This document shows, piece after piece, positions 1-64,000 of a DNA stretch of 64,000 nt (positions are counted from its first letter, which is position 1; every line of letters begins with the position of its first letter). Made by a program: the position numbers and the translations under genes. Source of the stretch: Sulfobacillus acidophilus DSM 10332 (lineage in GTDB: Bacteria > Bacillota > Sulfobacillia > Sulfobacillales > Sulfobacillaceae); the NCBI GenBank assembly GCA_000237975.1, contig CP003179.1, positions 3,378,270-3,442,269 on the forward strand. Reading direction: 5' to 3'. A model generated the notes under the pieces. It saw nothing but the letters and a program-made list of their open reading frames with translations, had not been told where the DNA came from and made no database searches.

Positions 1-442
1 CCACCGCCGGGCCACCGGTATACTGGCGTAACGCCGTTTGAAGTTTGAGGGTACCCTCGACACTACAAACCGTCAACCCATAGTCCTTCAGTCCGGGAAC
101 TTCGTCATAAGCAAAGCGTTCTCCTAGCGCCACCACCAGCTTGTCATAGCTGACCGTCCCCGAAGAGGTCTTCACTTGGCGTTGATCGGGATCCACGTCG
201 GTTACGACCGCCGGCATCCACTCAATGCCTGCCCGCCGATAAATCGGTTCCAAGGCAAAACGAATATCGTCCAACGGCTTATGGCCGAACGCCACGTCGA
301 CCAACGCCGGACGATAGACAAACTGGGCATCTTTCGCTATGACGACGACCCGGTATCCCGCTTGTCGGCCTAATCCGCGCCGAATCGACAAGGCCGCGGT
401 TAACCCGGCAAAACCGCTCCCTAGAACCACCACGTCCGGCAT
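1..442 (-). CDS. Sulfide:quinone oxidoreductase-like FAD protein, N-terminal part, cut by window edge
   Basis: The reverse strand reads from an ATG at 442 off the window edge, giving about 147 residues with no stop. The N-terminus has a dinucleotide-binding fold (VVVLGSGFAGLTAALS), then a YDKLVVALG segment, as in flavoprotein disulfide reductases of the SQR/NDH-2 group. A cysteine in LTVCSVEG sits where SQRs carry their first redox cysteine, which favours SQR over NDH-2; the other two cysteines would lie outside the window. An AAAGGGGG ribosome site precedes the ATG. SQRs oxidise sulfide and pass electrons to the membrane quinone pool. SQR versus another quinone reductase is unresolved. Confidence 0.75.
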   Translation of the reverse strand, partial: MPDVVVLGSGFAGLTAALSIRRGLGRQAGYRVVVIAKDAQFVYRPALVDVAFGHKPLDDIRFALEPIYRRAGIEWMPAVVTDVDPDQRQVKTSSGTVSYDKLVVALGERFAYDEVPGLKDYGLTVCSVEGTLKLQTALRQYTGGPAV

Positions 443-515
443 GAAAAAACCCCCTTTAGCGCATCGCTTACGCTTCGGGGGTAGTATGATCCGGCCGACA
501 TTCCGTTAACCGACG

Positions 516-1910
516 CTAGACGCCCACCTCTTCGACCATTTCGGCGGCGACGGGTTCTAAACGCGCCCCATGACTCGGACGGGTCCAAGCCCCAATGTCT
601 GTCGACTCTTCCCCGTGCATCGCATGATCCCCGACTTCCAACTCCACGTCGGACGCCCGCAAGGGAATAAAGCGGGCCACCAATTTCAATGTCCCGTATG
701 TCATTCCCCCGCTATACGCCACGACCACAGCTAAGGCGAGCAGTTGCACAAAAAATTGATGAGGATTGCCGTAAAGCCAACCCGTCACCGCCACCCCGGC
801 CCCATGACCCCGAGCCAGGTATTCCACCATGTGGGGATCCGCCAAAACGCCGGTCAAAAGGCCGCCAACCGCACCGGCAATCGCGTGTGTATGCACCACA
901 CCCAGACTATCGTCCACTCGGGCAAAGAGTCCCCGGTGGCCCCAGCGGTTCATGGTTAGCCAGGGAATAATTCCGGCCGCCAGACCAATCACGATCGCTC
1001 CCGACCCGTTTACATAGCCGGCAGCCGGCGTAATGGCGACGAGTCCGGCAATCATGCCGTTAATCGCCCCCGTCAGGCTTGCCCGATTGTGCGCGAAGAC
1101 ATCCAAGAACAGCCACGCCAAAAGGGCGACCGCAGCGGCCACGTTCGTGTTGATGACGGCCGCGGCGGCATCCGCGTTGGCAAAATAGGGGTCCCCGCCA
1201 TTAAATCCGTTCCATCCGAGCCACAAAATGCCGGCCCCCAAAAGAGCAAACAATAAGTTGTGCGGTTTATCCTGCCGGTCCCGCGCCAACCGCGGACCAA
1301 TCGTCCAAGCCGCCACAAACCCGGAAACCCCGGCCGCCACATGAATGACATATCCGCCGCTGTAATCGACGGCCCCCAGCTGGGCCAACCAGCCACCGCC
1401 CCACAGCCAAAATGCCTGAATGCTGTATACCAAGGTGGACCACAGGGGAACAAAAATCATCCATGCTTTAAAGTTCATCCGACCCAATACCGCACCCGCG
1501 AGTAATCCGGGGGCAATTGCGGCAAACACGAATTGAAAGTAGATTAATGCGGAAGAGGGCATCCGAAGTCCCGGCATGGCGTTTTGTAGGAGGGGAATCT
1601 GTGCGCGCCCCTGTTCGGTCGCGGCACTTAATGCGGGACCCGGTATCCCCATTAATTGCGACAAAATCCCCGGTCCAAGATGTGCCGGCACCCCAAATCC
1701 CAAACGATATCCATAAAGCACCCAGACGACCAACACCATGGCAAAAGCATAAAGCACCATCAAGGCCGAATTGACGGCAAACTTCCGTCGCACTAATCCC
1801 CCGTATAGTACGGCCAGACCCGGGACCGACATGAGTCCCACCAACGTGGCGGACATCAATTGCCAAGCGGTGTCTCCTGCATTTAAATACGCTGGGTCCG
1901 GAACATACAT
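516..1910 (-). CDS. amt: Ammonium transporter Amt
   Basis: A 464-residue polytopic protein with about eleven hydrophobic segments and Amt/Mep/Rh features: the two pore histidines lie in VIHVAAGVSG and VVHTHAIAGAVGG. It moves ammonium across the cytoplasmic membrane. An upstream in-frame ATG would add 16 residues, but a GAGGAGG site lies just before the ATG at 1910, so that start is chosen. The C-terminal tail (about 45 residues) is hydrophilic and acidic. No glnB/glnK gene is adjacent. The gene diverges from the chemoreceptor at 2220. Confidence 0.93.
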   Translation of the reverse strand: MYVPDPAYLNAGDTAWQLMSATLVGLMSVPGLAVLYGGLVRRKFAVNSALMVLYAFAMVLVVWVLYGYRLGFGVPAHLGPGILSQLMGIPGPALSAATEQGRAQIPLLQNAMPGLRMPSSALIYFQFVFAAIAPGLLAGAVLGRMNFKAWMIFVPLWSTLVYSIQAFWLWGGGWLAQLGAVDYSGGYVIHVAAGVSGFVAAWTIGPRLARDRQDKPHNLLFALLGAGILWLGWNGFNGGDPYFANADAAAAVINTNVAAAVALLAWLFLDVFAHNRASLTGAINGMIAGLVAITPAAGYVNGSGAIVIGLAAGIIPWLTMNRWGHRGLFARVDDSLGVVHTHAIAGAVGGLLTGVLADPHMVEYLARGHGAGVAVTGWLYGNPHQFFVQLLALAVVVAYSGGMTYGTLKLVARFIPLRASDVELEVGDHAMHGEESTDIGAWTRPSHGARLEPVAAEMVEEVGV

Positions 1911-2143
1911 GTTGGGAGCCTCCTCATAAATGCGGTTCCATGTTAGATTATTGATCATCCATGGCGTAATAACCTAGATGTTTTGTTTATTATATGGCGT
2001 ATGTGACAAATATTCAAGACATGGCATGTTAGATATATAAAAATTCTCCTCTTAACGACTCCCTGAAACCCATAACCTAACAAGATCATTCTCTTGTCAT
2101 GGGATCGTTTTTATGGAGATTAGAATTTCGGCCTCTTTGGCAC

Positions 2144-2200
2144 GGTTTGATAGGATAAGCTTGCCATCCGGACTTTATCCGAATCCGAGTGCAGCAAACC
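2144..2200 (+). promoter_or_regulatory. Possible structured 5' leader of the chemoreceptor gene
   Basis: Two nested inverted repeats lie just upstream of the ribosome site. An outer GGTTTG (2144-2149) pairs with CAAACC (2195-2200), and an inner GGATAA (2153-2158) pairs with TTATCC (2175-2180). The unpaired GAATCCGAGTGCAG lies between the inner and outer 3' arms. The helix ends about 5 nt before GAAGGAGG, so folding could affect ribosome access. I do not recognise a known riboswitch class. The rest of the gap 1911-2219 is AT-rich, holds a 6-bp ACAAGA/TCTTGT hairpin near 2080-2100, and must contain the divergent amt and chemoreceptor promoters. Confidence 0.35.
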
Positions 2201-2219
2201 TCACGAAGGAGGTAATAGG

Positions 2220-4421
2220 ATGGTTGATTCGTCTTCACCCGTGGTTTCCCATAACCCCAATCCGGCGCCCCGAGCCTCGCTCATGGTCCGCGTCTGGAAC
2301 GCCTATTTAGCCTGGCCGCTCCAACGAAAGTTTGCCTGGCAACTGGGCGGAGCCATGATCATGATTGCGCTGATTCTTCTGATCACCATCGTCGCCGTAT
2401 GGCCCTTGGGCTTCGCCGTCGCCTCACGGATTCTCCTGGGGCCGGTCATTCTGGCCGCGGTAGCCGAGGTGACCGGGCTCATCGCTTTACGCGCCAACCG
2501 ACGCTATGTTACCGGTGGGATCGTGACCCAGATTCAAGACATTCAACGGGTCGTCGACGGCGACGTGGAAACGAGCCAAAGCGCCCCCGAAACCCAGGAC
2601 GAAGTCCGTGCGCTCTTTGAAGCCGGCACCCGATTAATCCAACGACTCAGGTTATTGCTCTACCGTATCTTTTATATCGGCGCCGCGCTGACCCGGCAAA
2701 GCCAAGCCTCCGTCCGGAGTGTCGAAGAAGTCGACCAGGCGGTCCATGACATTGGCTCCCTCATGACGGAACTGCGTGAGGCAACCGAGGCCGATGCCCA
2801 TGCCTTAATGCAGGTGGCCCAGTCGGTCGGCGAGTTGACCCAAGCCGCTAATCAAATTGCCCAAGTGGCCGAAAATCAGGCTGCCAACGCCCATGAAGCG
2901 CATGATGCCGTACGTCAGCTCGAAGCGGCGATGAATCGGGTCAAAGAGGCCCAATCCCAAGGGCACCAGGTGGCCGAAGAAGCGCAACACCACGTCTATG
3001 ACGCCGTCAACGCCATTCATGCCAGTCTTGTGGGCATCGGCCAGCTACCGCCCGCCATCCGGGCGGTTAATGCCAATAGTCAGTCTCTCGCGCAGCAAGT
3101 GCAAGCCTTAACCCCGGTCGTCTCTACCATTCAAGACATCGCCCAGCAAACCAACTTGTTGGCCCTGAACGCCGCAATTGAGGCCGCCCGCGCAGGTGAG
3201 GCAGGCCGTGGATTCGCGGTAGTCGCCGAATCGGTCAAATCCCTCGCCCAACAAAGTTTGACCGCGGCCGAACAAACGGCGAATACGCTCGGTGCGATTC
3301 GGGCGGCCATTGAACAAATGGCCACCGAGGCGGAGAAGACCGCGGCACAAGCCGAAAATACCGAGCAGCAATTGGCGCTGGTTCAGTCGTCCGTAGAAGA
3401 CATCCCGGATGTTCTTCGGTCTTTCGCGGACGTACTCGACCAAGTGCAACACGCCATCACCGAGGCCGCCGAACAAGAGGCGAAAGTGGCCCAACGCATC
3501 ACCAACGAAGCCACCGCGGCGGAAGAGTATGCCGCCTCGGTCGAAGAAATGACAGCCACCATCCAGCAGTTGGACGGCACTGTGCGGCGTCTTGCCGCGT
3601 CATCCCAACACAATTTGACGATTGCCGAACGGGTGCCGTTGGAACTTGGCAAAATCCGTCAGGAAATGGCCATCAGCCTTGGCACCGTCGCCGCGATGAC
3701 CGACACCGTCCACATTTTGGACAATCTCGTGAGCCGATGGAAACTGGCGTTTTCCGTTTCCGAAACCGCCGCCTTCACCGATGCCATGTTAGATTTGCTG
3801 CGCCGGTGGAGCCGTCAAATTCAAACCTTGTTGGAATCCCACCTGCCGCCGGAGGCGTTTTCGTTTGACTATCACCCGGCCTCACCCGACGACCTCAGGC
3901 ACCTTTTTGACCCGGGTCCGGTCACCCGCTTTGACCCCCCGCGCTATCAGTCCGGATGGGACCGCGTTGTCGACCCCACGTTGGCACGTTGGATGGAGGA
4001 CGCGACCCGGGAGGCTCAAACACAATTTCCGGGTGTTTTGCGGGTTACCTTTTGTGATGTCAACGGCTTCGTTATTGCCGAGCCCCGCGCCTTTGCCGGC
4101 GACTTAACCGGCAATCCCGCGCAGGACAGTAAAAATCTCGTCAAGCAAAAGCTCGATAGCTCCCCGGGCCTCATGAGTTTATTACGCCATGCCGGGCTAT
4201 CCCATCCGCCGATGAACCGGCCGACCTTATCCCGATCCGAGGTGCTTTCCCTGATGTGGCCGCCGACAACGGAACCTTTTGATATGCTCGCCTATCGGCG
4301 AGTCACCGGCGATTTGATGTTAGATGTCGCGGTTCCGGTGTATGCCCACGGCCTCTATCTTGGGGCCCTCATTGGAGGAGGGCCGGTTGCCCGGATTTTA
4401 CAAGACGATACCCGTTCCTAA
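2220..4421 (+). CDS. Methyl-accepting chemotaxis-type transducer with C-terminal sensor-like domain
   Basis: A 733-residue protein. Two membrane helices occupy roughly residues 38-85 with almost no extracytoplasmic loop. A long Ala/Gln/Glu-rich coiled coil follows, containing the MCP hairpin tip ([20 protein letters not shown], near residue 310, then [18 protein letters not shown]). That tip binds CheA/CheW in the family. After residue about 520 there is an extra globular region ending in [12 protein letters not shown]...[18 protein letters not shown], which resembles a cytoplasmic Cache/PAS-like sensor. Thus sensing is probably cytoplasmic or membrane-state based (inference). The start has an AAGGAGG site. 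No che genes lie nearby. Confidence 0.88.
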
Positions 4422-4439
4422 GCACGAGACGTTGTGCAA

Positions 4440-4779
4440 ATAACCCAATATCCAGCCCCTCCATGGTATGATCAACCTAACCTCCGTCCCCGGAGGACGT
4501 CCCAAAGGACCAAAGGAGACACCCATGCCCCGCATTCGGGGCACCCACAGGAATGAAAAATGGGGGTGATCGCGCTATGCTGAAGACAACCTCCGGCCGA
4601 GATCGGCTTCCCTCTGATGCTGCGAGCTCGCAAAGGAGACGGATTCCGGCCTCGTCGAGCACCCCCGATTGTTGCGCTCCGTCGGCTTGCGCCGACGACG
4701 GGTAGCACGCACAGGAGAATTCTTAAGCGCTCCGAGGCTGCCGGGGGCCCGATTATTCCACACGTGTGAGGTGAGTCGC
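4440..4779 (+). ncRNA. Candidate IS110 bridge RNA region
   Basis: This non-coding stretch upstream of the transposase carries several clean hairpins: CCTCCG/CGGAGG (4481-4496), TGCCCCG/CGGGGCA with a CATT loop (4526-4543) and CGTCGGC/GCCGACG with a TTGC loop (4680-4697). There is also a 12-bp palindrome at 4621-4632 and a 10-base direct repeat, CAAAGGAGAC, at 4511-4520 and 4631-4640. In IS110-group elements such a region is transcribed as a bridge RNA whose internal loops pair with donor and target DNA. That role here is inferred from position and structure; I could not match loops to target and donor. Confidence 0.5.
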
Positions 4780-6015
4780 ATGGACTTAGAGGTTGTCGTG
4801 ACCCATGGCGCCGGGTTGGACGTCCACAAGAAGGTCATTGTGGCCACGGTGTTGACGCCGACGGTCAAGGAGACCCGGTCGTTTGGGACCCTGACGCCCG
4901 ATCTCTTGGCGTTAGCCGATTGGCTGCAATCCTGTGGGGTCACGCACGTGGCCATGGAAGCAACCGGCGTGTATTGGAAGCCGGTCGTGAACCTGTTGGA
5001 AGCCTATCCCTTTGAGGCCGTGATGGTTGTGAATCCCCAGCACATTAAGGGCATGCCCGGGCGGAAGACCGACGTGCAGGACTCGCAATGGATCGCTGGA
5101 TTGCTCCGGATCGGCGCGTTGAAGGCCAGCTATATCCCGCCACGCCCGCAGCGCGAGCTGCGGGAGATCGTGCGCTACCGGACGAGCCTGCAGCAAGCCC
5201 GCGCCACAGAAGCCAACCGGATCCAAAAGGTGTTGGAAGGGGCCAATGTCAAGCTCGGGAGCGTCATCAGCGATGTATTGGGTGTCACCGGCCAGCGCAT
5301 TCTCGCCGCCCTGGCGGACGGCATGACCGACCCGGCGGCCCTCGCCGATTTGGCCGATCCCCGGATCCGCGCCTCCCGGGACACCCTGATCCATGCCTTG
5401 ACCGGCTTGGTGACGGCCCATCAGCGCCTGATGCTGCGCGTGCAGCTCCAACATGTGGCCTTTTTGGACCGCCAGATTGCGGCGCTGTCGGAGGAAATCG
5501 CCACGCGCCTCGCAAATTTTGACGACGCCCTCACCCGGTTGCAAACCATTCCCGGGGTCGAGCGTCGCACGGCCGAGATCATTATCGCCGAGATTGGGAC
5601 CGATCTGCAACGGTTCCCGTCCGCCGGGCATCTGGTCTCCTGGGCCGGCTTCAGCCCCGGACAGAACGAGAGTGCGGGGAAAGCACGACCGACGCGCACC
5701 CGTAAGGGCAGTAAAGCGCTGCGGGCCGCCTTGACTCAAAGCGGCCATGCCGCCGGCAAGACCCAGACCTATCTGGGGGCGGTGTATCACCGCCTCGCAG
5801 GCCGCCGCGGGAAGCAACGCGCGGCCGTGGCGACCGGGCGCCACATTTTGATCGCGGTCTATGCGATCTTACGGACCCCGGGGGCTGTCTACGAAGATTT
5901 GGGCGCTACCTATTATGATCAGCGGGATCGGCAGGCCTTGGTCCGCCGGGAAATTCGCCGGCTCGAAGCCTTGGGCTATCGGGTCATGGTGGAGCCGACC
6001 TCGGCGGCGAGTTAA
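4780..6015 (+). CDS. IS110-family transposase
   Basis: A 411-residue recombinase. The N-terminal RuvC-like DEDD domain shows D in GLDVHKK, E in VAMEATGVYWKPV and two D residues in KTDVQDSQWIA. A coiled-coil linker follows. The C-terminal Tnp domain has TIPGVERRTAEIIIAEIG and the serine region SWAGFSPGQNESAGK. These elements recombine DNA through the DEDD and serine domains guided by a bridge RNA. The open frame extends upstream to 4669, but that part runs through the hairpin region; the ATG at 4780 follows a GAGGTGA site. The frame is intact, so the copy may be active. Confidence 0.93.
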   Translation: MDLEVVVTHGAGLDVHKKVIVATVLTPTVKETRSFGTLTPDLLALADWLQSCGVTHVAMEATGVYWKPVVNLLEAYPFEAVMVVNPQHIKGMPGRKTDVQDSQWIAGLLRIGALKASYIPPRPQRELREIVRYRTSLQQARATEANRIQKVLEGANVKLGSVISDVLGVTGQRILAALADGMTDPAALADLADPRIRASRDTLIHALTGLVTAHQRLMLRVQLQHVAFLDRQIAALSEEIATRLANFDDALTRLQTIPGVERRTAEIIIAEIGTDLQRFPSAGHLVSWAGFSPGQNESAGKARPTRTRKGSKALRAALTQSGHAAGKTQTYLGAVYHRLAGRRGKQRAAVATGRHILIAVYAILRTPGAVYEDLGATYYDQRDRQALVRREIRRLEALGYRVMVEPTSAAS

Positions 6016-6069
6016 CACTACCGGCGGTGGTACTCACCGGAATCTATTTTTCACAGGAGGGGTTTTTCT

Positions 6070-6996
6070 GTGCATGCACCTAGGCCCGCGACAATCCCTG
6101 TTTCCCCGTCCGCTTGGACCATTTGGGTACCGTTTGTCGGCCTCGTAATCATTTGGAGTCTGGCCTGGCCGGTATCCAAACTGGCCTTGATCTATGCTCC
6201 ACCCCTCCTTTTTGCCGGTCTTCGGGTTTTCAGCAGTGGCCTGGTCTTAATGTTCGTGGTGGCCTTCATCCTTCATAAGCGTCCCACCCGCCGACAATGG
6301 CGGTTGAACGCCCTCTTATCCCTCTTCAACGTCAGTCTTTTTTACGGAGTGCAAAACATCGCGTTGGCTCATTTGCCGGCCGGTTTATTATCCATCTTGG
6401 TCTACACCCAGCCCATCTTCACCGCATTACTGGCACGCTGGTGGCTAGCCGAAAGCTTGACCGGAGCCAAAATGATCGGTATCGGGCTAGGATTTGGCGG
6501 GGTGCTGGCCATTAGCCTGCAAGGGTTGACAGGCCCTACGGCCGTCACCAGCATTGGACTCGGTATTTTGTCGGGACTGTCCTGGGCTCTCGGCACCGTT
6601 TTCTATAAACGGTATAGCGTGCCGCCGGACCCTCTGTTAGACATGAGCATCGAATTGACGTTGGGTGGGGCGGTCTTGCTGATCTGGGGAAGCTTGGCCG
6701 AACCGTGGTCGCAAATGCACTGGACCCTCGCGTTTGGGGCGGCATGGGGGTATACCGCAATTTTCGGCACGGCAATCGCCTGGGCACTTTGGGCTCATCT
6801 TTTACGGCAAGGGGACGCCTCCCGGGTCGCCTCCTGGACCTTTTTGGTGCCCGTGCTATCCACCGTCATGTCGGTTGTCTGGTTAGGGGAACACGACAGT
6901 CCCTGGCTCTGGTTAGGCGGGGTACTGGTGGTATGCGGCACCATTTTGGTCAATCGGCGGTCAAGACCCTCGCCCGGTGACCTGAGGAATCGATGA
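6070..6996 (+). CDS. EamA/DMT-family transporter
   Basis: A 308-residue protein with about ten hydrophobic helices in two similar halves, typical of the drug/metabolite transporter (EamA, RhaT-like) superfamily. WSLAWPVSKLAL near residue 26 and LAHLPAGLLSILVYTQPIFTALLA near residue 98 are characteristic. The substrate cannot be predicted from sequence; members export amino acids, metabolites or drugs. It starts at GTG after a GGAGGGG site. The stop overlaps the start of the next gene (ATGATGA), implying co-translation. The gene follows directly after the IS110 element, so its native promoter may have been displaced. Confidence 0.88.
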   Translation: MHAPRPATIPVSPSAWTIWVPFVGLVIIWSLAWPVSKLALIYAPPLLFAGLRVFSSGLVLMFVVAFILHKRPTRRQWRLNALLSLFNVSLFYGVQNIALAHLPAGLLSILVYTQPIFTALLARWWLAESLTGAKMIGIGLGFGGVLAISLQGLTGPTAVTSIGLGILSGLSWALGTVFYKRYSVPPDPLLDMSIELTLGGAVLLIWGSLAEPWSQMHWTLAFGAAWGYTAIFGTAIAWALWAHLLRQGDASRVASWTFLVPVLSTVMSVVWLGEHDSPWLWLGGVLVVCGTILVNRRSRPSPGDLRNR

Positions 6997-7493
6997 TGAA
7001 TCGGCGATTACGCGCATGGCGTCGATATCCCGCCGCGAAGATCCCCTTGGCGGGAGCCCTATGGGCCGCATGTCTTTTAGGCGGATTGGCCTGGCTCGAT
7101 CACGCCGTACGCGCCGACGTCCTCTTTTTAGTTCCGCCGTTTGCCGCAACCCTCAGTATTTTATATTATCTGCCCCAGCAACCGGTGGCCCAGCCCGCCC
7201 CCGTCGTGTTTGGCAGTACCCTCGGGGCCACAATCGGCACTCTCTTTCATTTGGTAGGGGTCCACGGCCCGGCTTGGGCCGCACTGGCCGCTATCGTGCT
7301 GTTCTGGCTTTTGCCCCGTATCGGCCTCTATCACCCGCCCGGCATCGCGTTATCCATGTTCCCCCTGTTATTGCATCCTGGCCTTTGGTTTCCCGTAACG
7401 GTCGTATTGCCCTTTACCCTGATTGCGGTTAGCTCCCACTGGGTTTTGTCCCGACGCTGGCCAGGCTGGCCGAAGTACCCCCGAGAGGAATAA
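6993..7493 (+). CDS. HPP-family small membrane protein
   Basis: A 166-residue protein with four or five hydrophobic helices. The HPPGIALSM segment near residue 113 and an upstream PPFAATLSILYY fit the bacterial HPP membrane family, some members of which are linked to nitrite transport or have unknown function. It overlaps the EamA stop by four bases, so the two are probably one operon. A hairpin terminator follows at 7498. The family assignment is tentative and no function is claimed. Confidence 0.6.
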   Translation: MMNRRLRAWRRYPAAKIPLAGALWAACLLGGLAWLDHAVRADVLFLVPPFAATLSILYYLPQQPVAQPAPVVFGSTLGATIGTLFHLVGVHGPAWAALAAIVLFWLLPRIGLYHPPGIALSMFPLLLHPGLWFPVTVVLPFTLIAVSSHWVLSRRWPGWPKYPREE

Positions 7494-7497
7494 CAAA

Positions 7498-7524
7498 GCA
7501 CGCCGAATCTTACACCCGGCGTGC
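7498..7524. terminator. Bidirectional hairpin between convergent genes
   Basis: GCACGCCG (7498-7505) is the exact inverted repeat of CGGCGTGC (7517-7524) with an 11-base loop. It lies between the stop codons of the convergent HPP and MFS genes. There is no strong T-run on either side, so termination may be modest. Confidence 0.6.
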
Positions 7525-7541
7525 CCCAAGGAATATTGAGC

Positions 7542-8933
7542 CTATTGGTTGGAAGCCGGCTCCATCCGGATAGCCGCCTGCTCTTCCCCCGAGATATCCT
7601 CCAAGGACCGTTGACTCGGTTCCGGTAACAAGAACGTAAGCAACAACCCGACCATCGAAAAGGCAAAGGTAATGAGTAATGTGCCCCGAAGTCCTAGCGC
7701 CTTTGACAGAATGGGGAAGACGAACACCCCGATAAACGCGCCGACTTTTGCTACCCCGGCGGAAATGCCGTGTCCGGTCGTTCGCATATTCACCGGATAT
7801 AATTCGGCTGACAAGACAAACGTCGTGGTATTGGGACCAAACTCGGCAAAGAAGTAACTCAATCCGAACAACAAGAGAAAGGGCAGAATCAAATGGGTCA
7901 TATTGGGAACCAATCCGATTAATCCGAAGGCCAACCCCATAAAGGTAAACCCTATCAGTTGCAGCCGTTTATGCCCAATCTTATCAATCGTGGTAAAAGC
8001 CAAGACATAACCCGGGACCGCCGCGACCACAAAAATAAGCAGGGACCACGCCATCGATTGTAAAGTGGACGCATGCGGGGCGACAGTTTTCAGTACCAGC
8101 GGTAGGGAAATGGAGTTCCCGTAATAGGCATAGTCAAAAATAAACCACGTACCCGCCGTGCCTAAAAGCGTCAACAAATATTTGGGATTGGCGAGAAACT
8201 GGCCCAAGGTCATGCGCACGACGGCATCTTTTTGCGAACTGGCGACGGCCCCTTCGGTAAATTGAACCAAGTTGTCCGCCGCTTTTTTGGCATCCCCCTG
8301 CACCCGGGCCGTGTAGCGCGGGGATTCGGGCATCCGCCGACGCAGTAAAATGACTCCTAAAGCAGGAATCGCCCCCAACCCCAGCATCAACCGCCACGCG
8401 ATATCTTGAGGAATACCGGCCGCCAGGAGCGTCAGTGCCACAATCGGACCGGCAATTAAGCCCAACGCCTGCATGGAGAAAACCAGCGACACCAATTTGC
8501 CGCGGTCCCGGGTATTGGCGTATTCGCTCATCAGGACGGCACTGACCGGATAGTCGCCGCCAATCCCGATCCCCATGATAAACCGAAAAACGATGAGCCA
8601 GATAATATTGGGCGAAAAAGCCGAGGCAAGCGCCCCCAGCCCCATTAACAACGCTTCGAGGCCATAGATTTTCTTGCGGCCGTAAACATCCGCCAGACGA
8701 CCAAATACAAAAGCTCCCACAAACGCGGCAATGAGTGCGGTAGAGCCGACCAAACCCAAGAGATATTTGTTAGGTGCCCACTGGGCCTTAATGAGCACCA
8801 ATGCCGCGCCGATGATGAATAAATCATAGGCATCCGTAAAAAATCCCATCCCGGCGGTTAATAGGGCGCGAAAATGGAACAATGATAAAGGCGCTTGGTT
8901 CAGAGTCTCGGTGACCGTCGTTTCCCGTTCCAC
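7542..8933 (-). CDS. MFS transporter, phosphate:H+ symporter (Pho84-like) type
   Basis: A 463-residue, 12-helix major facilitator. FGRLADVYGRKKIYGLE between helices 2 and 3 is the MFS signature; GIGIGGDYPVSAVLMSEYAN after helix 4 matches the phosphate:H+ symporter subfamily. It would import phosphate with protons. An ATG at 8963 is possible, but GAGGAGGAGG lies seven bases before the GTG at 8933, so that start is preferred. Upstream on the same strand are 11-bp-phased TTAACC repeats resembling a PhoP box, which supports phosphate as substrate. Other organic-anion or sugar substrates cannot be excluded. Confidence 0.85.
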   Translation of the reverse strand: MERETTVTETLNQAPLSLFHFRALLTAGMGFFTDAYDLFIIGAALVLIKAQWAPNKYLLGLVGSTALIAAFVGAFVFGRLADVYGRKKIYGLEALLMGLGALASAFSPNIIWLIVFRFIMGIGIGGDYPVSAVLMSEYANTRDRGKLVSLVFSMQALGLIAGPIVALTLLAAGIPQDIAWRLMLGLGAIPALGVILLRRRMPESPRYTARVQGDAKKAADNLVQFTEGAVASSQKDAVVRMTLGQFLANPKYLLTLLGTAGTWFIFDYAYYGNSISLPLVLKTVAPHASTLQSMAWSLLIFVVAAVPGYVLAFTTIDKIGHKRLQLIGFTFMGLAFGLIGLVPNMTHLILPFLLLFGLSYFFAEFGPNTTTFVLSAELYPVNMRTTGHGISAGVAKVGAFIGVFVFPILSKALGLRGTLLITFAFSMVGLLLTFLLPEPSQRSLEDISGEEQAAIRMEPASNQ

Positions 8934-8997
8934 GTCGTGTACCTCCTCCTCATCGTGAATCATTCTCCTCGAGTATGCCGGAAGAATATGAAGAGAA

Positions 8998-9047
8998 GGT
9001 TAGGGTTTTACGAACGAACGGTTAAGACTCGGTTAACGATTGGTTAA
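8998..9047 (-). promoter_or_regulatory. Pho-box-like array of 11-bp-phased direct repeats
   Basis: On the minus strand TTAACC occurs three times with exact 11-base periodicity (plus-strand GGTTAA at 9020, 9031 and 9042). A near copy (GGTTAG, 8998) is in the same phase 22 bases away. PhoP/PhoB regulators bind tandem 6-7 base repeats of the TTAACA type spaced 11 bases apart on one DNA face. The array lies about 65-115 bases upstream of the phosphate-type symporter start, in its direction of transcription. Regulation by a Pho-type response regulator is inferred. Confidence 0.6.
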
Positions 9048-9072
9048 GATCGGCTGCCCGTCATAATCGGGA

Positions 9073-10302
9073 TCAAACGAGGGACGATTCCCGCACCGCC
9101 ACCTTATCCAAATACGCGTTTAAAAGTCGCTGAGTAACATCGGGGGGCATTTTCCCCCGAAAGCGAACGGTATATTCATCAAACAGGGTCTTCAACGTAT
9201 GGGATAACCCGCCGTAGTAGGCCTGATCCAGATCGCCGCCATATAGCACGTTCGATCGAATGAGCAGTGCCTTGGCTCCCATGTTCATGATGCAAAACAC
9301 TTCCGGATGATACGGCGCGATGACCCCGTGGTGGGTCACATCCCGCTTGAGCACGCTGGCCACCCGCATCGCTTGTAATACGGCCAGGTGTCCTAATTTA
9401 GGGACCGCCCGGGTGGCAATATCCCCTACCGCAAAAATATTGTCATAATCCAGATGGCGAAAATCTTCGTCGGTTGGAACAAAACCTGCTTCATCGGTCA
9501 ATCCGGCCTCTTTAACCACTTGCGGCCCCGAATAGGTCGGTACCAGCACCGTTAAGGCCGCCTCGTAGGAAGACCCGTCCGCAAACGACACGCGATCCGA
9601 CTCGATATGGCGAATGACTTTATTGGTCATCACTTCAATCTGATGGTCCCCGGCAATTTGGTTAAAGGCTTTATGGACGTTGTCTCCCACATCATCAAAA
9701 AATATCGAGCCGGGGGTATAGCAGACAATTTTTGCGTCATCGCGCTTGCCCTGTTTTCGCAACCAATGGTCTGCCAAAAACGCGACTTCACCGACCGGAC
9801 CTTCACAGGCCGCCTCTATCACCGGTACATCAGGTAGCCGGGTGCCGGTGGGGGTCGGCGCCGATCCCACAAAAATCGTCCCGCCTTCAAAATTTTGAAT
9901 CCGCTCATATAACCTTGGGGCTAACACTTCCGTGCAGACGGAGCTCCCATGTCGGGTAAATCCTGACACCTGGCCCCATTCTTTGGTCGCCCCTAACGCA
10001 ATCACCAGTACATCATAGAAAATTTGGGCCCCCTCGACCTCAATCATTCGGGCGTCCGGATCCATCCGAACAATCCGACTGTGGATAAAATCCGCCGACC
10101 GCCCCACCGTTTCGCGTAAGGAAAACGTGATGTGGCCAATTCCTTTTAGACCAAAGGCCACTTCCGGCAACGACGGTTTAACCAAAAACGTTTCCCGCTC
10201 ATCAATGACGGTTACCTTTACGTGAGCCCCATCGATCCACTCCCGCAGGTGATGATAGACGGTGATGCCACCAAACCCGGCTCCTAAAATCACGATGTGC
10301 AT
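9073..10302 (-). CDS. sqr: Sulfide:quinone oxidoreductase
   Basis: A 409-residue FAD enzyme. The N-terminal HIVILGAGFGG binds FAD and the C-terminal NIFAVGDIATR is the second FAD motif. Three cysteines, C123 (SSVCTEV), C166 (EAACEGPVGE) and C337 (EVFCIMNMG), fall at the positions of the redox and substrate cysteines of SQRs, so I prefer SQR to NDH-2. It oxidises sulfide to polysulfide/sulfur at the membrane face and reduces quinone. The ATG at 10302 follows GGAGGG; an ORF extension to 10338 lacks a site. Its neighbours TauE and FmdE-like fit a sulfur-compound cluster. Confidence 0.85.
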   Translation of the reverse strand: MHIVILGAGFGGITVYHHLREWIDGAHVKVTVIDERETFLVKPSLPEVAFGLKGIGHITFSLRETVGRSADFIHSRIVRMDPDARMIEVEGAQIFYDVLVIALGATKEWGQVSGFTRHGSSVCTEVLAPRLYERIQNFEGGTIFVGSAPTPTGTRLPDVPVIEAACEGPVGEVAFLADHWLRKQGKRDDAKIVCYTPGSIFFDDVGDNVHKAFNQIAGDHQIEVMTNKVIRHIESDRVSFADGSSYEAALTVLVPTYSGPQVVKEAGLTDEAGFVPTDEDFRHLDYDNIFAVGDIATRAVPKLGHLAVLQAMRVASVLKRDVTHHGVIAPYHPEVFCIMNMGAKALLIRSNVLYGGDLDQAYYGGLSHTLKTLFDEYTVRFRGKMPPDVTQRLLNAYLDKVAVRESSLV

Positions 10303-10390
10303 CGCATGCCCTCCGCCATGAATAGATAGGCTAGTCATGCCCTTAATGCCGGGTCATTACTCGGGGGGGATGCATGAACAGAGGGGATCG

Positions 10391-10418
10391 CGGCAAGCCA
10401 ATGATTTTTGGCTCGCCG
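10391..10418 (-). terminator. Hairpin downstream of the tauE-like gene
   Basis: CGGCAAGCCA (10391-10400) and TGGCTCGCCG (10409-10418) form a 10-bp stem on the minus strand, with one G-U pair. It lies just after the stop of the TauE-family gene. There is no clear U-tract, so it could be a weak terminator or an mRNA-stabilising hairpin ahead of sqr. Confidence 0.5.
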
Positions 10419-10427
10419 CCAACGCGA

Positions 10428-11162
10428 TTAAACGACCAATTTAAGGCCCACGCCGAGCAACAAGATGGCGTAGGCGGTTTTAATCCATCGAGGTTTAGCC
10501 CAGGTCGCCATCAGTCGGCTGCCGAGCCAGGCGGCGGCAATGACGGTAAGAGACAACACCACGGTCAACGTCCAGGGCGCATGGAAATATCCGACACGCC
10601 CCAGAAATCCTGAAAAACTCGAGAAGGTCACAATATAAGCCGTGGTGGCCACCGCTTGTTTCGTCGGATACCCCATCCATAAGAGCAGCGGGCTGATAAA
10701 AGTCCCTCCCCCGAGCCCCAGCATTCCGCCGGCAAATGCCGCCACTCCCGCACCGAGACTCGCCCATATTCTTCGGCTACCGGCGGGTACCGCGTCCGGC
10801 TCCGGTTGCGAAAGAGTTTGGAGGGTTCGCAATGCGGCAAACCCAATGACGATTACAAAGAGGACCAAGAGGACATGTTCCGATAGGCGATGAGCAACCC
10901 AGCCTCCGACCGGTGCCAACACCAAGGCGGTGACCGCCATCGGCAAGCTGCCTTTCCAATCAACCAGCCCATGCCGCCAATAGGTGATGAGTGCGACCAG
11001 ACTGGTTAACCCATTTAACAAAATGCCGACCGGCTGGGCCACGGTTTTCAGATCAAACCCCAACCACATTAAAATGGGCACATGCAGCATGCCACCCCCC
11101 ATGCCCAACATGGCAAACAGGATCGACACGGTGAAAATTAACACTACGGCCCAAACCATCAT
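10428..11162 (-). CDS. TauE/SafE-family anion exporter
   Basis: A 244-residue membrane protein with about eight helices and the two-repeat TauE/SafE pattern: FAMLGMGGGMLHVPILMWLG in the first half and GGMLGLGGGTFISPLLLWMG in the second. Family members export sulfite, sulfoacetate or related organosulfur anions. Next to an SQR, sulfite is a reasonable substrate (inference). The frame opens earlier, but ATG-ATG at 11162 starts the first helix and lies 15 bases after the stop of the FmdE-like gene. The two genes are likely co-transcribed. Confidence 0.88.
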   Translation of the reverse strand: MMVWAVVLIFTVSILFAMLGMGGGMLHVPILMWLGFDLKTVAQPVGILLNGLTSLVALITYWRHGLVDWKGSLPMAVTALVLAPVGGWVAHRLSEHVLLVLFVIVIGFAALRTLQTLSQPEPDAVPAGSRRIWASLGAGVAAFAGGMLGLGGGTFISPLLLWMGYPTKQAVATTAYIVTFSSFSGFLGRVGYFHAPWTLTVVLSLTVIAAAWLGSRLMATWAKPRWIKTAYAILLLGVGLKLVV

Positions 11163-11176
11163 GGTTATCACCCGCC

Positions 11177-11821
11177 TTATGATTCCGGTGACGCGGCATG
11201 CAGTGCCTGATCCAAACAAGGCTCACAATACCAGTGGCCTTGATAGGAGGTGGCATAGCTCGTGACCACCAGTTCCCCACAATGAGCACATTGCACCGCA
11301 TCAAAGACTTCGGGTTCCTTGCGATAGGGGTATTGGTCAAACGTCTGAACGGCAAAAATCTCCTCCCACGGCTTGGTCAGCACGTCCTTAATCAGCGGTT
11401 CGACGACTTGCGGATCCAGTTCATAGGGCGGCACCCCGTTAGCCCGTAGCTTAAAGAAATCCATCGTTAAGCACTGGCTCATGCGTTCATAGTGCGGCGT
11501 CACGCGAACCGCCCGCAACGTTTTGGTGTCGATTAGGGTCACCGCAAATTTGCCGAGCGGTTTTCGCACGAGGTTCCCTTTGCCGGTCGTGCAACCGGTG
11601 GCGAACATCACCCCATCGACAAAACATCCCGAAAAATGGTGATCGCCGGTCTCCACAATCGCCACCAATTCACCCCCGCCCCGCGCTCGATGCACCCCCA
11701 ACAAATCCATCGCCAGATGCCCGGCACGCAAACCTTGCGGCATTGCCGGACACTTGTGCCCATGAAAATACTGAGCGGCTTCTAATTCTTCTTGAGAAAT
11801 CCGCGTTTCGTCCCTTGTCAT
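11177..11821 (-). CDS. FmdE-family protein with C-terminal zinc ribbon
   Basis: A 214-residue protein. The N-terminal FmdE domain has FHGHKCPAMPQGLRAG (from about residue 19), DHHFSGCFVDG and FATGCTTGKGN. The cysteine-rich TGCTTGKGN pocket is the family signature. The C-terminus has two CxxC pairs (CAHC and CEPC) forming a zinc ribbon. The family is named after a formylmethanofuran dehydrogenase subunit, but no molybdenum enzyme subunits are adjacent. Its role here is unknown; a cofactor- or sulfur-handling accessory role is possible. It is first in the FmdE-TauE operon, downstream of a perfect palindrome. Confidence 0.85.
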   Translation of the reverse strand: MTRDETRISQEELEAAQYFHGHKCPAMPQGLRAGHLAMDLLGVHRARGGGELVAIVETGDHHFSGCFVDGVMFATGCTTGKGNLVRKPLGKFAVTLIDTKTLRAVRVTPHYERMSQCLTMDFFKLRANGVPPYELDPQVVEPLIKDVLTKPWEEIFAVQTFDQYPYRKEPEVFDAVQCAHCGELVVTSYATSYQGHWYCEPCLDQALHAASPES

Positions 11822-11841
11822 CTAAGCCACCTCAATATAAC

Positions 11842-11857
11842 TTGATTGATCAATCAA
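11842..11857. promoter_or_regulatory. Perfect 16-bp palindrome, probable operator
   Basis: TTGATTGATCAATCAA is self-complementary over all 16 bases and lies 21 bases upstream of the FmdE-like start codon. Palindromes of this length and AT content in promoters are typical sites for dimeric TetR-, MarR- or ArsR-type repressors. The cognate regulator is not encoded next to it. The surrounding gap (11822-12045) holds no other feature I can support. Confidence 0.5.
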
Positions 11858-12045
11858 TCTATGTCGATTATAGATCACCGACTCTTCTGGTCAATGGTTT
11901 TTTTAAAAACGAACATTGCTTAAGACCGAAAAAATTCCACTCAACGTCCCTGAGAAATATAGCGGTCCCCAAACCCCATTTGGACCATTTGGAAGGCTTT
12001 AAATTGCTTCTCCGGCCTCACCATTGTCAAACTGACGTGGTTAAC

Positions 12046-12072
12046 AAAAATCAAGCCCGCTATGGGCTTGAT
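12046..12072 (-). terminator. Intrinsic terminator of the ClC gene
   Basis: ATCAAGCCC (12050-12058) and GGGCTTGAT (12064-12072) form a perfect 9-bp stem with a 5-base loop. On the minus strand it is followed directly by TTTTT (plus-strand AAAAA, 12046-12050). It lies 12 bases after the ClC stop codon, as expected for a rho-independent terminator. Confidence 0.85.
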
Positions 12073-12083
12073 TTGATAGCCTT

Positions 12084-13454
12084 TCAAGGCTTTTTGGCCG
12101 TCCGGTCTGTGCGCGGCGAGGAATCCATCGCGCGACGCCTTTTAATCTTCCAGGGGGGCGGCAAAGAAACGGTCGGTGAGTTTTCCAGCGGCACCCCCGG
12201 CGTCACCGGTACCCAAGGAGATTTTTGCAACCGCACCAATTGACTGGGATAGACACTATGGTTGCCGATCATGATAAAAGCCGGAATGACCGCCAGTAAA
12301 AATTCCGGAGCCAAGAGACTCCCGAAGATTTCCATGCCCATAAGGATCGCCGCAATCGGGGCGTTCGCCCCCGCCCCCGTCACCGCCATCATGCCGACAG
12401 CCGCCGCGTCCGCGACGGGAAGACCCAATGGGTGGGCCAAAGTCGCACCGAGCGTGGCCCCAATAACAAACAAAGGGGTAATGATGCCGCCGCTCATCCC
12501 CAACCCCAGGGTAATCGCCACAAAAAGAATCTTCCACCACCACATCCAAGGACCTACCGAATGTCCCGCCAACGCTTGAATTAATAGCCCCAGAGATAGA
12601 CCGCCAGGGACGCGCCCAACCAGCGCGAACAACAAAAACAACAGGACTCCTGCCAAAAACGGCATCAGTGGCGGCCACCAACGCCGCTCGGCGGTTAGAT
12701 GACGGGATAACGTGTGAAACCCTTCCATTAAGAGGACCAACACATACGAAGCCAATCCGGCCGCGATTCCCAGTCCGATCATGCTTCCTACGACGGAAAA
12801 CGACCAAGGTAACGGTGCTTGCTGTTGCGGATAGTTCCAGGTTAGCCCCAAAAGATGTGCCACTTCATATGCAGCGGTCGCCGATGCCGCCGAGGGTAAC
12901 AGCATGTCGTACCACAAGTCTCCCAGCGCCAACACCTCGATCCCTAAAACCGCGCCGGCCACCGGTGTACCAAATACCGCCGCAAACCCCGCCCCAATTC
13001 CGCAAATCACGATGCGGCGCCGTCGATCCGGCGAAAACCGAAAGACATCCGCCAGAAACGATGCCACCGCCGCCCCGATTTGGGCCGACGGTCCTTCTTT
13101 TCCGGCCGACCCTCCGACCGCAATGGTCGTGATGGTTGCGAGAGCCTTAATCGGCGCCACTTTCCAATTAATTTGACCCGCTTTTTGATGGACCGCCCGG
13201 ATCACCGCTTCCGTCCCGTGTCCGGCTGCATCAGGAGCGCCATAATGAATTAAAAGGCCGGTGACCAAACCGCCCCCGGGCAAGGCCAACCCCAATGCCC
13301 ATAGAGGCCAATGGGCGGTTACGGATATCGACCAAAATAAAAGCTTCAAGAAGTAGGTCACGACTACGCCCACCAGCGCGCCTGTAAAGCCGCCCAAAAC
13401 GAGCCACAATAAGAGCTGGCGTCCCATGAATAACGGCTCCCAAATTTTTCGCAT
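12084..13454 (-). CDS. ClC-family chloride channel/antiporter
   Basis: A 456-residue, multi-helix ClC protein. Selectivity-filter motifs: GHGTEAVI in place of GSGIPE (near residue 72), GGSAGKEGP (near 107) and GGIITPLFVIG (near 345). The glutamate of GKEGP is the gating glutamate of the family. It moves chloride or a similar anion, possibly coupled to protons, which would matter for charge balance in acid. I do not see the GNNLI motif of fluoride-specific ClCs. The ATG at 13454 follows GAGGTGG; a first ATG five codons earlier precedes that site and is disfavoured. Confidence 0.88.
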   Translation of the reverse strand: MRKIWEPLFMGRQLLLWLVLGGFTGALVGVVVTYFLKLLFWSISVTAHWPLWALGLALPGGGLVTGLLIHYGAPDAAGHGTEAVIRAVHQKAGQINWKVAPIKALATITTIAVGGSAGKEGPSAQIGAAVASFLADVFRFSPDRRRRIVICGIGAGFAAVFGTPVAGAVLGIEVLALGDLWYDMLLPSAASATAAYEVAHLLGLTWNYPQQQAPLPWSFSVVGSMIGLGIAAGLASYVLVLLMEGFHTLSRHLTAERRWWPPLMPFLAGVLLFLLFALVGRVPGGLSLGLLIQALAGHSVGPWMWWWKILFVAITLGLGMSGGIITPLFVIGATLGATLAHPLGLPVADAAAVGMMAVTGAGANAPIAAILMGMEIFGSLLAPEFLLAVIPAFIMIGNHSVYPSQLVRLQKSPWVPVTPGVPLENSPTVSLPPPWKIKRRRAMDSSPRTDRTAKKP

Positions 13455-13741
13455 AGGATGCCACCTCATTTCGTGTCACGTTTACGTCCTCCAAAGTCAT
13501 TCTATCGCAATACATTCTGATGCGTCGGCAAGCCCCCCTTGGCCATCTCTTGTCACGTGGCCATATGATGCGTCACCGTTACATAAGGTTGTCCCCTTGA
13601 AGTCGACCCGGTACCTCCACAATGTTTTTAAATTCAGTGACGAGATACTCCTTTGGACGGGAAATCGGCCCGATGGATTGAACCCGACAAGCCCCGTGTG
13701 GTAAGGTAAATGTGCCAATTTCACGAAAAGTCGGTGGTTTT

Positions 13742-13978
13742 ATGATCGATCTGGATTTACGCGGACAGTGCTGAGGGGCCCCTATCGTCAGCGTGTCTGG
13801 CGTGATGAAACACTTAAATGCGGGCGACACGGTGCGTATTTGGACCAACAAATGGTCCGTAGTACGTGACATGGAGGCTTTTGCCCATTCGACCGGCCAT
13901 CATTATCTTCATTGGGAAGAACATCCGGAAGACGCCGATACCTGGTGGGTGATATTGGAAAAGGGAGAAAAACCTTAG
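13742..13978 (+). CDS. TusA-family sulfur carrier with in-frame TGA at the catalytic cysteine (candidate selenoprotein)
   Basis: From ATG 13742 the frame reads MIDLDLRGQC, then TGA (13772-13774), then GAPIVSVSGVMKHLNAGDTV and on to a TAG-ended 78-residue product, the full TusA length. TusA proteins carry LDxRGxxCPxP with one sulfur-carrying cysteine, and the TGA falls exactly on it. The rest is well kept (GDTVRIWTN, DMEAFAHSTGHHYL), with no other disruption. Either selenocysteine is inserted or one nonsense mutation has occurred. Restart at GTG 13793 would lose the active site. A weak GGTGG site precedes the ATG. A normal TusA is encoded at 41074. Confidence 0.6.
13785..13808 (+). promoter_or_regulatory. 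SECIS-like hairpin just after the in-frame TGA
   Basis: Starting 11 bases after the TGA, TCGTCA-(G bulge)-CG pairs with CGTGATGA to give eight base pairs, one G-U, with a single bulged G and a 7-base TGTCTGG loop at +20 to +26. Bacterial SECIS elements lie in this range downstream of UGA, with a small apical loop containing G/U and a bulge. The match is by geometry only. The coding sequence itself could produce such a stem by chance. Confidence 0.35.
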
Positions 13979-14015
13979 GTCGGTAATCCATGCCGTGATG
14001 CCTGCCATTGCTTCG

Positions 14016-14054
14016 CAGCGGATTTCCTTTTGGGGGAATCCGCTTTTTCTTTTG
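14016..14054 (+). terminator. Intrinsic terminator after the TusA gene
   Basis: AGCGGATTTCC and GGGAATCCGCT form an 11-bp stem with a G-U pair and a short loop, followed by TTTTTCTTTT. It lies about 40 bases after the tusA stop and before the ferric-reductase-like operon. Confidence 0.85.
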
Positions 14055-14155
14055 GCCTTTATGTTGTCATGTAGTGGTCATGTTGATCTTTTACCCTCAT
14101 CAAAAAGGAGTTCCGGGGGCGACGGAGAATAAGCCCCACAAGGAGCGAAAACCCG

Positions 14156-14863
14156 ATGAAAGCCCATAAATTCTGGGGTCCCCTGATCGGTTTAGAAGCG
14201 TTGGCGGGCATCGTGGGATTCACCGCCTACCGGTGGATTCGGCTGCATCCGGCCTTGCACGCGGTCTGGCCCTGGGTGTTAGCCCGCGCGGCCGGACTCG
14301 GCGCCTACGGCCTGTTAACCGTCGTGGTACTCATGGGCATCGGCATGAGCCATCCGCGATGGAAACGGGTTCTTGCGCGCCCCCTCTACAGCTGGCACCG
14401 GAGTCTGGCGCTCGGTGTGTTCGCCCTCATCGCCATTCACGGGACGGCTCTGGCCCTCGATCCCTATGCCAAAGTCTCTTGGCTTGGTCTGATTATCCCG
14501 GGACTCGCCCATTACCGCCCGCTCGCAGTCGGCTTCGGGGTCTTATCGGCCGAAGGACTATTATTGATTGCCGTCACCGCGCATGGGGCCCAAAATTGGG
14601 GGCGACTCAAATGGATGACAATTCATCGGGCGGCCCTCGTCACCTGGGGGTTGGCGCTGTTCCATAGCCTCTGGAGCGGCACCGACACGCGATCCCTGGC
14701 GGTCTTTTATGAGGTCGGCACGGTCCTCGTTGGACTGGCGATGCTATTACGCTATGGAACGGAACGGGCGGCCCGGTTATCGCCCGTCCGCGCCGTCAAT
14801 CCGCCCCCCGGATTACCATCTTGGAATCGAGAAAAGAGGGATCTCCGTGAACACGTGGATTAA
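14156..14863 (+). CDS. Ferric-reductase-like transmembrane cytochrome b (FRD/MsrQ-type)
   Basis: A 235-residue protein with six predicted helices. Two histidine pairs, H81/H95 (WHRSLALGVFALIAIH) and H157/H170 (IHRAALVTWGLALFH), have the 13-14 residue spacing that holds two stacked b hemes in the ferric reductase/NOX/MsrQ fold. It would carry electrons across the membrane. There is no fused FAD/NADPH domain, so it needs partners. The ATG follows AAGGAG. The next gene starts before this one stops, and the operon continues to ApbE, suggesting electron delivery to flavinylated extracytoplasmic proteins (inference). Confidence 0.82.
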   Translation: MKAHKFWGPLIGLEALAGIVGFTAYRWIRLHPALHAVWPWVLARAAGLGAYGLLTVVVLMGIGMSHPRWKRVLARPLYSWHRSLALGVFALIAIHGTALALDPYAKVSWLGLIIPGLAHYRPLAVGFGVLSAEGLLLIAVTAHGAQNWGRLKWMTIHRAALVTWGLALFHSLWSGTDTRSLAVFYEVGTVLVGLAMLLRYGTERAARLSPVRAVNPPPGLPSWNREKRDLREHVD

Positions 14864-15290
14864 ACGGACCGTTGCGGGTTTAGGCGCCCTGGCCACGGTC
14901 ATCGGCGTCCATTGGTCGATTCAAGCGTCACCCGCGCCCGAAGAACCGGCGTCGGCTTCCCGTCAACCCTATGCCGAGGCGGATCGGGCCACAAACATCA
15001 CGATTGAGCAGCTTCAGGCCAATCTTCCGGCGGTATCGCGTCGCGCGGCGGAAGCCAGCCAAGCGGTGGTCACGGTTCAACAGGAATTACGTCAAGCCGT
15101 CGCCACCGATCAACACCTGAACACCCTCGAAGCGACCGAAGCGGCTCACCTGGTCACCGTGCAGGCCCGACTGGCGGCCGCCCCCTCGAACGTGACACCC
15201 TCCTCCGTGCATACCGTGACGGGGGCTTCGGGAAGCGGCAGCGACGAGAGCGGAGGAGGAGGCGACGACGGTGGGGGCGGGGACGACTAA
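14847..15290 (+). CDS. Membrane-anchored stalk protein with C-terminal flavinylation-like motif (1)
   Basis: A 147-residue protein from GTG 14847, overlapping the cytochrome gene by 17 bases. One N-terminal anchor helix (residues 7-24, preceded by KR, so probably N-in/C-out), then a predicted coiled coil (about 50-115), then VHTVTGASGSG (121-131) and a Gly/Asp tail. TGAS (125-128) with the preceding TV matches the ApbE target pattern DxxS/TGAT/S, with H in place of D. FMN would be attached through the final serine. There is no FMN-bind domain. I do not know a named family for it; a flavin-carrying electron-transfer role is inferred from motif and neighbours. Confidence 0.6.
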   Translation: MNTWIKRTVAGLGALATVIGVHWSIQASPAPEEPASASRQPYAEADRATNITIEQLQANLPAVSRRAAEASQAVVTVQQELRQAVATDQHLNTLEATEAAHLVTVQARLAAAPSNVTPSSVHTVTGASGSGSDESGGGGDDGGGGDD

Positions 15291-15753
15291 ATCCGGGCCC
15301 AAAGGATGGAGTCATTGGCTCGCCTTGACCGGAATCACGGCTACCAGCCTGGCCCTCCCGTTAATTTGGGTCCAGCAACGTGTCGCCCACCAAATCGCTA
15401 CCGAAACCCGTCAAGCATGGACGATGCGCATAGAGTGGATGACCGATGCTCGCCGGGCTCGCGCGTTAGTCCGGCAATGGCAACAAGAGGTCGCCCGCAC
15501 GGAGGCCGCCGATCAACAGCGAAAGGCCCTGCTGGCCCAATTGGCGCAGGTGCAACACGACATCCTCGCCAAGGAGACGGCCATTAATCAATTAGCGGCT
15601 CAAATTGATCGGCTGACCGGGTCGGCGCCGATCCCGTTGTTGCCCAGCAGTCCTACCCTCACACCAAAATCCATTCCATCCGGGTCCCTGCCGACGCTTC
15701 CGTCCTCCCCGCCTCCCGTCCACACGGTCACCGGAGCCTCGGGAATGCCCTAG
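15271..15753 (+). CDS. Membrane-anchored stalk protein with C-terminal flavinylation-like motif (2)
   Basis: A 160-residue protein from GTG 15271, after a GGAGGAGGAGG stretch inside the previous gene, which it overlaps by 20 bases. Anchor helix at residues 16-34, coiled coil (about 60-115), Pro/Ser-rich linker, and VHTVTGASGMP as the last residues (TGAS at 154-157). The body differs from its neighbour but the VHTVTGASG end is identical, so the motif is the conserved functional part. The adjacent ApbE gene suggests it is flavinylated. The translation overlap suggests equimolar production with protein 1. Confidence 0.6.
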   Translation: MGAGTTKSGPKGWSHWLALTGITATSLALPLIWVQQRVAHQIATETRQAWTMRIEWMTDARRARALVRQWQQEVARTEAADQQRKALLAQLAQVQHDILAKETAINQLAAQIDRLTGSAPIPLLPSSPTLTPKSIPSGSLPTLPSSPPPVHTVTGASGMP

Positions 15754-15770
15754 CAGAGGATGGTTTACGA

Positions 15771-16718
15771 ATGATTACACGGCATTGGCGTGCCATGGCC
15801 TCCCCCATTGAATGGCTCATCGACAGCCCGACCGAAACGGATTGGATCGATCCCCTCGCCGATCACCTCCAACATCTCTTTGACACCGTCGAACGACACC
15901 TGTCCCGATTCCGGGAGGATAGCGAGGCGGTTCAACTCAACCGACGGCTCGGCGACTGGGTCAAGGTCTCTCCGATCCTCTATGAAGCGTTGCGGCTCAG
16001 TCACCGGGCTTGGCGCATCACCCAGGGCCTGTTTGATCCGCGGATTATTACCGATCTGGAACGACTGGGCTATCATGGGGCGGCCATTCCCGGCTCCTTA
16101 ACGCAGTCCGCCGACGATTGGTTGACCCGGTGCCCCCGCACGGCTACCATTCGCCTCCGGGCTCCGGTGGATTTTGGCGGGATCGGGAAGAGCTTGGCCG
16201 TTTACTGGGCCGCCCTCCGCATTCGTCGGCATAAGCGGTTTCAGCAACAGACCCGGCCTCCCATGTTGCTGAATGCGGGCGGTGACTTACAGATCATGGG
16301 CCCGGCCATACCGGCGGGGGGCTGGCAAATCGGCATTGAGCACCCCGTCACCCCCGACCACTTAGCCGCAGTGCTCAATATGTCCGTTCCGCTGGCCGTG
16401 TGCACGTCCTCCATTCGCCGTCATCAGTGGATGCACGACGGCCGCCCAGTCCATCATTTGATTCACCCCTTCACCCATCAGCCGGGGGGCTCAGGCCTTC
16501 TCAGCGTGACCGTGGCCCATAGGGCTCCCACGTGGGCCGAAATTTGGAGCAAAGCCTTGTTTTTACACGGGCGTCAAGGCATCGCCGCGGCTGCCGCTCG
16601 TCACCGCCTCGTTGCGTGGTGGTTTTCTGCCGACGGCCGCTGGGGGGCGACCCCAGAAGCTTTCTCGTACATTCGATGGGTCCACCCCGACTTTTCCCTA
16701 CCCCGCACAACACGATAG
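15771..16718 (+). CDS. apbE: ApbE-type FAD:protein FMN transferase
   Basis: A 315-residue protein. ApbE features: an N-terminal ASPIEWLI strand, VDFGGIGKSLAVYWA (near 130), LLNAGGDLQIMG (near 167) and the catalytic region CTSSIRRHQWMHDGRPVHHLIHP (near 210-235). ApbE transfers FMN from FAD to a serine or threonine in S/TGAT/S motifs. The family is usually exported or lipid-anchored, but no signal peptide or lipobox is visible here, which is odd if the targets are outside the membrane. It ends the cytochrome-stalk-stalk-ApbE operon and overlaps the convergent merA stop by 21 bases. Confidence 0.85.
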   Translation: MITRHWRAMASPIEWLIDSPTETDWIDPLADHLQHLFDTVERHLSRFREDSEAVQLNRRLGDWVKVSPILYEALRLSHRAWRITQGLFDPRIITDLERLGYHGAAIPGSLTQSADDWLTRCPRTATIRLRAPVDFGGIGKSLAVYWAALRIRRHKRFQQQTRPPMLLNAGGDLQIMGPAIPAGGWQIGIEHPVTPDHLAAVLNMSVPLAVCTSSIRRHQWMHDGRPVHHLIHPFTHQPGGSGLLSVTVAHRAPTWAEIWSKALFLHGRQGIAAAAARHRLVAWWFSADGRWGATPEAFSYIRWVHPDFSLPRTTR

Positions 16719-18356
16719 TTTCGAGACATCTTTATCAAACGTGAGGGCGGTCAGTTTCAGTCCTTCCGCCATGGTCAAGTAGGGCGCTAAGGTATCCGTC
16801 AGGTCCGCAATCGTTAACCCGAATTTCACGGCCAACGTTGCGGCATAAATCACGTCGCCGGCATTTTCCGCGACCGCCTGAACTCCCAGAATTCGGCCGG
16901 ACTCCGCCTCGGCCACCATTTTGAATAGGCCTCGAGTCTCATGATTCGCTAATGCCCGAGGGACCGCGTCCAACGGCAACACCGCCGTTTTCACGGAAAG
17001 ACCGGCTCTCTTCGCCTGCTCTTCGGTCATGCCGACCGTCGCTAAAGACGGTTGGGTAAATGTCACCGCGGGAACCACATCCAACCGGACGGTTGCCGGG
17101 GATGGCCGTAATCCCAAAGCGTTTTGCGCCGCGAGTTTGCCCTGGTACGCCGCCACATAAACAAATTGCGGACCCAAAGTGACGTCCCCGGCGGCGTAAA
17201 TCCGGGAATTGGCGGTCATTAAGGTGCCATCGACCATCGGTTGCCCCAAAGCCCCCTGTTCAACGCCCGCTACCGGCAAATCTAACGCGTCCGTATTCGG
17301 GACGCGACCGGCCGCAAGTAATAATTGATCCCCGATAATCCGCTCACTGACGCCGTTTCGGGTCACATAAACGATTTTTTGCGAGCCCTTTTGTTCCACG
17401 CGTTCATAGGTCACGCCGGTCATGACCCGAATCCCCTCATTTTCAAGCACTTCTTGCATCACGTGGCGGATTTCCGCGTCATAACCGGGCAAGAGGGTTT
17501 GGCCGCGCTGAATGAACGTGACATGGCTTCCCCAACGACGAAACATCTGACCCAGCTCTAACGCAATATAGCCACTCCCAATCACGATAAGGTGTTCGGG
17601 AATCGTTGTCAGGTCCAGTGCCGTGGTACTGGTCAAATAATTGACCGTATCGATGCCGGGAATATCGGGAATCCGCGGGCGCGCTCCGGTGGCAATGAGA
17701 TAGTGCCCGCCGTGAATCACGCGATCGCCGACCCGAAGATGCGCGGAATCCACAAACCGAGCCTCCCCCTGGAGGAACTCGATATCATATTCCCCCAACA
17801 AATCCGCATATTTGGTCTGACGCATGGTGGCCACCAACCGGTCTTTATCCGCCACCACTTCGCCCAGATCAGGTGTAGAGGCCGTGGTCCGCAACCCCGC
17901 AAATGGATGATGAAGAGCCATATGATGGATTTCGCTAGCCTTTAAGAGGGTCTTCGAGGGGACACAGCCGACGTTCACGCAAGTACCGCCCAGGGTTCCT
18001 CGCTCGATCATCAAAACCTTCGCTCCCGCGCCCCGCACTTCAATGGCCGCCGCGAACGCCGCACTCCCCGAACCTATCACCACCAGATCGTAGTCCGCTG
18101 AACCGAACGACACGCGTTCGGGGGACATTTCGTCGGTCATGCGTACCCCTTGCGGTGTATATCCGGCGTCTACAATCAATTGCTGAGCCTTCTCGATCGA
18201 AAAATCCGGCGGGGCCTGAAATTCCGCTTGTCCGCGGCGAAAACTGACCCGAATGTCCGACGCTCCCGCGTTTTCGAGCGCGCGACCGACATGATGCTCG
18301 CAGGACGTACAGGTCATCCCCTGAATATCCATGATATAGTGAACGCTTTTCTCCAT
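16698..18356 (-). CDS. merA: Mercuric reductase with N-terminal heavy-metal-binding domain
   Basis: A 552-residue flavoprotein. The N-terminal HMA domain has GMTCTSCEHH (residues 13-22). The disulfide reductase core has an FAD-binding GSGSAAFAAA motif, the redox pair GGTCVNVGCVPSK and NSRIYAAGDVTLGPQ. The C-terminal pair in LSCCAG delivers Hg(II) in MerA. It reduces Hg(II) to Hg(0) with NADPH in the cytoplasm. The ATG at 18356 follows GGAAGGA; the frame opens earlier without a site. No merT/merP transporter is nearby. The divergent ArsR-family gene is the likely regulator. Confidence 0.95.
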   Translation of the reverse strand: MEKSVHYIMDIQGMTCTSCEHHVGRALENAGASDIRVSFRRGQAEFQAPPDFSIEKAQQLIVDAGYTPQGVRMTDEMSPERVSFGSADYDLVVIGSGSAAFAAAIEVRGAGAKVLMIERGTLGGTCVNVGCVPSKTLLKASEIHHMALHHPFAGLRTTASTPDLGEVVADKDRLVATMRQTKYADLLGEYDIEFLQGEARFVDSAHLRVGDRVIHGGHYLIATGARPRIPDIPGIDTVNYLTSTTALDLTTIPEHLIVIGSGYIALELGQMFRRWGSHVTFIQRGQTLLPGYDAEIRHVMQEVLENEGIRVMTGVTYERVEQKGSQKIVYVTRNGVSERIIGDQLLLAAGRVPNTDALDLPVAGVEQGALGQPMVDGTLMTANSRIYAAGDVTLGPQFVYVAAYQGKLAAQNALGLRPSPATVRLDVVPAVTFTQPSLATVGMTEEQAKRAGLSVKTAVLPLDAVPRALANHETRGLFKMVAEAESGRILGVQAVAENAGDVIYAATLAVKFGLTIADLTDTLAPYLTMAEGLKLTALTFDKDVSKLSCCAG

Positions 18357-18429
18357 GACGCATCCTTCCCTTCCCAGGCAACGCGACGATTTCGTTCTCT
18401 TGACTGCCATCGTAACCCATTACATCACA

Positions 18430-18450
18430 ATATTGCTATATAATAATCTT
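18430..18450. promoter_or_regulatory. AT-rich divergent promoter between merA and arsR-like gene
   Basis: The sequence around 18431-18447 is a dense AT block with TATAAT at 18439-18444 on the plus strand and a TATATAG-type -10 on the minus strand. It is the only such block in the 190-base divergent region, so both promoters and the repressor site probably overlap here. A -35 box is not obvious. Confidence 0.4.
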
Positions 18451-18545
18451 ACAGTGACTGGTTGCCCCACAACGCTTTTGTTATGATGAAAGATACTAGA
18501 AGCGGTTATTCGACCCAAATCACCGGGATTACGAAGGAGAAGCCC

Positions 18546-18911
18546 ATGTTTGTCAAGACAGACCAACCGGACGAGTTATTTGCGGCCTTTTGGCAAGCGC
18601 TCAGCCATCCCATTCGTCTCCGCGTACTGGAGCAATTGCGGCACGAAGGGTCCATGAACGTGGGAGAATTGGTCACGCGATTGGGTATTGGTCAAGGGCA
18701 TTTATCCAACCATTTAGCCTGTCTGAAAAATTGCGGACTCGTGGTGGCCGAGTCCCGCGGTCGCTACGTCTATTACCGGATTGCCGACGAACGCGTCTTG
18801 TCCCTATTGGATATGGGCCGAGCGATCCTCCAAGACCATCTCACCGGAGTCGCCGCCTGTAGTGTGGTCAATTCACCCCGAACGTCCCCTAACCCGTTCC
18901 AGATTGGTTAG
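18546..18911 (+). CDS. ArsR/SmtB-family metalloregulator
   Basis: A 121-residue winged-helix protein: FWQALSHPIRLRVLEQLRHE (first helices), a recognition segment GIGQGHLSNHLACLKNCGLV, and a wing ESRGRYVYYRIAD. The two cysteines of CLKNC and one in AACSVV could bind a soft metal. Divergent to merA, it probably represses it until Hg(II) binds (inference); most merA genes use MerR instead. The ATG at 18546 follows AAGGAGA. Confidence 0.88.
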   Translation: MFVKTDQPDELFAAFWQALSHPIRLRVLEQLRHEGSMNVGELVTRLGIGQGHLSNHLACLKNCGLVVAESRGRYVYYRIADERVLSLLDMGRAILQDHLTGVAACSVVNSPRTSPNPFQIG

Positions 18912-19218
18912 CCGGCCGACTCGCCGAGCCCGCCGGCGCTGGCCGACGCTGTCATCAGGAAATTGTGCCACGGGTATCCATGGGCTATCGGTAGATTTCA
19001 CGTACATCTACTAGGGATTCGATTGAAGTCTCACCCATCGCCACCAGGGCTCTTGGGGTTGTTTTAGCCGATGTCAGCCCGTTTAGCAAGCAAGACCTTC
19101 CAAGGGATTACCCCTGAATCATGCGGACCCGCCGGGCATCCGCGACCGTGGAGTCGGGAATGCCATTGTTCCGGCAACTCCCGAGATGACCATCCCCCTG
19201 GTACCCCAGCTGATAACG
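18912..19218. other. Gene-free stretch beside decayed sequence
   Basis: About 300 bases with no frame that resembles a protein I know. A 66-codon open frame on the plus strand (19071-19271) shows no family features, and no convincing RNA structure or promoter was seen. Because it adjoins two pseudogenes it is probably decayed DNA. Confidence 0.5.
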
Positions 19219-19500
19219 TCACGGTTTGGCTGCGGGATGCCACGTCTTCGGCCTATTCGTCCAGAGCATGAGAACTATCCATAACACACCGACTCGAATG
19301 GCGATATCCGCTAAAATAAACCAGAACGGATAGAACGTCACATGCCAATAGTCGACCACTCCCCCATATTCTACTCAACTCAATAGATTGGCGAGGGCTC
19401 CGCCGAACACGAATGCCCCCGGATAGTATAACGGCCAGCGCGACATGAACTGACCCAAAAAATATCCACGCCCCCGGCAAACCGACGCTGACCGTCACCA
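19219..19500 (-). pseudogene. lspA: lspA (signal peptidase II) C-terminal remnant
   Basis: Read on the minus strand from about 19500, the frame gives FVFGGALANLLS, a TGA, VEYGGVVDYWHVTFYPFW, ILADIAIRVGVLWIVLMLW and a stop at 19219. This is the C-terminal half of signal peptidase II (pattern GGALGNLxDR..xGxVVDF...FNxAD). The NLxDR motif has become NLLS-stop, so the first catalytic aspartate is lost, while the second (LAD) remains. The N-terminal half is missing. It runs directly into the decayed transposase, so an insertion probably destroyed it. Confidence 0.75.
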
Positions 19501-20409
19501 GCCCCCCGAGGATCATGGGACAATAAGGCCACGTAAAGATGAGCCATAACCGATCCCAGCGGTCCGCCCGGGTGAGACGGACCCCCCGAAGACGAAAGCC
19601 GCCGCGCTCGCCATTTTTGCTGTCCTTAAACAGCTCTTCGATTGGAAACCGTCGCGCATACGCCCGAATAATTTAGTCCGCCGTCAAGTGTCCACAATTC
19701 GTGACGAGAAACCAGGGTCCTTGTTGCCTTTCGGCCCACGTGGCCACCAGCCACCCGCCGCCAGACTTGACGCGCGGCCTTGCCGATCCGAATGGCCCCC
19801 AATCGCCCCATCGCGTCCGGGTCGTGGCGTATTCATCCAGACGGCCGTGGTCGTCCGGCGTTTCAATCCACCGATCCCCCTTGAGGCGAATGATCCATTT
19901 CCACCCCGCGGCGAGGAATGGCCCGGAGCAAAATCCGCGATCGGCGAGCAAGACGGGCGTGCACGTCGGCGGGAATAAGGGCCGAAGTCGTTGAATAAAA
20001 CGCCGTTCGAGCGCCCCCTGGTGGAGCGTGAGGACGGCTTTCGCTTCCGTTTACGGTAAGCTCGCCCTAGCCTCATCGGGACCGCGACCAACGTTTTACC
20101 ATCATGGCCAATTGGGTCAATGGGGATCACGGGACTCAGCGACGCCCAATCACAATAAACCTGGATGGCATCCTGCGCCACGGCTTCTCGATTCAGCCGA
20201 GGGTTCCCCAAAAAGCGATCGACCCGCTTAATGCAGTGTTTGGGGGCCGCCGGTCCCGACATCCCACGGCCAATGCTGGCGACGCCGAGCCGCTCGGCTC
20301 GGATGAGACCGATGATGAGATCGAGCAAGGTTTTCGCTTGCGACCGACGTAAACCATGGATTTGCGTGAGAAACCAGGCTTTCCATTGTGCTATAATATC
20401 GCCACGCAT
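19500..20409 (-). pseudogene. Decayed IS4-type (DDE) transposase
   Basis: The N-terminal part (starting at 20409) reads through VIPIDPIGHDGKTLVAVPM. The frame then shifts near 20060 into LHQGALERRFIQRLRPLFP and ADRGFCSGPFLAAGW...IRLKGDRW. An in-frame TAA at 19673 is followed by IIRAYARRFPIEELFKDSKN and GERGGFRLRGVRLTRADRWD. The Y-x2-RFxIEE-x3-K pattern is the YREK signature of IS4-family transposases. One frameshift plus one nonsense codon make it inactive. No terminal inverted repeats could be identified. Confidence 0.85.
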
Positions 20410-20416
20410 GGTATAA

Positions 20417-20476
20417 CCCTCCCGGTGTGAGTGTTGGTGTGGTGCCTATACTCTTCGACATCTTGGGAGGGTTTTT
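20417..20476 (+). terminator. Inverted repeat with T-tract ahead of the decayed transposase
   Basis: CCCTCCC (20417-20423) and GGGAGGG (20465-20471) could pair across a 41-base loop, followed by TTTTT on the plus strand. It might be a terminator that shields the transposase from read-through, or part of the element's end. The long loop makes it uncertain. Confidence 0.3.
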
Positions 20477-20546
20477 CCTTTGCGTGGCGCAATAACTTCC
20501 GGTTAATCTGGCCCCAAAAGTGGGGATGACTCAGCAAATCGCTCTC

Positions 20547-20576
20547 TTGACGTTTATGTCTGCGTTTTGTTACGCT
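20547..20576 (+). promoter_or_regulatory. Possible promoter of the Ehr operon leader
   Basis: TTGACG (20547-20552) is a good -35 box, with TACGCT (20571-20576) at 18-base spacing as a poor -10. It sits about 25 bases before the riboswitch aptamer, where the leader transcript should begin. Confidence 0.35.
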
Positions 20577-20597
20577 AAATCCAAGGTAATAATTGAG

Positions 20598-20666
20598 TGA
20601 TGGCGATGGATTCCGCCACGGGATAACTCCCGGAATTACCGCCTTTCAGCGGTTGATGACTCCTAG
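20598..20666 (+). promoter_or_regulatory. Fluoride (crcB-type) riboswitch aptamer
   Basis: The leader reads GGCGATGGATTCCGCC (first stem with the GAUGG..UUC..CC signature), then a linker with a small CGGGA/TCCCG hairpin. The second stem ACCGC-CTTTCA-GCGGT follows, then TGATGACTCCTA, the conserved 3' end of crcB RNAs. Both conserved blocks and their order match the fluoride riboswitch; the extra linker hairpin is unusual. The final ACTCCTA is shared with the terminator stem, as in transcriptional fluoride switches: fluoride binding should block the terminator and turn the operon on. Recognised by eye, without covariance scoring. Confidence 0.78.
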
Positions 20667-20700
20667 CGCTTGTCGAGCGTTGGGGGTTATTTATTTTTCT
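20659..20700 (+). terminator. Riboswitch-controlled intrinsic terminator
   Basis: ACTCCTAGCGCT (20659-20670) pairs over 12 positions, including three G-U pairs, with AGCGTTGGGGGT (20676-20687) around a TGTCG loop. A TATTTATTTTTCT tail follows. The 5' arm includes the 3' conserved end of the aptamer, so aptamer folding and termination are mutually exclusive. It lies 28 bases before the first operon start codon. Confidence 0.85.
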
Positions 20701-20727
20701 ACGTCCTTTGAAGGAGGCAGCCTCGAC

Positions 20728-21669
20728 ATGAGTTCGTATTTAGCACAACTCATGCAAGTGCTCTTTGTCTTAGGATTTGCGCCGTTACTCAAAGGCATCA
20801 TGGATCGGTACCGAGCCCGGCTTAACGGACGCCATGGTCCCCCAATTTGGCAACCGTATCGTGATTTGCGCAAATGGTGGTCCAAAGAAACGATCCGGAG
20901 CAATCGCACCAGTTGGATTTCCACTGGTGCACCCATCGTCTATTTTATCGCCCCCATTCTCGTCGCCATGTTAATCCCTGTTTTAACCACCTTTCCTTTA
21001 CCCTTCGCGTGGATGGGCGACATGCTGGGCGGTGGCATGATCTTGGGAGGGGCTGGATTAGCCCTCTTGTTTGCCGCATTAGATAGCGGAAGCGTCTATC
21101 CCGCTCTCGGCGTCAGCCGCATTCGATTGATTGGCACCTTCACCGAGCCGCTATCGTTGATTTTAGTGTTTACGGCGGCCTCCACCGCCGGAGCCACCAT
21201 CCCTTTCATTGTGAATCAAATCTGGGTCAGCCCGGATTGGCGATGGAGCATTTCTCACGGTCTTTTGGTTGTGGGATGGTTTCTTTTGTTAATTGCGGAA
21301 GCGGGACGGATTCCGGTCGATAACCCGTCAACCGCTCAAGAGCTTTCCATGATTGATCCGGCACGGGTTTTCGAATCTAGCGGCCCTGACTTGGCCCTGT
21401 ACGAATGGGGCGGGTGGATGAAATTTACCGTGTTAAGCATTATTCTCATGAACGTGTTGACCACACCTTGGGGACTTGCCACTCGGTTACATTGGATAAG
21501 CGTCTTGGGAGCATGTATCTTGGTTGCCGCAAAGCTCATCCTCATGGCACTGGTGCTGGTTACCATCGAAGCAGGGTTTGCCAAGCTTCGTCTGATTCGC
21601 AATGTCGATTATCTCACGGCGGCCATTGTCTTAGCTGCCGCCGGGGCTCTCGGGGCCAATCTGATTTAA
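20728..21669 (+). CDS. Ehr/hydrogenase-4-type membrane subunit, NuoH/HyfC-like
   Basis: A 313-residue membrane protein with about eight helices. The conserved NuoH/HycD/HyfC loop is clear: LLLIAEAGRIPVDNPSTAQE near residue 193, the acidic loop facing the quinone-type cavity, with LSMIDPA after it. It anchors the peripheral arm and lines the coupling channel. The ATG at 20728 follows GAAGGAGG; a longer frame from 20593 runs through the riboswitch and is rejected. It is the first gene of a six-gene operon ordered C-E-F-G-I-B in hyf nomenclature. Confidence 0.88.
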   Translation: MSSYLAQLMQVLFVLGFAPLLKGIMDRYRARLNGRHGPPIWQPYRDLRKWWSKETIRSNRTSWISTGAPIVYFIAPILVAMLIPVLTTFPLPFAWMGDMLGGGMILGGAGLALLFAALDSGSVYPALGVSRIRLIGTFTEPLSLILVFTAASTAGATIPFIVNQIWVSPDWRWSISHGLLVVGWFLLLIAEAGRIPVDNPSTAQELSMIDPARVFESSGPDLALYEWGGWMKFTVLSIILMNVLTTPWGLATRLHWISVLGACILVAAKLILMALVLVTIEAGFAKLRLIRNVDYLTAAIVLAAAGALGANLI

Positions 21670-21684
21670 CCGGAGGTCGGTCTT

Positions 21685-22317
21685 ATGTGGCTCTGGCACG
21701 CATCCGCATCGCTGATTTGGGTTATGACCGGCAGTCTTTTTATCGTCAAAACGCCCACCACCATGCCTAACCTCTATCGATTGCAGGCCGTGGGCGAAAT
21801 GCTTGCTGTAGGAGCGCTTTACGTGGCCACACGGGATCCTTGGCTGGTGTTATCGCTGGCTATATTGATCGGTGTCAAATGGTTTGTGGTTCCAGGAATT
21901 TTAACCCGATCATCCGCATTCGCTCGCACCACCTATGGACTCTCCGCGCCTTGGGGGGTGAGTAGCTTATTGATCGGAGATTTGGTACTGACCGGCCTCG
22001 GCATTGCTGTCGCACACCGCCTTTTTAGCACCGACCCGTTTACCCTGGGAGTTTTACTGGCCTCGTGGTTTATAGCGCTTTGGCATACGGTCGCACGATA
22101 TGAAACCTGGAGCTTGTCGTGGGCTTTACTGAGTTTAGATACGGTTTCGTCAGCCCTTATCCTCGTGTTGGCAGGCCGTCCGCTGCCACCGTTAATCGAC
22201 GTGCTGATGCTGACGATTACCACGGCTCTGGCCGGATTACTTGCCCTATTGTCCGCTCGCATCTTTAACGTCAAAGCATCAACCGATGTGCGTGACATAA
22301 AGGAGTTGATCGGATGA
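21685..22317 (+). CDS. HyfE-like membrane subunit
   Basis: A 210-residue, highly hydrophobic protein with about seven helices, close in length and position to HyfE of hydrogenase-4-type complexes (NuoK-like part of the antiporter module). FIVKTPTTMPNLYRLQAVGE near the N-terminus and AILIGVKWFVVPGIL near residue 80 are typical. It starts with ATG 15 bases after the previous stop and overlaps the next gene by four bases. Confidence 0.78.
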   Translation: MWLWHASASLIWVMTGSLFIVKTPTTMPNLYRLQAVGEMLAVGALYVATRDPWLVLSLAILIGVKWFVVPGILTRSSAFARTTYGLSAPWGVSSLLIGDLVLTGLGIAVAHRLFSTDPFTLGVLLASWFIALWHTVARYETWSLSWALLSLDTVSSALILVLAGRPLPPLIDVLMLTITTALAGLLALLSARIFNVKASTDVRDIKELIG

Positions 22318-23771
22318 ATCTTTTGACCGTATGGCCTTTAGGCCTGGTCGTCCTGGCAACGCTCCTGCTGCTCATTTCACCCTTGTCGGCTGTTCGCGGG
22401 ATAGTGATCGCTACGATCTTGGCCTTGACGGGATCCTTGATCCTCCTGTGGCTCGGACTCTGGCACGTCCCGGATATGCTGGATTGGTGGTTTTACGGCG
22501 TCGTCACCAGTTTATCCGTGTGGGGATTATGGTATTCCTTGCCCTACATCGCCCTCGAATCATCCCAACATCACTGGTCGTCGAGGATGCAACGATCCTA
22601 TTGGGTTCTCCTCCTGGGGTTCATTACGTCTTTGATCGGGATTTCCCTAATCCCTAACTATCTCTTGCTATGGGTCCTGGTAGAAGCCGCCACTTTGACG
22701 TCGGTATTTCTCACCGGCATCCCGGGCCAAACCCGATCCACCGAGGCCGCTTGGAAATACTTGATCGTTACCGAAGTCGGCGGTTTTGTAGCGCTCGTCG
22801 GCACCGTACTCATTTTGTCCGGCACCGGTCGCGCGTTCAATGTCTTTTCGTATCACCCAGGGGTTGTCGCGGTCTCGCTCCCGCCGTCCAATGCCGTGTT
22901 ATTCGGGGCCTTGATGGCATTAATCGGGTATGCTACCAAAGCAGGACTTAGCCCTTTTCACACCTGGCTTCCGGATGCGCATAGCGAAGCACCTGCACCC
23001 GTTTCCGCTTTGTTGTCCGGTCTGAAACTGTCCGGGGCCTTGATTGTGGCCTATCGTCTTTTACTGTTAACCTCACCGCGTATCGCGGCCACGGACATCC
23101 GTTTCGGCTGGATTCTTTTAGGACTCCTGTCCCTCATCATATCCGCAGCCTTCATGGTTTATCAAACCGATTTGAAGCGCCTTTGGGCCTATTCCAGCAT
23201 CGAACACATGGGGCTCATTAGCCTGGGGTTCGGATTTGGCGGCATCGCCCTGATTGGCGCCATTTTACATATTTGGACGCATGCCGTCACGAAGACGCTA
23301 TTGTTTCATAATGCGGGAACCGTACGCCTTCTTTATCGAACCTCGCAAATCGAAACGGGGGCCAAAAACTTACTGGAGCGGACCCCGTGGACAGGATCTC
23401 TCTTGGTGCTAGGGGCCACCGCCATCACCGGTCTTCCTCCCTTCGCCCCTTTTTGGTCGGAGTGGCTTATCCTGACGGGAGGCTTTCAGCATTCCTTCTC
23501 CCGCCTCCCCGCGATTATTGCCGCACTAGCGCTCATCGCGGTATTCTCGGGAATCGCCTGGCGTTTGCCCCGTTGGCTCTGGCTTCCCGGACCGACCGGG
23601 CTTCCGCTACCTCTGCACCAACGGATCCGGGAGCCCTGGTCCTTGATTATACCGACCGCCGCCTTGGGCGTGCTCGTGATAAGTGGCGGTCTCCTTATTC
23701 CCTGGATATTTGCCGCCCCCTGGCATCATTTAATGGTCCAATTAGCGGGTTCCCCCGTGACTCAACCCTGA
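22314..23771 (+). CDS. Antiporter-like subunit HyfF (NuoL/M/N family)
   Basis: A 485-residue protein with about 14 helices. Antiporter-type features include VEAATLTSVFLTG (the glutamate in helix 5), YATKAGLSPFHTWLPDAHSE (the lysine in helix 7) and MVYQTDLKRLWAYSSIEHMG (a broken-helix region). These charged residues form the proton path in complex-I and Mrp-like subunits. It is one of two such subunits in the operon (the other at 25800) and should translocate protons or sodium driven by the peripheral subunits. Confidence 0.9.
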   Translation: MNLLTVWPLGLVVLATLLLLISPLSAVRGIVIATILALTGSLILLWLGLWHVPDMLDWWFYGVVTSLSVWGLWYSLPYIALESSQHHWSSRMQRSYWVLLLGFITSLIGISLIPNYLLLWVLVEAATLTSVFLTGIPGQTRSTEAAWKYLIVTEVGGFVALVGTVLILSGTGRAFNVFSYHPGVVAVSLPPSNAVLFGALMALIGYATKAGLSPFHTWLPDAHSEAPAPVSALLSGLKLSGALIVAYRLLLLTSPRIAATDIRFGWILLGLLSLIISAAFMVYQTDLKRLWAYSSIEHMGLISLGFGFGGIALIGAILHIWTHAVTKTLLFHNAGTVRLLYRTSQIETGAKNLLERTPWTGSLLVLGATAITGLPPFAPFWSEWLILTGGFQHSFSRLPAIIAALALIAVFSGIAWRLPRWLWLPGPTGLPLPLHQRIREPWSLIIPTAALGVLVISGGLLIPWIFAAPWHHLMVQLAGSPVTQP

Positions 23772-23793
23772 TAAGAAACCGGAGGCCATCGGC

Positions 23794-25224
23794 ATGATCT
23801 CGACGAGTGCAATACCCACCGTGTGGTCGACCAATCACCCGGAAGATTGGTTACAAAAAGTGTTAAGCTTTCGCCAAGCGGGAGAGGTACTCCTCATGGA
23901 TCGCTATGCGGATCAGATAACCGTTCTCGTGGCAACCCGTCACACGAACGCCCTGAGCGAACTCACCTATCGCCTCCCGGCTCAGAAATCGATATCTGTC
24001 CCGCGCCTTTCTTCTTATGGGATAGGAGAACTGATTGATGCCGAAGAGACTCTCTCCCACCAATATCCCGATCTTGAGTGGGAACCTCCGGAATATACCG
24101 GTCGCCGTGTTCGAGGCAAGGGAATATTTATCTACCCGCTAGGCCCCGTCCGTGCCGATGTGGCCGAGTCTCTCCATTATCGCCTCTCCGTCATGGGAGA
24201 CGAGATCGTCCGGCTCGATTTAACCCATCGCCTCAAGCCTCGTCATATAACCGTGCATGCCCAAGGCCAGACGCTATCGGACGCCGCCCGCCTGCTTGAA
24301 CGTACCACCGGCACGTCCACCGTAGCCCACGCCTTGGCATTTTCCTTGGCTGTTGAAGACGCCTTAGGGCTGTCTGTTCCCGAATCGGTTGCTCGAATTC
24401 GCATCCTGATGGCGGAATTGGAGCGGGCCTATAGTCATCTTGGGGATCTGGCCCAATTGGCCGCATCGACTGGCCTACCGGTTCCGCAAATGGAATATCT
24501 CCATTTGCGCGAAAGCGTTCTTCGGGCGAACTTCAGCCTATTTCAGCACCGCTATCTTCGTAACCGCATCCGCCCTGGAGGCATTGAAGGCCCGCCCCCG
24601 CCGCCTAATGCACGGCTTCGCGCGTTGGCCCGGGTGGAATCGGCGCATACGGAAAGCCTCCGGATTCAACGCGATTTGGAGCGCACCAGCTCCTTTTTAG
24701 ACCGCCTCCATGGCGCGGGAACCATTCCGGAGCCCACGCTCGAGTTCATCCGTCCGGTCGGCCCGGTGGGCCGCGCAGCCGACCGACCAATCGATGTACG
24801 GCAATGGCGGCCCTATATGGCCTATGAAAACTATCCGGTAACGATAGCCACCGATTCCCATCGAGACGCGTACGCGCGGTTTAAGGTCCGCGCACAAGAA
24901 TTGGATCAAAGCTTCACCATAATCCAAACCTTGATGGAAGACGGCATATTCGATGAGGCTTTTGGCTCCTTGTCGATGACGCCGTGCGAGACCGATTCGC
25001 CCCACTTAACCGGATTGGGCATCGTGGAAGCCCCACGCGGCCAACTCGTTTATCGGGTGTTAATCAACCCCAAGCACTTGACGGTGGATCACGTCCAAAT
25101 GGCCACTCCGTCAGCCCGTAATTGGTATGTGGTCCCGCCCGCCATGGCCCACCATAATATTTTGCAAGACTTTCCGATTATTGACGCCAGTTTTGCCCTG
25201 TCCGTGGCGGGCTGGGACCGTTAA
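23794..25224 (+). CDS. Large-subunit homologue of NiFe hydrogenase (NuoCD/HyfG-like) lacking all four Ni-binding cysteines
   Basis: A 476-residue protein: an N-terminal NuoC-like part (residues 1-100) and a NuoD/large-subunit domain. Homology is clear in YPLGPVRADVAESLHYRL, LGIVEAPRGQLVYRVLIN and WYVVPPAMAHHNILQDFP. The hydrogenase motif RxCGxC is RTTGTS (170-175), and the C-terminal DPCxxC is DASFAL (464-469), with no cysteine at any of the four metal positions. No NiFe site can form. This marks it as an energy-converting-hydrogenase-related (Ehr) complex whose substrate is unknown; it is not a hydrogenase. Confidence 0.88.
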   Translation: MISTSAIPTVWSTNHPEDWLQKVLSFRQAGEVLLMDRYADQITVLVATRHTNALSELTYRLPAQKSISVPRLSSYGIGELIDAEETLSHQYPDLEWEPPEYTGRRVRGKGIFIYPLGPVRADVAESLHYRLSVMGDEIVRLDLTHRLKPRHITVHAQGQTLSDAARLLERTTGTSTVAHALAFSLAVEDALGLSVPESVARIRILMAELERAYSHLGDLAQLAASTGLPVPQMEYLHLRESVLRANFSLFQHRYLRNRIRPGGIEGPPPPPNARLRALARVESAHTESLRIQRDLERTSSFLDRLHGAGTIPEPTLEFIRPVGPVGRAADRPIDVRQWRPYMAYENYPVTIATDSHRDAYARFKVRAQELDQSFTIIQTLMEDGIFDEAFGSLSMTPCETDSPHLTGLGIVEAPRGQLVYRVLINPKHLTVDHVQMATPSARNWYVVPPAMAHHNILQDFPIIDASFALSVAGWDR

Positions 25225-25242
25225 TCCGGGGAGGTTTAACCG

Positions 25243-25803
25243 ATGTATTATTGGCATTGGATAAAAAACATCTTGACGCGTCCCAAGACGACCGGTTTTC
25301 CCACCCAATCCGACCCCCGAGTGGCTTCTATGAGTGGTGAACCGGTTATCCCGGCAACCCGAGAAGCTGCTCCCCGGGTAATTCACCGGTCGTTGGCCCT
25401 CCGCCATCTCGACGCAGGATCCTGTAATGGCTGTGAATCGGAATTGATGATGCTGACTAGTCCCGATTACGACTTTAGCCGCTATGGGTTTACGTACACC
25501 CCCTCCCCTAAACATGCCGATATTTTGGTCGTCACCGGTGTCGTGAGTCAGCCGTTAATCCCGGTGATTCAAGACGTCTATGAGCAATTGGGCCATCCCA
25601 AACGGGTGTTGGCCATAGGAGATTGTGCGATTAATGGAGGCGTATTTGACGGGATACCGGAAACCGCCCATAAGCTAGAAACGGTAATTCCCGTCACAAC
25701 TCGGGTGTCCGGCTGTCCTCCCACCCCGGCCGACATCTTGCGCGCCCTTTTTGTAGCGGTAGACGGGGTGGAACCCCTAGGCGGTCAGGAGGTAGTCAAA
25801 TGA
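25243..25803 (+). CDS. Small FeS subunit, NuoB/HyfI-like
   Basis: A 186-residue protein with the four cysteine ligands of the N2/proximal 4Fe-4S cluster: CNGCESE (C61, C64), GDCAINGGVF (C128) and SGCPPTPADIL (C158). The N-terminal 50 residues have no cysteine. This is the only FeS-binding subunit in the operon; no NuoI/HyfH ferredoxin-type gene is present, so the electron entry route is unclear. The stop overlaps the next start by four bases. Confidence 0.92.
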   Translation: MYYWHWIKNILTRPKTTGFPTQSDPRVASMSGEPVIPATREAAPRVIHRSLALRHLDAGSCNGCESELMMLTSPDYDFSRYGFTYTPSPKHADILVVTGVVSQPLIPVIQDVYEQLGHPKRVLAIGDCAINGGVFDGIPETAHKLETVIPVTTRVSGCPPTPADILRALFVAVDGVEPLGGQEVVK

Positions 25804-27797
25804 CGGGAGCCCTCTGGTTAGGCAGTTGGCTTGGGTTATTAGTCGCCGGATTAACCGGTGCCGCAACGATTTCGGGATTCCGGCGTTCGCCCCGGTATTG
25901 GCTTGCCGGTTCGCTTCTCGCAGGTTCTCTGTTATTGGCTTTCGGTGCCGGCTGGAGATCCCCCCTGGGGAATACCACCCTCATATTGCCCGCTCCGTGG
26001 CCGGCTATCACGATGACGCCCGTGCCATTGGCCTCACTGTGGGGCTGGATCGCGAGCAGTTTATTTCTGGCTGCGGTTCTGGGGTCGTGGCGATCCGGTA
26101 ATGCCGCCCGGATTTTCTATAGTCTCGTTCCTCTTCAAACCGCGGTCGGCATCTTTCTTTGGAGCGGACAGGGCATCTTGCTGTTGATTAGTTGGGAATT
26201 TCTGTCCGCCGTCACCTACCTCGGATTGGTGACCACCCGTAAATCCCGTCCCGTCTGGCAAGCCGGATGGGTCTTATTGGCACTGTCCGAAATCGGGGGT
26301 TTTCTACTACTATTTTCCATTGCCTGGTTGATTCCCCGCGTTCCGCATTTGTCCCCGGCCATGATGACCACGATCATGATCATGGTCGTTTTGGCGTTTG
26401 GGGTCAAAGCCGGGTTGTTTCCGTTGATGATTTGGATGCCCTTAGCCGAACCGGAGGCTCCCGGGGCTATCGCAGGGATCTTTTCCGGTCTTTTGACGGG
26501 TCTCGCCATTTCGGGCATCCTAACTTTTGACCAGCTGTTACATCCCGGCAGGTTGTGGGGCATTCTCTTAATCGTTCTCGGAGTACTTGGAGCGCTCACC
26601 GGAGCCCTTTATAGTGTGGTGTCCCGTCATGCGAAACGCGTGTTGGCCTACTCCACCTTGGAAGTTCTAGGACTCGTCTTTGCCGCTATGGGAATTTGGC
26701 ATGTGACCGAATCGACAAATCCCCACAACATAGCGGCCACCTTGGCTTTGGATGCCGCCGTGATTTTGTTGATCATGCATGCGGGGGCCAAATTTGTCGC
26801 CTTTTTGGTCACCGATTTTACCGGGCAATGGGGTCATACCCTTGATCGCCTCGGTGGACTGATTCATGGTGCCCCCCGCAGTGCCGGTTGGACTTTGTTA
26901 GCCATTCTGACATTGGAGGCTTTCCCGCCTTTAGGCGGGTTTGTGGGCGAGTGGCTTTTGCTTGAATCCATTCTAAAACCTTTGGGGACAACGCTCACAG
27001 AACGAACTACCCATCTCGCACTCCTGATATCCGGAGCTTTTCTAGCTCTCGCCATTGCGTTAGGCACCCTCAGCTACCTCCGATGGTTCGCGTTTATTTT
27101 TCTGGGCACCCCGCGTCAACCGCGCCCTATCCAAGAACCCCCCAAAGGATTTCGAGCCGCATTGGCTTTGCCCTTGATTTGGCCACTGTTCAGCGGTCCC
27201 GCCGTGCCCTGGGTCATCCCCTGGCTCAATCACGAACTGGGATTTCTCGTCTCGACCCCCCAGTCGGTCTTTGCCCCCACCCAAACCTCTCCCGCGTCGG
27301 TTCTCCCGCTGGTGAAAATTGGGGCCAATCTGATTCCCGCTTGGGGAACGACAGGATCCATTTTCTTCCCACAAGGCTTTTCGGTCGGCGATCCGTACAT
27401 CTTATTTATCATGGGTGTCTTTCTCTTTAGTTTAGTTGCGCTGCTCCGCTACAGGGTCACCCGCTCCGAAGTGCGTCGGGTTGCCCCCTGGACGGGCGGT
27501 CTCGTCCCCTTCACGGCCCTCACCAGCTTCTCGGCGGAGGGATTTGTACACCCCCTACGATTAGCTTTCGCCCGCTTCTATGGGCTCGAACGGCTCCGGA
27601 TCGATGTACCCGGCACCCGTTTTTACCGCCATACGATTGTCTACCGGGTCGAAGAACATCTTTATCTTCCGATTTTGGCTCTCTTGCGTTGGCTTTCTTC
27701 GCATATTCGCCGGATCCAATCGGGATTGGTTACCGCCTACCTTGGATACCTGGTCGGAGCAATCCTTCTCGCGGCCATTCTCGTAGTGATGGCGTAA
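25800..27797 (+). CDS. Antiporter-like subunit HyfB (NuoL family)
   Basis: A 665-residue protein with about 16 helices, the length of HyfB. The antiporter core shows LISWEFLSAVTYLGLVTT, FGVKAGLFPLMIWMPLAEPE (helix-7 lysine) and VVSRHAKRVLAYSTLEVLG. The C-terminal extension (from about 560) has charged amphipathic stretches resembling the NuoL lateral arm. It closes the operon and supplies a second ion-translocation channel. No gene follows until 28047 on the other strand. Confidence 0.9.
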   Translation: MTGALWLGSWLGLLVAGLTGAATISGFRRSPRYWLAGSLLAGSLLLAFGAGWRSPLGNTTLILPAPWPAITMTPVPLASLWGWIASSLFLAAVLGSWRSGNAARIFYSLVPLQTAVGIFLWSGQGILLLISWEFLSAVTYLGLVTTRKSRPVWQAGWVLLALSEIGGFLLLFSIAWLIPRVPHLSPAMMTTIMIMVVLAFGVKAGLFPLMIWMPLAEPEAPGAIAGIFSGLLTGLAISGILTFDQLLHPGRLWGILLIVLGVLGALTGALYSVVSRHAKRVLAYSTLEVLGLVFAAMGIWHVTESTNPHNIAATLALDAAVILLIMHAGAKFVAFLVTDFTGQWGHTLDRLGGLIHGAPRSAGWTLLAILTLEAFPPLGGFVGEWLLLESILKPLGTTLTERTTHLALLISGAFLALAIALGTLSYLRWFAFIFLGTPRQPRPIQEPPKGFRAALALPLIWPLFSGPAVPWVIPWLNHELGFLVSTPQSVFAPTQTSPASVLPLVKIGANLIPAWGTTGSIFFPQGFSVGDPYILFIMGVFLFSLVALLRYRVTRSEVRRVAPWTGGLVPFTALTSFSAEGFVHPLRLAFARFYGLERLRIDVPGTRFYRHTIVYRVEEHLYLPILALLRWLSSHIRRIQSGLVTAYLGYLVGAILLAAILVVMA

Positions 27798-28046
27798 TCG
27801 GCAAAGGAGATCCACATCGGACACACTTAACGAGATAGGTAAGAACCGTTACGGTTTATCGGAAAAGTGGGCGAAGGGCACCGCGGCCCGCCAATTGCGG
27901 GTTGGCGAATGTTAGCGTCGAAACGCTCGATCCCCTGGGCGTCCGCCGGGAAAACCAGGGAAGCGGCAAGGTCGATTGAAGGGTTCGGCGTAAGCGACGT
28001 TCTCGACCACGACCGACTCTTCAGGGTGTCGTCGCCCCTCCTCCTT
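27798..28046. other. Intergenic region after the Ehr operon
   Basis: About 250 bases without a gene I can support. Two small inverted repeats are visible (AACCG-TTA-CGGTT near 27844-27856 and CCCGC-CAATT-GCGGG near 27890-27904), neither followed by a T-run. It separates the Ehr operon from the convergent patatin gene. Confidence 0.4.
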
Positions 28047-28895
28047 CTATTCCGACGCGGCCCACCAGTCCCGTATGGCGTGTGCGTCTTTCTGGGCCAA
28101 GTCATACCCGCAGTCGATAATTTCGTTAACCCGATGGAACACCTGGTGACCCCCGTCCATCTGTAGGCGGAGATCCCAATGAGGAACCGTCACCTGCTGT
28201 TGCCTTAACCGCGACATCTGTTGGATAACGGTCGTCAACGTTTGCGACAACACCTGCCCCACATGAAAGAATCGCGGAGATTGCACGGGTGCCGGCCAGT
28301 TCGGCGCTTCGTCGATCCAAAGGCCGAGCATCCGGCGAGCCCCAAGTCGTTCGGCCACATCGAGCGGGTAATCGTCCAGCACGCCGCCATCGACCAAGAC
28401 GTGAGAAGCGTGCACCACCGGATCAAATAGTCCCGGAACCGCAGCCGACGCCTTTAAGGCCTCGAGCAGCGGCATATCCTGACAGACGGTCGGCCCGATC
28501 GGCGAAGGCGGGCCGATGACCACCACGTCGCGTGCGGTGAGCGATGTGGCCACGACCCACAACCGTATCGACAACTGATCAAAAGTGGCGGGAATCCACA
28601 ATCGAAGACGCTCCCAAAAGGGAGGCGAGCCCAACAATGACTGCCAGACGGCCCCCCCGCGAAGGCGCCGCCAGAGGTTCGGGGTCCGGGGCAAGAACGA
28701 GTCGGGCCCCATTTGATCGACCCGGCTACGGATCTCCGATGCGGAATGTCCACTGGCAATCAAAGCCCCGACAATGGCCCCGGCCGAACTGCCCACAATC
28801 GCGTCAATCGGCAACCGCCATTCCGTGAAGGCTTGCCAGACGCCAATTCCGGCCAACGCCCATAAGCCGCCTCCACTGAAAACCAGCATTCGCAT
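28047..28895 (-). CDS. Patatin-like phospholipase (RssA/YlbK type)
   Basis: A 282-residue protein with the patatin catalytic elements: oxyanion loop SGGGLWAL near the N-terminus, nucleophile elbow VGSSAGAIVGAL, and the dyad aspartate in VLVDGGVLDDYP. It is predicted to hydrolyse acyl esters at the inner membrane face; the physiological substrate is unknown. The ATG at 28895 sits five bases after GAGGTGG. It is convergent with the Ehr operon. Confidence 0.88.
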   Translation of the reverse strand: MRMLVFSGGGLWALAGIGVWQAFTEWRLPIDAIVGSSAGAIVGALIASGHSASEIRSRVDQMGPDSFLPRTPNLWRRLRGGAVWQSLLGSPPFWERLRLWIPATFDQLSIRLWVVATSLTARDVVVIGPPSPIGPTVCQDMPLLEALKASAAVPGLFDPVVHASHVLVDGGVLDDYPLDVAERLGARRMLGLWIDEAPNWPAPVQSPRFFHVGQVLSQTLTTVIQQMSRLRQQQVTVPHWDLRLQMDGGHQVFHRVNEIIDCGYDLAQKDAHAIRDWWAASE

Positions 28896-28947
28896 GCGGG
28901 CCACCTCGGCATTATCTATGCCGAAAGCAGGGGAAATATAGGTTGTT

Positions 28948-29283
28948 CTAAACCCGATCCCAGCCGACCCACGACCCTAACCGGGAAAAGAGTCGGGAAT
29001 GTGGCCACACCTCTTGAAACCCGAAACTCCGCACCCACTGAAAGCGTTCGCCTTCGACGTGCGATCCGTAAAACGCCACCGGTCCGGTGAATGGCGTTAA
29101 CGCTTGCAGTAAGGCGTCATTCGCCAACCGCATGTTAATCAGGACACGCTCAATGGTCCCCAATCCCAAGTGCCGGATTGCCTCTTCAGCCGTTCCCACA
29201 GTGGTCACGGGCACGTGATGCGGTTCAAGGATTTCCCGGATCCGACTTTCAAATAATAAATCATCCTCCAACAGGAGCAACAT
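28948..29283 (-). CDS. Degenerate receiver-domain (pseudo-receiver) protein
   Basis: A 111-residue protein with a CheY-like fold pattern. The acidic pocket E6-D7-D8 (LLLLEDDLLF) is kept. The phosphoacceptor aspartate is N50 (RVLINMRL), and no conserved lysine is found near the end (FGFQEVWPHSRL). It is therefore unlikely to be phosphorylated in the usual way and may act as a binding module. It follows GAAGGGA and overlaps the end of nth by 23 bases, so it is translationally linked to the DNA repair gene. Confidence 0.6.
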   Translation of the reverse strand: MLLLLEDDLLFESRIREILEPHHVPVTTVGTAEEAIRHLGLGTIERVLINMRLANDALLQALTPFTGPVAFYGSHVEGERFQWVRSFGFQEVWPHSRLFSRLGSWVGWDRV

Positions 29284-29914
29284 GGGTGTCCCTTCTTTCT
29301 GCCGATGGACAAAGATCCGCCAGCGGACATTCGTGGCAAAGCGGTCGGACCGCCTTACAGCAATAACGGCCGTGATAGATGAGCCAATGATGCGCTTTAG
29401 ACCATAGCGCTTGGGGAATCAACGCCATGAGCTGCTGTTCGGTACCGGCCGGGTCTTTCGCATTGGACCAACCTAATCGGTGGGACACCCGAAACACGTG
29501 GGTATCCACCGCCAACGCATCCACCCCAAAGGCGTTGGATAAAACGACATTGGCGGTTTTACGGCCGACCCCCGGCAATGCCATGAGGGCATCGCGGTCG
29601 GCCGGCACTTCCCCGCGATACGTTTCCGCAATCACCCGGGCCGTGCGGATAAGGTTTTGCGCCTTGGTGTGGTAGAGGCCGCAATCCCGAATTAATTCCT
29701 CGACGTCCGCCAACAATGCCTCGGCCAGCGCAAAAGCATCGGGAAACCGGCGAAATAACCGCGGCGTAATCATGTTCACCCGCCGATCGGTACATTGGGC
29801 CGAGAGCATGGTCGCCACCAAAAGCTGCCAGGGATTGGTATGCACCAACTCCGTCTCCGGATTAGGATATTGTTCGGCCAGCCGGCTTAAGGCCGGCTCC
29901 ACCGGCGCCATCAT
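29261..29914 (-). CDS. nth: Endonuclease III
   Basis: A 217-residue base-excision repair enzyme: helix-hairpin-helix LPGVGRKTANVVLSNAFG with the catalytic lysine in RKT, the catalytic aspartate in VDTHVFRVSHRLG, and a C-terminal 4Fe-4S loop with cysteines spaced 6-2-5 (C-x6-CHEC-x5-C). It removes oxidised pyrimidines and cleaves abasic sites. It overlaps the bcp stop by four bases (ATGATGG), forming a bcp-nth-receiver operon suited to oxidative stress. Confidence 0.95.
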   Translation of the reverse strand: MMAPVEPALSRLAEQYPNPETELVHTNPWQLLVATMLSAQCTDRRVNMITPRLFRRFPDAFALAEALLADVEELIRDCGLYHTKAQNLIRTARVIAETYRGEVPADRDALMALPGVGRKTANVVLSNAFGVDALAVDTHVFRVSHRLGWSNAKDPAGTEQQLMALIPQALWSKAHHWLIYHGRYCCKAVRPLCHECPLADLCPSAERRDTHVAPVGG

Positions 29915-30381
29915 GGCACCAGCGACTCCGCGACCTGGCGCACCTGATCAACATGGCCGGCCACCTTCACCTTACGAAATACGGCCCGGATTATGCCTTC
30001 CGGATCAATCACAAACGTGCTCCGTTCGATTCCCCAACTTGTTTTGCCGTACATGTTCTTTTGCTTATAGACCCCGTATTGACGGGCGACCTCGGCATTT
30101 TCATCGGATAGTAAGGGAAACGGCAATTGATGTTTCGCCCGAAATTTTTCGTGACTGGCCAAGGAATCGGTGCTTACGCCCAGCACCACAATCTGTTGCC
30201 CTTGAAAGTGCGGAAATTGGTCACGAAAGTCACACGCTTCCGTCGTACATCCCGGCGTGTTATCTCGGGGGTAAAAGTAGAGGACGACCACTCGCCCTCG
30301 ATAATCCGACAAACGCACGTCTCCGTCTGTCCCCGGCAAGACAAAGTCCGGAGCGGGCTTTCCCAACAATTCGTCCTCCAT
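29911..30381 (-). CDS. bcp: Thioredoxin-dependent peroxiredoxin, Bcp/PrxQ type
   Basis: A 156-residue peroxiredoxin. The peroxidatic cysteine and a second cysteine five residues later (TPGCTTEACDFRD) are the PrxQ arrangement. FYPRDNTPG and the SYDENAEVA-like LSDENAEVARQYGV also fit. It reduces hydroperoxides using thioredoxin. It starts with ATG after GGAGGA and lies upstream of nth. Confidence 0.95.
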   Translation of the reverse strand: MEDELLGKPAPDFVLPGTDGDVRLSDYRGRVVVLYFYPRDNTPGCTTEACDFRDQFPHFQGQQIVVLGVSTDSLASHEKFRAKHQLPFPLLSDENAEVARQYGVYKQKNMYGKTSWGIERSTFVIDPEGIIRAVFRKVKVAGHVDQVRQVAESLVP

Positions 30382-30402
30382 GATGTGTTCATCCTCCTCC
30401 GG

Positions 30403-31479
30403 TTATAGCGGTTTTACGAAAATATCGCGAGGGACCTGAGATAAAATCTCCGCGCCGTCAGCTTGATTGACAACCACCTCTTCCAACCGGACGCCAAATT
30501 CTCCTGGCAAGTAAATTCCCGGCTCAATCGAATAGGTGGCATGAAGCGGCAAGGGGTCTTGGTTGCCTTCCATCACGGACGGCGGTTCATGGACCGAAAG
30601 GCCGATGCCATGGCCCGTCCGGTGCACGAAGAACTCGCCGTAGCCGGCGTCTTGAATCACCCGGCGAGCCGCCCGGTCCACCGACTCGGCCGCCACCCCC
30701 GCCCGCGCCGTGCGCACCGCGGTCTGAACCGCCCGGTCGACAATGGCATGGACGGCGCGGAATTTTTCGTCCGGTTCACCCAAATAGGCGACTCGGGTCA
30801 TGTCCGACGCGTAACCCTGATAAAAACAACCGATATCTAAAAGCACCGGACCGGGCGAAAGCACGGTGGACCCCGGGGTATGGTGCGGTAAGGCGCTATG
30901 TTCACCGGCGGCCACGATAATAAAGGCCTCCCGATCGGCTCCCTCCCGGATAAACGCCCGCCGGATGACATCCGCCAATTCGGCTTCGGTCATGCCCACC
31001 TGCATCGCCTCAAACGCCGCGCGCATCGCGGCATCGTTAATTCGCTGGCTTTCCCGGAGTCGAGCCAGTTCGTCATCCGCTTTTTCCATTCGCAGGGGGG
31101 CCATTAGGCGGGAAGCCAACCCCAATGGACCCGCCTCGTGAGCGACGATTTGCGCGTGATCGAACCGGGCATCATCCGAAATGAACGAACGCCAACGCGA
31201 ACCGTCCAACTTCCGGTATACGTCTCGCACAGCCTCCCGTGGCCCTTGTTCATCGGTAAACCGCGTCATGGGTACCGCCGTGCCCAAATGCGCCACGGCC
31301 TCTTCGGCATTAACCGATGCGATCACAAGATGCGCGCTGTCCGGAGCGATGACCAAGAAGGTCAGTCGCTCGTCCGGTAACGGCGACCATCCGACGGCAT
31401 AGCGAAAGTCGTCTCCCGGGGCTAGCCATAAAAGGGACCCCTCTTTTTGAAGCTGTTGCTGTATGGCTGCGAGTCGCGT
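30403..31479 (-). CDS. pepQ: M24-family Xaa-Pro aminopeptidase, probable ACG start
   Basis: A 358-residue metallopeptidase. Metal ligands of the pita-bread fold: D in LLDIGCFYQGYASDMTR, H in FVHRTGHGIGLSVHE, and E residues in TYSIEPGIYL and GVRLEEVV. The first ATG/GTG/TTG in frame (TTG 31356) would delete 41 residues typical of the family's N-domain (RLAAIQQQLQKEGSLLWLAP, then DDFRYAVGWSPLPDERLTFL). The frame is open back to ACG at 31479, five bases after AAGGAGGA. I therefore place the start at ACG, an exceptional codon. Function: removal of N-terminal residues before proline or cleavage of Xaa-Pro dipeptides. Confidence 0.82.
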   Translation of the reverse strand, partial: TRLAAIQQQLQKEGSLLWLAPGDDFRYAVGWSPLPDERLTFLVIAPDSAHLVIASVNAEEAVAHLGTAVPMTRFTDEQGPREAVRDVYRKLDGSRWRSFISDDARFDHAQIVAHEAGPLGLASRLMAPLRMEKADDELARLRESQRINDAAMRAAFEAMQVGMTEAELADVIRRAFIREGADREAFIIVAAGEHSALPHHTPGSTVLSPGPVLLDIGCFYQGYASDMTRVAYLGEPDEKFRAVHAIVDRAVQTAVRTARAGVAAESVDRAARRVIQDAGYGEFFVHRTGHGIGLSVHEPPSVMEGNQDPLPLHATYSIEPGIYLPGEFGVRLEEVVVNQADGAEILSQVPRDIFVKPL

Positions 31480-31593
31480 AAAAATCCTCCTTCGTAGTTA
31501 CGAAACGGCACCAATTGAATTGCCGACCATAACCTAATTCGTTATGCTGTCCTCAGCCTACCATAGTTTTGCCGGAATTTGAGGAGGATCGCC

Positions 31594-32592
31594 GTGAACC
31601 GTTGGCGCATCGTCGCAGTCGTCGTCGCCCTAGCGCTGATAGGGCTTATATGGTACGAACATACCCGTCCGGAGCCCCTGCCCCCCTATCCGGGCACGAC
31701 CGCCAATCCCATTAAATTTCCCCGGGGGGCGAAAGCCTTGGCGCCCGGATCGCCGGTAGCGGCGACCACCCGGCCCTATACCCCGATCGATTCCCCCCTG
31801 GCCGGCGCGGACTGGTTATTACCGTTAGCCTCGGATTCGCTATTCAGTGACAGTTTGCACGACGGACAAGCGGCTTGGGTCGTCGACGGGCACCCCGTCC
31901 GTCTTTCCGAGGTACCGACGGATCCCGTCGATCGATTGACTTGGAGTCCCGACGGCCACCAATTGGCTTGGGTAAATAACCGCGGAGCCACCATCATCGG
32001 CTATCGTCAGGGCAGGTTTACCACGTCCAACCAACCGGGCGCCACGGCATTCGCGTGGCTCTCGAACACCGAATGGGTGTGGATCCAACACGGCCAAGCC
32101 CTAGTCAGTACCGGACAGCGGCGAGAGATCGCCGGTGTGCCCGCCCTTTACCATCCGATCGCGCCCCAAACCCGGTCCGTTTTATCCGACCGGAAGGGTA
32201 CTCTCCTCGTCACCTCGCTTACCTCCGGCCCTCCCCGACAAATCGCGCGGGTCAATCCTCGGCGTTGGCCCGTATTACTCTCGGCGGCCGCCTGGGCTCC
32301 CCACACCAGTGCCTGGCTGTTAGAGCGTCCGGGCAGCGTTCCGGCCTATCTCTTTTTGGTCGTCCACAATCGGCAGGCGGTTTTTTGGCGTTTTCTAAGC
32401 CCCCTTCCCCCCGAATGGACCGTGTCCCGCGGCCACATTTACCTTTTAGGGGCTTTACCGAACCAAGAACTGGCCTGGATCCATCACGGCCAACTGATCC
32501 CGTTAAACGTTACGCCCGGTTTATTCAGTAGCGGTCCCGCGGGCATTTTGTGGCGTGGCGCCAATGGGTTTCTGCAGCTCGTGAAACCCTAG
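31594..32592 (+). CDS. Membrane-anchored protein with beta-propeller-like repeats, unknown function
   Basis: A 332-residue protein: a single N-terminal anchor helix (about residues 5-21) then an extracytoplasmic domain rich in beta strands. A TolB/WD40-like blade is visible (LTWSPDGHQLAWVNNRGATI), with further W/D-spaced strands. I do not recognise the family. The GTG at 31594 follows GAGGAGG. Its stop TAG overlaps the convergent mug stop on a shared CTAG. Confidence 0.6.
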   Translation: MNRWRIVAVVVALALIGLIWYEHTRPEPLPPYPGTTANPIKFPRGAKALAPGSPVAATTRPYTPIDSPLAGADWLLPLASDSLFSDSLHDGQAAWVVDGHPVRLSEVPTDPVDRLTWSPDGHQLAWVNNRGATIIGYRQGRFTTSNQPGATAFAWLSNTEWVWIQHGQALVSTGQRREIAGVPALYHPIAPQTRSVLSDRKGTLLVTSLTSGPPRQIARVNPRRWPVLLSAAAWAPHTSAWLLERPGSVPAYLFLVVHNRQAVFWRFLSPLPPEWTVSRGHIYLLGALPNQELAWIHHGQLIPLNVTPGLFSSGPAGILWRGANGFLQLVKP

Positions 32593-33110
32593 GACGGCAT
32601 CGACCACTGCAACAGGTTTTTCAGCTCGCGAAAGTACCGAAGGCGCAATCCATAAGGGATCGTCGAACGGCGGCTAGGATTTGGGGCAACATAGAGCATC
32701 ACCGACGGAATCCAGGACGGCTCTTGAAGACCCCAATCAATCCGTTCGGATGGACGCCGACCGGCCACCGCCCGAAAAATGTCTTTTCCCAAAAAGCAGG
32801 CAATGCGGGGTTTCAGTTGGGTTAGACGGGTCTTTAGCCGCCGGGATCCCGCCTCAATCTCCGGGCCTTGGAGCTCGGCCGCCGTCGCGGTCGGTCGATC
32901 CACCAAATTGATGATACCGAGTTTCCACAGCAACAAGTCCCGATCCTGCTCAGGCGATAACCGGTGACTGGTCAATCCCGCATCCGCCAACAACGCCCAA
33001 AAAAGGTTGCCCGGCCCGGCAAAATGGTGGCCTCGAGCAGCTGAGGCGAGCGACGGGTTATAGCCAACGAATAAAATGTCTAATCCGGTCATGACAACGT
33101 CCTCAATCAT
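32589..33110 (-). CDS. mug: G/U(T)-mismatch-specific DNA glycosylase, Mug/TDG type
   Basis: A 173-residue uracil-DNA glycosylase superfamily protein. The active-site motif is FVGYNPSLASAARGHHFAGP (GINPG-like, near residue 12) and the second motif is NPSRRSTIPY near 143. It would excise U or T from mismatches, relevant to cytosine deamination at high temperature. The ATG at 33110 follows AAAGGGGG; an internal ATG seven codons later is also possible. It is convergent with and overlaps the propeller gene by four bases. Confidence 0.85.
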   Translation of the reverse strand: MIEDVVMTGLDILFVGYNPSLASAARGHHFAGPGNLFWALLADAGLTSHRLSPEQDRDLLLWKLGIINLVDRPTATAAELQGPEIEAGSRRLKTRLTQLKPRIACFLGKDIFRAVAGRRPSERIDWGLQEPSWIPSVMLYVAPNPSRRSTIPYGLRLRYFRELKNLLQWSMPS

Positions 33111-33231
33111 CGGCGCCCCCCTTTCGACAGCACGCCGGCTGGCCACACCAGCCGATCGGATCAGGTCGGTAGGCGATCGTGGGGCAGGAAAAATCGCCCG
33201 GCGATGCCGGCGGACCCATCACCCCAGGAAA

Positions 33232-34107
33232 TCACTGACGACTCCATTGTTTGACGGTCTTCATCGCCGAAGCCCAGGCACTGACAATGCTGTGTTGCCA
33301 ACTCGGGAGGGCCGCATCCCCAATGACGCTGATTCCGGGATGCGCCGGTACCGCCACGCCCCCTTCGAGACGGGCTAAGCGGTCATCTATCGCCGGTTCC
33401 ATACCAATCCGAATAAACACCTGATCCACGTCCCAAGCCGCCGACCCAAAAGGTCCCTCGACCTCGACCCGATATCCGGTCGGCTGTCTCAGAATGGCCC
33501 GTACCACCGTGTGGTAGAAAATCGGGACCGAGAGCGCCGCCAATCGCGCCCGGTAACTGGGCCGGGCAGACAAGACCGCTCCGCGATGGATCAGACTGAC
33601 CGAGAGACCGGCCTCGGCCAACCGAAGGGCTGCCTCCGCCGCCCGGTCGCCCCCGCCCACCACCACGACCGCCGGGTTGTCCCGCTTTCGGGCCAGGTAG
33701 TCAGAGACCGAGTAATCCACGACCTCTTGGGCACCCGGCACCTTAAGCCGACGGGTTCGAAGTCCGGGCGCATAAAAGAGCCAGGCCGCCTCCATGTCTG
33801 TATGACCATCCACGACCAGACGGCGAGTATGGATGTCATAGGCCACCACCGACGTCGAACGATAAATGGTAATCGGCCACTGAGTTAACTGGGATTCAAG
33901 CCGATGGGCCAGTTCGGCGGCCGATCCGGTAAATCCCGGCACATCGATTAACGGCAGGGTTAACTGATGTAATTGTCCCCCTAGGCGCGCGCCCTTTTCG
34001 AATAAAAAAACCTCATAGCCCAATCGGGCGGCCCATAGGGCGGCCGCCAGGCCAGCGGGCCCGCCCCCCGCCACCGCCACCCTATCCGGAAGACGACGAT
34101 TCGTCAT
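33232..34107 (-). CDS. Thioredoxin-reductase-like FAD/NAD(P) oxidoreductase lacking the redox CxxC
   Basis: A 291-residue protein with FAD-binding AVAGGGPAGLAAALWAARLG, NAD(P)-binding VVVVGGGDRAAEAALRLAEA and C-terminal GISVIGDAAL. The thioredoxin reductase CATC motif is replaced (VVDYSVSDYL), so it is closer to ferredoxin/flavodoxin-NADP reductases of the YumC type or another electron carrier reductase. The start at 34107 overlaps the preceding gene by 26 bases and follows a GGATGGGG stretch. The partner is unknown. Confidence 0.78.
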   Translation of the reverse strand: MTNRRLPDRVAVAGGGPAGLAAALWAARLGYEVFLFEKGARLGGQLHQLTLPLIDVPGFTGSAAELAHRLESQLTQWPITIYRSTSVVAYDIHTRRLVVDGHTDMEAAWLFYAPGLRTRRLKVPGAQEVVDYSVSDYLARKRDNPAVVVVGGGDRAAEAALRLAEAGLSVSLIHRGAVLSARPSYRARLAALSVPIFYHTVVRAILRQPTGYRVEVEGPFGSAAWDVDQVFIRIGMEPAIDDRLARLEGGVAVPAHPGISVIGDAALPSWQHSIVSAWASAMKTVKQWSRQ

Positions 34108-34948
34108 AACCCCATCCGGACCGGCTCCATAACGCGGTAACCGCCGCGACAGCCCGCACCATAAGGAAGTTGAACACCCAACTGCCGACCAAAAGCATGG
34201 CCGGTGGCCAATTAAATAACGGCGGGGGCGCAAATGCTTGATGCCATTGCACCATGGACGTATACGCCACGCTAGCCAGTAACGCCGCCCAGGCTTGAGA
34301 CGTCACCCAATAGAGCCGGGGCCCGATGAACCGACGGGCAAGCGCCCAAGGCACCCAACTAACAATCCAGGCCAACAGGAATGCCGCGCTAAATGAAATC
34401 AATACCGGGTGGGCCATATTGGCGTTGATGAAATTCCACGGCAAACTGGTGACCAAAGCCAAGGCTACCCCCACCAGACCGCCGACAGTCATCATGCGGA
34501 AAAATCCGCGCGATCGCATTTCATGAAATTCGTGCATACGCCAGCGCAAGATCACCAAATGATGGCGAATATCGCGGATGCGCAAGGTTTGAATGCCCGT
34601 GGCCAATCCACCCCAAAGGGCCATCATCCGTCCGAGGGCCAAAGCCGCAAACGCTTCCGTTTTGAGGCTGACGACCATCATGCCGACGCCCACCAAAAGC
34701 TGTGCCACCGAAAAGAGCCAGAGCCACCCATGCTGTTGGCGTATGGGCAACGATAGCTTTCGGCCCAGGACTTCAGGATCGCCCAAATCCCGCATCGCTT
34801 GCCTGAGGGCTTGCTCCGAATCCCATCCTTGTGCCATATAGGTTTGCCGCTTTTGCAATAATTGATGCCGGATTTCGGCCTTAATCCGGCGTGCTTGATA
34901 TTTATCCCGAATGGGACGCGTGGCCTGGGCTAGATACTCTTCCCACAT
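34082..34948 (-). CDS. Multi-pass membrane protein with N-terminal HAAS-type domain
   Basis: A 288-residue protein. The first 80 residues form a helical HAAS/permease-prefix-like domain (EIRHQLLQKRQTYMAQG, SEQALRQAMRDLGDPEVLGR), followed by about seven membrane helices. Such domains commonly occur in proteins paired with PadR regulators or in permease-like proteins of unknown function; no PadR gene is adjacent. The ATG at 34948 follows GGGAGGTG. No specific function is claimed. Confidence 0.65.
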   Translation of the reverse strand: MWEEYLAQATRPIRDKYQARRIKAEIRHQLLQKRQTYMAQGWDSEQALRQAMRDLGDPEVLGRKLSLPIRQQHGWLWLFSVAQLLVGVGMMVVSLKTEAFAALALGRMMALWGGLATGIQTLRIRDIRHHLVILRWRMHEFHEMRSRGFFRMMTVGGLVGVALALVTSLPWNFINANMAHPVLISFSAAFLLAWIVSWVPWALARRFIGPRLYWVTSQAWAALLASVAYTSMVQWHQAFAPPPLFNWPPAMLLVGSWVFNFLMVRAVAAVTALWSRSGWGYDESSSSG

Positions 34949-35035
34949 GCGCACACCTCCCTCATCCACTGATTCTTTTATTGTACCCGTCCCTGCCTCT
35001 CCGGCAAAGCCTATCCTGAGAACCGGCTGAATTTT

Positions 35036-35500
35036 TTACGGACGAAGAGTCGCCACAATCCGACGGGGATTTAATAACAGGCCGAGGCCGGCTTGAATCG
35101 ACGGCACCACAATATCGGCGGCCTGAACGGCACGAGCCGCCGCACCCTCGGGCCCGATCACCGCGATACCGAGTTGAGCCTGCCGTAACATTAGAACATC
35201 ATTCATCCCGTTTCCGAGCGCCGCCACACCGCCCTCGAGCCGACTGACCATCGCGGCTTTATCTTCCCCGGTTTGAATGGTGTAAAGGGTTAAACCGAGT
35301 TCTTCGGCGATACGTGCCCCGGTTCCATAGGTATCCCCGGTCAGAAGCCAACATTGCACGTGTTGCCGGAGTTCTCGAATCAAGGCAGGCACATCCGGCA
35401 AGACCGTCCCGTCATACGAAAGGGTGCCGTTTAAATCGAACACGACATGCTGAATCTGAATCGGATCACGTCCCGGAATCTCAATAACCAGCCCGACCAC
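35036..35500 (-). CDS. HAD-superfamily protein resembling a P-type ATPase phosphorylation domain
   Basis: The HAD core has VVFDLNGTLSYDG (motif I, DxNGT), LLTGDTYGTGARIAEELG (motif II), a lysine in EDKAAMV and ALGNGMNDVLMLRQAQLGIA (motif IV). The GNGMND pattern resembles soluble P-type-ATPase-like HAD phosphatases. Substrate unknown. The start is uncertain: the frame is open to 35593, but conserved sequence begins near 35490, and a TATGTT -10-like box around 35520-35530 would lie inside a longer version. I chose GTG 35500 (154 residues). Confidence 0.72.
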   Translation of the reverse strand: MVGLVIEIPGRDPIQIQHVVFDLNGTLSYDGTVLPDVPALIRELRQHVQCWLLTGDTYGTGARIAEELGLTLYTIQTGEDKAAMVSRLEGGVAALGNGMNDVLMLRQAQLGIAVIGPEGAAARAVQAADIVVPSIQAGLGLLLNPRRIVATLRP

Positions 35501-35610
35501 CCCCTTATTCGAATGTAGAGTGTAACATAACCGTTCGCGAGAAGCGACCCGGCGGCCGACGCAGGAATTCCCCTCCTCGGTCGCGAAGTGCATAGCAGGA
35601 GGGATGGGTC

Positions 35611-36651
35611 ATGGCACATGCGGCAATTTGGTCGGTAGGCGGTTATGCTCCGCCTCACATCATCACGAATGACATGTTAAGTCGGCAAATGGACACCAGC
35701 GACGAGTGGATCCGCACGCGAACCGGCATTCGTGCCCGGCGATCGGCCGGTCCGGACGAGACGACCGCCACCCTGTCCGCCCGAGCCGGAGAGGCGGCCT
35801 TAGCCGCCCGGGGATTTTCACCCGAGGATCTCGATTGGGTCATTGTCTGTACCGATACCCCGGAAATGTGGTCTCCCGCCACCGCGTGTTTTGTGCAAGA
35901 CGCGCTAGGGGCCCGTCGGGCCTCCGCCATCGACTTTACCGGCGGCTGCGCGGGATTTCTTCAAACGCTGCAGATTGTCAGTCCCTTGGCCGAGGCCGGC
36001 CAAACCGTTCTGGTGATTGGTACCGAAGTCCTCACCCATGCGATGGACTGGCACGATCGCACCACCGCCGTATTATTCGGCGACGGGGCCGGCGCCTTTT
36101 TAATCGGACCCGCCAGTCCCGGCGCCAACGGCATCGAAGTCGTCCGCGGACTCTCTCGGACCGACGGGAGCCAAGCGACGATTTTGGGTAAACCTTATGG
36201 CGGCACCCGCCATCCGATCACGCCCGAGCTGGTACAAGAAGGCAAGCACCACACGATCCGGATGGATGGCCCCCGCGTTTTCAAGCATGCAGTCACCCTC
36301 ATGAGCGAAATCGGGCGCCAATTACTGGAGGAAAGCCATTTAACGCCCGATGACGTCGATTGGGTGGTCCCCCATCAAGCCAATCAACGGATTATCGACG
36401 CCGTGCGGCAGCACCTCGGCATCGCCCCCGAGAAGGTGTTTTCTCATGTTGCGGACTATGCCAATACAGGGTCGGCGTCGGTCGCCTTGGCCTTAGCGGA
36501 TATGCTCGACCGCGAGATGGTAAAATCCCGTCAACGGTTGTTGTCGGTCGCATTTGGCGCCGGGTTTTCCTGGGCTTCGCAATTATTCTTCGTCCATGAC
36601 GTGCCGCCCCATCGATTCATTCATGAAGGTTATCCGGCTGAACCGGCATAA
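35611..36651 (+). CDS. fabH: 3-oxoacyl-ACP synthase III
   Basis: A 346-residue condensing enzyme. Catalytic triad: Cys in DFTGGCAGFL, His in VPHQANQRI and Asn in YANTGSASVAL. It joins an acyl-CoA primer to malonyl-ACP to start fatty acid synthesis. With the branched-chain 2-oxoacid dehydrogenase genes at 57.6-63.4 kb, its primers may be branched or cyclic acyl-CoAs (inference). The ATG follows GGAGGGATG. No other fab gene is adjacent. Confidence 0.93.
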   Translation: MAHAAIWSVGGYAPPHIITNDMLSRQMDTSDEWIRTRTGIRARRSAGPDETTATLSARAGEAALAARGFSPEDLDWVIVCTDTPEMWSPATACFVQDALGARRASAIDFTGGCAGFLQTLQIVSPLAEAGQTVLVIGTEVLTHAMDWHDRTTAVLFGDGAGAFLIGPASPGANGIEVVRGLSRTDGSQATILGKPYGGTRHPITPELVQEGKHHTIRMDGPRVFKHAVTLMSEIGRQLLEESHLTPDDVDWVVPHQANQRIIDAVRQHLGIAPEKVFSHVADYANTGSASVALALADMLDREMVKSRQRLLSVAFGAGFSWASQLFFVHDVPPHRFIHEGYPAEPA

Positions 36652-36722
36652 GCAGACGAAGCTCGACACAACATAAGGGATTTTCTCGCTATAGTATAAG
36701 GGCAGGCAGGAGGGGGTGTCTT

Positions 36723-37370
36723 ATGGCAGGCGTCAGTGATCCCTGGCAGGTGCTCGGAATTGGCCCCACGCGTGACGTGGAAACCATTCGCCAAGCCTAT
36801 TTAAACCAAGTACGGCAAAACCATCCGGACCGGTTCCGTAGCGATCCGGCCCGATATCGCCAGCAAGAAGAGCGCATGAAACATATTAATCTGGCGTATC
36901 AAGAGGCGCTCGCGTCGGCCCAGGCGCCCCCTGCGCCGCCCCCTTCCACCGGACCCGCGCCGCACGCTGAAGCGCCCGTCCTGTGTAGCGTCCATCGCTA
37001 TCCGGCCGGGCGCCGCTGTAAACGTTGTCAAGCCCCCATCTGTCTCGCGTGTGCGGGTTATCAGGACATGCTCTGTTCCACCCATTGGGCCCAATCCGTG
37101 CGGTCCCGCCGTCGTAACCGGGTACTGAGGGAGTGGTTGCCGGTCATCGCGATTATTGGCGTCGGACGGATCGTGGATGTGCCCCGCCTGATGATTGGCC
37201 TGGCCCTTTTGATTTATATCGCCTACCGTGGCTTTACCTATTTGACGGCCAAACGGTGGTGGGGCTGTCTGGCGTTGTTGCTTCTTCCGTATAGCCTCGT
37301 CTTGGGTGGCCTTTGGAGCCTTTGGGAAAGTGTCCGACAGTGGAATGAGGGGCAGGAGAAGCATCCTTAG
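36723..37370 (+). CDS. J-domain protein with zinc-binding motif and membrane helices
   Basis: A 215-residue protein. The N-terminal J domain (residues 5-65) has the HPD tripeptide in QVRQNHPDRFR, needed to stimulate Hsp70 ATPase. A Pro-rich linker leads to a B-box-like zinc cluster (CSVHRYPAGRRCKRCQAPIC, then CLAC...CSTHW). Two or three membrane helices fill residues 135-205. It is probably a membrane-tethered DnaK co-chaperone. The ATG follows GGAGGGGG. Its 3' end overlaps the convergent cytochrome c frame by 137 bases. Confidence 0.82.
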   Translation: MAGVSDPWQVLGIGPTRDVETIRQAYLNQVRQNHPDRFRSDPARYRQQEERMKHINLAYQEALASAQAPPAPPPSTGPAPHAEAPVLCSVHRYPAGRRCKRCQAPICLACAGYQDMLCSTHWAQSVRSRRRNRVLREWLPVIAIIGVGRIVDVPRLMIGLALLIYIAYRGFTYLTAKRWWGCLALLLLPYSLVLGGLWSLWESVRQWNEGQEKHP

Positions 37371-37728
37371 TCATGACGGATTTTACATAAAGCGCCAAAC
37401 TCTCCATCTCCCGGCGATTCATCACCGCCGCCCAGCCCGGCATACCCGGACCGGCACCCTGTCGAATGACATGAAAAAGGCGTTCCCGTGACCAATCTGT
37501 GGGCGACAGGTCCGCCAATGCCGGGGCCTTAGCCCCGTTGGGCAATAACACGAGAGCCTCCCCGTTGCCCCGCGGGCCATGACACGAAAGACAAGCCCGA
37601 TGATAGAGCCGAGCCCCCTCGGTTACGCTCGGCGCAGCCGGTACGGCCGGTGGCGCAGGAGGGGAAGGCGCCGGCCGAAAAGGCCAAATAAGCCACAACA
37701 CGGTCATCACCCACAACCCCGCGGTCAT
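37234..37728 (-). CDS. Membrane-anchored c-type cytochrome
   Basis: A 164-residue protein: N-terminal anchor helix (residues 1-17), Pro/Ala linker, then a class I cytochrome c domain with CLSCHGPRG (heme attachment, near 46-54) and GMPGWAAVMNRREME (methionine ligand). The last 45 residues are antisense to the J-domain gene and low in structure, so the functional domain ends near 37370. It carries electrons on the outer membrane face. ATGA overlaps with the upstream phosphoesterase gene, an operon of two exported proteins. Confidence 0.85.
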   Translation of the reverse strand: MTAGLWVMTVLWLIWPFRPAPSPPAPPAVPAAPSVTEGARLYHRACLSCHGPRGNGEALVLLPNGAKAPALADLSPTDWSRERLFHVIRQGAGPGMPGWAAVMNRREMESLALYVKSVMTKDASPAPHSTVGHFPKGSKGHPRRGYTEEATTPDSPTTVWPSNR

Positions 37729-38627
37729 CGATTCGCCTCCCGGGAAGCGGCCAAGCCCATCCGCAAAACCCGCATCGGGCCGCTATCGCTCCACCGCACA
37801 ACATTGAACCCGAGCCCCATGTCCGGATGCGTGGCGCCTTGCGGCCATCCGGCCAAAGATTCCATCAGTCCCGGCTCCGGATAGGGCCAGGACAACGGCA
37901 ATCCCGCCCAATTAGGCCGTTCGAAGCGGGTTGCGGTCATGGCCTGATGTACGTGGCCATATAAAAAGAGCGCTTCTTTGATGCCTGTCAGAGCCTGATA
38001 GACCTGAGCCCCATCATAGGTGTACCAGTTCCAGGGGAGAAACACGTCATATAACGGGGCATGACTCAGCACCACGGCCCGTCCGGGTACTCGAGTCGCC
38101 AGCTGAGCCTTCAGCCACTGCCGCTGCGTCGAGCCGATAAACGGACCCTGACTGACATTATCGAGCCCGATGAGAGTAAATCCGGCGACCGTACGAATCC
38201 AATGGCTCTCCCCAAATACCGCCCGGTAGCTTTGACCCCGATCCCCATAACAATCATGCTCGCCCGGCACGGTATAGTACGGTAATCCCAACCGATCCAG
38301 CATGGCCTTAACCGCTTGCAGCCGGGCCAGCCGTTCGGTGGCCGAATCGGTGGCTTGAATCAGATCGCCGGTCACCACGACAAACGCCGGCGGCGGGGTG
38401 AGCCCTTTAATCAAGGCCCAAGCCCGTTCCAGCGTATCCGCCGGTTGGCGGTTATAGTCCCCCCGATATCCCCAATGGAAATCGGAGAGATGGACAAACA
38501 TTCGGCTCGCAGGTGACACCAGCGGTCCCGCCATCGGTTCGACGACATATTGGGTTCCTAAGGCCCAGCCCGTTATCCCTACCCACGTGGCTTGTAACAG
38601 CTGGCGCCGGGTTATGGACGGCATCAT
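37725..38627 (-). CDS. Tat-exported metallophosphoesterase
   Basis: A 300-residue calcineurin-like phosphoesterase. The N-terminus has a twin-arginine signal (ITRRQLLQATWVGITGWALG). Metal motifs: HLSDFHWG (DxH), VVTGDLIQ (GDxx), VPGEHDCYG (GxHD in place of GNHD), VLSHAPLY and LYGHVHQAM (GHxH). It acts outside the membrane on an unknown phosphoester. ATG-ATG at 38627 follows GGAGGGAT. The downstream cytochrome c gene overlaps its stop. Confidence 0.88.
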   Translation of the reverse strand: MMPSITRRQLLQATWVGITGWALGTQYVVEPMAGPLVSPASRMFVHLSDFHWGYRGDYNRQPADTLERAWALIKGLTPPPAFVVVTGDLIQATDSATERLARLQAVKAMLDRLGLPYYTVPGEHDCYGDRGQSYRAVFGESHWIRTVAGFTLIGLDNVSQGPFIGSTQRQWLKAQLATRVPGRAVVLSHAPLYDVFLPWNWYTYDGAQVYQALTGIKEALFLYGHVHQAMTATRFERPNWAGLPLSWPYPEPGLMESLAGWPQGATHPDMGLGFNVVRWSDSGPMRVLRMGLAASREANR

Positions 38628-38681
38628 TTCCGAATCCCTCCAGAAATGAGATGCCCCACTTACCCGGCACTTATGCACCCA

Positions 38682-39500
38682 CTAGCGCTGCTGGGCCGCC
38701 TGATAGAAGGTCATGGCGTAGACGGCAATAAATGCGGGAAAAATCATGCCCAACATCACCACCCCCACGAACGGGCCAATCACCGGAATGCTGGACAACA
38801 CGAGACCCACGCCGGCATACGCCAAGGCCAGTCCCACCAGCAACACCATACTGCTCCAGGCAAACGGCCAGTGGCCGACAACCCACCGCACGACCCGGCC
38901 TAAGCCTTCTAACGGAGGTACTTCCCCATAAAAGGTGCTGCCGAACCACAACAACACCACCGCCACCAACGACAACACCAAGACTAAAAAGATGATCAGC
39001 AGGATCACGGTGAGGAAGATCCCTACTCCCCCGCTTGAGGTGGCCGTCAGCGTCATTAAAAGGGAAAACACCATAAACACCAAAATCATGCCGATGACGG
39101 TCAACACAAATTGGGTGATGGCCTTCCAAAAATGTAAGGCCGCATAGCGAAAAAACGCCAAAAACCCGTTCACTCGCTGCCGGTCCCGCATTGTATCGGC
39201 TACGCCCCCATAGAGCCCCGCCAGGGTAAACGGCAAAACCACCAACAAAAACGTCAGATAGACCAACCCCAGTTTGATCCAGAGGGCTGACGTCAAATGG
39301 GGGAAGGTTGTCAGGCCGCTTGGATGCGTGAGCATATGGCGTAAACCGGACGGCAATTCGGGCCCGAGGCGGCTGGCCACCAAATATTGATAGAGTGAGG
39401 TAATCATGGTATACCAAAACGCCAGGGTCAAAATCCCCCCCGTGCGATTGCGTTGCCATAATTCTTGCCAGGCGTTCCGGATGAGTCCAAACTGAGACAC
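38682..39500 (-). CDS. Polytopic membrane protein of unknown function
   Basis: A 272-residue protein with six or seven hydrophobic helices, including a Gly-rich pair near the C-terminus (LVLSSIPVIGPFVGVVMLGM). The pattern resembles generic glycerophosphoryl-phosphodiesterase-linked or DUF4013-like membrane domains, but I cannot assign a family. The start is GTG at 39500 after GAGGGTG. It lies 54 bases before the phosphoesterase start on the same strand and may share its transcript. Confidence 0.6.
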   Translation of the reverse strand: MSQFGLIRNAWQELWQRNRTGGILTLAFWYTMITSLYQYLVASRLGPELPSGLRHMLTHPSGLTTFPHLTSALWIKLGLVYLTFLLVVLPFTLAGLYGGVADTMRDRQRVNGFLAFFRYAALHFWKAITQFVLTVIGMILVFMVFSLLMTLTATSSGGVGIFLTVILLIIFLVLVLSLVAVVLLWFGSTFYGEVPPLEGLGRVVRWVVGHWPFAWSSMVLLVGLALAYAGVGLVLSSIPVIGPFVGVVMLGMIFPAFIAVYAMTFYQAAQQR

Positions 39501-39560
39501 GCCACACCCTCTTTTCGTTGCTTATGGCTTGCTAATCAACGTCGAAGTCTATACAATCAT

Positions 39561-39596
39561 ACCGAATTTAACAGCAGCCGACCGAATCTAACAGCA
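39561..39596. repeat. Two 16-base direct repeats upstream of the response regulator
   Basis: ACCGAATTTAACAGCA (39561-39576) and ACCGAATCTAACAGCA (39581-39596) differ at one base and start 20 bases apart, about two helical turns. They lie about 50 bases upstream of the response regulator start and 60 bases from the divergent membrane protein start. Such tandem sites often bind a regulator dimer. Which protein binds is unknown. Confidence 0.5.
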
Positions 39597-39644
39597 AATT
39601 TCCTCGATGACGTGACCCAGTCCAAGTAAAGGAGACTGGCTTTC

Positions 39645-40034
39645 ATGAAGCAAGTGCTAGTTATCGATGACGAACCCAGCATTCGCCAGGTGGTGCGGCT
39701 AGCGCTTGAACCGTTGGGCTTATCCGTGACCGAGGCCGCTTCGGCACAAGCCGCCCTTCTGGTTCTCCGCGATGTGGTCCCCGACGTGGTGTTGCTGGAC
39801 TATCGGCTGCCTGACATGACCGGCATTGAGTTGGCCCACTTGCTGTATCCTCAGTTTCCCCAGTTACCGGTCATTTTGCTCAGCGCCTCGTGGGATTGGG
39901 AGCCGACCCCGTTACCCACCGGCATTATTCGGTTCATGACCAAGCCTTTTCGCCTTCGGGAACTGCAAGCCGCGGTCACCGAGCAGCTGGCCCGCGACGT
40001 CACCTTCCCCCTCCACAATAGCGGGACGCTGTGA
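39645..40034 (+). CDS. Stand-alone response regulator receiver protein
   Basis: A 129-residue CheY-like protein. D9-D10 (VIDDEPS), phosphoacceptor D53 in VVLLDYRLPDM, S80-A81-S82 and the lysine in FMTKPFRLREL are all present, so it should be phosphorylatable. There is no output domain. No histidine kinase is in the window; the chemoreceptor at 2220 is far away. The ATG follows AAAGGAG. Confidence 0.9.
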   Translation: MKQVLVIDDEPSIRQVVRLALEPLGLSVTEAASAQAALLVLRDVVPDVVLLDYRLPDMTGIELAHLLYPQFPQLPVILLSASWDWEPTPLPTGIIRFMTKPFRLRELQAAVTEQLARDVTFPLHNSGTL

Positions 40035-40054
40035 TTCGAAGGGAGGCGCCTTAA

Positions 40055-41077
40055 ATCAAAGCCGTCGATTTATTTGCCGTTCAGCCGTATATGACCGTTC
40101 AGGACTATCGATCCGAGTCGGCCTTTTTTCAAAAAATGGCCGGATTGTTTGAAGTCGCAGACCGTCAACGAGATCCTGCCCTTCCCGCCGTGATCGTCTG
40201 GCCGGAAGATTTGGCCACCTTTTTGTTGTTGACGGATGTCCCCCCCGCATTGCTCCAAGCCCGCACATTAGACGAAGCGTTTGAGCGAATCGGGAAAGCC
40301 CATGGCCCGGCGCTGGTTGCCACTCTTTTGCGCTATCGGGCCCGCTCCCTCAAACAGGCGTTTTTCCTGTGGGGATCCGCTCGCGTCTGGCGCATATGGT
40401 TTCGCACCATGTCCGAACTCGCTCGCCGGTATCGTATGACGGTCGTCGCCGGCTCGGCCCTGGTCGCGGCCAATCGTTGGGGACTGGTCGCCTCCCCTTA
40501 TGCGCCCGCATCACGCCACGTATATAACCTCAGCTTGACCTTTGATCCCGACGGTCGAGCGATGCAGCTGACCCCTAAAGTCAACTTGGTCCCGACGCAG
40601 GAAGACCAGTTAGGTCTCACGGCAGGCCGACCGGAGGCCGTTTCTGCCGTCCGGTTACCGGATACCTCGGCGGTTTTGGCCACCGCCATTTGTTACGACG
40701 GGTTTCAGGTGGCCCATACCGACAGTGAACCGGACTTTTATAACGTGATGGCTTATCTTGATCAACAGGGCGTGCAGATTTTAGCGCAACCATCCGCCAA
40801 TCCCTGGTGGTGGGACCAACCGTGGCCGCTCCGGCCTTCCGTCATTCGGGCCGACCAATGGCAAAACGAGAGTGCCATTGCGCAATTGGGGGAAAGTCGG
40901 TCGATTGCCGTGATTATTAATAGCCACCTGATTTTTGATTTTCTCGATTTGCATTTTGACGGCCAAAGTGTCATTGCCGCGCGTCACGGCTCGTCGGTCG
41001 TCAAACTCGCCGAAGCGCCCGGATTTCGCGGTCCTGAGGCTGAAACGGTTCTGCATGCCCGCTGGACCGGAGACTAA
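40055..41077 (+). CDS. Carbon-nitrogen hydrolase (nitrilase superfamily), probable ATC start
   Basis: A 340-residue protein. Catalytic triad: E in VIVWPEDLATF, K in LTPKVNLVP and C in ATAICYDGF. It hydrolyses a C-N bond of an unknown amide or nitrile. The first ATG (40091) has no ribosome site and would remove KAVDLFAVQPY, the first beta strand typical of the fold. An AAGGGAGG site lies eight bases before ATC at 40055, and TAA directly precedes that codon, so initiation probably uses ATC. A G-to-C change of an ancestral ATG would explain it. Confidence 0.78.
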   Translation: MKAVDLFAVQPYMTVQDYRSESAFFQKMAGLFEVADRQRDPALPAVIVWPEDLATFLLLTDVPPALLQARTLDEAFERIGKAHGPALVATLLRYRARSLKQAFFLWGSARVWRIWFRTMSELARRYRMTVVAGSALVAANRWGLVASPYAPASRHVYNLSLTFDPDGRAMQLTPKVNLVPTQEDQLGLTAGRPEAVSAVRLPDTSAVLATAICYDGFQVAHTDSEPDFYNVMAYLDQQGVQILAQPSANPWWWDQPWPLRPSVIRADQWQNESAIAQLGESRSIAVIINSHLIFDFLDLHFDGQSVIAARHGSSVVKLAEAPGFRGPEAETVLHARWTGD

Positions 41078-41325
41078 TGGGTCCGGCGGATCCAAAATTG
41101 ATAGGGCGGGGCCTCGCCCGCTTGTCTCACCAGTTCGTGACCGGTGGACCGGCACCAGGCACGAAAATCTTCCAGGGAACCGGGATCCGTCGTCCAAATT
41201 TCGACGATCTCCCCGACCTCGATTTGACTGACTCCCCGTTTGGCCCGGATAATCGGTAACGGACAGGCTAACCCTTTGGCATCGATACTTAATTGCACCG
41301 CGAGCGGAGCACCCTGATCAGCCAT
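41074..41325 (-). CDS. tusA: TusA-family sulfurtransferase (canonical)
   Basis: An 83-residue protein with the full TusA motif IDAKGLACPLPIIRAKRG, the cysteine of CPLP carrying persulfide sulfur, and EVGEIVEIWTTDPGSLED and WCRSTGHELV. It relays sulfur in thiolation or sulfur oxidation pathways. The ATG at 41325 follows GGGAGGA; an upstream extension is unlikely. It overlaps the convergent nitrilase gene by four bases. It provides the reference for judging the TGA-containing paralogue at 13742. Confidence 0.93.
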   Translation of the reverse strand: MADQGAPLAVQLSIDAKGLACPLPIIRAKRGVSQIEVGEIVEIWTTDPGSLEDFRAWCRSTGHELVRQAGEAPPYQFWIRRTH

Positions 41326-41471
41326 CGTTATCCTCCCGTCCTCGGTTCTTTTCTCGAATATACCCCAGATTGGGGCCGGAACCAATTCCACCCGAGAAAA
41401 TTCCTTTGCCGTTGTAAATGATTGTTATATCAGGTAGAATAATCCAACAAACTCTTTAAGGGGGCGAGGAT

Positions 41472-42971
41472 GTGACCGCGCCTCGCATTGCTGTCTGTCA
41501 GGCTCCGTATCTACGCGACGCCGAGCAAGCCACCTTACGGGCATTGGATCAATTACGCCAAGCGGCTAGCCGCGGGGTGGACGTGGTCGTGTTTCCCGAG
41601 TGGGTGTTAGGCCTAAACCCCGTCGAAGTCCTTCCCAATCGCTATACCGAGCGCATTGCGCGCTTAGCCCAAGAACTGCATGTGATGGTCGTCACCGGCA
41701 GTATTCGGGTGCTGGATGCCGAGACGGGCAAAAAGCAGCAACGGTCGCTGGTGTTTGATCGCGATGGGGCTTTAGTGGGCAGCCAGGCCAAAATGAATTT
41801 TTCCCCTCCGGAACGGCCCTGGTTTGAACCCGGCACCGGCATTAATGCGGTCCTCACCCGCTCGGGTCGGATCGTCATCTTACCGGGACTCGACGCCACC
41901 GACCCCGTTCTCTGGAAGGCCACCCGGGAGCTTCGGCCCGATTTGGTGGTTATGGCCGCTAACCCGAAAACCTTAAACGAGCGGAGCGAATTGCAGGACC
42001 TGGCCGTCACCCGCAGCTTGGAAATCCACGGAACGGTCGTGTTGGCCCCGCTGTGCGGGCGGTTTTCCGGTGCCACGTATGTTGGCGGCGCCTTAATCGC
42101 CTCGGAAGGACGTATTCTCGGGATTACCGACGAACCGGACACGGTCTTGGTGGCCGGGGATGCGGAATCGGCTTTAATTCAACTCGGGGTTACCGATGTG
42201 TCGAGTTATTTGCCGCTCGCACGCCCATTACCCGGGGTCAACTTAGATCCCAAGAAAGCGGTCACTCCGGAAGCCGAAAAACGGGTCTTGGTGGACTGGG
42301 GGGCACTGGCGAGTCACGATATCATGGAAAACGGGCTCCATTTGTTGGCCGTGTCCCGGGAAAATCCCCGCTGGACCGCATTAGCGCCCGCCCGTCCCCA
42401 CTACGCGCAAGAATTACACCAACTTCTCGAACACGGTGCCGCCGGGGCGTTTATGTATCCCGGTCTCGACCGGTTATTTCCCTGGCACGATGCGGTACGC
42501 CAATTGGGTAGCGTGCTGGCGCCGTACCGCCGGCCCCTTTTGGTCCATTCAGGGCCCGGTCTCGCCCCTTTGCGCTACGACGCGCCCGCCCTCTGGGATG
42601 AATTTGTCGCCGAATTCCCTATGATTCCGCTCATTTTGTTGCATATGGGAGGCCGATCGCCCTACGTGGAAGAAGCCCTGGTCCTTGCCGAACGCCACCC
42701 CTCGGTGTGGCTGGAAACCTCGGGAGCCCCGGTGGGCGCCATTCGGGAAGCGATCCGGCAACTCGGAACCCGCCGGGTGGTCTTTGGCAGTGGGGGGACT
42801 TCGGCTCTTTTTTCGACCGAATGGGCTAAAGTCGAAATCCTGAAAGAGGAGTTGACGCCGGAAGGGTTCCAACAAGTGGTGTATCATAACGCCCGGGCGC
42901 TGTTTTTTCCCGGCGAACGCGCTCCGCAGCGAGCCGGTAACGAAAGCGCCACGATTCAGCGCCTCAGCTAG
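41472..42971 (+). CDS. Fusion of nitrilase-like and amidohydrolase-like domains, both with lost catalytic residues
   Basis: A 499-residue protein. Residues 1-250 match the nitrilase fold (FPEWVLG, SQAKMNFSPPERPWFEPG), but the nucleophile region ICYD reads ILPGLDATDP, without cysteine. Residues 285-480 resemble an amidohydrolase-2 TIM barrel (LLVHSGPG, ILLHMGGRSPYVEEAL, VVFGSGGTSALFS); the usual final FGSD aspartate is glycine, and no N-terminal HxH is seen. Both halves look catalytically impaired, so it may bind a ligand or act by another mechanism. The GTG start follows GGGGCGAGG. Confidence 0.7.
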   Translation: MTAPRIAVCQAPYLRDAEQATLRALDQLRQAASRGVDVVVFPEWVLGLNPVEVLPNRYTERIARLAQELHVMVVTGSIRVLDAETGKKQQRSLVFDRDGALVGSQAKMNFSPPERPWFEPGTGINAVLTRSGRIVILPGLDATDPVLWKATRELRPDLVVMAANPKTLNERSELQDLAVTRSLEIHGTVVLAPLCGRFSGATYVGGALIASEGRILGITDEPDTVLVAGDAESALIQLGVTDVSSYLPLARPLPGVNLDPKKAVTPEAEKRVLVDWGALASHDIMENGLHLLAVSRENPRWTALAPARPHYAQELHQLLEHGAAGAFMYPGLDRLFPWHDAVRQLGSVLAPYRRPLLVHSGPGLAPLRYDAPALWDEFVAEFPMIPLILLHMGGRSPYVEEALVLAERHPSVWLETSGAPVGAIREAIRQLGTRRVVFGSGGTSALFSTEWAKVEILKEELTPEGFQQVVYHNARALFFPGERAPQRAGNESATIQRLS

Positions 42972-43067
42972 CCTTCTGCCCGGCCAAACGCGTACAATGA
43001 ACCTATCAGCCATTATTCGAGGAAAGCGGGGCCAGGCACCACGAGTACGTCCGATGCGCTAGTTCCG

Positions 43068-43631
43068 GTGGTTGACCTGAACGGTCACCCGCTCAGCCCG
43101 TGTACTCCCGAAAAAGTCGAGCAAAATGTCCGTGACGGGTTAGCTCATTTTTCGGACGGCATTTTACATCTACATTACCGCCCGCTGGCCTATCGCCGCG
43201 TCTATCGGCAGGTCCGCCGTCGAGACGGATGGATTTGTGCTTGGTGCGGTGGGCCCGGGTCGACGCTGGACCATGTTATCCCGATTTGTTGGGGTGGCCA
43301 GACGACGTTAGATAACTGCGTCATCGCCTGTCGTGCGTGTAACCACAGCCGGAATAATGCGCTCCCGTCCCAGTTTATTCGTTGGACCGGACTCGAACCG
43401 AGCCATCCGGTCATCCAAAAGATTTTGGCTCGCGAGGCCTATTACCTTCAACAAGCCGAAACGAGTTTGGCCGAACGGCCGCTTTCCGCCTGCCTCAGCC
43501 GAGAAGAGGCCCAGGTCTGGGTTGCTTACCGTCAAGGCGAATTAGACCGGGTACGCCCCACTCCGCCGGAATCCCCTTTATCTCGACTGAAAGGCGAAGG
43601 CAAACTCTTTGGCCAATATTTTGTCCCCTAA
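43068..43631 (+). CDS. HNH endonuclease family protein
   Basis: A 187-residue protein. The HNH core is complete: CAWCGG, LDHVIPICWGG, N in TTLDNCVIA, and CRACNHSRNNA. The two CxxC pairs bind structural zinc. Stand-alone HNH proteins of this type occur widely and may act in DNA repair or restriction. GTG 43068 lacks a good ribosome site, and family-like sequence (DALVPVVDLNG) continues upstream in frame to about 43047, so the real start may be earlier at a rare codon. It is convergent with argS. Confidence 0.8.
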   Translation: MVDLNGHPLSPCTPEKVEQNVRDGLAHFSDGILHLHYRPLAYRRVYRQVRRRDGWICAWCGGPGSTLDHVIPICWGGQTTLDNCVIACRACNHSRNNALPSQFIRWTGLEPSHPVIQKILAREAYYLQQAETSLAERPLSACLSREEAQVWVAYRQGELDRVRPTPPESPLSRLKGEGKLFGQYFVP

Positions 43632-43632
43632 A

Positions 43633-45300
43633 CTACATTTTCTCGGGTTGGGAGATCCCCAACAAATTTAACCCGCGGGTGATGACGGCTAACACCGCTT
43701 CCGACAAGGCCAGTCGAGCCTGCCGGACCGGCGGCGTCTCTTCCAACACCCGATATTGCCGATAGTAGGTATGATAGGCGCCAGCCAGTTCGGTTAAATA
43801 CCGGGGCATCAAGTGCGGCGCCCGCTCGACCGCTGCCCGGGCGATGACATCCGGAAACTGTGCCAACAAAAAGAGCAACGTCCGTTCTTCGGGCGCGGTT
43901 AGATAGCTTAAATCCAGCGGCACGCCGATTTGCCCCGAGGCTTGCCATTGTCGCAAGATGCTATGGATGCGGGCACCGGCATACTGGATGTAATACACCG
44001 GGTTATCGGTGCCGCGAAGACCGGCTAAATCCATATCAAAATCCATCGGCGTCTCGGGCGCCCGCTCCAGCAAGAAATAGCGGGTCGGATCCACCCCGGC
44101 GTCGTCCAACAGCTCCTCTAACGTGAAGAACTGACCACGACGCTTGGACATCCGCACCACCTGCCCGGCTTTCACCAGCCGAACCAACTGGATTATCAGA
44201 ATCTCCAGCCGATCACGGGGGAAGCCCAAAGCCTCGACCACCGCGCGCATCCGTGCCACATATCCATGATGGTCCGGCCCCAATAAATCAATGACGTAAT
44301 CAAAACCCCGATCAAATTTGTCGGCGTGATAAGCCGCATCCGGCACGAAATAGGTATAACTGCCGTCGGATTTCACCATCACCCGATCTTTGTCGTCCCC
44401 AAACCGCGTCGATAAAAACCAGAGTGCTCCCTCGCGCTCTTCGAGGTACCCCCGCTCTTTGAGCCGTTGAATGACGGCTTCAACCGCACCCGATTCCCGT
44501 AACTGCCGTTCCGAAAACCAGCGATCAAACTGGACGCCGAAACGCGCCAATACCGCTTCTTGCCGCGATCGCATCTTTTCGGCGGCCCAAGCGCCTAACC
44601 GGTCGAAATCATTTTCCCCGAGCGCGGCGACATCCGTTTCCGGATGGGCAGCCATGAAGTCTTCGGCCAAATCTTTGACATAATCGCCCGGGTATACGCC
44701 TTCCGGCCAATGGGACTCTACATCCTCGCCCAACACCAATTCGCGCAGCCGAAGCCACACCGCTTGTCCAAAGGTCCGAATTTGATTGCCGGCGTCGTTC
44801 ACGTAAAATTCCCGATGGGCGCGGAAGCCTGCCGCCTCCATTAAGCGAGCCATGGCGTCGCCTACCGCCGCCGCCCGGCCGCTGACGACCACGAGAGGAC
44901 CCGTCGGATTGGCCGACACGAATTCCAGAAGCACGCGCGCCCCGCGCCCAATATCCGAGTTACCGTAGGTGGCGGGATTCGCCCGTACGAGGTTTACCAC
45001 TTCCGCCATCCAACGGGTTTTCAGGGTCACGTTAAAGAACCCGGGGCCGGCGACGGACACCGATTCGACCAGCGGCGTCTCCGGCCATGTGGCCAAAATG
45101 CGTTCCGCCAATTTGACCGGTGGGAGTTTGGTATAGCGGGCGACTTTCATCGCGAAGCTGGACGTTAAATCGCCATGCCCTTTCTCGGTGGGCACATCCA
45201 CCTCCACCCACTCGCCCAGTCCCGGGAATCCCTCGGCTTCCAACCGTTCGATAATAAGCTGACGGACCAATGCCCGCGCTTCGTGCAACCGTGACGCCAT
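43633..45300 (-). CDS. argS: Arginyl-tRNA synthetase
   Basis: A 555-residue class I synthetase with N-terminal additional domain, catalytic domain (FVSANPTGPLVVVSGR, YVNDAGNQI), KMSK-like motif VVRMSKRRGQFFTLEELLDD and a C-terminal DALR domain (LTELAGAYHTYYRQYRVL). The HIGH signature, normally HVGH after PTGPL, reads VVVS, so both usual ATP-binding histidines are absent; this variant may be lineage-typical. The ATG follows GGAGGAAG. It lies nine bases downstream of speB in the polyamine operon, linking arginine use for translation and polyamines. Confidence 0.93.
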   Translation of the reverse strand: MASRLHEARALVRQLIIERLEAEGFPGLGEWVEVDVPTEKGHGDLTSSFAMKVARYTKLPPVKLAERILATWPETPLVESVSVAGPGFFNVTLKTRWMAEVVNLVRANPATYGNSDIGRGARVLLEFVSANPTGPLVVVSGRAAAVGDAMARLMEAAGFRAHREFYVNDAGNQIRTFGQAVWLRLRELVLGEDVESHWPEGVYPGDYVKDLAEDFMAAHPETDVAALGENDFDRLGAWAAEKMRSRQEAVLARFGVQFDRWFSERQLRESGAVEAVIQRLKERGYLEEREGALWFLSTRFGDDKDRVMVKSDGSYTYFVPDAAYHADKFDRGFDYVIDLLGPDHHGYVARMRAVVEALGFPRDRLEILIIQLVRLVKAGQVVRMSKRRGQFFTLEELLDDAGVDPTRYFLLERAPETPMDFDMDLAGLRGTDNPVYYIQYAGARIHSILRQWQASGQIGVPLDLSYLTAPEERTLLFLLAQFPDVIARAAVERAPHLMPRYLTELAGAYHTYYRQYRVLEETPPVRQARLALSEAVLAVITRGLNLLGISQPEKM

Positions 45301-45309
45301 ACTTCCTCC

Positions 45310-46167
45310 TTAATCCGGCCGGACAATCGCCAACAACGCTTCCCGTACCATTTTGGCGGCCAAAACGGCGGACCGTTGCGATCCGTCTTGGTGAGGCATG
45401 GTCTCCACCAAATCCATGGCCACCACATCCAGTTCTTGTAAGAGAGTCAGTGCCTCGAGCGCCTCGCCGGAGGTAATGCCACCCGGTTCGGGCGTACCGG
45501 TGCCCGGCATAAAGGCCGGATCGATCACGTCAATGTCAACCGTTACATAGACCGGGCGCCCTTTAAGGGCCGGCAAATTGTCCCTCAAGGGCTCGAGCAC
45601 CCGATATGGATGCCAATGGCTGTGGATTTTCGCCCAAGCCACTTCCTCCCGCGTCGCGGACCGAATGCCAAATTGATAGAGATGTCCCGCGGGCAATTGC
45701 TCTGCCACCCGCCGCAGTACCGTGGCATGCGAGAGCCGTTCGCCTAAATAATCTTCCCGCAAGTCGGCATGCGCGTCCCAATGGACGACGACCAGATCCG
45801 GATATTGGGCCAGGGCCGCTTCAATCAAGGGCAAGCTGACCAGATGCTCGCCCCCGACCGCGAAAAAGTGCCGCCCCGACCGCAAAATGTCGCCGGCCGC
45901 TTGCCGTATCCGTGAAAGGCTGTCCTGGACATTCCCGAACGGCAGTTCCAAGTCCCCGGCATCATGCACCGCCAGATCGTCTAAATCGCGATCCTGGCGC
46001 ATGGAATAGGTTTCGATCGCATAGGACGCTTCACGAATACGTGCGGGGCCAAAACGGGATCCCGGCTGAAAGGACACAGTAAAATCCATCGGAATGCCGA
46101 AATAAACCCAGCGGGCGTCCTTGTAGGGCGTCGCCAATCCTAAAAACTGATCCGCCCGGCTAAACAT
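45310..46167 (-). CDS. speB: Agmatinase/ureohydrolase family protein
   Basis: A 285-residue binuclear manganese enzyme: GGEHLVSLPL, VVHWDAHADLR (DAHxD), DIDVIDPAFMPGTGTPEPGG (DxDxxD) and a C-terminal catalytic glutamate in DLVETMPHQD. It hydrolyses agmatine to putrescine, or N1-aminopropylagmatine to spermidine if the next enzyme acts first. The ATG at 46167 follows GAGGAG and overlaps the speE stop by eight bases. The operon order is pdaD-speE-speB-argS. Confidence 0.9.
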   Translation of the reverse strand: MFSRADQFLGLATPYKDARWVYFGIPMDFTVSFQPGSRFGPARIREASYAIETYSMRQDRDLDDLAVHDAGDLELPFGNVQDSLSRIRQAAGDILRSGRHFFAVGGEHLVSLPLIEAALAQYPDLVVVHWDAHADLREDYLGERLSHATVLRRVAEQLPAGHLYQFGIRSATREEVAWAKIHSHWHPYRVLEPLRDNLPALKGRPVYVTVDIDVIDPAFMPGTGTPEPGGITSGEALEALTLLQELDVVAMDLVETMPHQDGSQRSAVLAAKMVREALLAIVRPD

Positions 46168-46987
46168 CGTGAAGAATCTCCTCCACAAAACGCGGCAGTA
46201 CAAATGCCGCCGTTTGAATGCCAGGAGTCCAGTACCGCGTCGTGAGATTTGCCGTCTGATAGCGCGGGTGGGGCACCAACGGTTTCGAAGACGCCATCAA
46301 AAAGCTCCAATAGCCGCTGGGATAGGTCGGAATGGCGGCCGTGTAGAGTGCCACGTGTTCAAACCAGGCGCGCATTCCCCGAGCCATGTGCCGGATCAAG
46401 TCCCGATGTAAAAACGGCGACTCGGATTGGGCCACCATAACCCCGTCCTCGGTCATGGCCTGGCGAATGTTATGGTAAAAATCCGACTGAAACAATCCTT
46501 CCGCAGGCCCGATGGGATCGGTCGAATCCACAATGACCACGTCTAACTGCCGGGCCTGACGTATCCACTCGATTCCATCGGTAAAATGCAATTCGGCCCG
46601 CGGATCGGACAGCGCATGGGAAATTTCCGGAAAGTATTCCCGGGCAATGGTCACGACCCGCTCGTCAATTTCCACCAGATGAGCTTTCTCCACACTGGGA
46701 TGCTTAAGGATTTCGCGGATGGCCCCGCCGTCACCTCCCCCAATCACGGCGACTTGCTTCGGATGGGGATGCATGAACAAGGGCACATGGGTAATCATCT
46801 CGTGGTAGACAAATTCATCCGCCACGGTGGTTTGTACATAATTGTCGAGGGCGAGCAACCGCCCATAGGTTTCGGTCTCGGCGACCATTAACTCCTGGTA
46901 CGGCGTTTTTTCCGCCGCCAGCACCGACTTTAACCGCAATCCCAAACGTAGTGCGTCGGTTTGATTTTCTGTAAACCAGGTGTTCAC
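46160..46987 (-). CDS. speE: Spermidine synthase family aminopropyltransferase
   Basis: A 275-residue protein with VAVIGGGDGGAIREILKHP (decarboxylated-SAM site), VEIDERVV, and VDSTDPIGPAEGLFQSDFY (catalytic aspartate region). The N-terminal beta hairpin is present (YQELMVAETETYGRLLALDN). It transfers an aminopropyl group from decarboxylated SAM to putrescine or agmatine. No SAM decarboxylase gene is in the window. The GTG at 46987 follows GGAGGGTG. Confidence 0.92.
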   Translation of the reverse strand: MNTWFTENQTDALRLGLRLKSVLAAEKTPYQELMVAETETYGRLLALDNYVQTTVADEFVYHEMITHVPLFMHPHPKQVAVIGGGDGGAIREILKHPSVEKAHLVEIDERVVTIAREYFPEISHALSDPRAELHFTDGIEWIRQARQLDVVIVDSTDPIGPAEGLFQSDFYHNIRQAMTEDGVMVAQSESPFLHRDLIRHMARGMRAWFEHVALYTAAIPTYPSGYWSFLMASSKPLVPHPRYQTANLTTRYWTPGIQTAAFVLPRFVEEILHDV

Positions 46988-47046
46988 CCGGCACCCTCCT
47001 GCCTCTCTCCAAAATGGTGGGGAATGGGGACTTGTCACCGCACGGG

Positions 47047-47508
47047 CTAATACCAGAGGGCGACGGCGGCAAACGCACAGCCGATTTGACTAACCCGGTG
47101 CTCGACCGCCCGCACGATAACCCGTTCCAACGGCCGGTTACGCTGTACAAAGGCGGCCCGCGCCATTTCTTCGACGGTCCGGGCGGCTTCTTCTTGGGAG
47201 CAACGCCCCGAGAACTCCATGATTACCCCATATTCATCCGGCGAACCGATGCCGATGGCAACCGCCGCGGCAATGAGTTCGCCCGGCTCTTCCGACGTAA
47301 TGGTGCCGTAGGCGATCGGGACCAGGGAACCCGGTGCAATCGCCACTTCCGGGACCTCAATCGCCTGCGGCGGGAGAATCGAGCTGACGCGCAACAAGTT
47401 GACATTGCCGATCCCGGCGGCCAACAACGCGTTATCAAAGGCATTCAATCGAGTGGGGCCTTCAGCCGCACCCGCCATCACGGTAAATTTCTTGGGGGTG
47501 GCTAACAA
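47047..47508 (-). CDS. pdaD: Pyruvoyl-dependent arginine decarboxylase
   Basis: A 153-residue proenzyme. The self-cleavage site is the serine pair of LLRVSSILPP (near residue 42), which yields a pyruvoyl group on the larger chain. EYGVIMEFSGRCSQEEAA also fits the family. It converts arginine to agmatine, the first step of the polyamine operon. The start is TTG at 47508 after GAGGAGG with a slightly long spacing. A consensus-like promoter lies upstream at 47543-47571. Confidence 0.9.
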   Translation of the reverse strand: MLATPKKFTVMAGAAEGPTRLNAFDNALLAAGIGNVNLLRVSSILPPQAIEVPEVAIAPGSLVPIAYGTITSEEPGELIAAAVAIGIGSPDEYGVIMEFSGRCSQEEAARTVEEMARAAFVQRNRPLERVIVRAVEHRVSQIGCAFAAVALWY

Positions 47509-47542
47509 CGGATGGTTTCCTCCTCTTGCATAGGTCGCAGCT

Positions 47543-47571
47543 ATTATACCCTCCTAGCGTGTCCCAAACAA
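47543..47571 (-). promoter_or_regulatory. Sigma-A-type promoter of the polyamine operon
   Basis: On the minus strand TTGTTT (47566-47571) and TATAAT (47543-47548) are separated by exactly 17 bases, upstream of the pdaD ribosome site. It is one of the clearest housekeeping promoters in the window. Confidence 0.7.
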
Positions 47572-47637
47572 TCCTTCATCATGGGTTATTCACTCGCCAA
47601 ACGTCGCATACTAGCCCCGACTAAAGGTGGGATTTTT

Positions 47638-49740
47638 ATGGGACAACGAACCGAACGCATTCGTAAACAAAAAGAGGCTCAATCGGGACTCAAACGAGCC
47701 GAAAAAAAGCTGGTTCGCTTCGGCGAATTTATTTCGTTACCGGCATTGGTCATCGGTGTTGCGTTGCTATTGGTGCCGACCGCTTGGATATTATTGCCTC
47801 CGCCGAATTTGCCGGCCGATACGACCATCTACGACGCCTCCGGCCACCTGGTCAGTGTCTTGTACGGCACCGTCAACCGGATGCCGGTGAGCTATCAGAC
47901 GATCCCTCCGGTCATGCAAAATGCGCTGGTCGCCATTGAAGACAACACCTTTTGGATTGAGCCGGCGATTGATCCGGTGGGTATCTTGCGTGCCGCCGTG
48001 ACTGACATTACCCAACGGCGAATTGTGCAAGGCGGCAGCACCATTACCCAGCAACTGGCCAAAAACTTGTATCTCAGTGATCGCCGCACGTTTACGCGGA
48101 AACTCAAAGAACTCTTTATTAGCTTGAAACTCGCGACCGAGTTCGATAAGCGGCAAATTATTACGATGTATTTAAATGACGTCTATTTCGGTGAAGGCGC
48201 CTACGGGGTGCAAGCGGCCAGCGAACGGTATTTTGGCCATGGCGTCTCCTCCATCAGCCTTCCGGAAGCGGCCCTCTTGGCCGGTCTGGTCAACGCTCCC
48301 AGCTATTATGATCCCTTTGTGCATCCGGGGGCTGCCATCGCCCGGCGTAATGTCGTGTTGGCCCAAATGGCCGCCTTGCACTATATTTCCCCGGCCGCGG
48401 CGCGTGCCGCCGAATCCGCACCGCTACGATTAAACGGCCAACCGCCGCTTGGAGACCGGGCGCCCTATTTTACCCACTTTGTGGCCGACCAGCTTCGCCT
48501 CTTGGATCCCCAAGTCGCCCGCAATTTGGCGACCGGCGGATATCATATCGTGACCGCCATGAACTGGCGCATGCAACAAGAAGCCCAAAACGTTATTGCC
48601 AACTATGCGCCCATCAATGGTACGGTACATGGAGTATTGGAACCGCAATCGGCGCTGGTGGCCATCAACCCGCAAAACGGGTACGTGGAAGCACTTGTCG
48701 GTGGGGACGGATATGGGAACTCGCCGTTTGACCGCGCCACCCGGGCCGCCCGTCAACCCGGGTCGACGATGAAATATTTTCTTTATACCACGGTCATCAA
48801 CGACGGGTATCCGACCTCATCGGTAAAAGTCTCGGCGCCGGTCCGTTTTCCGGCCGGAAACGGCAAATGGTATGTGCCGCACAATTTCGGCAACGTATTT
48901 AACGGCCCTCTCACCATTCGCCGGGCTATCGCCCTATCGGATAACATTGTGGCGCTTAAATGGATGAATACGGTCGGTCCGGCCCAAATGATCGCCATGG
49001 CCCATCAAATGGGGATTACCAGTCCTTTGGCCAATAACCTGACCACCGCACTGGGTTCTTCATCCGTCACCCCGTATGAAATGGCCCGCGCCGTCTGTCC
49101 GTTGGCCAACGGGGGATATCGGGTTCACCCCATTGCCGTTCTGAAAGTGCTCGATCAAAACGGCCACGTGCTCTACACCGCCGCCCCGCGGTTGACCCGT
49201 GTCATCACTCCGCAAGTCGCCTACGTCGTCACCAACCTTTTTTCGGCGCCATTATTAAACCCCCAGGGCACGGCCCATGATCTGGAGGCCATTATTCATC
49301 GGCCAGCTGCGGCCAAAACCGGGACCTCCTCGCAACAGCGCGACGGGTGGCTGGTGGGTTATACCCCGCAATTGGCGACCGCCGTCTGGGTCGGGAATGA
49401 CAACGACACCCCGATTTATATGACCGGCGATCAGGCGGCAGGGCCGATTTGGGCCCATTTCATGGCCGCGGCGTTGGCCAATCAGCCGCCCGTAGCGTTT
49501 AAACGGCCTCCGGGATTGGTGTATCGTCAAGTATGCGAAAAGACCGGGTTATTAGCCAACGGGTGTTGTACCAGTTACCGGGAAATTTTTATTCAAGGCC
49601 ACGAACCGACCCAAATCAGTCCCGGTTGCGGAAACGGCGGAAGCGGCGGCGGCAACGCCGGCGGCGGTTCGCCGGGATCGCCGAAGTCGCTTACACCACA
49701 ACAGATATTAAAACAAATTATTAAGTCTTTAACCTCTTAA
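47638..49740 (+). CDS. Bifunctional penicillin-binding protein 1A
   Basis: A 700-residue class A PBP: short basic cytoplasmic tail, one membrane anchor (about 33-55), GT51 transglycosylase (AIEDNTFWIEP, GGSTITQQLAKNLYLS, MYLNDVYFGEGAYGVQAAS), and a transpeptidase domain with SxxK (QPGSTMKYF), SxN (LSDNIVAL) and KTG (AAKTGTSS). The tail is Gly/Ser-rich. It polymerises and cross-links peptidoglycan outside the membrane. The ATG at 47638 follows AAAGGTGGG; the open frame from 47512 lacks one. It diverges from the polyamine operon. Confidence 0.95.
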   Translation: MGQRTERIRKQKEAQSGLKRAEKKLVRFGEFISLPALVIGVALLLVPTAWILLPPPNLPADTTIYDASGHLVSVLYGTVNRMPVSYQTIPPVMQNALVAIEDNTFWIEPAIDPVGILRAAVTDITQRRIVQGGSTITQQLAKNLYLSDRRTFTRKLKELFISLKLATEFDKRQIITMYLNDVYFGEGAYGVQAASERYFGHGVSSISLPEAALLAGLVNAPSYYDPFVHPGAAIARRNVVLAQMAALHYISPAAARAAESAPLRLNGQPPLGDRAPYFTHFVADQLRLLDPQVARNLATGGYHIVTAMNWRMQQEAQNVIANYAPINGTVHGVLEPQSALVAINPQNGYVEALVGGDGYGNSPFDRATRAARQPGSTMKYFLYTTVINDGYPTSSVKVSAPVRFPAGNGKWYVPHNFGNVFNGPLTIRRAIALSDNIVALKWMNTVGPAQMIAMAHQMGITSPLANNLTTALGSSSVTPYEMARAVCPLANGGYRVHPIAVLKVLDQNGHVLYTAAPRLTRVITPQVAYVVTNLFSAPLLNPQGTAHDLEAIIHRPAAAKTGTSSQQRDGWLVGYTPQLATAVWVGNDNDTPIYMTGDQAAGPIWAHFMAAALANQPPVAFKRPPGLVYRQVCEKTGLLANGCCTSYREIFIQGHEPTQISPGCGNGGSGGGNAGGGSPGSPKSLTPQQILKQIIKSLTS

Positions 49741-49745
49741 GAAAA

Positions 49746-49785
49746 TCAGGCGATCGCCCCCGTCGCGTTCGCCTGACCGCTTTTA
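49746..49785. terminator. Bidirectional terminator between PBP and methylase genes
   Basis: TCAGGCGA (49746-49753) and TCGCCTGA (49769-49776) form a perfect 8-bp stem. The plus strand continues CCGCTTTTA, and the minus strand has TTTTC after the stem. It lies between two convergent genes. Confidence 0.75.
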
Positions 49786-49836
49786 CTCCGCAAGAAATGC
49801 CCGTCATCATATAAAGAAGGCAGGACATCGGCGACC

Positions 49837-50640
49837 TTAGGAAAACACCGCGACGACCTCCGTGACCGGTCCCCGGGCACTAGCCCGGCAACTGATGGGA
49901 CGGCTCACCGGCACCCTAACCTGACGAGCCCCATCATAGAGAGAGTGCGTCCATTGCGTGGCATGGTTGGATATAACCACCGGTATTCCCCGAGCCGCCA
50001 ACGTTTTAGCCCATTCGGCCAGGGCCACTTGGTCGCCCGCACCAAATCCGTCGGCCGTATAGCCGGTAAACGAAGCCGTCGCCGAGAGCGGTACATACGG
50101 CGGATCACAATACACAACGTCACCCGGCTCTAATTGAAGGAACATCTGGCGAAAATCCGTGCTGACAAACTCGGCCCCCTGGGCTTTTTGCCAAAACGTC
50201 CGCATTTCGGTTTCCGGAAAATAGGGGCGGCGATATTGCCCGAACGGCACATTAAATCGTCCGGCCTGATTATACCGACACAAGCCGTTATACCCATGAC
50301 GATTAAGATAAAGGAAAAGGGCGGATCGCTGCCACGGATCCCGGCTTTGGTTAAACATCTCACGCAAGGCATAATAGGCCTCAGGCGTGTTATTGGCGGG
50401 CACAAAAAAACTCCGACAATAGGCGATAAATTCCTCACCGGCCTCTTTGAGCACCCGATACAGCCGAATGAGGTCCGGATTGATGTCCCCGATGAGGGCC
50501 TGAGGATAGTCACAATTTAACCAGACCGCGGCCGACCCCGCGAACGGCTCAACCAATCGCCGGCCGGGGGGCAAATGTTGGCGTATAAGCGGTACTAAAC
50601 GCATTTTGCCGCCCGCCCATTTTAAAAATGGCCGATTCAC
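49837..50640 (-). CDS. Dam-type adenine-specific DNA methyltransferase
   Basis: A 267-residue D12-class methylase: FLKWAGGKMRLVPLI (AdoMet site), VEPFAGSAAVWLN, YNGLCRYNQAGRFNVPFG and the catalytic VVYCDPPYVPL. It methylates adenine N6, probably in GATC-like sites. No restriction endonuclease is adjacent, so it may be solitary and epigenetic. GTG 50640 follows AGGAGGCGATG; an earlier GTG at 50658 precedes that site. Confidence 0.9.
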   Translation of the reverse strand: MNRPFLKWAGGKMRLVPLIRQHLPPGRRLVEPFAGSAAVWLNCDYPQALIGDINPDLIRLYRVLKEAGEEFIAYCRSFFVPANNTPEAYYALREMFNQSRDPWQRSALFLYLNRHGYNGLCRYNQAGRFNVPFGQYRRPYFPETEMRTFWQKAQGAEFVSTDFRQMFLQLEPGDVVYCDPPYVPLSATASFTGYTADGFGAGDQVALAEWAKTLAARGIPVVISNHATQWTHSLYDGARQVRVPVSRPISCRASARGPVTEVVAVFS

Positions 50641-50733
50641 CCCATCGCCTCCTGACACTCATTTCGCCTTCTCCTGCGAATTATCCTGCTACCCGACTAG
50701 CATTGGAGCCCTCGATTCCGGTATGGTTATCCT

Positions 50734-51255
50734 ATGGCAAGCTGGATAACCCTGGGCCTAAAGTTTTTGGAAATCGGAGCGTTGGGTTTTGGCGGGGGCT
50801 TTGGCATGATTCCTCTCATGAAATCGGCCACCTTAAGTCACCACTGGCTCTCTTCCCGTGCGTTCGATCAAGCCATCGCACTGGGTCAAATTACACCCGG
50901 CCCGGTCGCTATCAGTGCCGCCTTCATTGGTGATCGCGTGTCGGGTTTGCCGGGAGCCGTCATCGCTACCGTCGCCGTTTTTTTGCCGTCGTTAGTCATC
51001 ATGTTCCTCTTGACGAAAGGGTATCATCGAATTCGTCGAATTCCAGGCCTTAATTTCTTTTTAAGCATCATTCTCGCCGGCGTGACCGGACTGATTCTGG
51101 GGGTAACCTGGGATCTCGGCCGGGATGTCCTCCATTCCTTCGCCGCCTGGGCTCTGGCGTTAGGCGTTTTCCTGTTGGCTTGGCGGGCCAAAATACCCTA
51201 TTGGCTTTTAATCCTCTTAGCGGGAGGTGTGGGCGCTCTATGGCTACGGGGGTAA
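50734..51255 (+). CDS. chrA: Chromate transporter subunit, N-half (short-chain ChrA)
   Basis: A 173-residue membrane protein with about six helices and the CHR motif FGGGFGMIPLMKSAT, then ALGQITPGPVAISAAFIGDRV. Short-chain CHR proteins work as pairs encoded in tandem and export chromate or related oxyanions. The ribosome site is poor. The stop overlaps the partner gene by 16 bases. Confidence 0.88.
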   Translation: MASWITLGLKFLEIGALGFGGGFGMIPLMKSATLSHHWLSSRAFDQAIALGQITPGPVAISAAFIGDRVSGLPGAVIATVAVFLPSLVIMFLLTKGYHRIRRIPGLNFFLSIILAGVTGLILGVTWDLGRDVLHSFAAWALALGVFLLAWRAKIPYWLLILLAGGVGALWLRG

Positions 51256-51806
51256 CCTCTTCTCCGGTGTCGTTAGGCCGCTTATTAGCCGTATACACCA
51301 AAATCGGGCTTTTGGGATTTGGCGGAGGATATGCGGTGTTATCCTTCATTCGCAGCGAATTGGTCGATCAACATCACTGGATTCCGGCCGAGCAATTTGA
51401 TCATGTGGTGGAAATGGCCAGTTTTGCCCCCGGTGCAACCACCATCAATGTCTTGGCCGCTTTGGCCTACCGTATCCATGGATTCGTCGGCATGGTGGCC
51501 GGCACCATTGCCGTCTTATGGCCGTCCTTTGTACTCGTCGTCGGGCTGGCCCGGCTCACCGCCGCCTTGCAAAACCCCGTATTGCGAGGGGTATTGCACG
51601 GGATGGAAATTGCCGTGATCGGCCTTTTATTAAACGTGGTGGTCACGTTGGGCCGCGATGTCCCACGGACTTATGGGATGCTGATTCCGTTCGCGGCCGG
51701 ATGGGGACTCACCCTGATCGGGTGGAATCCGGCGGCCATCATCCTGGTGATCGCCGCCGGGGGCATCCTCACCACCTACTTCCAAACGCGCCGCTCTCTC
51801 CGTTAG
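51240..51806 (+). CDS. chrA: Chromate transporter subunit, partner of the short-chain pair
   Basis: A 188-residue paralogue of the previous gene: LLGFGGGYAVLSFIRSELVD and MASFAPGATTINVLAALAYRI. ATG 51240 follows GGGAGGTG within the end of the first gene. The pair together makes up a full CHR transporter in opposite membrane orientations. Immediately after its stop the truncated hutI begins. Confidence 0.88.
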   Translation: MATGVTSSPVSLGRLLAVYTKIGLLGFGGGYAVLSFIRSELVDQHHWIPAEQFDHVVEMASFAPGATTINVLAALAYRIHGFVGMVAGTIAVLWPSFVLVVGLARLTAALQNPVLRGVLHGMEIAVIGLLLNVVVTLGRDVPRTYGMLIPFAAGWGLTLIGWNPAAIILVIAAGGILTTYFQTRRSLR

Positions 51807-51828
51807 TCCGGCTGATCGCCGTCTCGGA

Positions 51829-51848
51829 CGCCCCCAATCATGGGGGTG
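51829..51848 (+). terminator. Short hairpin after the chromate genes
   Basis: CGCCCCCA (51829-51836) pairs with TGGGGGTG (51841-51848) around a 4-base loop, with one G-U pair. There is no T-tract. It lies at the junction between the chromate transporter and the truncated hutI and may terminate or simply mark the junction. Confidence 0.35.
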
Positions 51849-51862
51849 CGAATGCGCTGCCG

Positions 51863-52777
51863 ATGGGCTGGCAAATCGTGCGGTCAAGCCGGCAATGGGC
51901 CGAGGCCGCCGATTCCGATACCCTCGCCTTTGTCCAATCGGAATGCCAGGAGGCCATCCGGTGGGGTACCACGGTCATCGAAATGAAGTCCGGTTATGGG
52001 TTAAGCGTAGAGCAAGAACTGCGCGCCTTGCGGCTTATTCGAAAAGTGTCCGATAGGCTCCCCATCCGGGTGATGGCAACCGGCTTATTCTTCCATGCCC
52101 TTCCGCACGATCAGTCGGCCGAAGACTGGGTCAACACGGTACGCACCCGGCTACTGCCTTTGGCACTCCGAGAAGGCCTTATCGATGCCGTGGATGCCTT
52201 TATTGAACGCACGGCCTTTTCGGTCGATCAGCTCGAACCCGTTTTTCGGCCATTGCCCGCCACTCTCCCGATTCGACTGCATACCAATCAATTATCCCGC
52301 CAGGGAGGGATTGAATTAGCCGTTCGCCTGAAAGCCCGCGCGGTTGATCACCTGGAATATCTCGAACCCGACGAATTCGCCTTGTTAACGCAACATCGGA
52401 TGGCTGCCGTATTGATGCCAGGCGCCGCATTCTATACGTCGCACCAATATGCCCCCGCCCGACGACTGATTGATCACGGTGTGCGCGTCGCTTTGGCCAC
52501 CGATTTCAACCCCGGGACGTCGCCCATTGGCAATTTACCCACCGTGATGGGGCTTGCGGTCAACCTGATGGACATGAGTCCAGACGAAGCGTTGGCCGCC
52601 GTCACCCTCCACGCGGCCTATGTGTTGGGGATATCGTCCGATGCCGGTTCGTTGCGCCCGGGATATTCGGCCGATCTCGTCGTCCTCGATACCGACCGCA
52701 TTGCCATGATCCCCTACCGGTTAGGGCATAATCCGGTGCATCAAATCATTCTCCACGGTCAATGGTGGCCCGCATAG
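51863..52777 (+). pseudogene. hutI: Imidazolonepropionase (HutI), 5'-truncated
   Basis: About 304 residues that match HutI from the middle of the domain onward: VRSSRQWAEAA, GTTVIEMKSGYGLSVEQEL, HTNQLSRQGG, VDHLEYL, ATDFNPGTSPIGNLPTVMG and GYSADLVVLDTD. Intact HutI is about 400 residues, and the missing N-terminal part includes the HxH metal ligands, so activity is unlikely. The homologous frame runs without a stop upstream into the chromate gene region, consistent with a deletion that joined chrA to the middle of hutI. No other hut gene is nearby. Confidence 0.75.
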
Positions 52778-52783
52778 AGGCCG

Positions 52784-52907
52784 TTAGACGTTCATGGTAG
52801 CATGCCACGCGGCATTTTCGGGATACCCGCGGGCTTCCCAGTAACCGACGGTCTCTTGGCGAGACAACACGATCCGGACCACCCACTTGACCGACTTATA
52901 GCCGTAC
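52784..52907 (-). pseudogene. C-terminal fragment of the sulfite-oxidase-family gene split by the IS
   Basis: The minus strand reads YGYKSVKWVVRIVLSRQETV, then GYWEARGYPENAAWHATMNV and a stop at 52784. This is the usual C-terminus of sulfite-oxidase-fold molybdenum proteins. It begins at the 3-bp duplication next to the IS3 element and continues, in the same frame, the N-terminal part ending at 54179. Confidence 0.85.
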
Positions 52908-52947
52908 TGGACCTATGTCAATAAAATGGACACCCGAAATTGAGACA

Positions 52948-53766
52948 TTAGCCGTATCGCGCATGATACGCTGCATCGGCCTCGGCCGGAGTCTGATAAT
53001 CCAGGGCACTATGGATCCGCTGCCGATTATAGAAAATCTCGATATAGGCAAAGATCGCGACTTCCGCTTCCGCCCGTGTTCGAAATTTCGTCAGGTAAAT
53101 CAGCTCCTTCTTGAGGAGACTGTGCCAGGATTCAATCATGGCGTTATCGTAACAATTTCCTTTGCGACTCATGCTCGCGGTCATGCCGTACTGCTGAAGG
53201 CGTTCCTGGTACGCCGCGGCGGCATATTGGCTGCCGCGATCCGAGTGATGCAGCACGCCGGCCGGCGGCCGGCTGTGGATCACCGCACGGTCTAAGGCCC
53301 GGATGACCAAATCTTGCGTCATGCGCCGATCCACCGCCCATCCCACAATTTTTCGGGTGTACAAGTCCTGAAGGCTCGCTAAATAGAGCCATCCTTCCTC
53401 TGTGGGGATGTAGGTAATATCCGCCATCCACACAGCATGTGGGCGATCCGCGCTAAACGTTCGATTCAAGACGTTCTCGTGCACCGGCCACGTGTGCCGC
53501 GAATTCGTGGTGGCTTTATATTTCCGTGTCACGCGGGAGCGCAACCGATGGTCGTGCATCAACCGCGCCACCGTTTTTTGACTGATGCGCTCGCCTTCCC
53601 GCCGTAACACGGCGGTGATTTTGGGGCTACCATACCGTTCGCCCGATGTCGTAAACACCGCTCGAATCCGTTCGACCCGCCGGGCCCGGGCTTGCGCCCG
53701 GGTACTGGGTGGACGATGGCACCAGGCATAATATCCGCTTCGCGAGACGTCGAGGATCTGGCACAT
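52948..53766 (-). CDS. IS3-family transposase OrfB (integrase domain)
   Basis: A 272-residue DDE integrase: ADITYIPTEEGWLYLASLQD (first D), LHHSDRGSQYAAAAYQ (second D) and NAMIESWHSLLKKELIY (E). The N-terminal HTH_21-like region (SRSGYYAW) is present. It is normally made as an OrfAB fusion by -1 frameshifting; an A7G run lies near the end of orfA. The frame is intact. Confidence 0.95.
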   Translation of the reverse strand: MCQILDVSRSGYYAWCHRPPSTRAQARARRVERIRAVFTTSGERYGSPKITAVLRREGERISQKTVARLMHDHRLRSRVTRKYKATTNSRHTWPVHENVLNRTFSADRPHAVWMADITYIPTEEGWLYLASLQDLYTRKIVGWAVDRRMTQDLVIRALDRAVIHSRPPAGVLHHSDRGSQYAAAAYQERLQQYGMTASMSRKGNCYDNAMIESWHSLLKKELIYLTKFRTRAEAEVAIFAYIEIFYNRQRIHSALDYQTPAEADAAYHARYG

Positions 53767-53813
53767 CTTCGTGATCGAGAAGGTGAAGCGGTGTTCATGA
53801 ATGAACCGAAAGA

Positions 53814-54101
53814 TTACTTCCGATCGTTGGTGAAGATGCGCATCGCTTTTTTTAGGATCGCATTCTCCTCTTCGAGATCTCGAATGCGTCTCTGCAAATC
53901 GCGCAGGGCTTGGTCTTCCGCTTTCAGATGCCCGCTGCCGACAAAGGGTTCTACCGGGTCGGCCTTATAGGCAGCCACCCACGCATATAACGTCTTACTC
54001 GGAATGCCCAGCTCACGGGCCACTTGGGCACCGGTTTTTTGTTGGGTCAAGACCAGCTGAACCGCCTGGGCTTTAAATTCCCGATCATAATGATTGGCCA
54101 T
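53814..54101 (-). CDS. IS3-family OrfA (helix-turn-helix)
   Basis: A 95-residue protein with HTH QQKTGAQVARELGIPSKTLY and a C-terminal leucine-zipper-like coiled coil (LRDLQRRIRDLEEENAILKK). The codons for LKKA contain AAAAAAAG, a slippery sequence typical of IS3 frameshifting into orfB. It binds the terminal repeats. Confidence 0.93.
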   Translation of the reverse strand: MANHYDREFKAQAVQLVLTQQKTGAQVARELGIPSKTLYAWVAAYKADPVEPFVGSGHLKAEDQALRDLQRRIRDLEEENAILKKAMRIFTNDRK

Positions 54102-54178
54102 CGGATATTCACCTCAATTGAGCAACATTGTACCATCGTGTCTCAATTCGAGGTGTCCACAAATTAGACTAACATCCA

Positions 54179-55116
54179 TACATGGCCGGCACGACCAATC
54201 GAACCGGATAGCCTTGGGAAACCGGTAACGGCTGCCCGTCGATGGTATCCGCCAACAGCGGCCGGTATTCGCGGATTTGAGCCGCATTCAGGCTATCCCG
54301 ATAGACCCCGTCCGCCGAATAAAACGTCACCCACGGTAACCGGGCGTCGTCCCATCCAAGCGATTTCAGCCAAAGATAGAGGTCCACACCACCAAAGCGG
54401 GTGTGGGGAACCACCCACCCCGTGACACACCGGAAATCAATGGTGACGTGCGTATGGGGCAACGCCGAAAATTCGTCCCACGAAACCTGAACGGCGTTTT
54501 GCAACCCGTCGACCCCTAGCGTCCAGTGGGCTCGGGAAAGGGAGGGATAACCGTCTATCACCGTATAGGGAACAAACCCCGGTAAAGCCCCCCGGTTCCG
54601 GCCGACCTGAAACAGACGGCCCGTCACCATGGCCAAAACCGACGGCGTATACCAGGCGATCCAAGCCGTCGGTAAGGTGACCAGCCCCCACCGAAGGAGG
54701 CGCCGGCGGCTCTCATAGGACACCTGCCGGCGGGGCCGCATCACCACCACATGCCATACCATCCAGCCGACAAAGAAGATCGCCGAGAGACCATGGACAA
54801 CGGTGGCCAGGGCATGGGTCAGGGATGGCCCCACCCAAAGGCCCAGGCCGCTGACGGCCAGCATCACCAGAAAGAAATATCCCCAGCGAACCCAGCCCGG
54901 TCGCCCGCCTTCGGGCCACGGAAAAACCCGTCGACCCCATCCCATCAGCACACCGCCGTAGAGAACGCCGCCCCCGCTATGAATCAACTGAATCGGCAAA
55001 AAGGCCATGCCTAGCGTCCGCCGCCAACTGGATAAAAACAAGGCAAACCCGGTGAACACGAGCAGGCCGACGACACCCGCGTGTCGCCAATGTCGACGGC
55101 GAAACGAGGCGATCAT
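54179..55116 (-). pseudogene. Membrane-anchored sulfite-oxidase-family molybdoprotein, N-terminal part, interrupted by IS3
   Basis: The start at ATG 55116 gives four or five helices with histidines (LIHSGGGVLYGG, LTHALATVVHGLSAIFFVGW, VWHVVVMRP), a cytochrome b561-like module. A SUOX-fold domain follows, with the molybdenum cysteine in DFRCVTGWVVPHTRFGGVDL. The frame reaches RLVVPAM at the insertion point, then reads into the IS and stops at 54169. Joined to 52784-52907 it continues YGYKSVKW. Before insertion this was a fused heme-b/molybdopterin oxidoreductase, reminiscent of a YedY/YedZ pair in one chain. Confidence 0.88.
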
Positions 55117-55231
55117 GCGGGGTTTTGTCCTGACCGGGACACGATGCGGGCTTCGGGCCAAAAGCACTCGGCGCCCGTTTCCTGTGCTTCCGTGGCCAGT
55201 TCGCCTAATAGATCGTAGTACAGCGGGTCGT

Positions 55232-55957
55232 CTAGGATCCCAAGAGACGTCCGAGAAGGCTCCCGCCCAGAATCCCGATGACCACCGCGGCGCCGGTCAC
55301 GAGAAGAAACTGCATGCCGCTTTTCCACCATTGGGATTTCGCCACCTTTGCTTTTAGCACACCTAATCCAAAAGCGACCACCACCGCGAAGACAATAGCC
55401 CAAGGGAGCGCTCGATGGGGATCCGGCACCAATAAATAGGGCAACATCGGGGGAACGGCTCCCGCCAACACGGCTACACCCATGATGGCGGCCGAGGTCC
55501 ACGGGTTATCCACCGAATCTAACAGGATGCCGAGTTCTTCTTTCATCATAAAATCGACCCAGCGGTCCCGGTCGGCCGTGACCCGTTGAGTCAATACCCG
55601 CACTTCTTCCGGGGAAAATCCTTGCGCACGATAGATGCTTTCGACTTCGAGTCGCTCTTCATCAGGGATTTCTTCGACTTCCCGCAATTCGCGGGTGCGT
55701 TCGGCGAGAAAGTATTCGTTTTGGGCCACGGTCGACAAATAAGCGCCTAAGCTCATGGACACCGCGGCCGCAATCACGGCCGCCAAACCGGAAATTAACA
55801 CCTGATGCGACGACATATTGGAGGCGGTCACCCCCACGATGATGCCGGTAATCGACACTAACCCGTCATTGACGCCGAATACCACTTCCCGAATCGAGCG
55901 CGCTTGGGGGGTATGAATCCGCGCTTCGGAATGCTGCCGGGCACTCACCGGCATCAT
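55232..55957 (-). CDS. VIT1/CCC1-family iron/manganese transporter
   Basis: A 241-residue protein: REVVFGVNDGLVSITGIIVG (first helix signature), AVSMSLGAYLSTVAQNEYF with a long charged metal-binding helical region (residues 85-140, many Glu), then three more helices. The family moves Fe2+ or Mn2+ out of the cytoplasm. The ATG at 55957 follows AGGAGG. It sits between lipB and the molybdoprotein gene on the same strand. Confidence 0.9.
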   Translation of the reverse strand: MMPVSARQHSEARIHTPQARSIREVVFGVNDGLVSITGIIVGVTASNMSSHQVLISGLAAVIAAAVSMSLGAYLSTVAQNEYFLAERTRELREVEEIPDEERLEVESIYRAQGFSPEEVRVLTQRVTADRDRWVDFMMKEELGILLDSVDNPWTSAAIMGVAVLAGAVPPMLPYLLVPDPHRALPWAIVFAVVVAFGLGVLKAKVAKSQWWKSGMQFLLVTGAAVVIGILGGSLLGRLLGS

Positions 55958-55978
55958 CTCATCCTCCTTTGACCCGAC

Positions 55979-56668
55979 TTATCCGGCGGCCGACATCTCG
56001 AGCTCGCTGAGAGTTTTGGTCGTTAACGTCAGCGAAAAAACCTCCGCCAATTTCTCCAACACCACCGGTCGGACTTCCGCCAGCGTCACCGGACGATCTA
56101 AGAGCCGCCGCATGGACGTTACCCCTTTATCCTGAATGCCGCAGGGGATAATCCCGCTAAAGTGGGCCAAGTTCGGGTCGACATTCAAGGCAAAGCCATG
56201 TTGGGTCACCCACCGGCTCGCCTTCACCCCGATCGCGGCGATTTTTTCGTTCCCCACCCAAACCCCGGTGTGAGGCGGCATCCGCCCCGCCTCAATGCCG
56301 AATACCAGGAGCGCCCGAATCAACGCGTCTTCCAACCGACGGAGATAGAGATGCAAATCGCGGCCGTAGCGATTGAGGTTCAAAATGGGGTAACCGACCA
56401 ACTGACCGGGCCCATGATACGTAATGTCGCCCCCCCGGTCGACTTGAAAGACTTCGATGCCTTCCGCCTGAAGATGATCCTCGTCCCATAACAAATTGGT
56501 CAAGGTCCCATGGGCGGCGCGTCCGACCGTATAGACGGGAGGATGCTCCACCGTTAACACCACGTCGGGCCACTCGCCGTCCAGGACCTTCTGACCGACC
56601 CGGCGCTGCAGGTCCCAGGCGGGCTGATAGGCCATCGAACCCAAATCAACCGTCCACGCCGTCGGCAT
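55979..56668 (-). CDS. lipB: Octanoyltransferase
   Basis: A 229-residue LipB: VLTVEHPPVYTVGRAA, RGGDITYHGPGQLVGYPI, the catalytic lysine in KIAAIGVKASRWVTQHGFAL and cysteine in GIIPCGIQDKGVTS. It transfers octanoate from ACP to lipoyl domains such as that of the E2 gene upstream. The ATG overlaps the end of lipA, giving a lipA-lipB pair. Confidence 0.95.
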   Translation of the reverse strand: MPTAWTVDLGSMAYQPAWDLQRRVGQKVLDGEWPDVVLTVEHPPVYTVGRAAHGTLTNLLWDEDHLQAEGIEVFQVDRGGDITYHGPGQLVGYPILNLNRYGRDLHLYLRRLEDALIRALLVFGIEAGRMPPHTGVWVGNEKIAAIGVKASRWVTQHGFALNVDPNLAHFSGIIPCGIQDKGVTSMRRLLDRPVTLAEVRPVVLEKLAEVFSLTLTTKTLSELEMSAAG

Positions 56669-56669
56669 A

Positions 56670-57575
56670 TTACATCCCTGCCTTTACGGGTACTTGCGAC
56701 GCGGCATGATATGAACTACGCACCAAGGGCCCGGATTCCACATGGCTAAATCCTAACGCCAACGCTTCGGCCTTCAACTCGGCAAATTCCTCCGGGGTGT
56801 AATACTTCTCCACGGGCAGATGCTTTTGGTCCGGACGCAAATATTGACCCACGGTCAAAACATCCACCAGGTGATCCCGTAAATCGACCAACACTTGGTG
56901 AATTTCTTCCCGAGTTTCCCCCAGCCCGACCATGATGCCCGATTTGGTGACAATCCGGGGATCTTGTTCTTTGACCCGGCGTAAGAGCTCCAGACTACGC
57001 GCATACTGCGCTTTCGGTCGGACCCAAGGATAGAGGCGCGGAACGGATTCAGTGTTATGATTCAGAATATCCGGCCGGGCTTTTACAATGGCCGACAACG
57101 CGTCCCAGTTACCTTGCAGATCCGGGATTAACACTTCGATTCCGCAACCGGGCACCTGCGCCCGAATCTCTTCAATACAGCCGACGAATATTTCCGCTCC
57201 GCCGTCGGCCAAATCGTCCCGGGTTACGGAGGTAATGACCACATGTTTCAATCCCATTCGCTTGGTGGTTTCGGCTACGCGTTTGGGTTCTTCCCGATCC
57301 AGACCGGTGGGGCGTCCGGTGGTGATGGCACAAAAACCGCAATTTCGCGTGCAAATATCGCCCAGAATCAAAAAGGTGGCCGTGCGTGATTCCCAACACT
57401 CGTAAATATTGGGACACCGCGCTTCTTCACAGACGGTATGCAAGGTTTCTTGCCGCATCAGTTCTTTGAGTTCCGTATAATTCCGCCCTTGACTCAGACG
57501 AACTTTAATCCACGGCGGAATCTCTAAAGTGCTGGGTGCCGTTCGGGATTTTGGGACCACGGGCAACGATTCCAT
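56670..57575 (-). CDS. lipA: Lipoyl synthase
   Basis: A 301-residue radical SAM enzyme. [12 protein letters not shown] carries the auxiliary-cluster cysteines and [10 protein letters not shown] the SAM-cluster CxxxCxxC. It inserts sulfur into the octanoyl group. ATG 57575 follows GGAGGGG; the frame opens earlier without a site. It lies directly after the E2 gene it serves. Confidence 0.96.
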
Positions 57576-57604
57576 GGCGAATTCCCCTCCGTTCTTCAAT
57601 AGGC

Positions 57605-57624
57605 GGGCCGCCAAAGGGCGGCCC
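57605..57624. terminator. GC hairpin between E2 and lipA
   Basis: GGGCCGCC (57605-57612) and GGCGGCCC (57617-57624) form an 8-bp stem with a 4-base loop in the 59-base gap between E2 and lipA. There is no U-tract on the transcribed strand, so it may be a partial terminator or RNA-processing site that sets different levels for lipAB. Confidence 0.4.
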
Positions 57625-57634
57625 GTTCACCTCA

Positions 57635-58927
57635 CTAATAAATCGACGTGTCAGGGCCGATGGACTCGAGATGCTTTTTAATCACTTGCAGGAACTTGCC
57701 GGCCTCCGCGCCGTCAACCACCCGGTGATCAAACGAGAGGCAGATATTGACCATTGACCGGACGGCAATCATATCCCCGACCACCATAGGCCGTTTGACC
57801 ACCGACTCCAACGTCACAATCCCCACTTCCGGCGCGTTAATGACCGGATAGGTAAGGACGGTTCCCACTGCCCCGGTATTGTCGACCGTAAAGGTTCCCC
57901 CGCTCAGATCGTCCATTGTTAAGCGACCGGCGCGCGCCTTTTGCGTGAGCTCTTGCGTCGCTTTGGCCAGTCCTACGATATTTTTTTGATCGGCGTCTTT
58001 CACCACCGGGACAATCAACCCGCGATCGGTCGCAGTGGCCATACCCAAATTGATCCGTTTTTTGTAGACGATGCTGTCCCCGTTCCATTGGGCGTTCATC
58101 TGCGGAACCGCCCGCAAGGCTTCCACCACCGCCCGCATCATAAAGGGCAGATAGGTCAGGGATACGCCCTCCCGCGCCTTAAATTCGTCTTTCAGGCGCT
58201 GGCGCAACAGCGCCAATCCGGTCACGTCGACCTCGACCATTAACCACGCATGCGGCACGGTTTGTTTCGACCGCACCATACGCTCGGCAATGACTTTCCG
58301 AATCGGTGCCAACGGTTCGACGGTATCACCGTCGTCGATAACCGCCGGAATCGGCGTTATCGCGGGTGCCGCCACCGGCTCTTTTTGCGGGGCGGGGGCC
58401 GAAACGGGTGGTTGAGCCGGAGCCGCCTGAGCGGACGGACGGTTGGTGGCCGCCTTCAAAATATCGTCGCGCGTCACGCGCCCGCCGGCGCCCGTACCGG
58501 CTACCGTCGCCGGATCGATGCCATATTCTTTGGCTAAACGACGAACCGCCGGCGAATAGCGGCCGCGGCCGTCGGACGAGGCCGGGGATGCCGTCTCGGA
58601 CGCGGCGGTTACCGGACTCTCTACCGGCTGGGCCCCCTTGTTGTCGGTGGTTGCCGGGGCCGGCTCGGCTTCTCCCGTGTCGGCGCCTTCCACTTCAATT
58701 TCACAAATCGGGGTTCCCACGGGTACGGTTGCACCGGCATCCACCAAAATTTTGGCGACGCGACCGGTCACCGGGGCCGGGACCTCGGCATTCACCTTAT
58801 CCGTCAACACTTCCAACAGGGACTCATATTTTTCGACCGGGTCGCCCACGTTTTTCAGCCACTGCGAGATCGTTCCTTCGGTGACCGATTCGCCCAGTTG
58901 CGGCATTTGCACTACTTCAATGGCCAT
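57635..58927 (-). CDS. Dihydrolipoamide acyltransferase E2 of a branched-chain-type 2-oxoacid dehydrogenase
   Basis: A 430-residue E2: one lipoyl domain (EVLTDKVNAEVPAP, the lipoyl lysine in TDK), a Pro/Ala linker, a peripheral-subunit-binding domain (YSPAVRRLAKEYGIDPATVA) and a catalytic domain with SFDHRVVDGAEAGKFL (His/Asp). It transfers the acyl group from lipoate to CoA. Ribosome site GGAGG. The E1 genes upstream look like BCKDH subunits, so the substrate is probably branched 2-oxoacids, though pyruvate is not excluded. Confidence 0.92.
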   Translation of the reverse strand: MAIEVVQMPQLGESVTEGTISQWLKNVGDPVEKYESLLEVLTDKVNAEVPAPVTGRVAKILVDAGATVPVGTPICEIEVEGADTGEAEPAPATTDNKGAQPVESPVTAASETASPASSDGRGRYSPAVRRLAKEYGIDPATVAGTGAGGRVTRDDILKAATNRPSAQAAPAQPPVSAPAPQKEPVAAPAITPIPAVIDDGDTVEPLAPIRKVIAERMVRSKQTVPHAWLMVEVDVTGLALLRQRLKDEFKAREGVSLTYLPFMMRAVVEALRAVPQMNAQWNGDSIVYKKRINLGMATATDRGLIVPVVKDADQKNIVGLAKATQELTQKARAGRLTMDDLSGGTFTVDNTGAVGTVLTYPVINAPEVGIVTLESVVKRPMVVGDMIAVRSMVNICLSFDHRVVDGAEAGKFLQVIKKHLESIGPDTSIY

Positions 58928-58956
58928 AACCTTTCCTCCTTATGATCGCATGCCGG

Positions 58957-59940
58957 TTAAAATGCCGCCAGTTTCTTCGCTGCGTCGCGAATCTTGTCTG
59001 GGGTCACCATAAAGGCGTGCTCTAAGGGTGGGCTATAAGGCATAGCGGGTACGTCAGGGCCGCATAGCCGCTGAATCGGCGCATCCAGGTAGAACAGCGC
59101 CTGTTCGGCAATAATGGCGGCAATTTCTCCCCCGATTCCCCCCGTCAGGTTGTCTTCGTGCACAATCAAGACCTTACCCGTTTTCTTGGCCGTTTCCACA
59201 ATGGCTTCCGTATCCAAGGGACGGACCGACCGCAAATCGAGGACCTCGACCGAAATGCCTTCTTTCTCCAATTCCTCGGCCGCTTTCAACGCATAGGTCA
59301 CCATTAATCCATAAGTGATAATGGACAGATGTTGACCGGCTTTTTTGAGATCCGCTTTGCCGATGGGAATGACATAGCGGTCGTCCGGCACTTCCCCTTT
59401 AATCGACCGATAGGCGGCTTTATGTTCGAAATAAAGCACCGGGTCCTCATCTTGAATGGCGGCGGCCAAAAGGCCTTTGGCGTCGTAGGGGGTTCCCGGT
59501 ACGACCACTTTCAACCCCGGAACATGGGCAAAAAACGCTTCCACACTCTGGGAATGATATAAAGCCCCGTGTACGCCGCCGCCATAGGGCGCACGAATCA
59601 CTAACGGTACATGAAAGGCCCCGTTTGAACGGTACCGGATCCGCGCCGCTTCTTGCACAATTTGGTTCATCGCCGGAAAAATGAAATCCGCAAACTGGAT
59701 TTCCGGAATGGGCCGCAACCCGTTAATGGCCGCTCCGATTGCCGTACCGACAATTGCGGCTTCCGCCAACGGTGAATCAATGACCCGATCCTCGCCAAAT
59801 TCCTTTTGTAGGCCTTCGGTGACGCGAAACACGCCCCCCCGCACCCCTACATCTTCCCCGTAAATGATAATACGCGGATCGCGGCGCATTTCTTGCCGCA
59901 AGGTCTCCCGAATTGCTTCTAAATAGCTTAATACCGCCAT
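58957..59940 (-). CDS. 2-oxoacid dehydrogenase E1 beta subunit (BCKDH-like)
   Basis: A 327-residue protein: YGEDVGVRGGVFRVTEGL (ThDP region), DSPLAEAAIVGTAIGAAING, PEIQFADFIFPAMNQIVQEA and YHSQSVEAFFAHVPGLKVVV, all typical of branched-chain E1-beta. It pairs with an E1-alpha to decarboxylate 2-oxoacids. One E1-beta serves two E1-alpha genes here. Confidence 0.93.
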   Translation of the reverse strand: MAVLSYLEAIRETLRQEMRRDPRIIIYGEDVGVRGGVFRVTEGLQKEFGEDRVIDSPLAEAAIVGTAIGAAINGLRPIPEIQFADFIFPAMNQIVQEAARIRYRSNGAFHVPLVIRAPYGGGVHGALYHSQSVEAFFAHVPGLKVVVPGTPYDAKGLLAAAIQDEDPVLYFEHKAAYRSIKGEVPDDRYVIPIGKADLKKAGQHLSIITYGLMVTYALKAAEELEKEGISVEVLDLRSVRPLDTEAIVETAKKTGKVLIVHEDNLTGGIGGEIAAIIAEQALFYLDAPIQRLCGPDVPAMPYSPPLEHAFMVTPDKIRDAAKKLAAF

Positions 59941-59997
59941 AGTCTGATGTCCGAAGGATCGACCCCGGACTTTGCCCCCCTTATCTGGAATGCTCGA

Positions 59998-60981
59998 TTA
60001 CAGCGAGCCGTAGACATGATCCGCTAATGTGCTGGGATCCGGATATGGTGCTTTCTCAGCGTAGTCCGTTGCATCATTGACGATGTCCTTAATTTTCTGC
60101 TGCATCTCTTTGATGTCTTGGTCGCTCAGAATGCCTTCATCCTTGAGGCGCTTTTCGAACGTAATCAACGGGTCGCGCTTCTTCCATTCCTGCACTTCTT
60201 CGCGAGACCGGTAAGCCCGGTCGTCATCATCGCTAGAATGGGGAACGAAACGGTAGGTCTTCGCCTCAATCAGCGTGGGTCCCTCGCCCCGTCGAGCACG
60301 TTCGGCGGCTTCCTTCACCACCTCATACACTTTGACCGGATCGTTGCCGTCGACGATCACCCCGGGCATCCCATAACCTTGGGCACGGGTGGCGACATCT
60401 TGAATCGCCATTTGCCGGCGTTGCGGCACCGAAATCGCATAACCGTTGTTTTCGTTGAAGAAAATGACCGGCAGCTTATGTACCGCGGCAAAGTTCAGCG
60501 CTTCATGAAATTCGCCCTGGCTGGTCGAACCTTCGCCGAAATAGGCTACCGAGACGCGGCCATCCTTTAACACCTTGGATGCCAAGGCCAGTCCGGTCGC
60601 ATGCACGTCCTGGGTCGCGACCACCGAACCGCCGGTTAATATGTGAAGCTTCGCGTGACCCCAGTGAGCCGGCATTTGCCGCCCGCCCGAGTTGGGATCG
60701 TCCGCCTTGCCCAACAAATGCAGCATCACTTCACGAGGGGTCATCCCATAGGCCAACACCAACGCGAGATCGCGGTAATAGGGACAAATCCAGTCATCGC
60801 CACGGTTTAAGGCAAAGGCGGACCCGACTTGAGCCGCCTCATGCCCATTGGCGGTATAGACGACCGGAGCCCGTCCTTGACGGTTTAAAATCCACATCCG
60901 ATCGTCTACAGCGCGTGATAGCGCCATGTAATAGTACATCTCCCGCATCAATTCCGGGGTTAAACCGGTCTTTTCTGCCAT
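59998..60981 (-). CDS. 2-oxoacid dehydrogenase E1 alpha subunit (copy 1)
   Basis: A 327-residue ThDP enzyme subunit: GGRQMPAHWGHAKLHI, the ThDP/Mg motif FGEGSTSQGEFHEALNFAAV...NENNGYAIS, and the BCKDH phosphorylation-loop-like HSSDDDDRAYRSREEV. The ATG at 60981 follows GGAAGGAGAGGG. It lies between the second E1-alpha gene and E1-beta. BCKDH-like features favour branched-chain substrates. Confidence 0.93.
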   Translation of the reverse strand: MAEKTGLTPELMREMYYYMALSRAVDDRMWILNRQGRAPVVYTANGHEAAQVGSAFALNRGDDWICPYYRDLALVLAYGMTPREVMLHLLGKADDPNSGGRQMPAHWGHAKLHILTGGSVVATQDVHATGLALASKVLKDGRVSVAYFGEGSTSQGEFHEALNFAAVHKLPVIFFNENNGYAISVPQRRQMAIQDVATRAQGYGMPGVIVDGNDPVKVYEVVKEAAERARRGEGPTLIEAKTYRFVPHSSDDDDRAYRSREEVQEWKKRDPLITFEKRLKDEGILSDQDIKEMQQKIKDIVNDATDYAEKAPYPDPSTLADHVYGSL

Positions 60982-61018
60982 CCTCGCCCTCTCCTTCCTC
61001 TTTCTTGCCATCCCGCCA

Positions 61019-62023
61019 TTAAACCGGGGAGGGTCCGTACACGTTTTGTGTCAAGGTATCCGGACTGGGAAACGGGGCATTTTCCGCCGCCGTCGTCGCT
61101 TGATTGACGATATCGGCCACCCGACGCATGAGGTCGGCTTCCCGTTCGTCATCCCATAACGCTTGTTCCGCCATCCACGTACGGAACAAGTGAATCGGGT
61201 CGTCCTTTTTTTCTTCGTTAAGCAACTCGCGTGGGCGATAGGTCCGATCGTCGTCATCGCTTGAGTGCGCCGTAAAACGATGCGTCTTGGCCTCAATCAA
61301 CGTCGGTCCTTCACCCGCCAAGGCGCGTTGACGCGCTTCTTTGACCACTTGATAAACCGCCAAGGGATCCGACCCTCGCACCACCACCCCGGGTATGCCA
61401 TAGGCTTTGGCACGCAAGGCCACGTCTTGAATGGCCATTTCCCGACGTTGCGGCACCGAAATCGCGTAGCCGTTGTTCTCAACCAAAATAATGACGGGGG
61501 CTTTGACGACCGCTGCAAAATTAAGCGCCTCATGAAATTCCCCTTGATTGGTTGATCCTTCTCCCAGAGAGGTGAGCACCACGCCCGGGTGATGTTGGAG
61601 TTTCATCGCCCAGGCCATGCCGACCGCATGCGGAACCTGAGTCGCAACCGGCGACGAACCGGTGAGAATATGCTTAGCCGGATGACCAAAGTGGGCCGGC
61701 ATCTGCCGTCCGCCGGAGCTCGGATCATCCCGCTTCGCCAACTGAGCCAGCATGATTTCTTCGGGCGTCATACCAAACGCCATGACCAGCGTCAGATCGC
61801 GATAATACGGAGCGAGCCAGTCGACTTGAGGATCCAAGGCTAAGGCCGCTCCGGCTTGAACCCCTTCTTGTCCTTGACCGGAGATGACAAAAGCCGACTT
61901 ACCCTGCCGATTGAGAATCCAAATCCGCTGGTCTAACGCTCGACTTAGCACCATATAATAATACAAGGTGTGGATTTGGTCGAGCGGGAGATCCCAATTC
62001 GTGGCTCCGGCATCGTGAGGCAT
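61019..62023 (-). CDS. 2-oxoacid dehydrogenase E1 alpha subunit (copy 2)
   Basis: A 334-residue paralogue of the next gene: GGRQMPAHFGHPAKHI, LGEGSTNQGEFHEALNFAAV, VENNGYAISVPQRREMAIQD and HSSDDDDRTYRPREL. The catalytic motifs are intact, but substrate-facing segments differ (for example VVYTANGHEAAQ versus AFVISGQGQEGVQ). It arose by tandem duplication and could give the complex a second substrate range, or mixed E1 heterotetramers. It lies between lpd and copy 1. Confidence 0.9.
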   Translation of the reverse strand: MPHDAGATNWDLPLDQIHTLYYYMVLSRALDQRIWILNRQGKSAFVISGQGQEGVQAGAALALDPQVDWLAPYYRDLTLVMAFGMTPEEIMLAQLAKRDDPSSGGRQMPAHFGHPAKHILTGSSPVATQVPHAVGMAWAMKLQHHPGVVLTSLGEGSTNQGEFHEALNFAAVVKAPVIILVENNGYAISVPQRREMAIQDVALRAKAYGIPGVVVRGSDPLAVYQVVKEARQRALAGEGPTLIEAKTHRFTAHSSDDDDRTYRPRELLNEEKKDDPIHLFRTWMAEQALWDDEREADLMRRVADIVNQATTAAENAPFPSPDTLTQNVYGPSPV

Positions 62024-62043
62024 AGCCCCGCCTCCTCACTCGG

Positions 62044-63450
62044 TTAAATATGAATCGCCATTCCATCGACCGCCAAAGCGGCTTCATGCAACACTTCCGA
62101 CACGGTTGGGTGAGCGTGCACGCTTTCGGCCACTTCCCACGCCGTCGCTTCCAAGAATCGCGCCAATGCCATCTCGTTAATGAGATCGGACGCGTGCGGA
62201 CCCACAATATGCGCCCCGAGCAAGGCGTCCGTACGCTTGTCGGCGACCAGCTTCACCATACCTTCCGCTTCGCCCAGAATTAAGGATTTCCCATTCGCCC
62301 GAAACGGGAAAATCCCCACTTTTACGTCATAGCCTTGGTCTTCGGCTTCCTTCGCGGTTAACCCGACCGACGCCACTTCCGGCCGAGAATAAGTCACCCG
62401 CGGAATGCGGTGAGGATTTAAGAGCTCGGGGTCTTTGCCGGCAATCGTCTCCACCGCAATCATGCCTTCATGCGCCGCCACATGAGCGAGCAAATATCCG
62501 CCAATGACATCCCCAATCGCATAAAGATGCGGAACATTGGTCCGGTAGTGCTCGTCGACCACGATAAATCCACGGTCCACCTTGACCCCAACCGTATCCA
62601 ACCCGATATCCTCGGTCACGGCCGAACGCCCCACGGCGACCAGTAACACGTCACCGGTCACGGTTTCACTCTTCCCGTCCGGCAATGTGACGGTCGCGCT
62701 CACCTTTTCGGCGTCGGTTTGCACGCTTCCGATGTCAAATTTGGTTCCGGCCATGATTTTGATACCGCGCCGAGTCAATAACTTGGTCAACTCCTGAGCG
62801 ATTTCCGCATCATCTTGGGGCAAAATGTGCGGCATCATCTCAATCAAGGTGACTTGGCTACCGAAATCGTTGTACATGGAGGCAAACTCCACGCCAATCG
62901 CGCCGCCCCCCAAAATGACCACCGACGCAGGAATCGTGGGACGCTCCAGAACATGGTCGGAACTTAGAATCGTCGTCCCGTTAAAGGCCAGTCCCGGAAG
63001 CGCCCGCGGAACCGATCCGGTGGCAATCACGATGTCTTTCGCCGTCAAAAGGGTCTTTTTGCCGTCTTCCGCGGTTACTTCAATGTGCTGGGCATCCGTG
63101 AGGCGACCCCAGCCTTTAAATGTGGTGACCTTGTTCTTTTTCAAAAGGAACTCGACGCCCCGCCATAATTGCGTCACCACTTTATCTTTTTTGGCTAACG
63201 TCTTGGCGTAATCGAGTCCCACACTCTCGGCGGTAAGGCCGTACTCTTCACGATGCCGAAAGACATGGTAGAGTTCGGCGGTTTGCAATAACGCCTTGGT
63301 CGGAATGCACCCACGGTGTAAACACGTACCGCCGACCTTGCCGACATCGACCAGCGCCGTTTTCAAACCCAGTTGTCCCGCCCGAATGGCGGCCACATAC
63401 CCGCCTGTACCGCCTCCGAGAATGATGACGTCAAATTGCGTATCCGGCAT
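62044..63450 (-). CDS. lpdA: Dihydrolipoamide dehydrogenase E3
   Basis: A 468-residue flavoprotein: FDVIILGGGTGGYVAAIRAG (FAD), redox disulfide GGTCLHRGCIPTKALLQTAE, NAD site VVILGGGAIGVEFASMYNDF, LYAIGDVIGG and the C-terminal base HAHPTVSEVLHEAAL (His-Glu). It reoxidises lipoamide on E2 with NAD. The ATG at 63450 follows GAGGAGG. It is the first gene of the 2-oxoacid dehydrogenase set. Confidence 0.95.
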   Translation of the reverse strand: MPDTQFDVIILGGGTGGYVAAIRAGQLGLKTALVDVGKVGGTCLHRGCIPTKALLQTAELYHVFRHREEYGLTAESVGLDYAKTLAKKDKVVTQLWRGVEFLLKKNKVTTFKGWGRLTDAQHIEVTAEDGKKTLLTAKDIVIATGSVPRALPGLAFNGTTILSSDHVLERPTIPASVVILGGGAIGVEFASMYNDFGSQVTLIEMMPHILPQDDAEIAQELTKLLTRRGIKIMAGTKFDIGSVQTDAEKVSATVTLPDGKSETVTGDVLLVAVGRSAVTEDIGLDTVGVKVDRGFIVVDEHYRTNVPHLYAIGDVIGGYLLAHVAAHEGMIAVETIAGKDPELLNPHRIPRVTYSRPEVASVGLTAKEAEDQGYDVKVGIFPFRANGKSLILGEAEGMVKLVADKRTDALLGAHIVGPHASDLINEMALARFLEATAWEVAESVHAHPTVSEVLHEAALAVDGMAIHI

Positions 63451-63467
63451 ATTGTGCCTCCTCGTGA

Positions 63468-64000
63468 TTAATAACCTTGCGTTTGCCCAATACCCCGGGG
63501 ATCTGAAGCCCCCTGGAACACGCCGTCCATCACCTGAATCACCTGGACCGTCCCCCCGCTGTCCCACGGTCCGATAACCTGAATATCATGCCCGCGACGC
63601 TGGAGTTCTTCCGCCACCTGAGGGGAAAACCGGGACTCGAGCAAGACGCGGGAGGGCTCGTGCAGCGTATGGGCATCCGTCGCCGGCGCGACTTGCAGCC
63701 GGGGCAAGGCCACCGCTTCTCCAGGGGTCCGGCCGCCCGCCAGCAGATCCAACAGGACCGAGAGGTTCCACTGCGGTTGACCGTCTCCGCCGGGTGTGTT
63801 GCCTAAGAGCACGGTTTGATTCTTCCGGGTGACAAGCCAGGTGTTGAGGGTGTGCATCGGACGCTTACCAGGCCGCGCCTCGTTGGGATGGCCCGGAATT
63901 CGGTTAAACGACCGACCGGATCGGTTGTTGAGGAAAAATCCGGTGTCGGGGACATACACCCCTGAGCCGAAGGCTAACGCCAAACTATGAATAAAGGACA
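63468..64000 (-). CDS. Gamma-glutamyltransferase family protein, C-terminal part
   Basis: The frame enters from the window edge and gives about 176 C-terminal residues: AFGSGVYVPDTGFFLNNRSG is the conserved GGT small-subunit segment (GSGVxxPxTGxxLNN), with MHTLNTWLV and GTPGGDGQPQ (oxyanion GG loop) downstream. It ends at 63468, 18 bases before lpdA. GGT-like enzymes transfer or hydrolyse gamma-glutamyl groups outside the cell; the nucleophilic threonine and N-terminus are outside the window. Confidence 0.88.
   Translation of the reverse strand, partial: SFIHSLALAFGSGVYVPDTGFFLNNRSGRSFNRIPGHPNEARPGKRPMHTLNTWLVTRKNQTVLLGNTPGGDGQPQWNLSVLLDLLAGGRTPGEAVALPRLQVAPATDAHTLHEPSRVLLESRFSPQVAEELQRRGHDIQVIGPWDSGGTVQVIQVMDGVFQGASDPRGIGQTQGY

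Follow-up and report, generated by a model that had tools for sequence, protein, structure and literature searches.

TusA of E. coli (YhhP, SirA family, PF01206) accepts persulfide sulfur from IscS on Cys19, and a role has been described for Arg50 and Asp51, which lie near this acceptor (PMC2854127). YedF is a SirA-like protein that the passages concerned with it in PMC2432076 and PMC5322559 link to selenium metabolism and do not describe as a selenoprotein; it is described as having a DsrE domain besides its CPxP motif, and its gene often adjoins selD. TsuB/YeeD is a TusA-like protein that partners the thiosulfate transporter TsuA. A 2026 inventory lists 119 prokaryotic selenoprotein families, among them DsrE-like, rhodanese, YeeE/YedE and OsmC-like proteins (PMC13188914). 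The selenocysteine (Sec)-containing rhodaneses, DsrE-like and YeeE/YedE proteins are related to sulfur metabolism and carry Sec at a reactive position, but their folds are unrelated to TusA. TusA, SirA and PF01206 are absent from those 119 families, and a TusA selenoprotein is not named in a 2022 review or a 2025 prediction paper. Searching the full-text open-access literature for TusA together with selenium returned no report of such a selenoprotein, and one may exist elsewhere.

We analysed a window of 64,000 nucleotides from Sulfobacillus acidophilus DSM 10332, in which a short gene, here called Sec-tusA, very probably encodes a TusA (SirA/UPF0033) selenoprotein whose acceptor Cys is replaced by Sec, the UGA being decoded through SelB and a hairpin. 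With high confidence, we take this predicted Sec variant of TusA to be a new, apparently uncatalogued selenoprotein family. The selenoproteome would thereby gain a sulfur-carrier family with Sec at the sulfur-carrying atom itself. As a small and soluble protein whose biochemistry is well understood, TusA would make the question of selenium for sulfur testable with a clean Sec/Cys pair.

The gene and its predicted product

The earlier note on this DNA had read the frame from ATG 13742 as a complete TusA with one TGA, placed that TGA at the catalytic Cys, and proposed a candidate selenoprotein. The features of the gene, in window coordinates, are:

13742-13978, plus strand: tusA-type gene, start ATG at 13742, stop TAG at 13976-13978, 78 amino acids with the TGA read as Sec
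13769-13771, plus strand: Cys10 codon TGC, first member of the vicinal Cys-Sec pair, aligned with Arg18 of E. coli TusA
13772-13774, plus strand: TGA in frame, predicted to encode Sec11, conserved at this codon in 14 of 14 distinct sequences
13786-13802, plus strand: predicted SECIS apical hairpin, stem 13786-13791/13797-13802, loop CGUGU at 13792-13796
13865-13870, plus strand: Arg42-Asp43 (CGTGAC), counterpart of Arg50-Asp51 of E. coli TusA in the gapless alignment to 3lvj

Read through, the gene yields MIDLDLRGQC-U-GAPIVSVSGVMKHLNAGDTVRIWTNKWSVVRDMEAFAHSTGHHYLHWEEHPEDADTWWVILEKGEKP. This protein scored 45.7 bits against Pfam PF01206 (TusA; cut-off 28.6) over residues 3-72 of 78; apart from its one TGA the frame is complete. 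The family profile aligned without gaps to the E. coli TusA structures 3lvj and 1dcj and placed the TGA-encoded residue on Cys19, just where the earlier note had put it. The predicted structure of Sec-TusA had a mean pLDDT of 95.5, and its top matches in the PDB were SirA-like and TusA proteins (TM 0.77-0.84; 0.82 against E. coli TusA, 3lvj). In this model strand 1 spans residues 2-5 and the active-site loop residues 6-12, with Sec11 immediately ahead of helix 1.

The window protein and TusA share their fold, their length, the place of the reactive residue and the RD motif, and the Asp of that motif (Asp43) was invariant in the alignment of 14 sequences. They differ in the acceptor, which is Cys in E. 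coli TusA and a predicted Sec preceded by Cys here. Instead of the CPxP motif of TusA, the alignment reads CUxxP, the first Pro being replaced by Gly, Arg, Leu or Ala, and Asp45 of E. coli TusA corresponds to Lys37. Against NF001423, the NCBIfam equivalog model for TusA, the protein scored 23.7 bits (cut-off 78). Judged by its sequence and modelled structure, the product is a TusA-fold protein, and the fold does not imply orthology to the TusA of tRNA thiolation. YedF shares the N-terminal SirA/TusA domain and the tie to selenium metabolism, whereas the window protein is a single domain of 78 residues that lacks DsrE, is not encoded beside selD and carries the predicted Sec itself; its score against TIGR03527 (YedF) was 15.5 bits (cut-off 110). 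TsuB/YeeD was matched by Foldseek at TM 0.79-0.84 but is a Cys protein. The window protein had no match to NF041048 (TsuB/YeeD), two relatives reached only 12.8-16.4 bits, and no YeeE-type gene was recognised beside Sec-tusA in the window. The same window holds a TusA-type paralogue without an in-frame stop (41125-41292, minus strand).

If translation simply terminated at the UGA, then the downstream part would have to be translated from an internal start such as the ATG of Met22, or the arrangement would be a regulatory device. The window sequence does contain this in-frame downstream ATG. However, the TusA fold requires strand 1 and the active-site loop, the residues before the TGA (LDLRGxC) rank among the most conserved, and the alignment has no conserved downstream start. 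We regard such an origin as extremely improbable.

Conservation of the TGA among relatives

We searched 42 genomes of the order with a profile search tolerant of stops, then 154 genomes of the class with the alignment obtained from those, and later 398 genomes of the phylum. The best match contained exactly one internal TGA in 7 genomes of the order. In the class search, each of the top 15 genomes, drawn from five families, had a match with one internal TGA (that of L083 extended additionally into its own terminal TAA), and the next-best match was a Cys-type TusA at 48 bits. Reading at the DNA level placed the TGA at the identical codon throughout the 14 distinct sequences from these 15 genomes. 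The preceding codon was TGC or TGT in 13 of them and GGG (Gly) in L091. Six of the records, identified by name, are different MAGs, separate from the closed genome. Cys-type homologues have Cys at the TGA position. Among the inspected matches of the phylum search, no further TGA at this codon was recognised, and the high-scoring ones outside the class were Cys-type or ended at ordinary stops; a related-locus search with a 7-row alignment returned no loci beyond those already found.

In a tree with 56 Cys-type matches, the Sec form was a single clade with 100/99 support (one of the 56, the second motif of L037, is probably spurious). The codons after the TGA had dN/dS of 0.06-0.32, which indicates purifying selection, and many members have AGGAGG, a strong Shine-Dalgarno sequence, ahead of the start codon.

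These data bear on the simplest account of the locus, which the earlier note had kept beside its own, namely a single nonsense mutation. Its proposed check, the codon ending at base 13774 in relatives, gave TGA rather than TGC or TGT across the subfamily. A private nonsense mutation is excluded, because the TGA is shared, its carriers form one clade and dN/dS remains low after it. More broadly, the locus could be an ordinary TusA gene hit by a nonsense mutation or a sequencing error, its downstream part a decaying pseudogene. Loss does occur in the group: G029 holds what is left of a Sec-TusA-like gene, decayed and broken by several stops (L031, G029:C63:99819-99908), and from it we conclude that the gene was lost in some lineages. 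Nevertheless, an identical TGA in independently assembled genomes (14 distinct sequences), dN/dS well below 1 downstream of it in a single ancient clade, and the strong ribosome-binding sequences ahead of the ATG in many relatives leave this account a negligible probability. We note a further TusA-like relative of the Sec clade, L029 (G036:C38, about 39547-39690), whose active site has neither Cys nor Sec (MDVHAFAEMTSIPLVQVADAV).

The usual genetic code ends Sec-tusA after ten residues, and gene callers are therefore likely to overlook it; the stop-tolerant profile search recovers it in at least 14 species.

Selenium machinery of the genome

The window belongs to a closed genome of 3.56 Mb. 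In it we found tRNA-Sec (selC) with a UCA anticodon (73 bits), selB (339 bits), selA (551 bits) and selD (357 bits; L175, G000:C1:1401608-1402540), the last with one in-frame TGA of its own. An fdhA gene (L173, G000:C1:981985-983856) has an in-frame TGA followed by a canonical GGUCU SECIS loop; Sec-type formate dehydrogenases were reported in every Sulfobacillus genome of one study (PMC4378227). All four sel genes that the earlier note had wished to see were thus present in one genome, and this organism is therefore equipped for selenoprotein synthesis by the standard route. With Sec-tusA, selD and one fdhA, it seems to have no fewer than three selenoprotein genes. Along with the retention of the TGA among relatives, this machinery lends support to the proposal of a candidate selenoprotein.

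Among carriers of the gene, selA was found in 9 of the 9 with at least 90% completeness, and selB exceeded its cut-off in 11 of 14 tested. In G088 selB lies in fragments on separate contigs of a fragmented MAG; in G024 (96% complete) and G040, both fragmented MAGs, it did not exceed the cut-off. All three still have an fdhA carrying TGA. In two other genomes, the fdhA genes with TGA (L163 in G083, L150 in G082) are followed by a hairpin whose loop is GCGCUG instead of GGUCU, which may represent another kind of SECIS within the class.

An alternative decoding, in which the UGA is read through as Cys or another amino acid, for instance by an unusual tRNA, deserves mention since the genome also encodes a tRNA-Sec-shaped tRNA with a GCA anticodon and U before its CCA end (L002:1501-1591, G000:C1:1007566-1007656, minus strand; 56 bits as tRNA-Sec). 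It looks like a selC* tRNA-Cys, a type reviewed in PMC7609411, and related genomes contain other tRNA-Sec hits, at about 50-60 bits, that may be of the same kind. Its GCA anticodon, however, reads UGY and not UGA, the genome has the standard UCA tRNA-Sec with SelA, SelB and SelD, and a SECIS-like hairpin follows the UGA, a device that fdhA and selD use in the same genome. We therefore consider decoding as Cys or another residue very unlikely. Since the stop and the hairpin are kept in at least 14 species and the full selenium machinery is present in the genome, the UGA almost certainly stands for Sec.

The downstream hairpin and the proposed sulfur relay

A hairpin starting 11 bases after the TGA had been described as a bulged 8-bp stem with a 7-base loop. 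Both the hairpin and its start (13786) were recovered, but that shape is one among near-equivalent folds. The conserved element is a short loop on a stem of 6 bp in the window sequence; within its own subclade, most relatives have a stem of 7 bp. The hairpin is common to the eight sequences of this subclade and spans bases 12 to 28 downstream of the TGA. There RNAalifold detected it unprompted with 98% of cells paired, compensatory changes occurred at 2 of 7 pairs (one of them in the window sequence itself, from A-U to G-C), and sliding the partner strand abolished it. The GU of the loop is invariant in the subclade, with a spacing of 17 nt.

The published bSECIS model (PMC13188914) has the loop pattern N1-G[G/U]-N-N2, with G among the first two bases of the loop, a loop of 3-9 nt, a stem of 4-16 bp, a spacing of 16-37 nt and an MFE of at most -7.5. 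With 6 bp, the loop CGUGU (G second), 17 nt and -8.7 to -10.6 kcal/mol in its best local folds, the window hairpin lies within all of these ranges. The N1-N2 pair varies most (C-G, U-A, A-U) and is an unpaired C/U in the window sequence. The comparison with a bacterial SECIS model that the earlier note had suggested thus gave a fit, and it holds in one subclade, that of the window. In the second subclade (L081, L082, L085, L086, L091, L093) the hairpin lies about 4 nt further downstream, several members have no G among the first two bases of the loop, and the consensus is noisier; some bSECIS elements are known to fall outside the model (PMC13188914). The RNAalifold consensus of this second subclade had a poor covariation term, and we therefore claim covariation for the first subclade only. 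Sub-threshold Rfam hits near Sec-tusA were dismissed as chance.

Because the stem overlaps conserved codons, we compared the hairpin with synonymously recoded sequences drawn by local codon usage, in a 27-base stretch on the hairpin that was placed after the folds were known. The z score was -2.34 for the window sequence and averaged -2.03 over 14 sequences, and 0 of 1000 simulations were as low as observed, for the 14 sequences and likewise for a reduced set of 10. A longer 36-base stretch weakened the signal (mean z about -1.4). In the control set of 56 Cys-type TusA genes, which superseded an initial set of 4, the mean z was -0.71, and the mean MFE was -3.8 compared with -9.4 in the Sec form (Mann-Whitney p 1.4e-6). 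Part of the hairpin's conservation is protein constraint, as it lies in conserved codons.

In the mechanism we propose, the UGA at 13772 would be decoded by SelB-delivered Sec-tRNA (UCA), guided by the hairpin inside the coding sequence. The TusA fold would be kept, and the Sec ahead of helix 1 would adjoin a conserved Cys, giving a vicinal Cys-Sec in place of Cys-Pro. We infer that Sec is the sulfur-accepting nucleophile: its selenolate would take sulfane sulfur, or undergo oxidation, and the neighbouring Cys could resolve it via a selenenylsulfide. The Cys-Sec pair suggests a selenenylsulfide as resting state or resolving step. Sulfur-metabolising acidophiles and related organisms would then possess a selenium-based form of the TusA sulfur relay. 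That sulfur has been carried as a selenenyl persulfide (or selenium itself carried), with the vicinal Cys resolving, since an early ancestor of one class is a tentative and rather doubtful proposal. We know of no TusA for which a selenium-atom sulfur relay with a vicinal Cys has been described.

Compared across the group, the neighbours of Sec-tusA differ by genus and have nothing in common except between close relatives. Since no neighbouring gene is shared, the surroundings favour none of three roles, namely sulfur relay, selenium relay or thiol-redox protein. Within the window Sec-tusA stands by itself, flanked by a CLC-type channel gene (12084-13469, minus strand) and a gene for a membrane protein that belongs to no known family (14156-14863). 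Further away, beside a TauE-type exporter gene, lies an open frame without TGA for a pyridine nucleotide-disulfide oxidoreductase (9073-10338, minus strand), whose top-scoring NCBIfam model is that for type III sulfide:quinone reductase, selenoprotein subtype, at 134.5 bits far under the cut-off of 525. A mercuric reductase gene, merA (16698-18410, minus strand; TIGR02053, 577.9 bits), whose product has an N-terminal extension with a CxxC motif, is accompanied by a probable ArsR-like regulator (ORF 18462-18911) and lies 3 kb from Sec-tusA.
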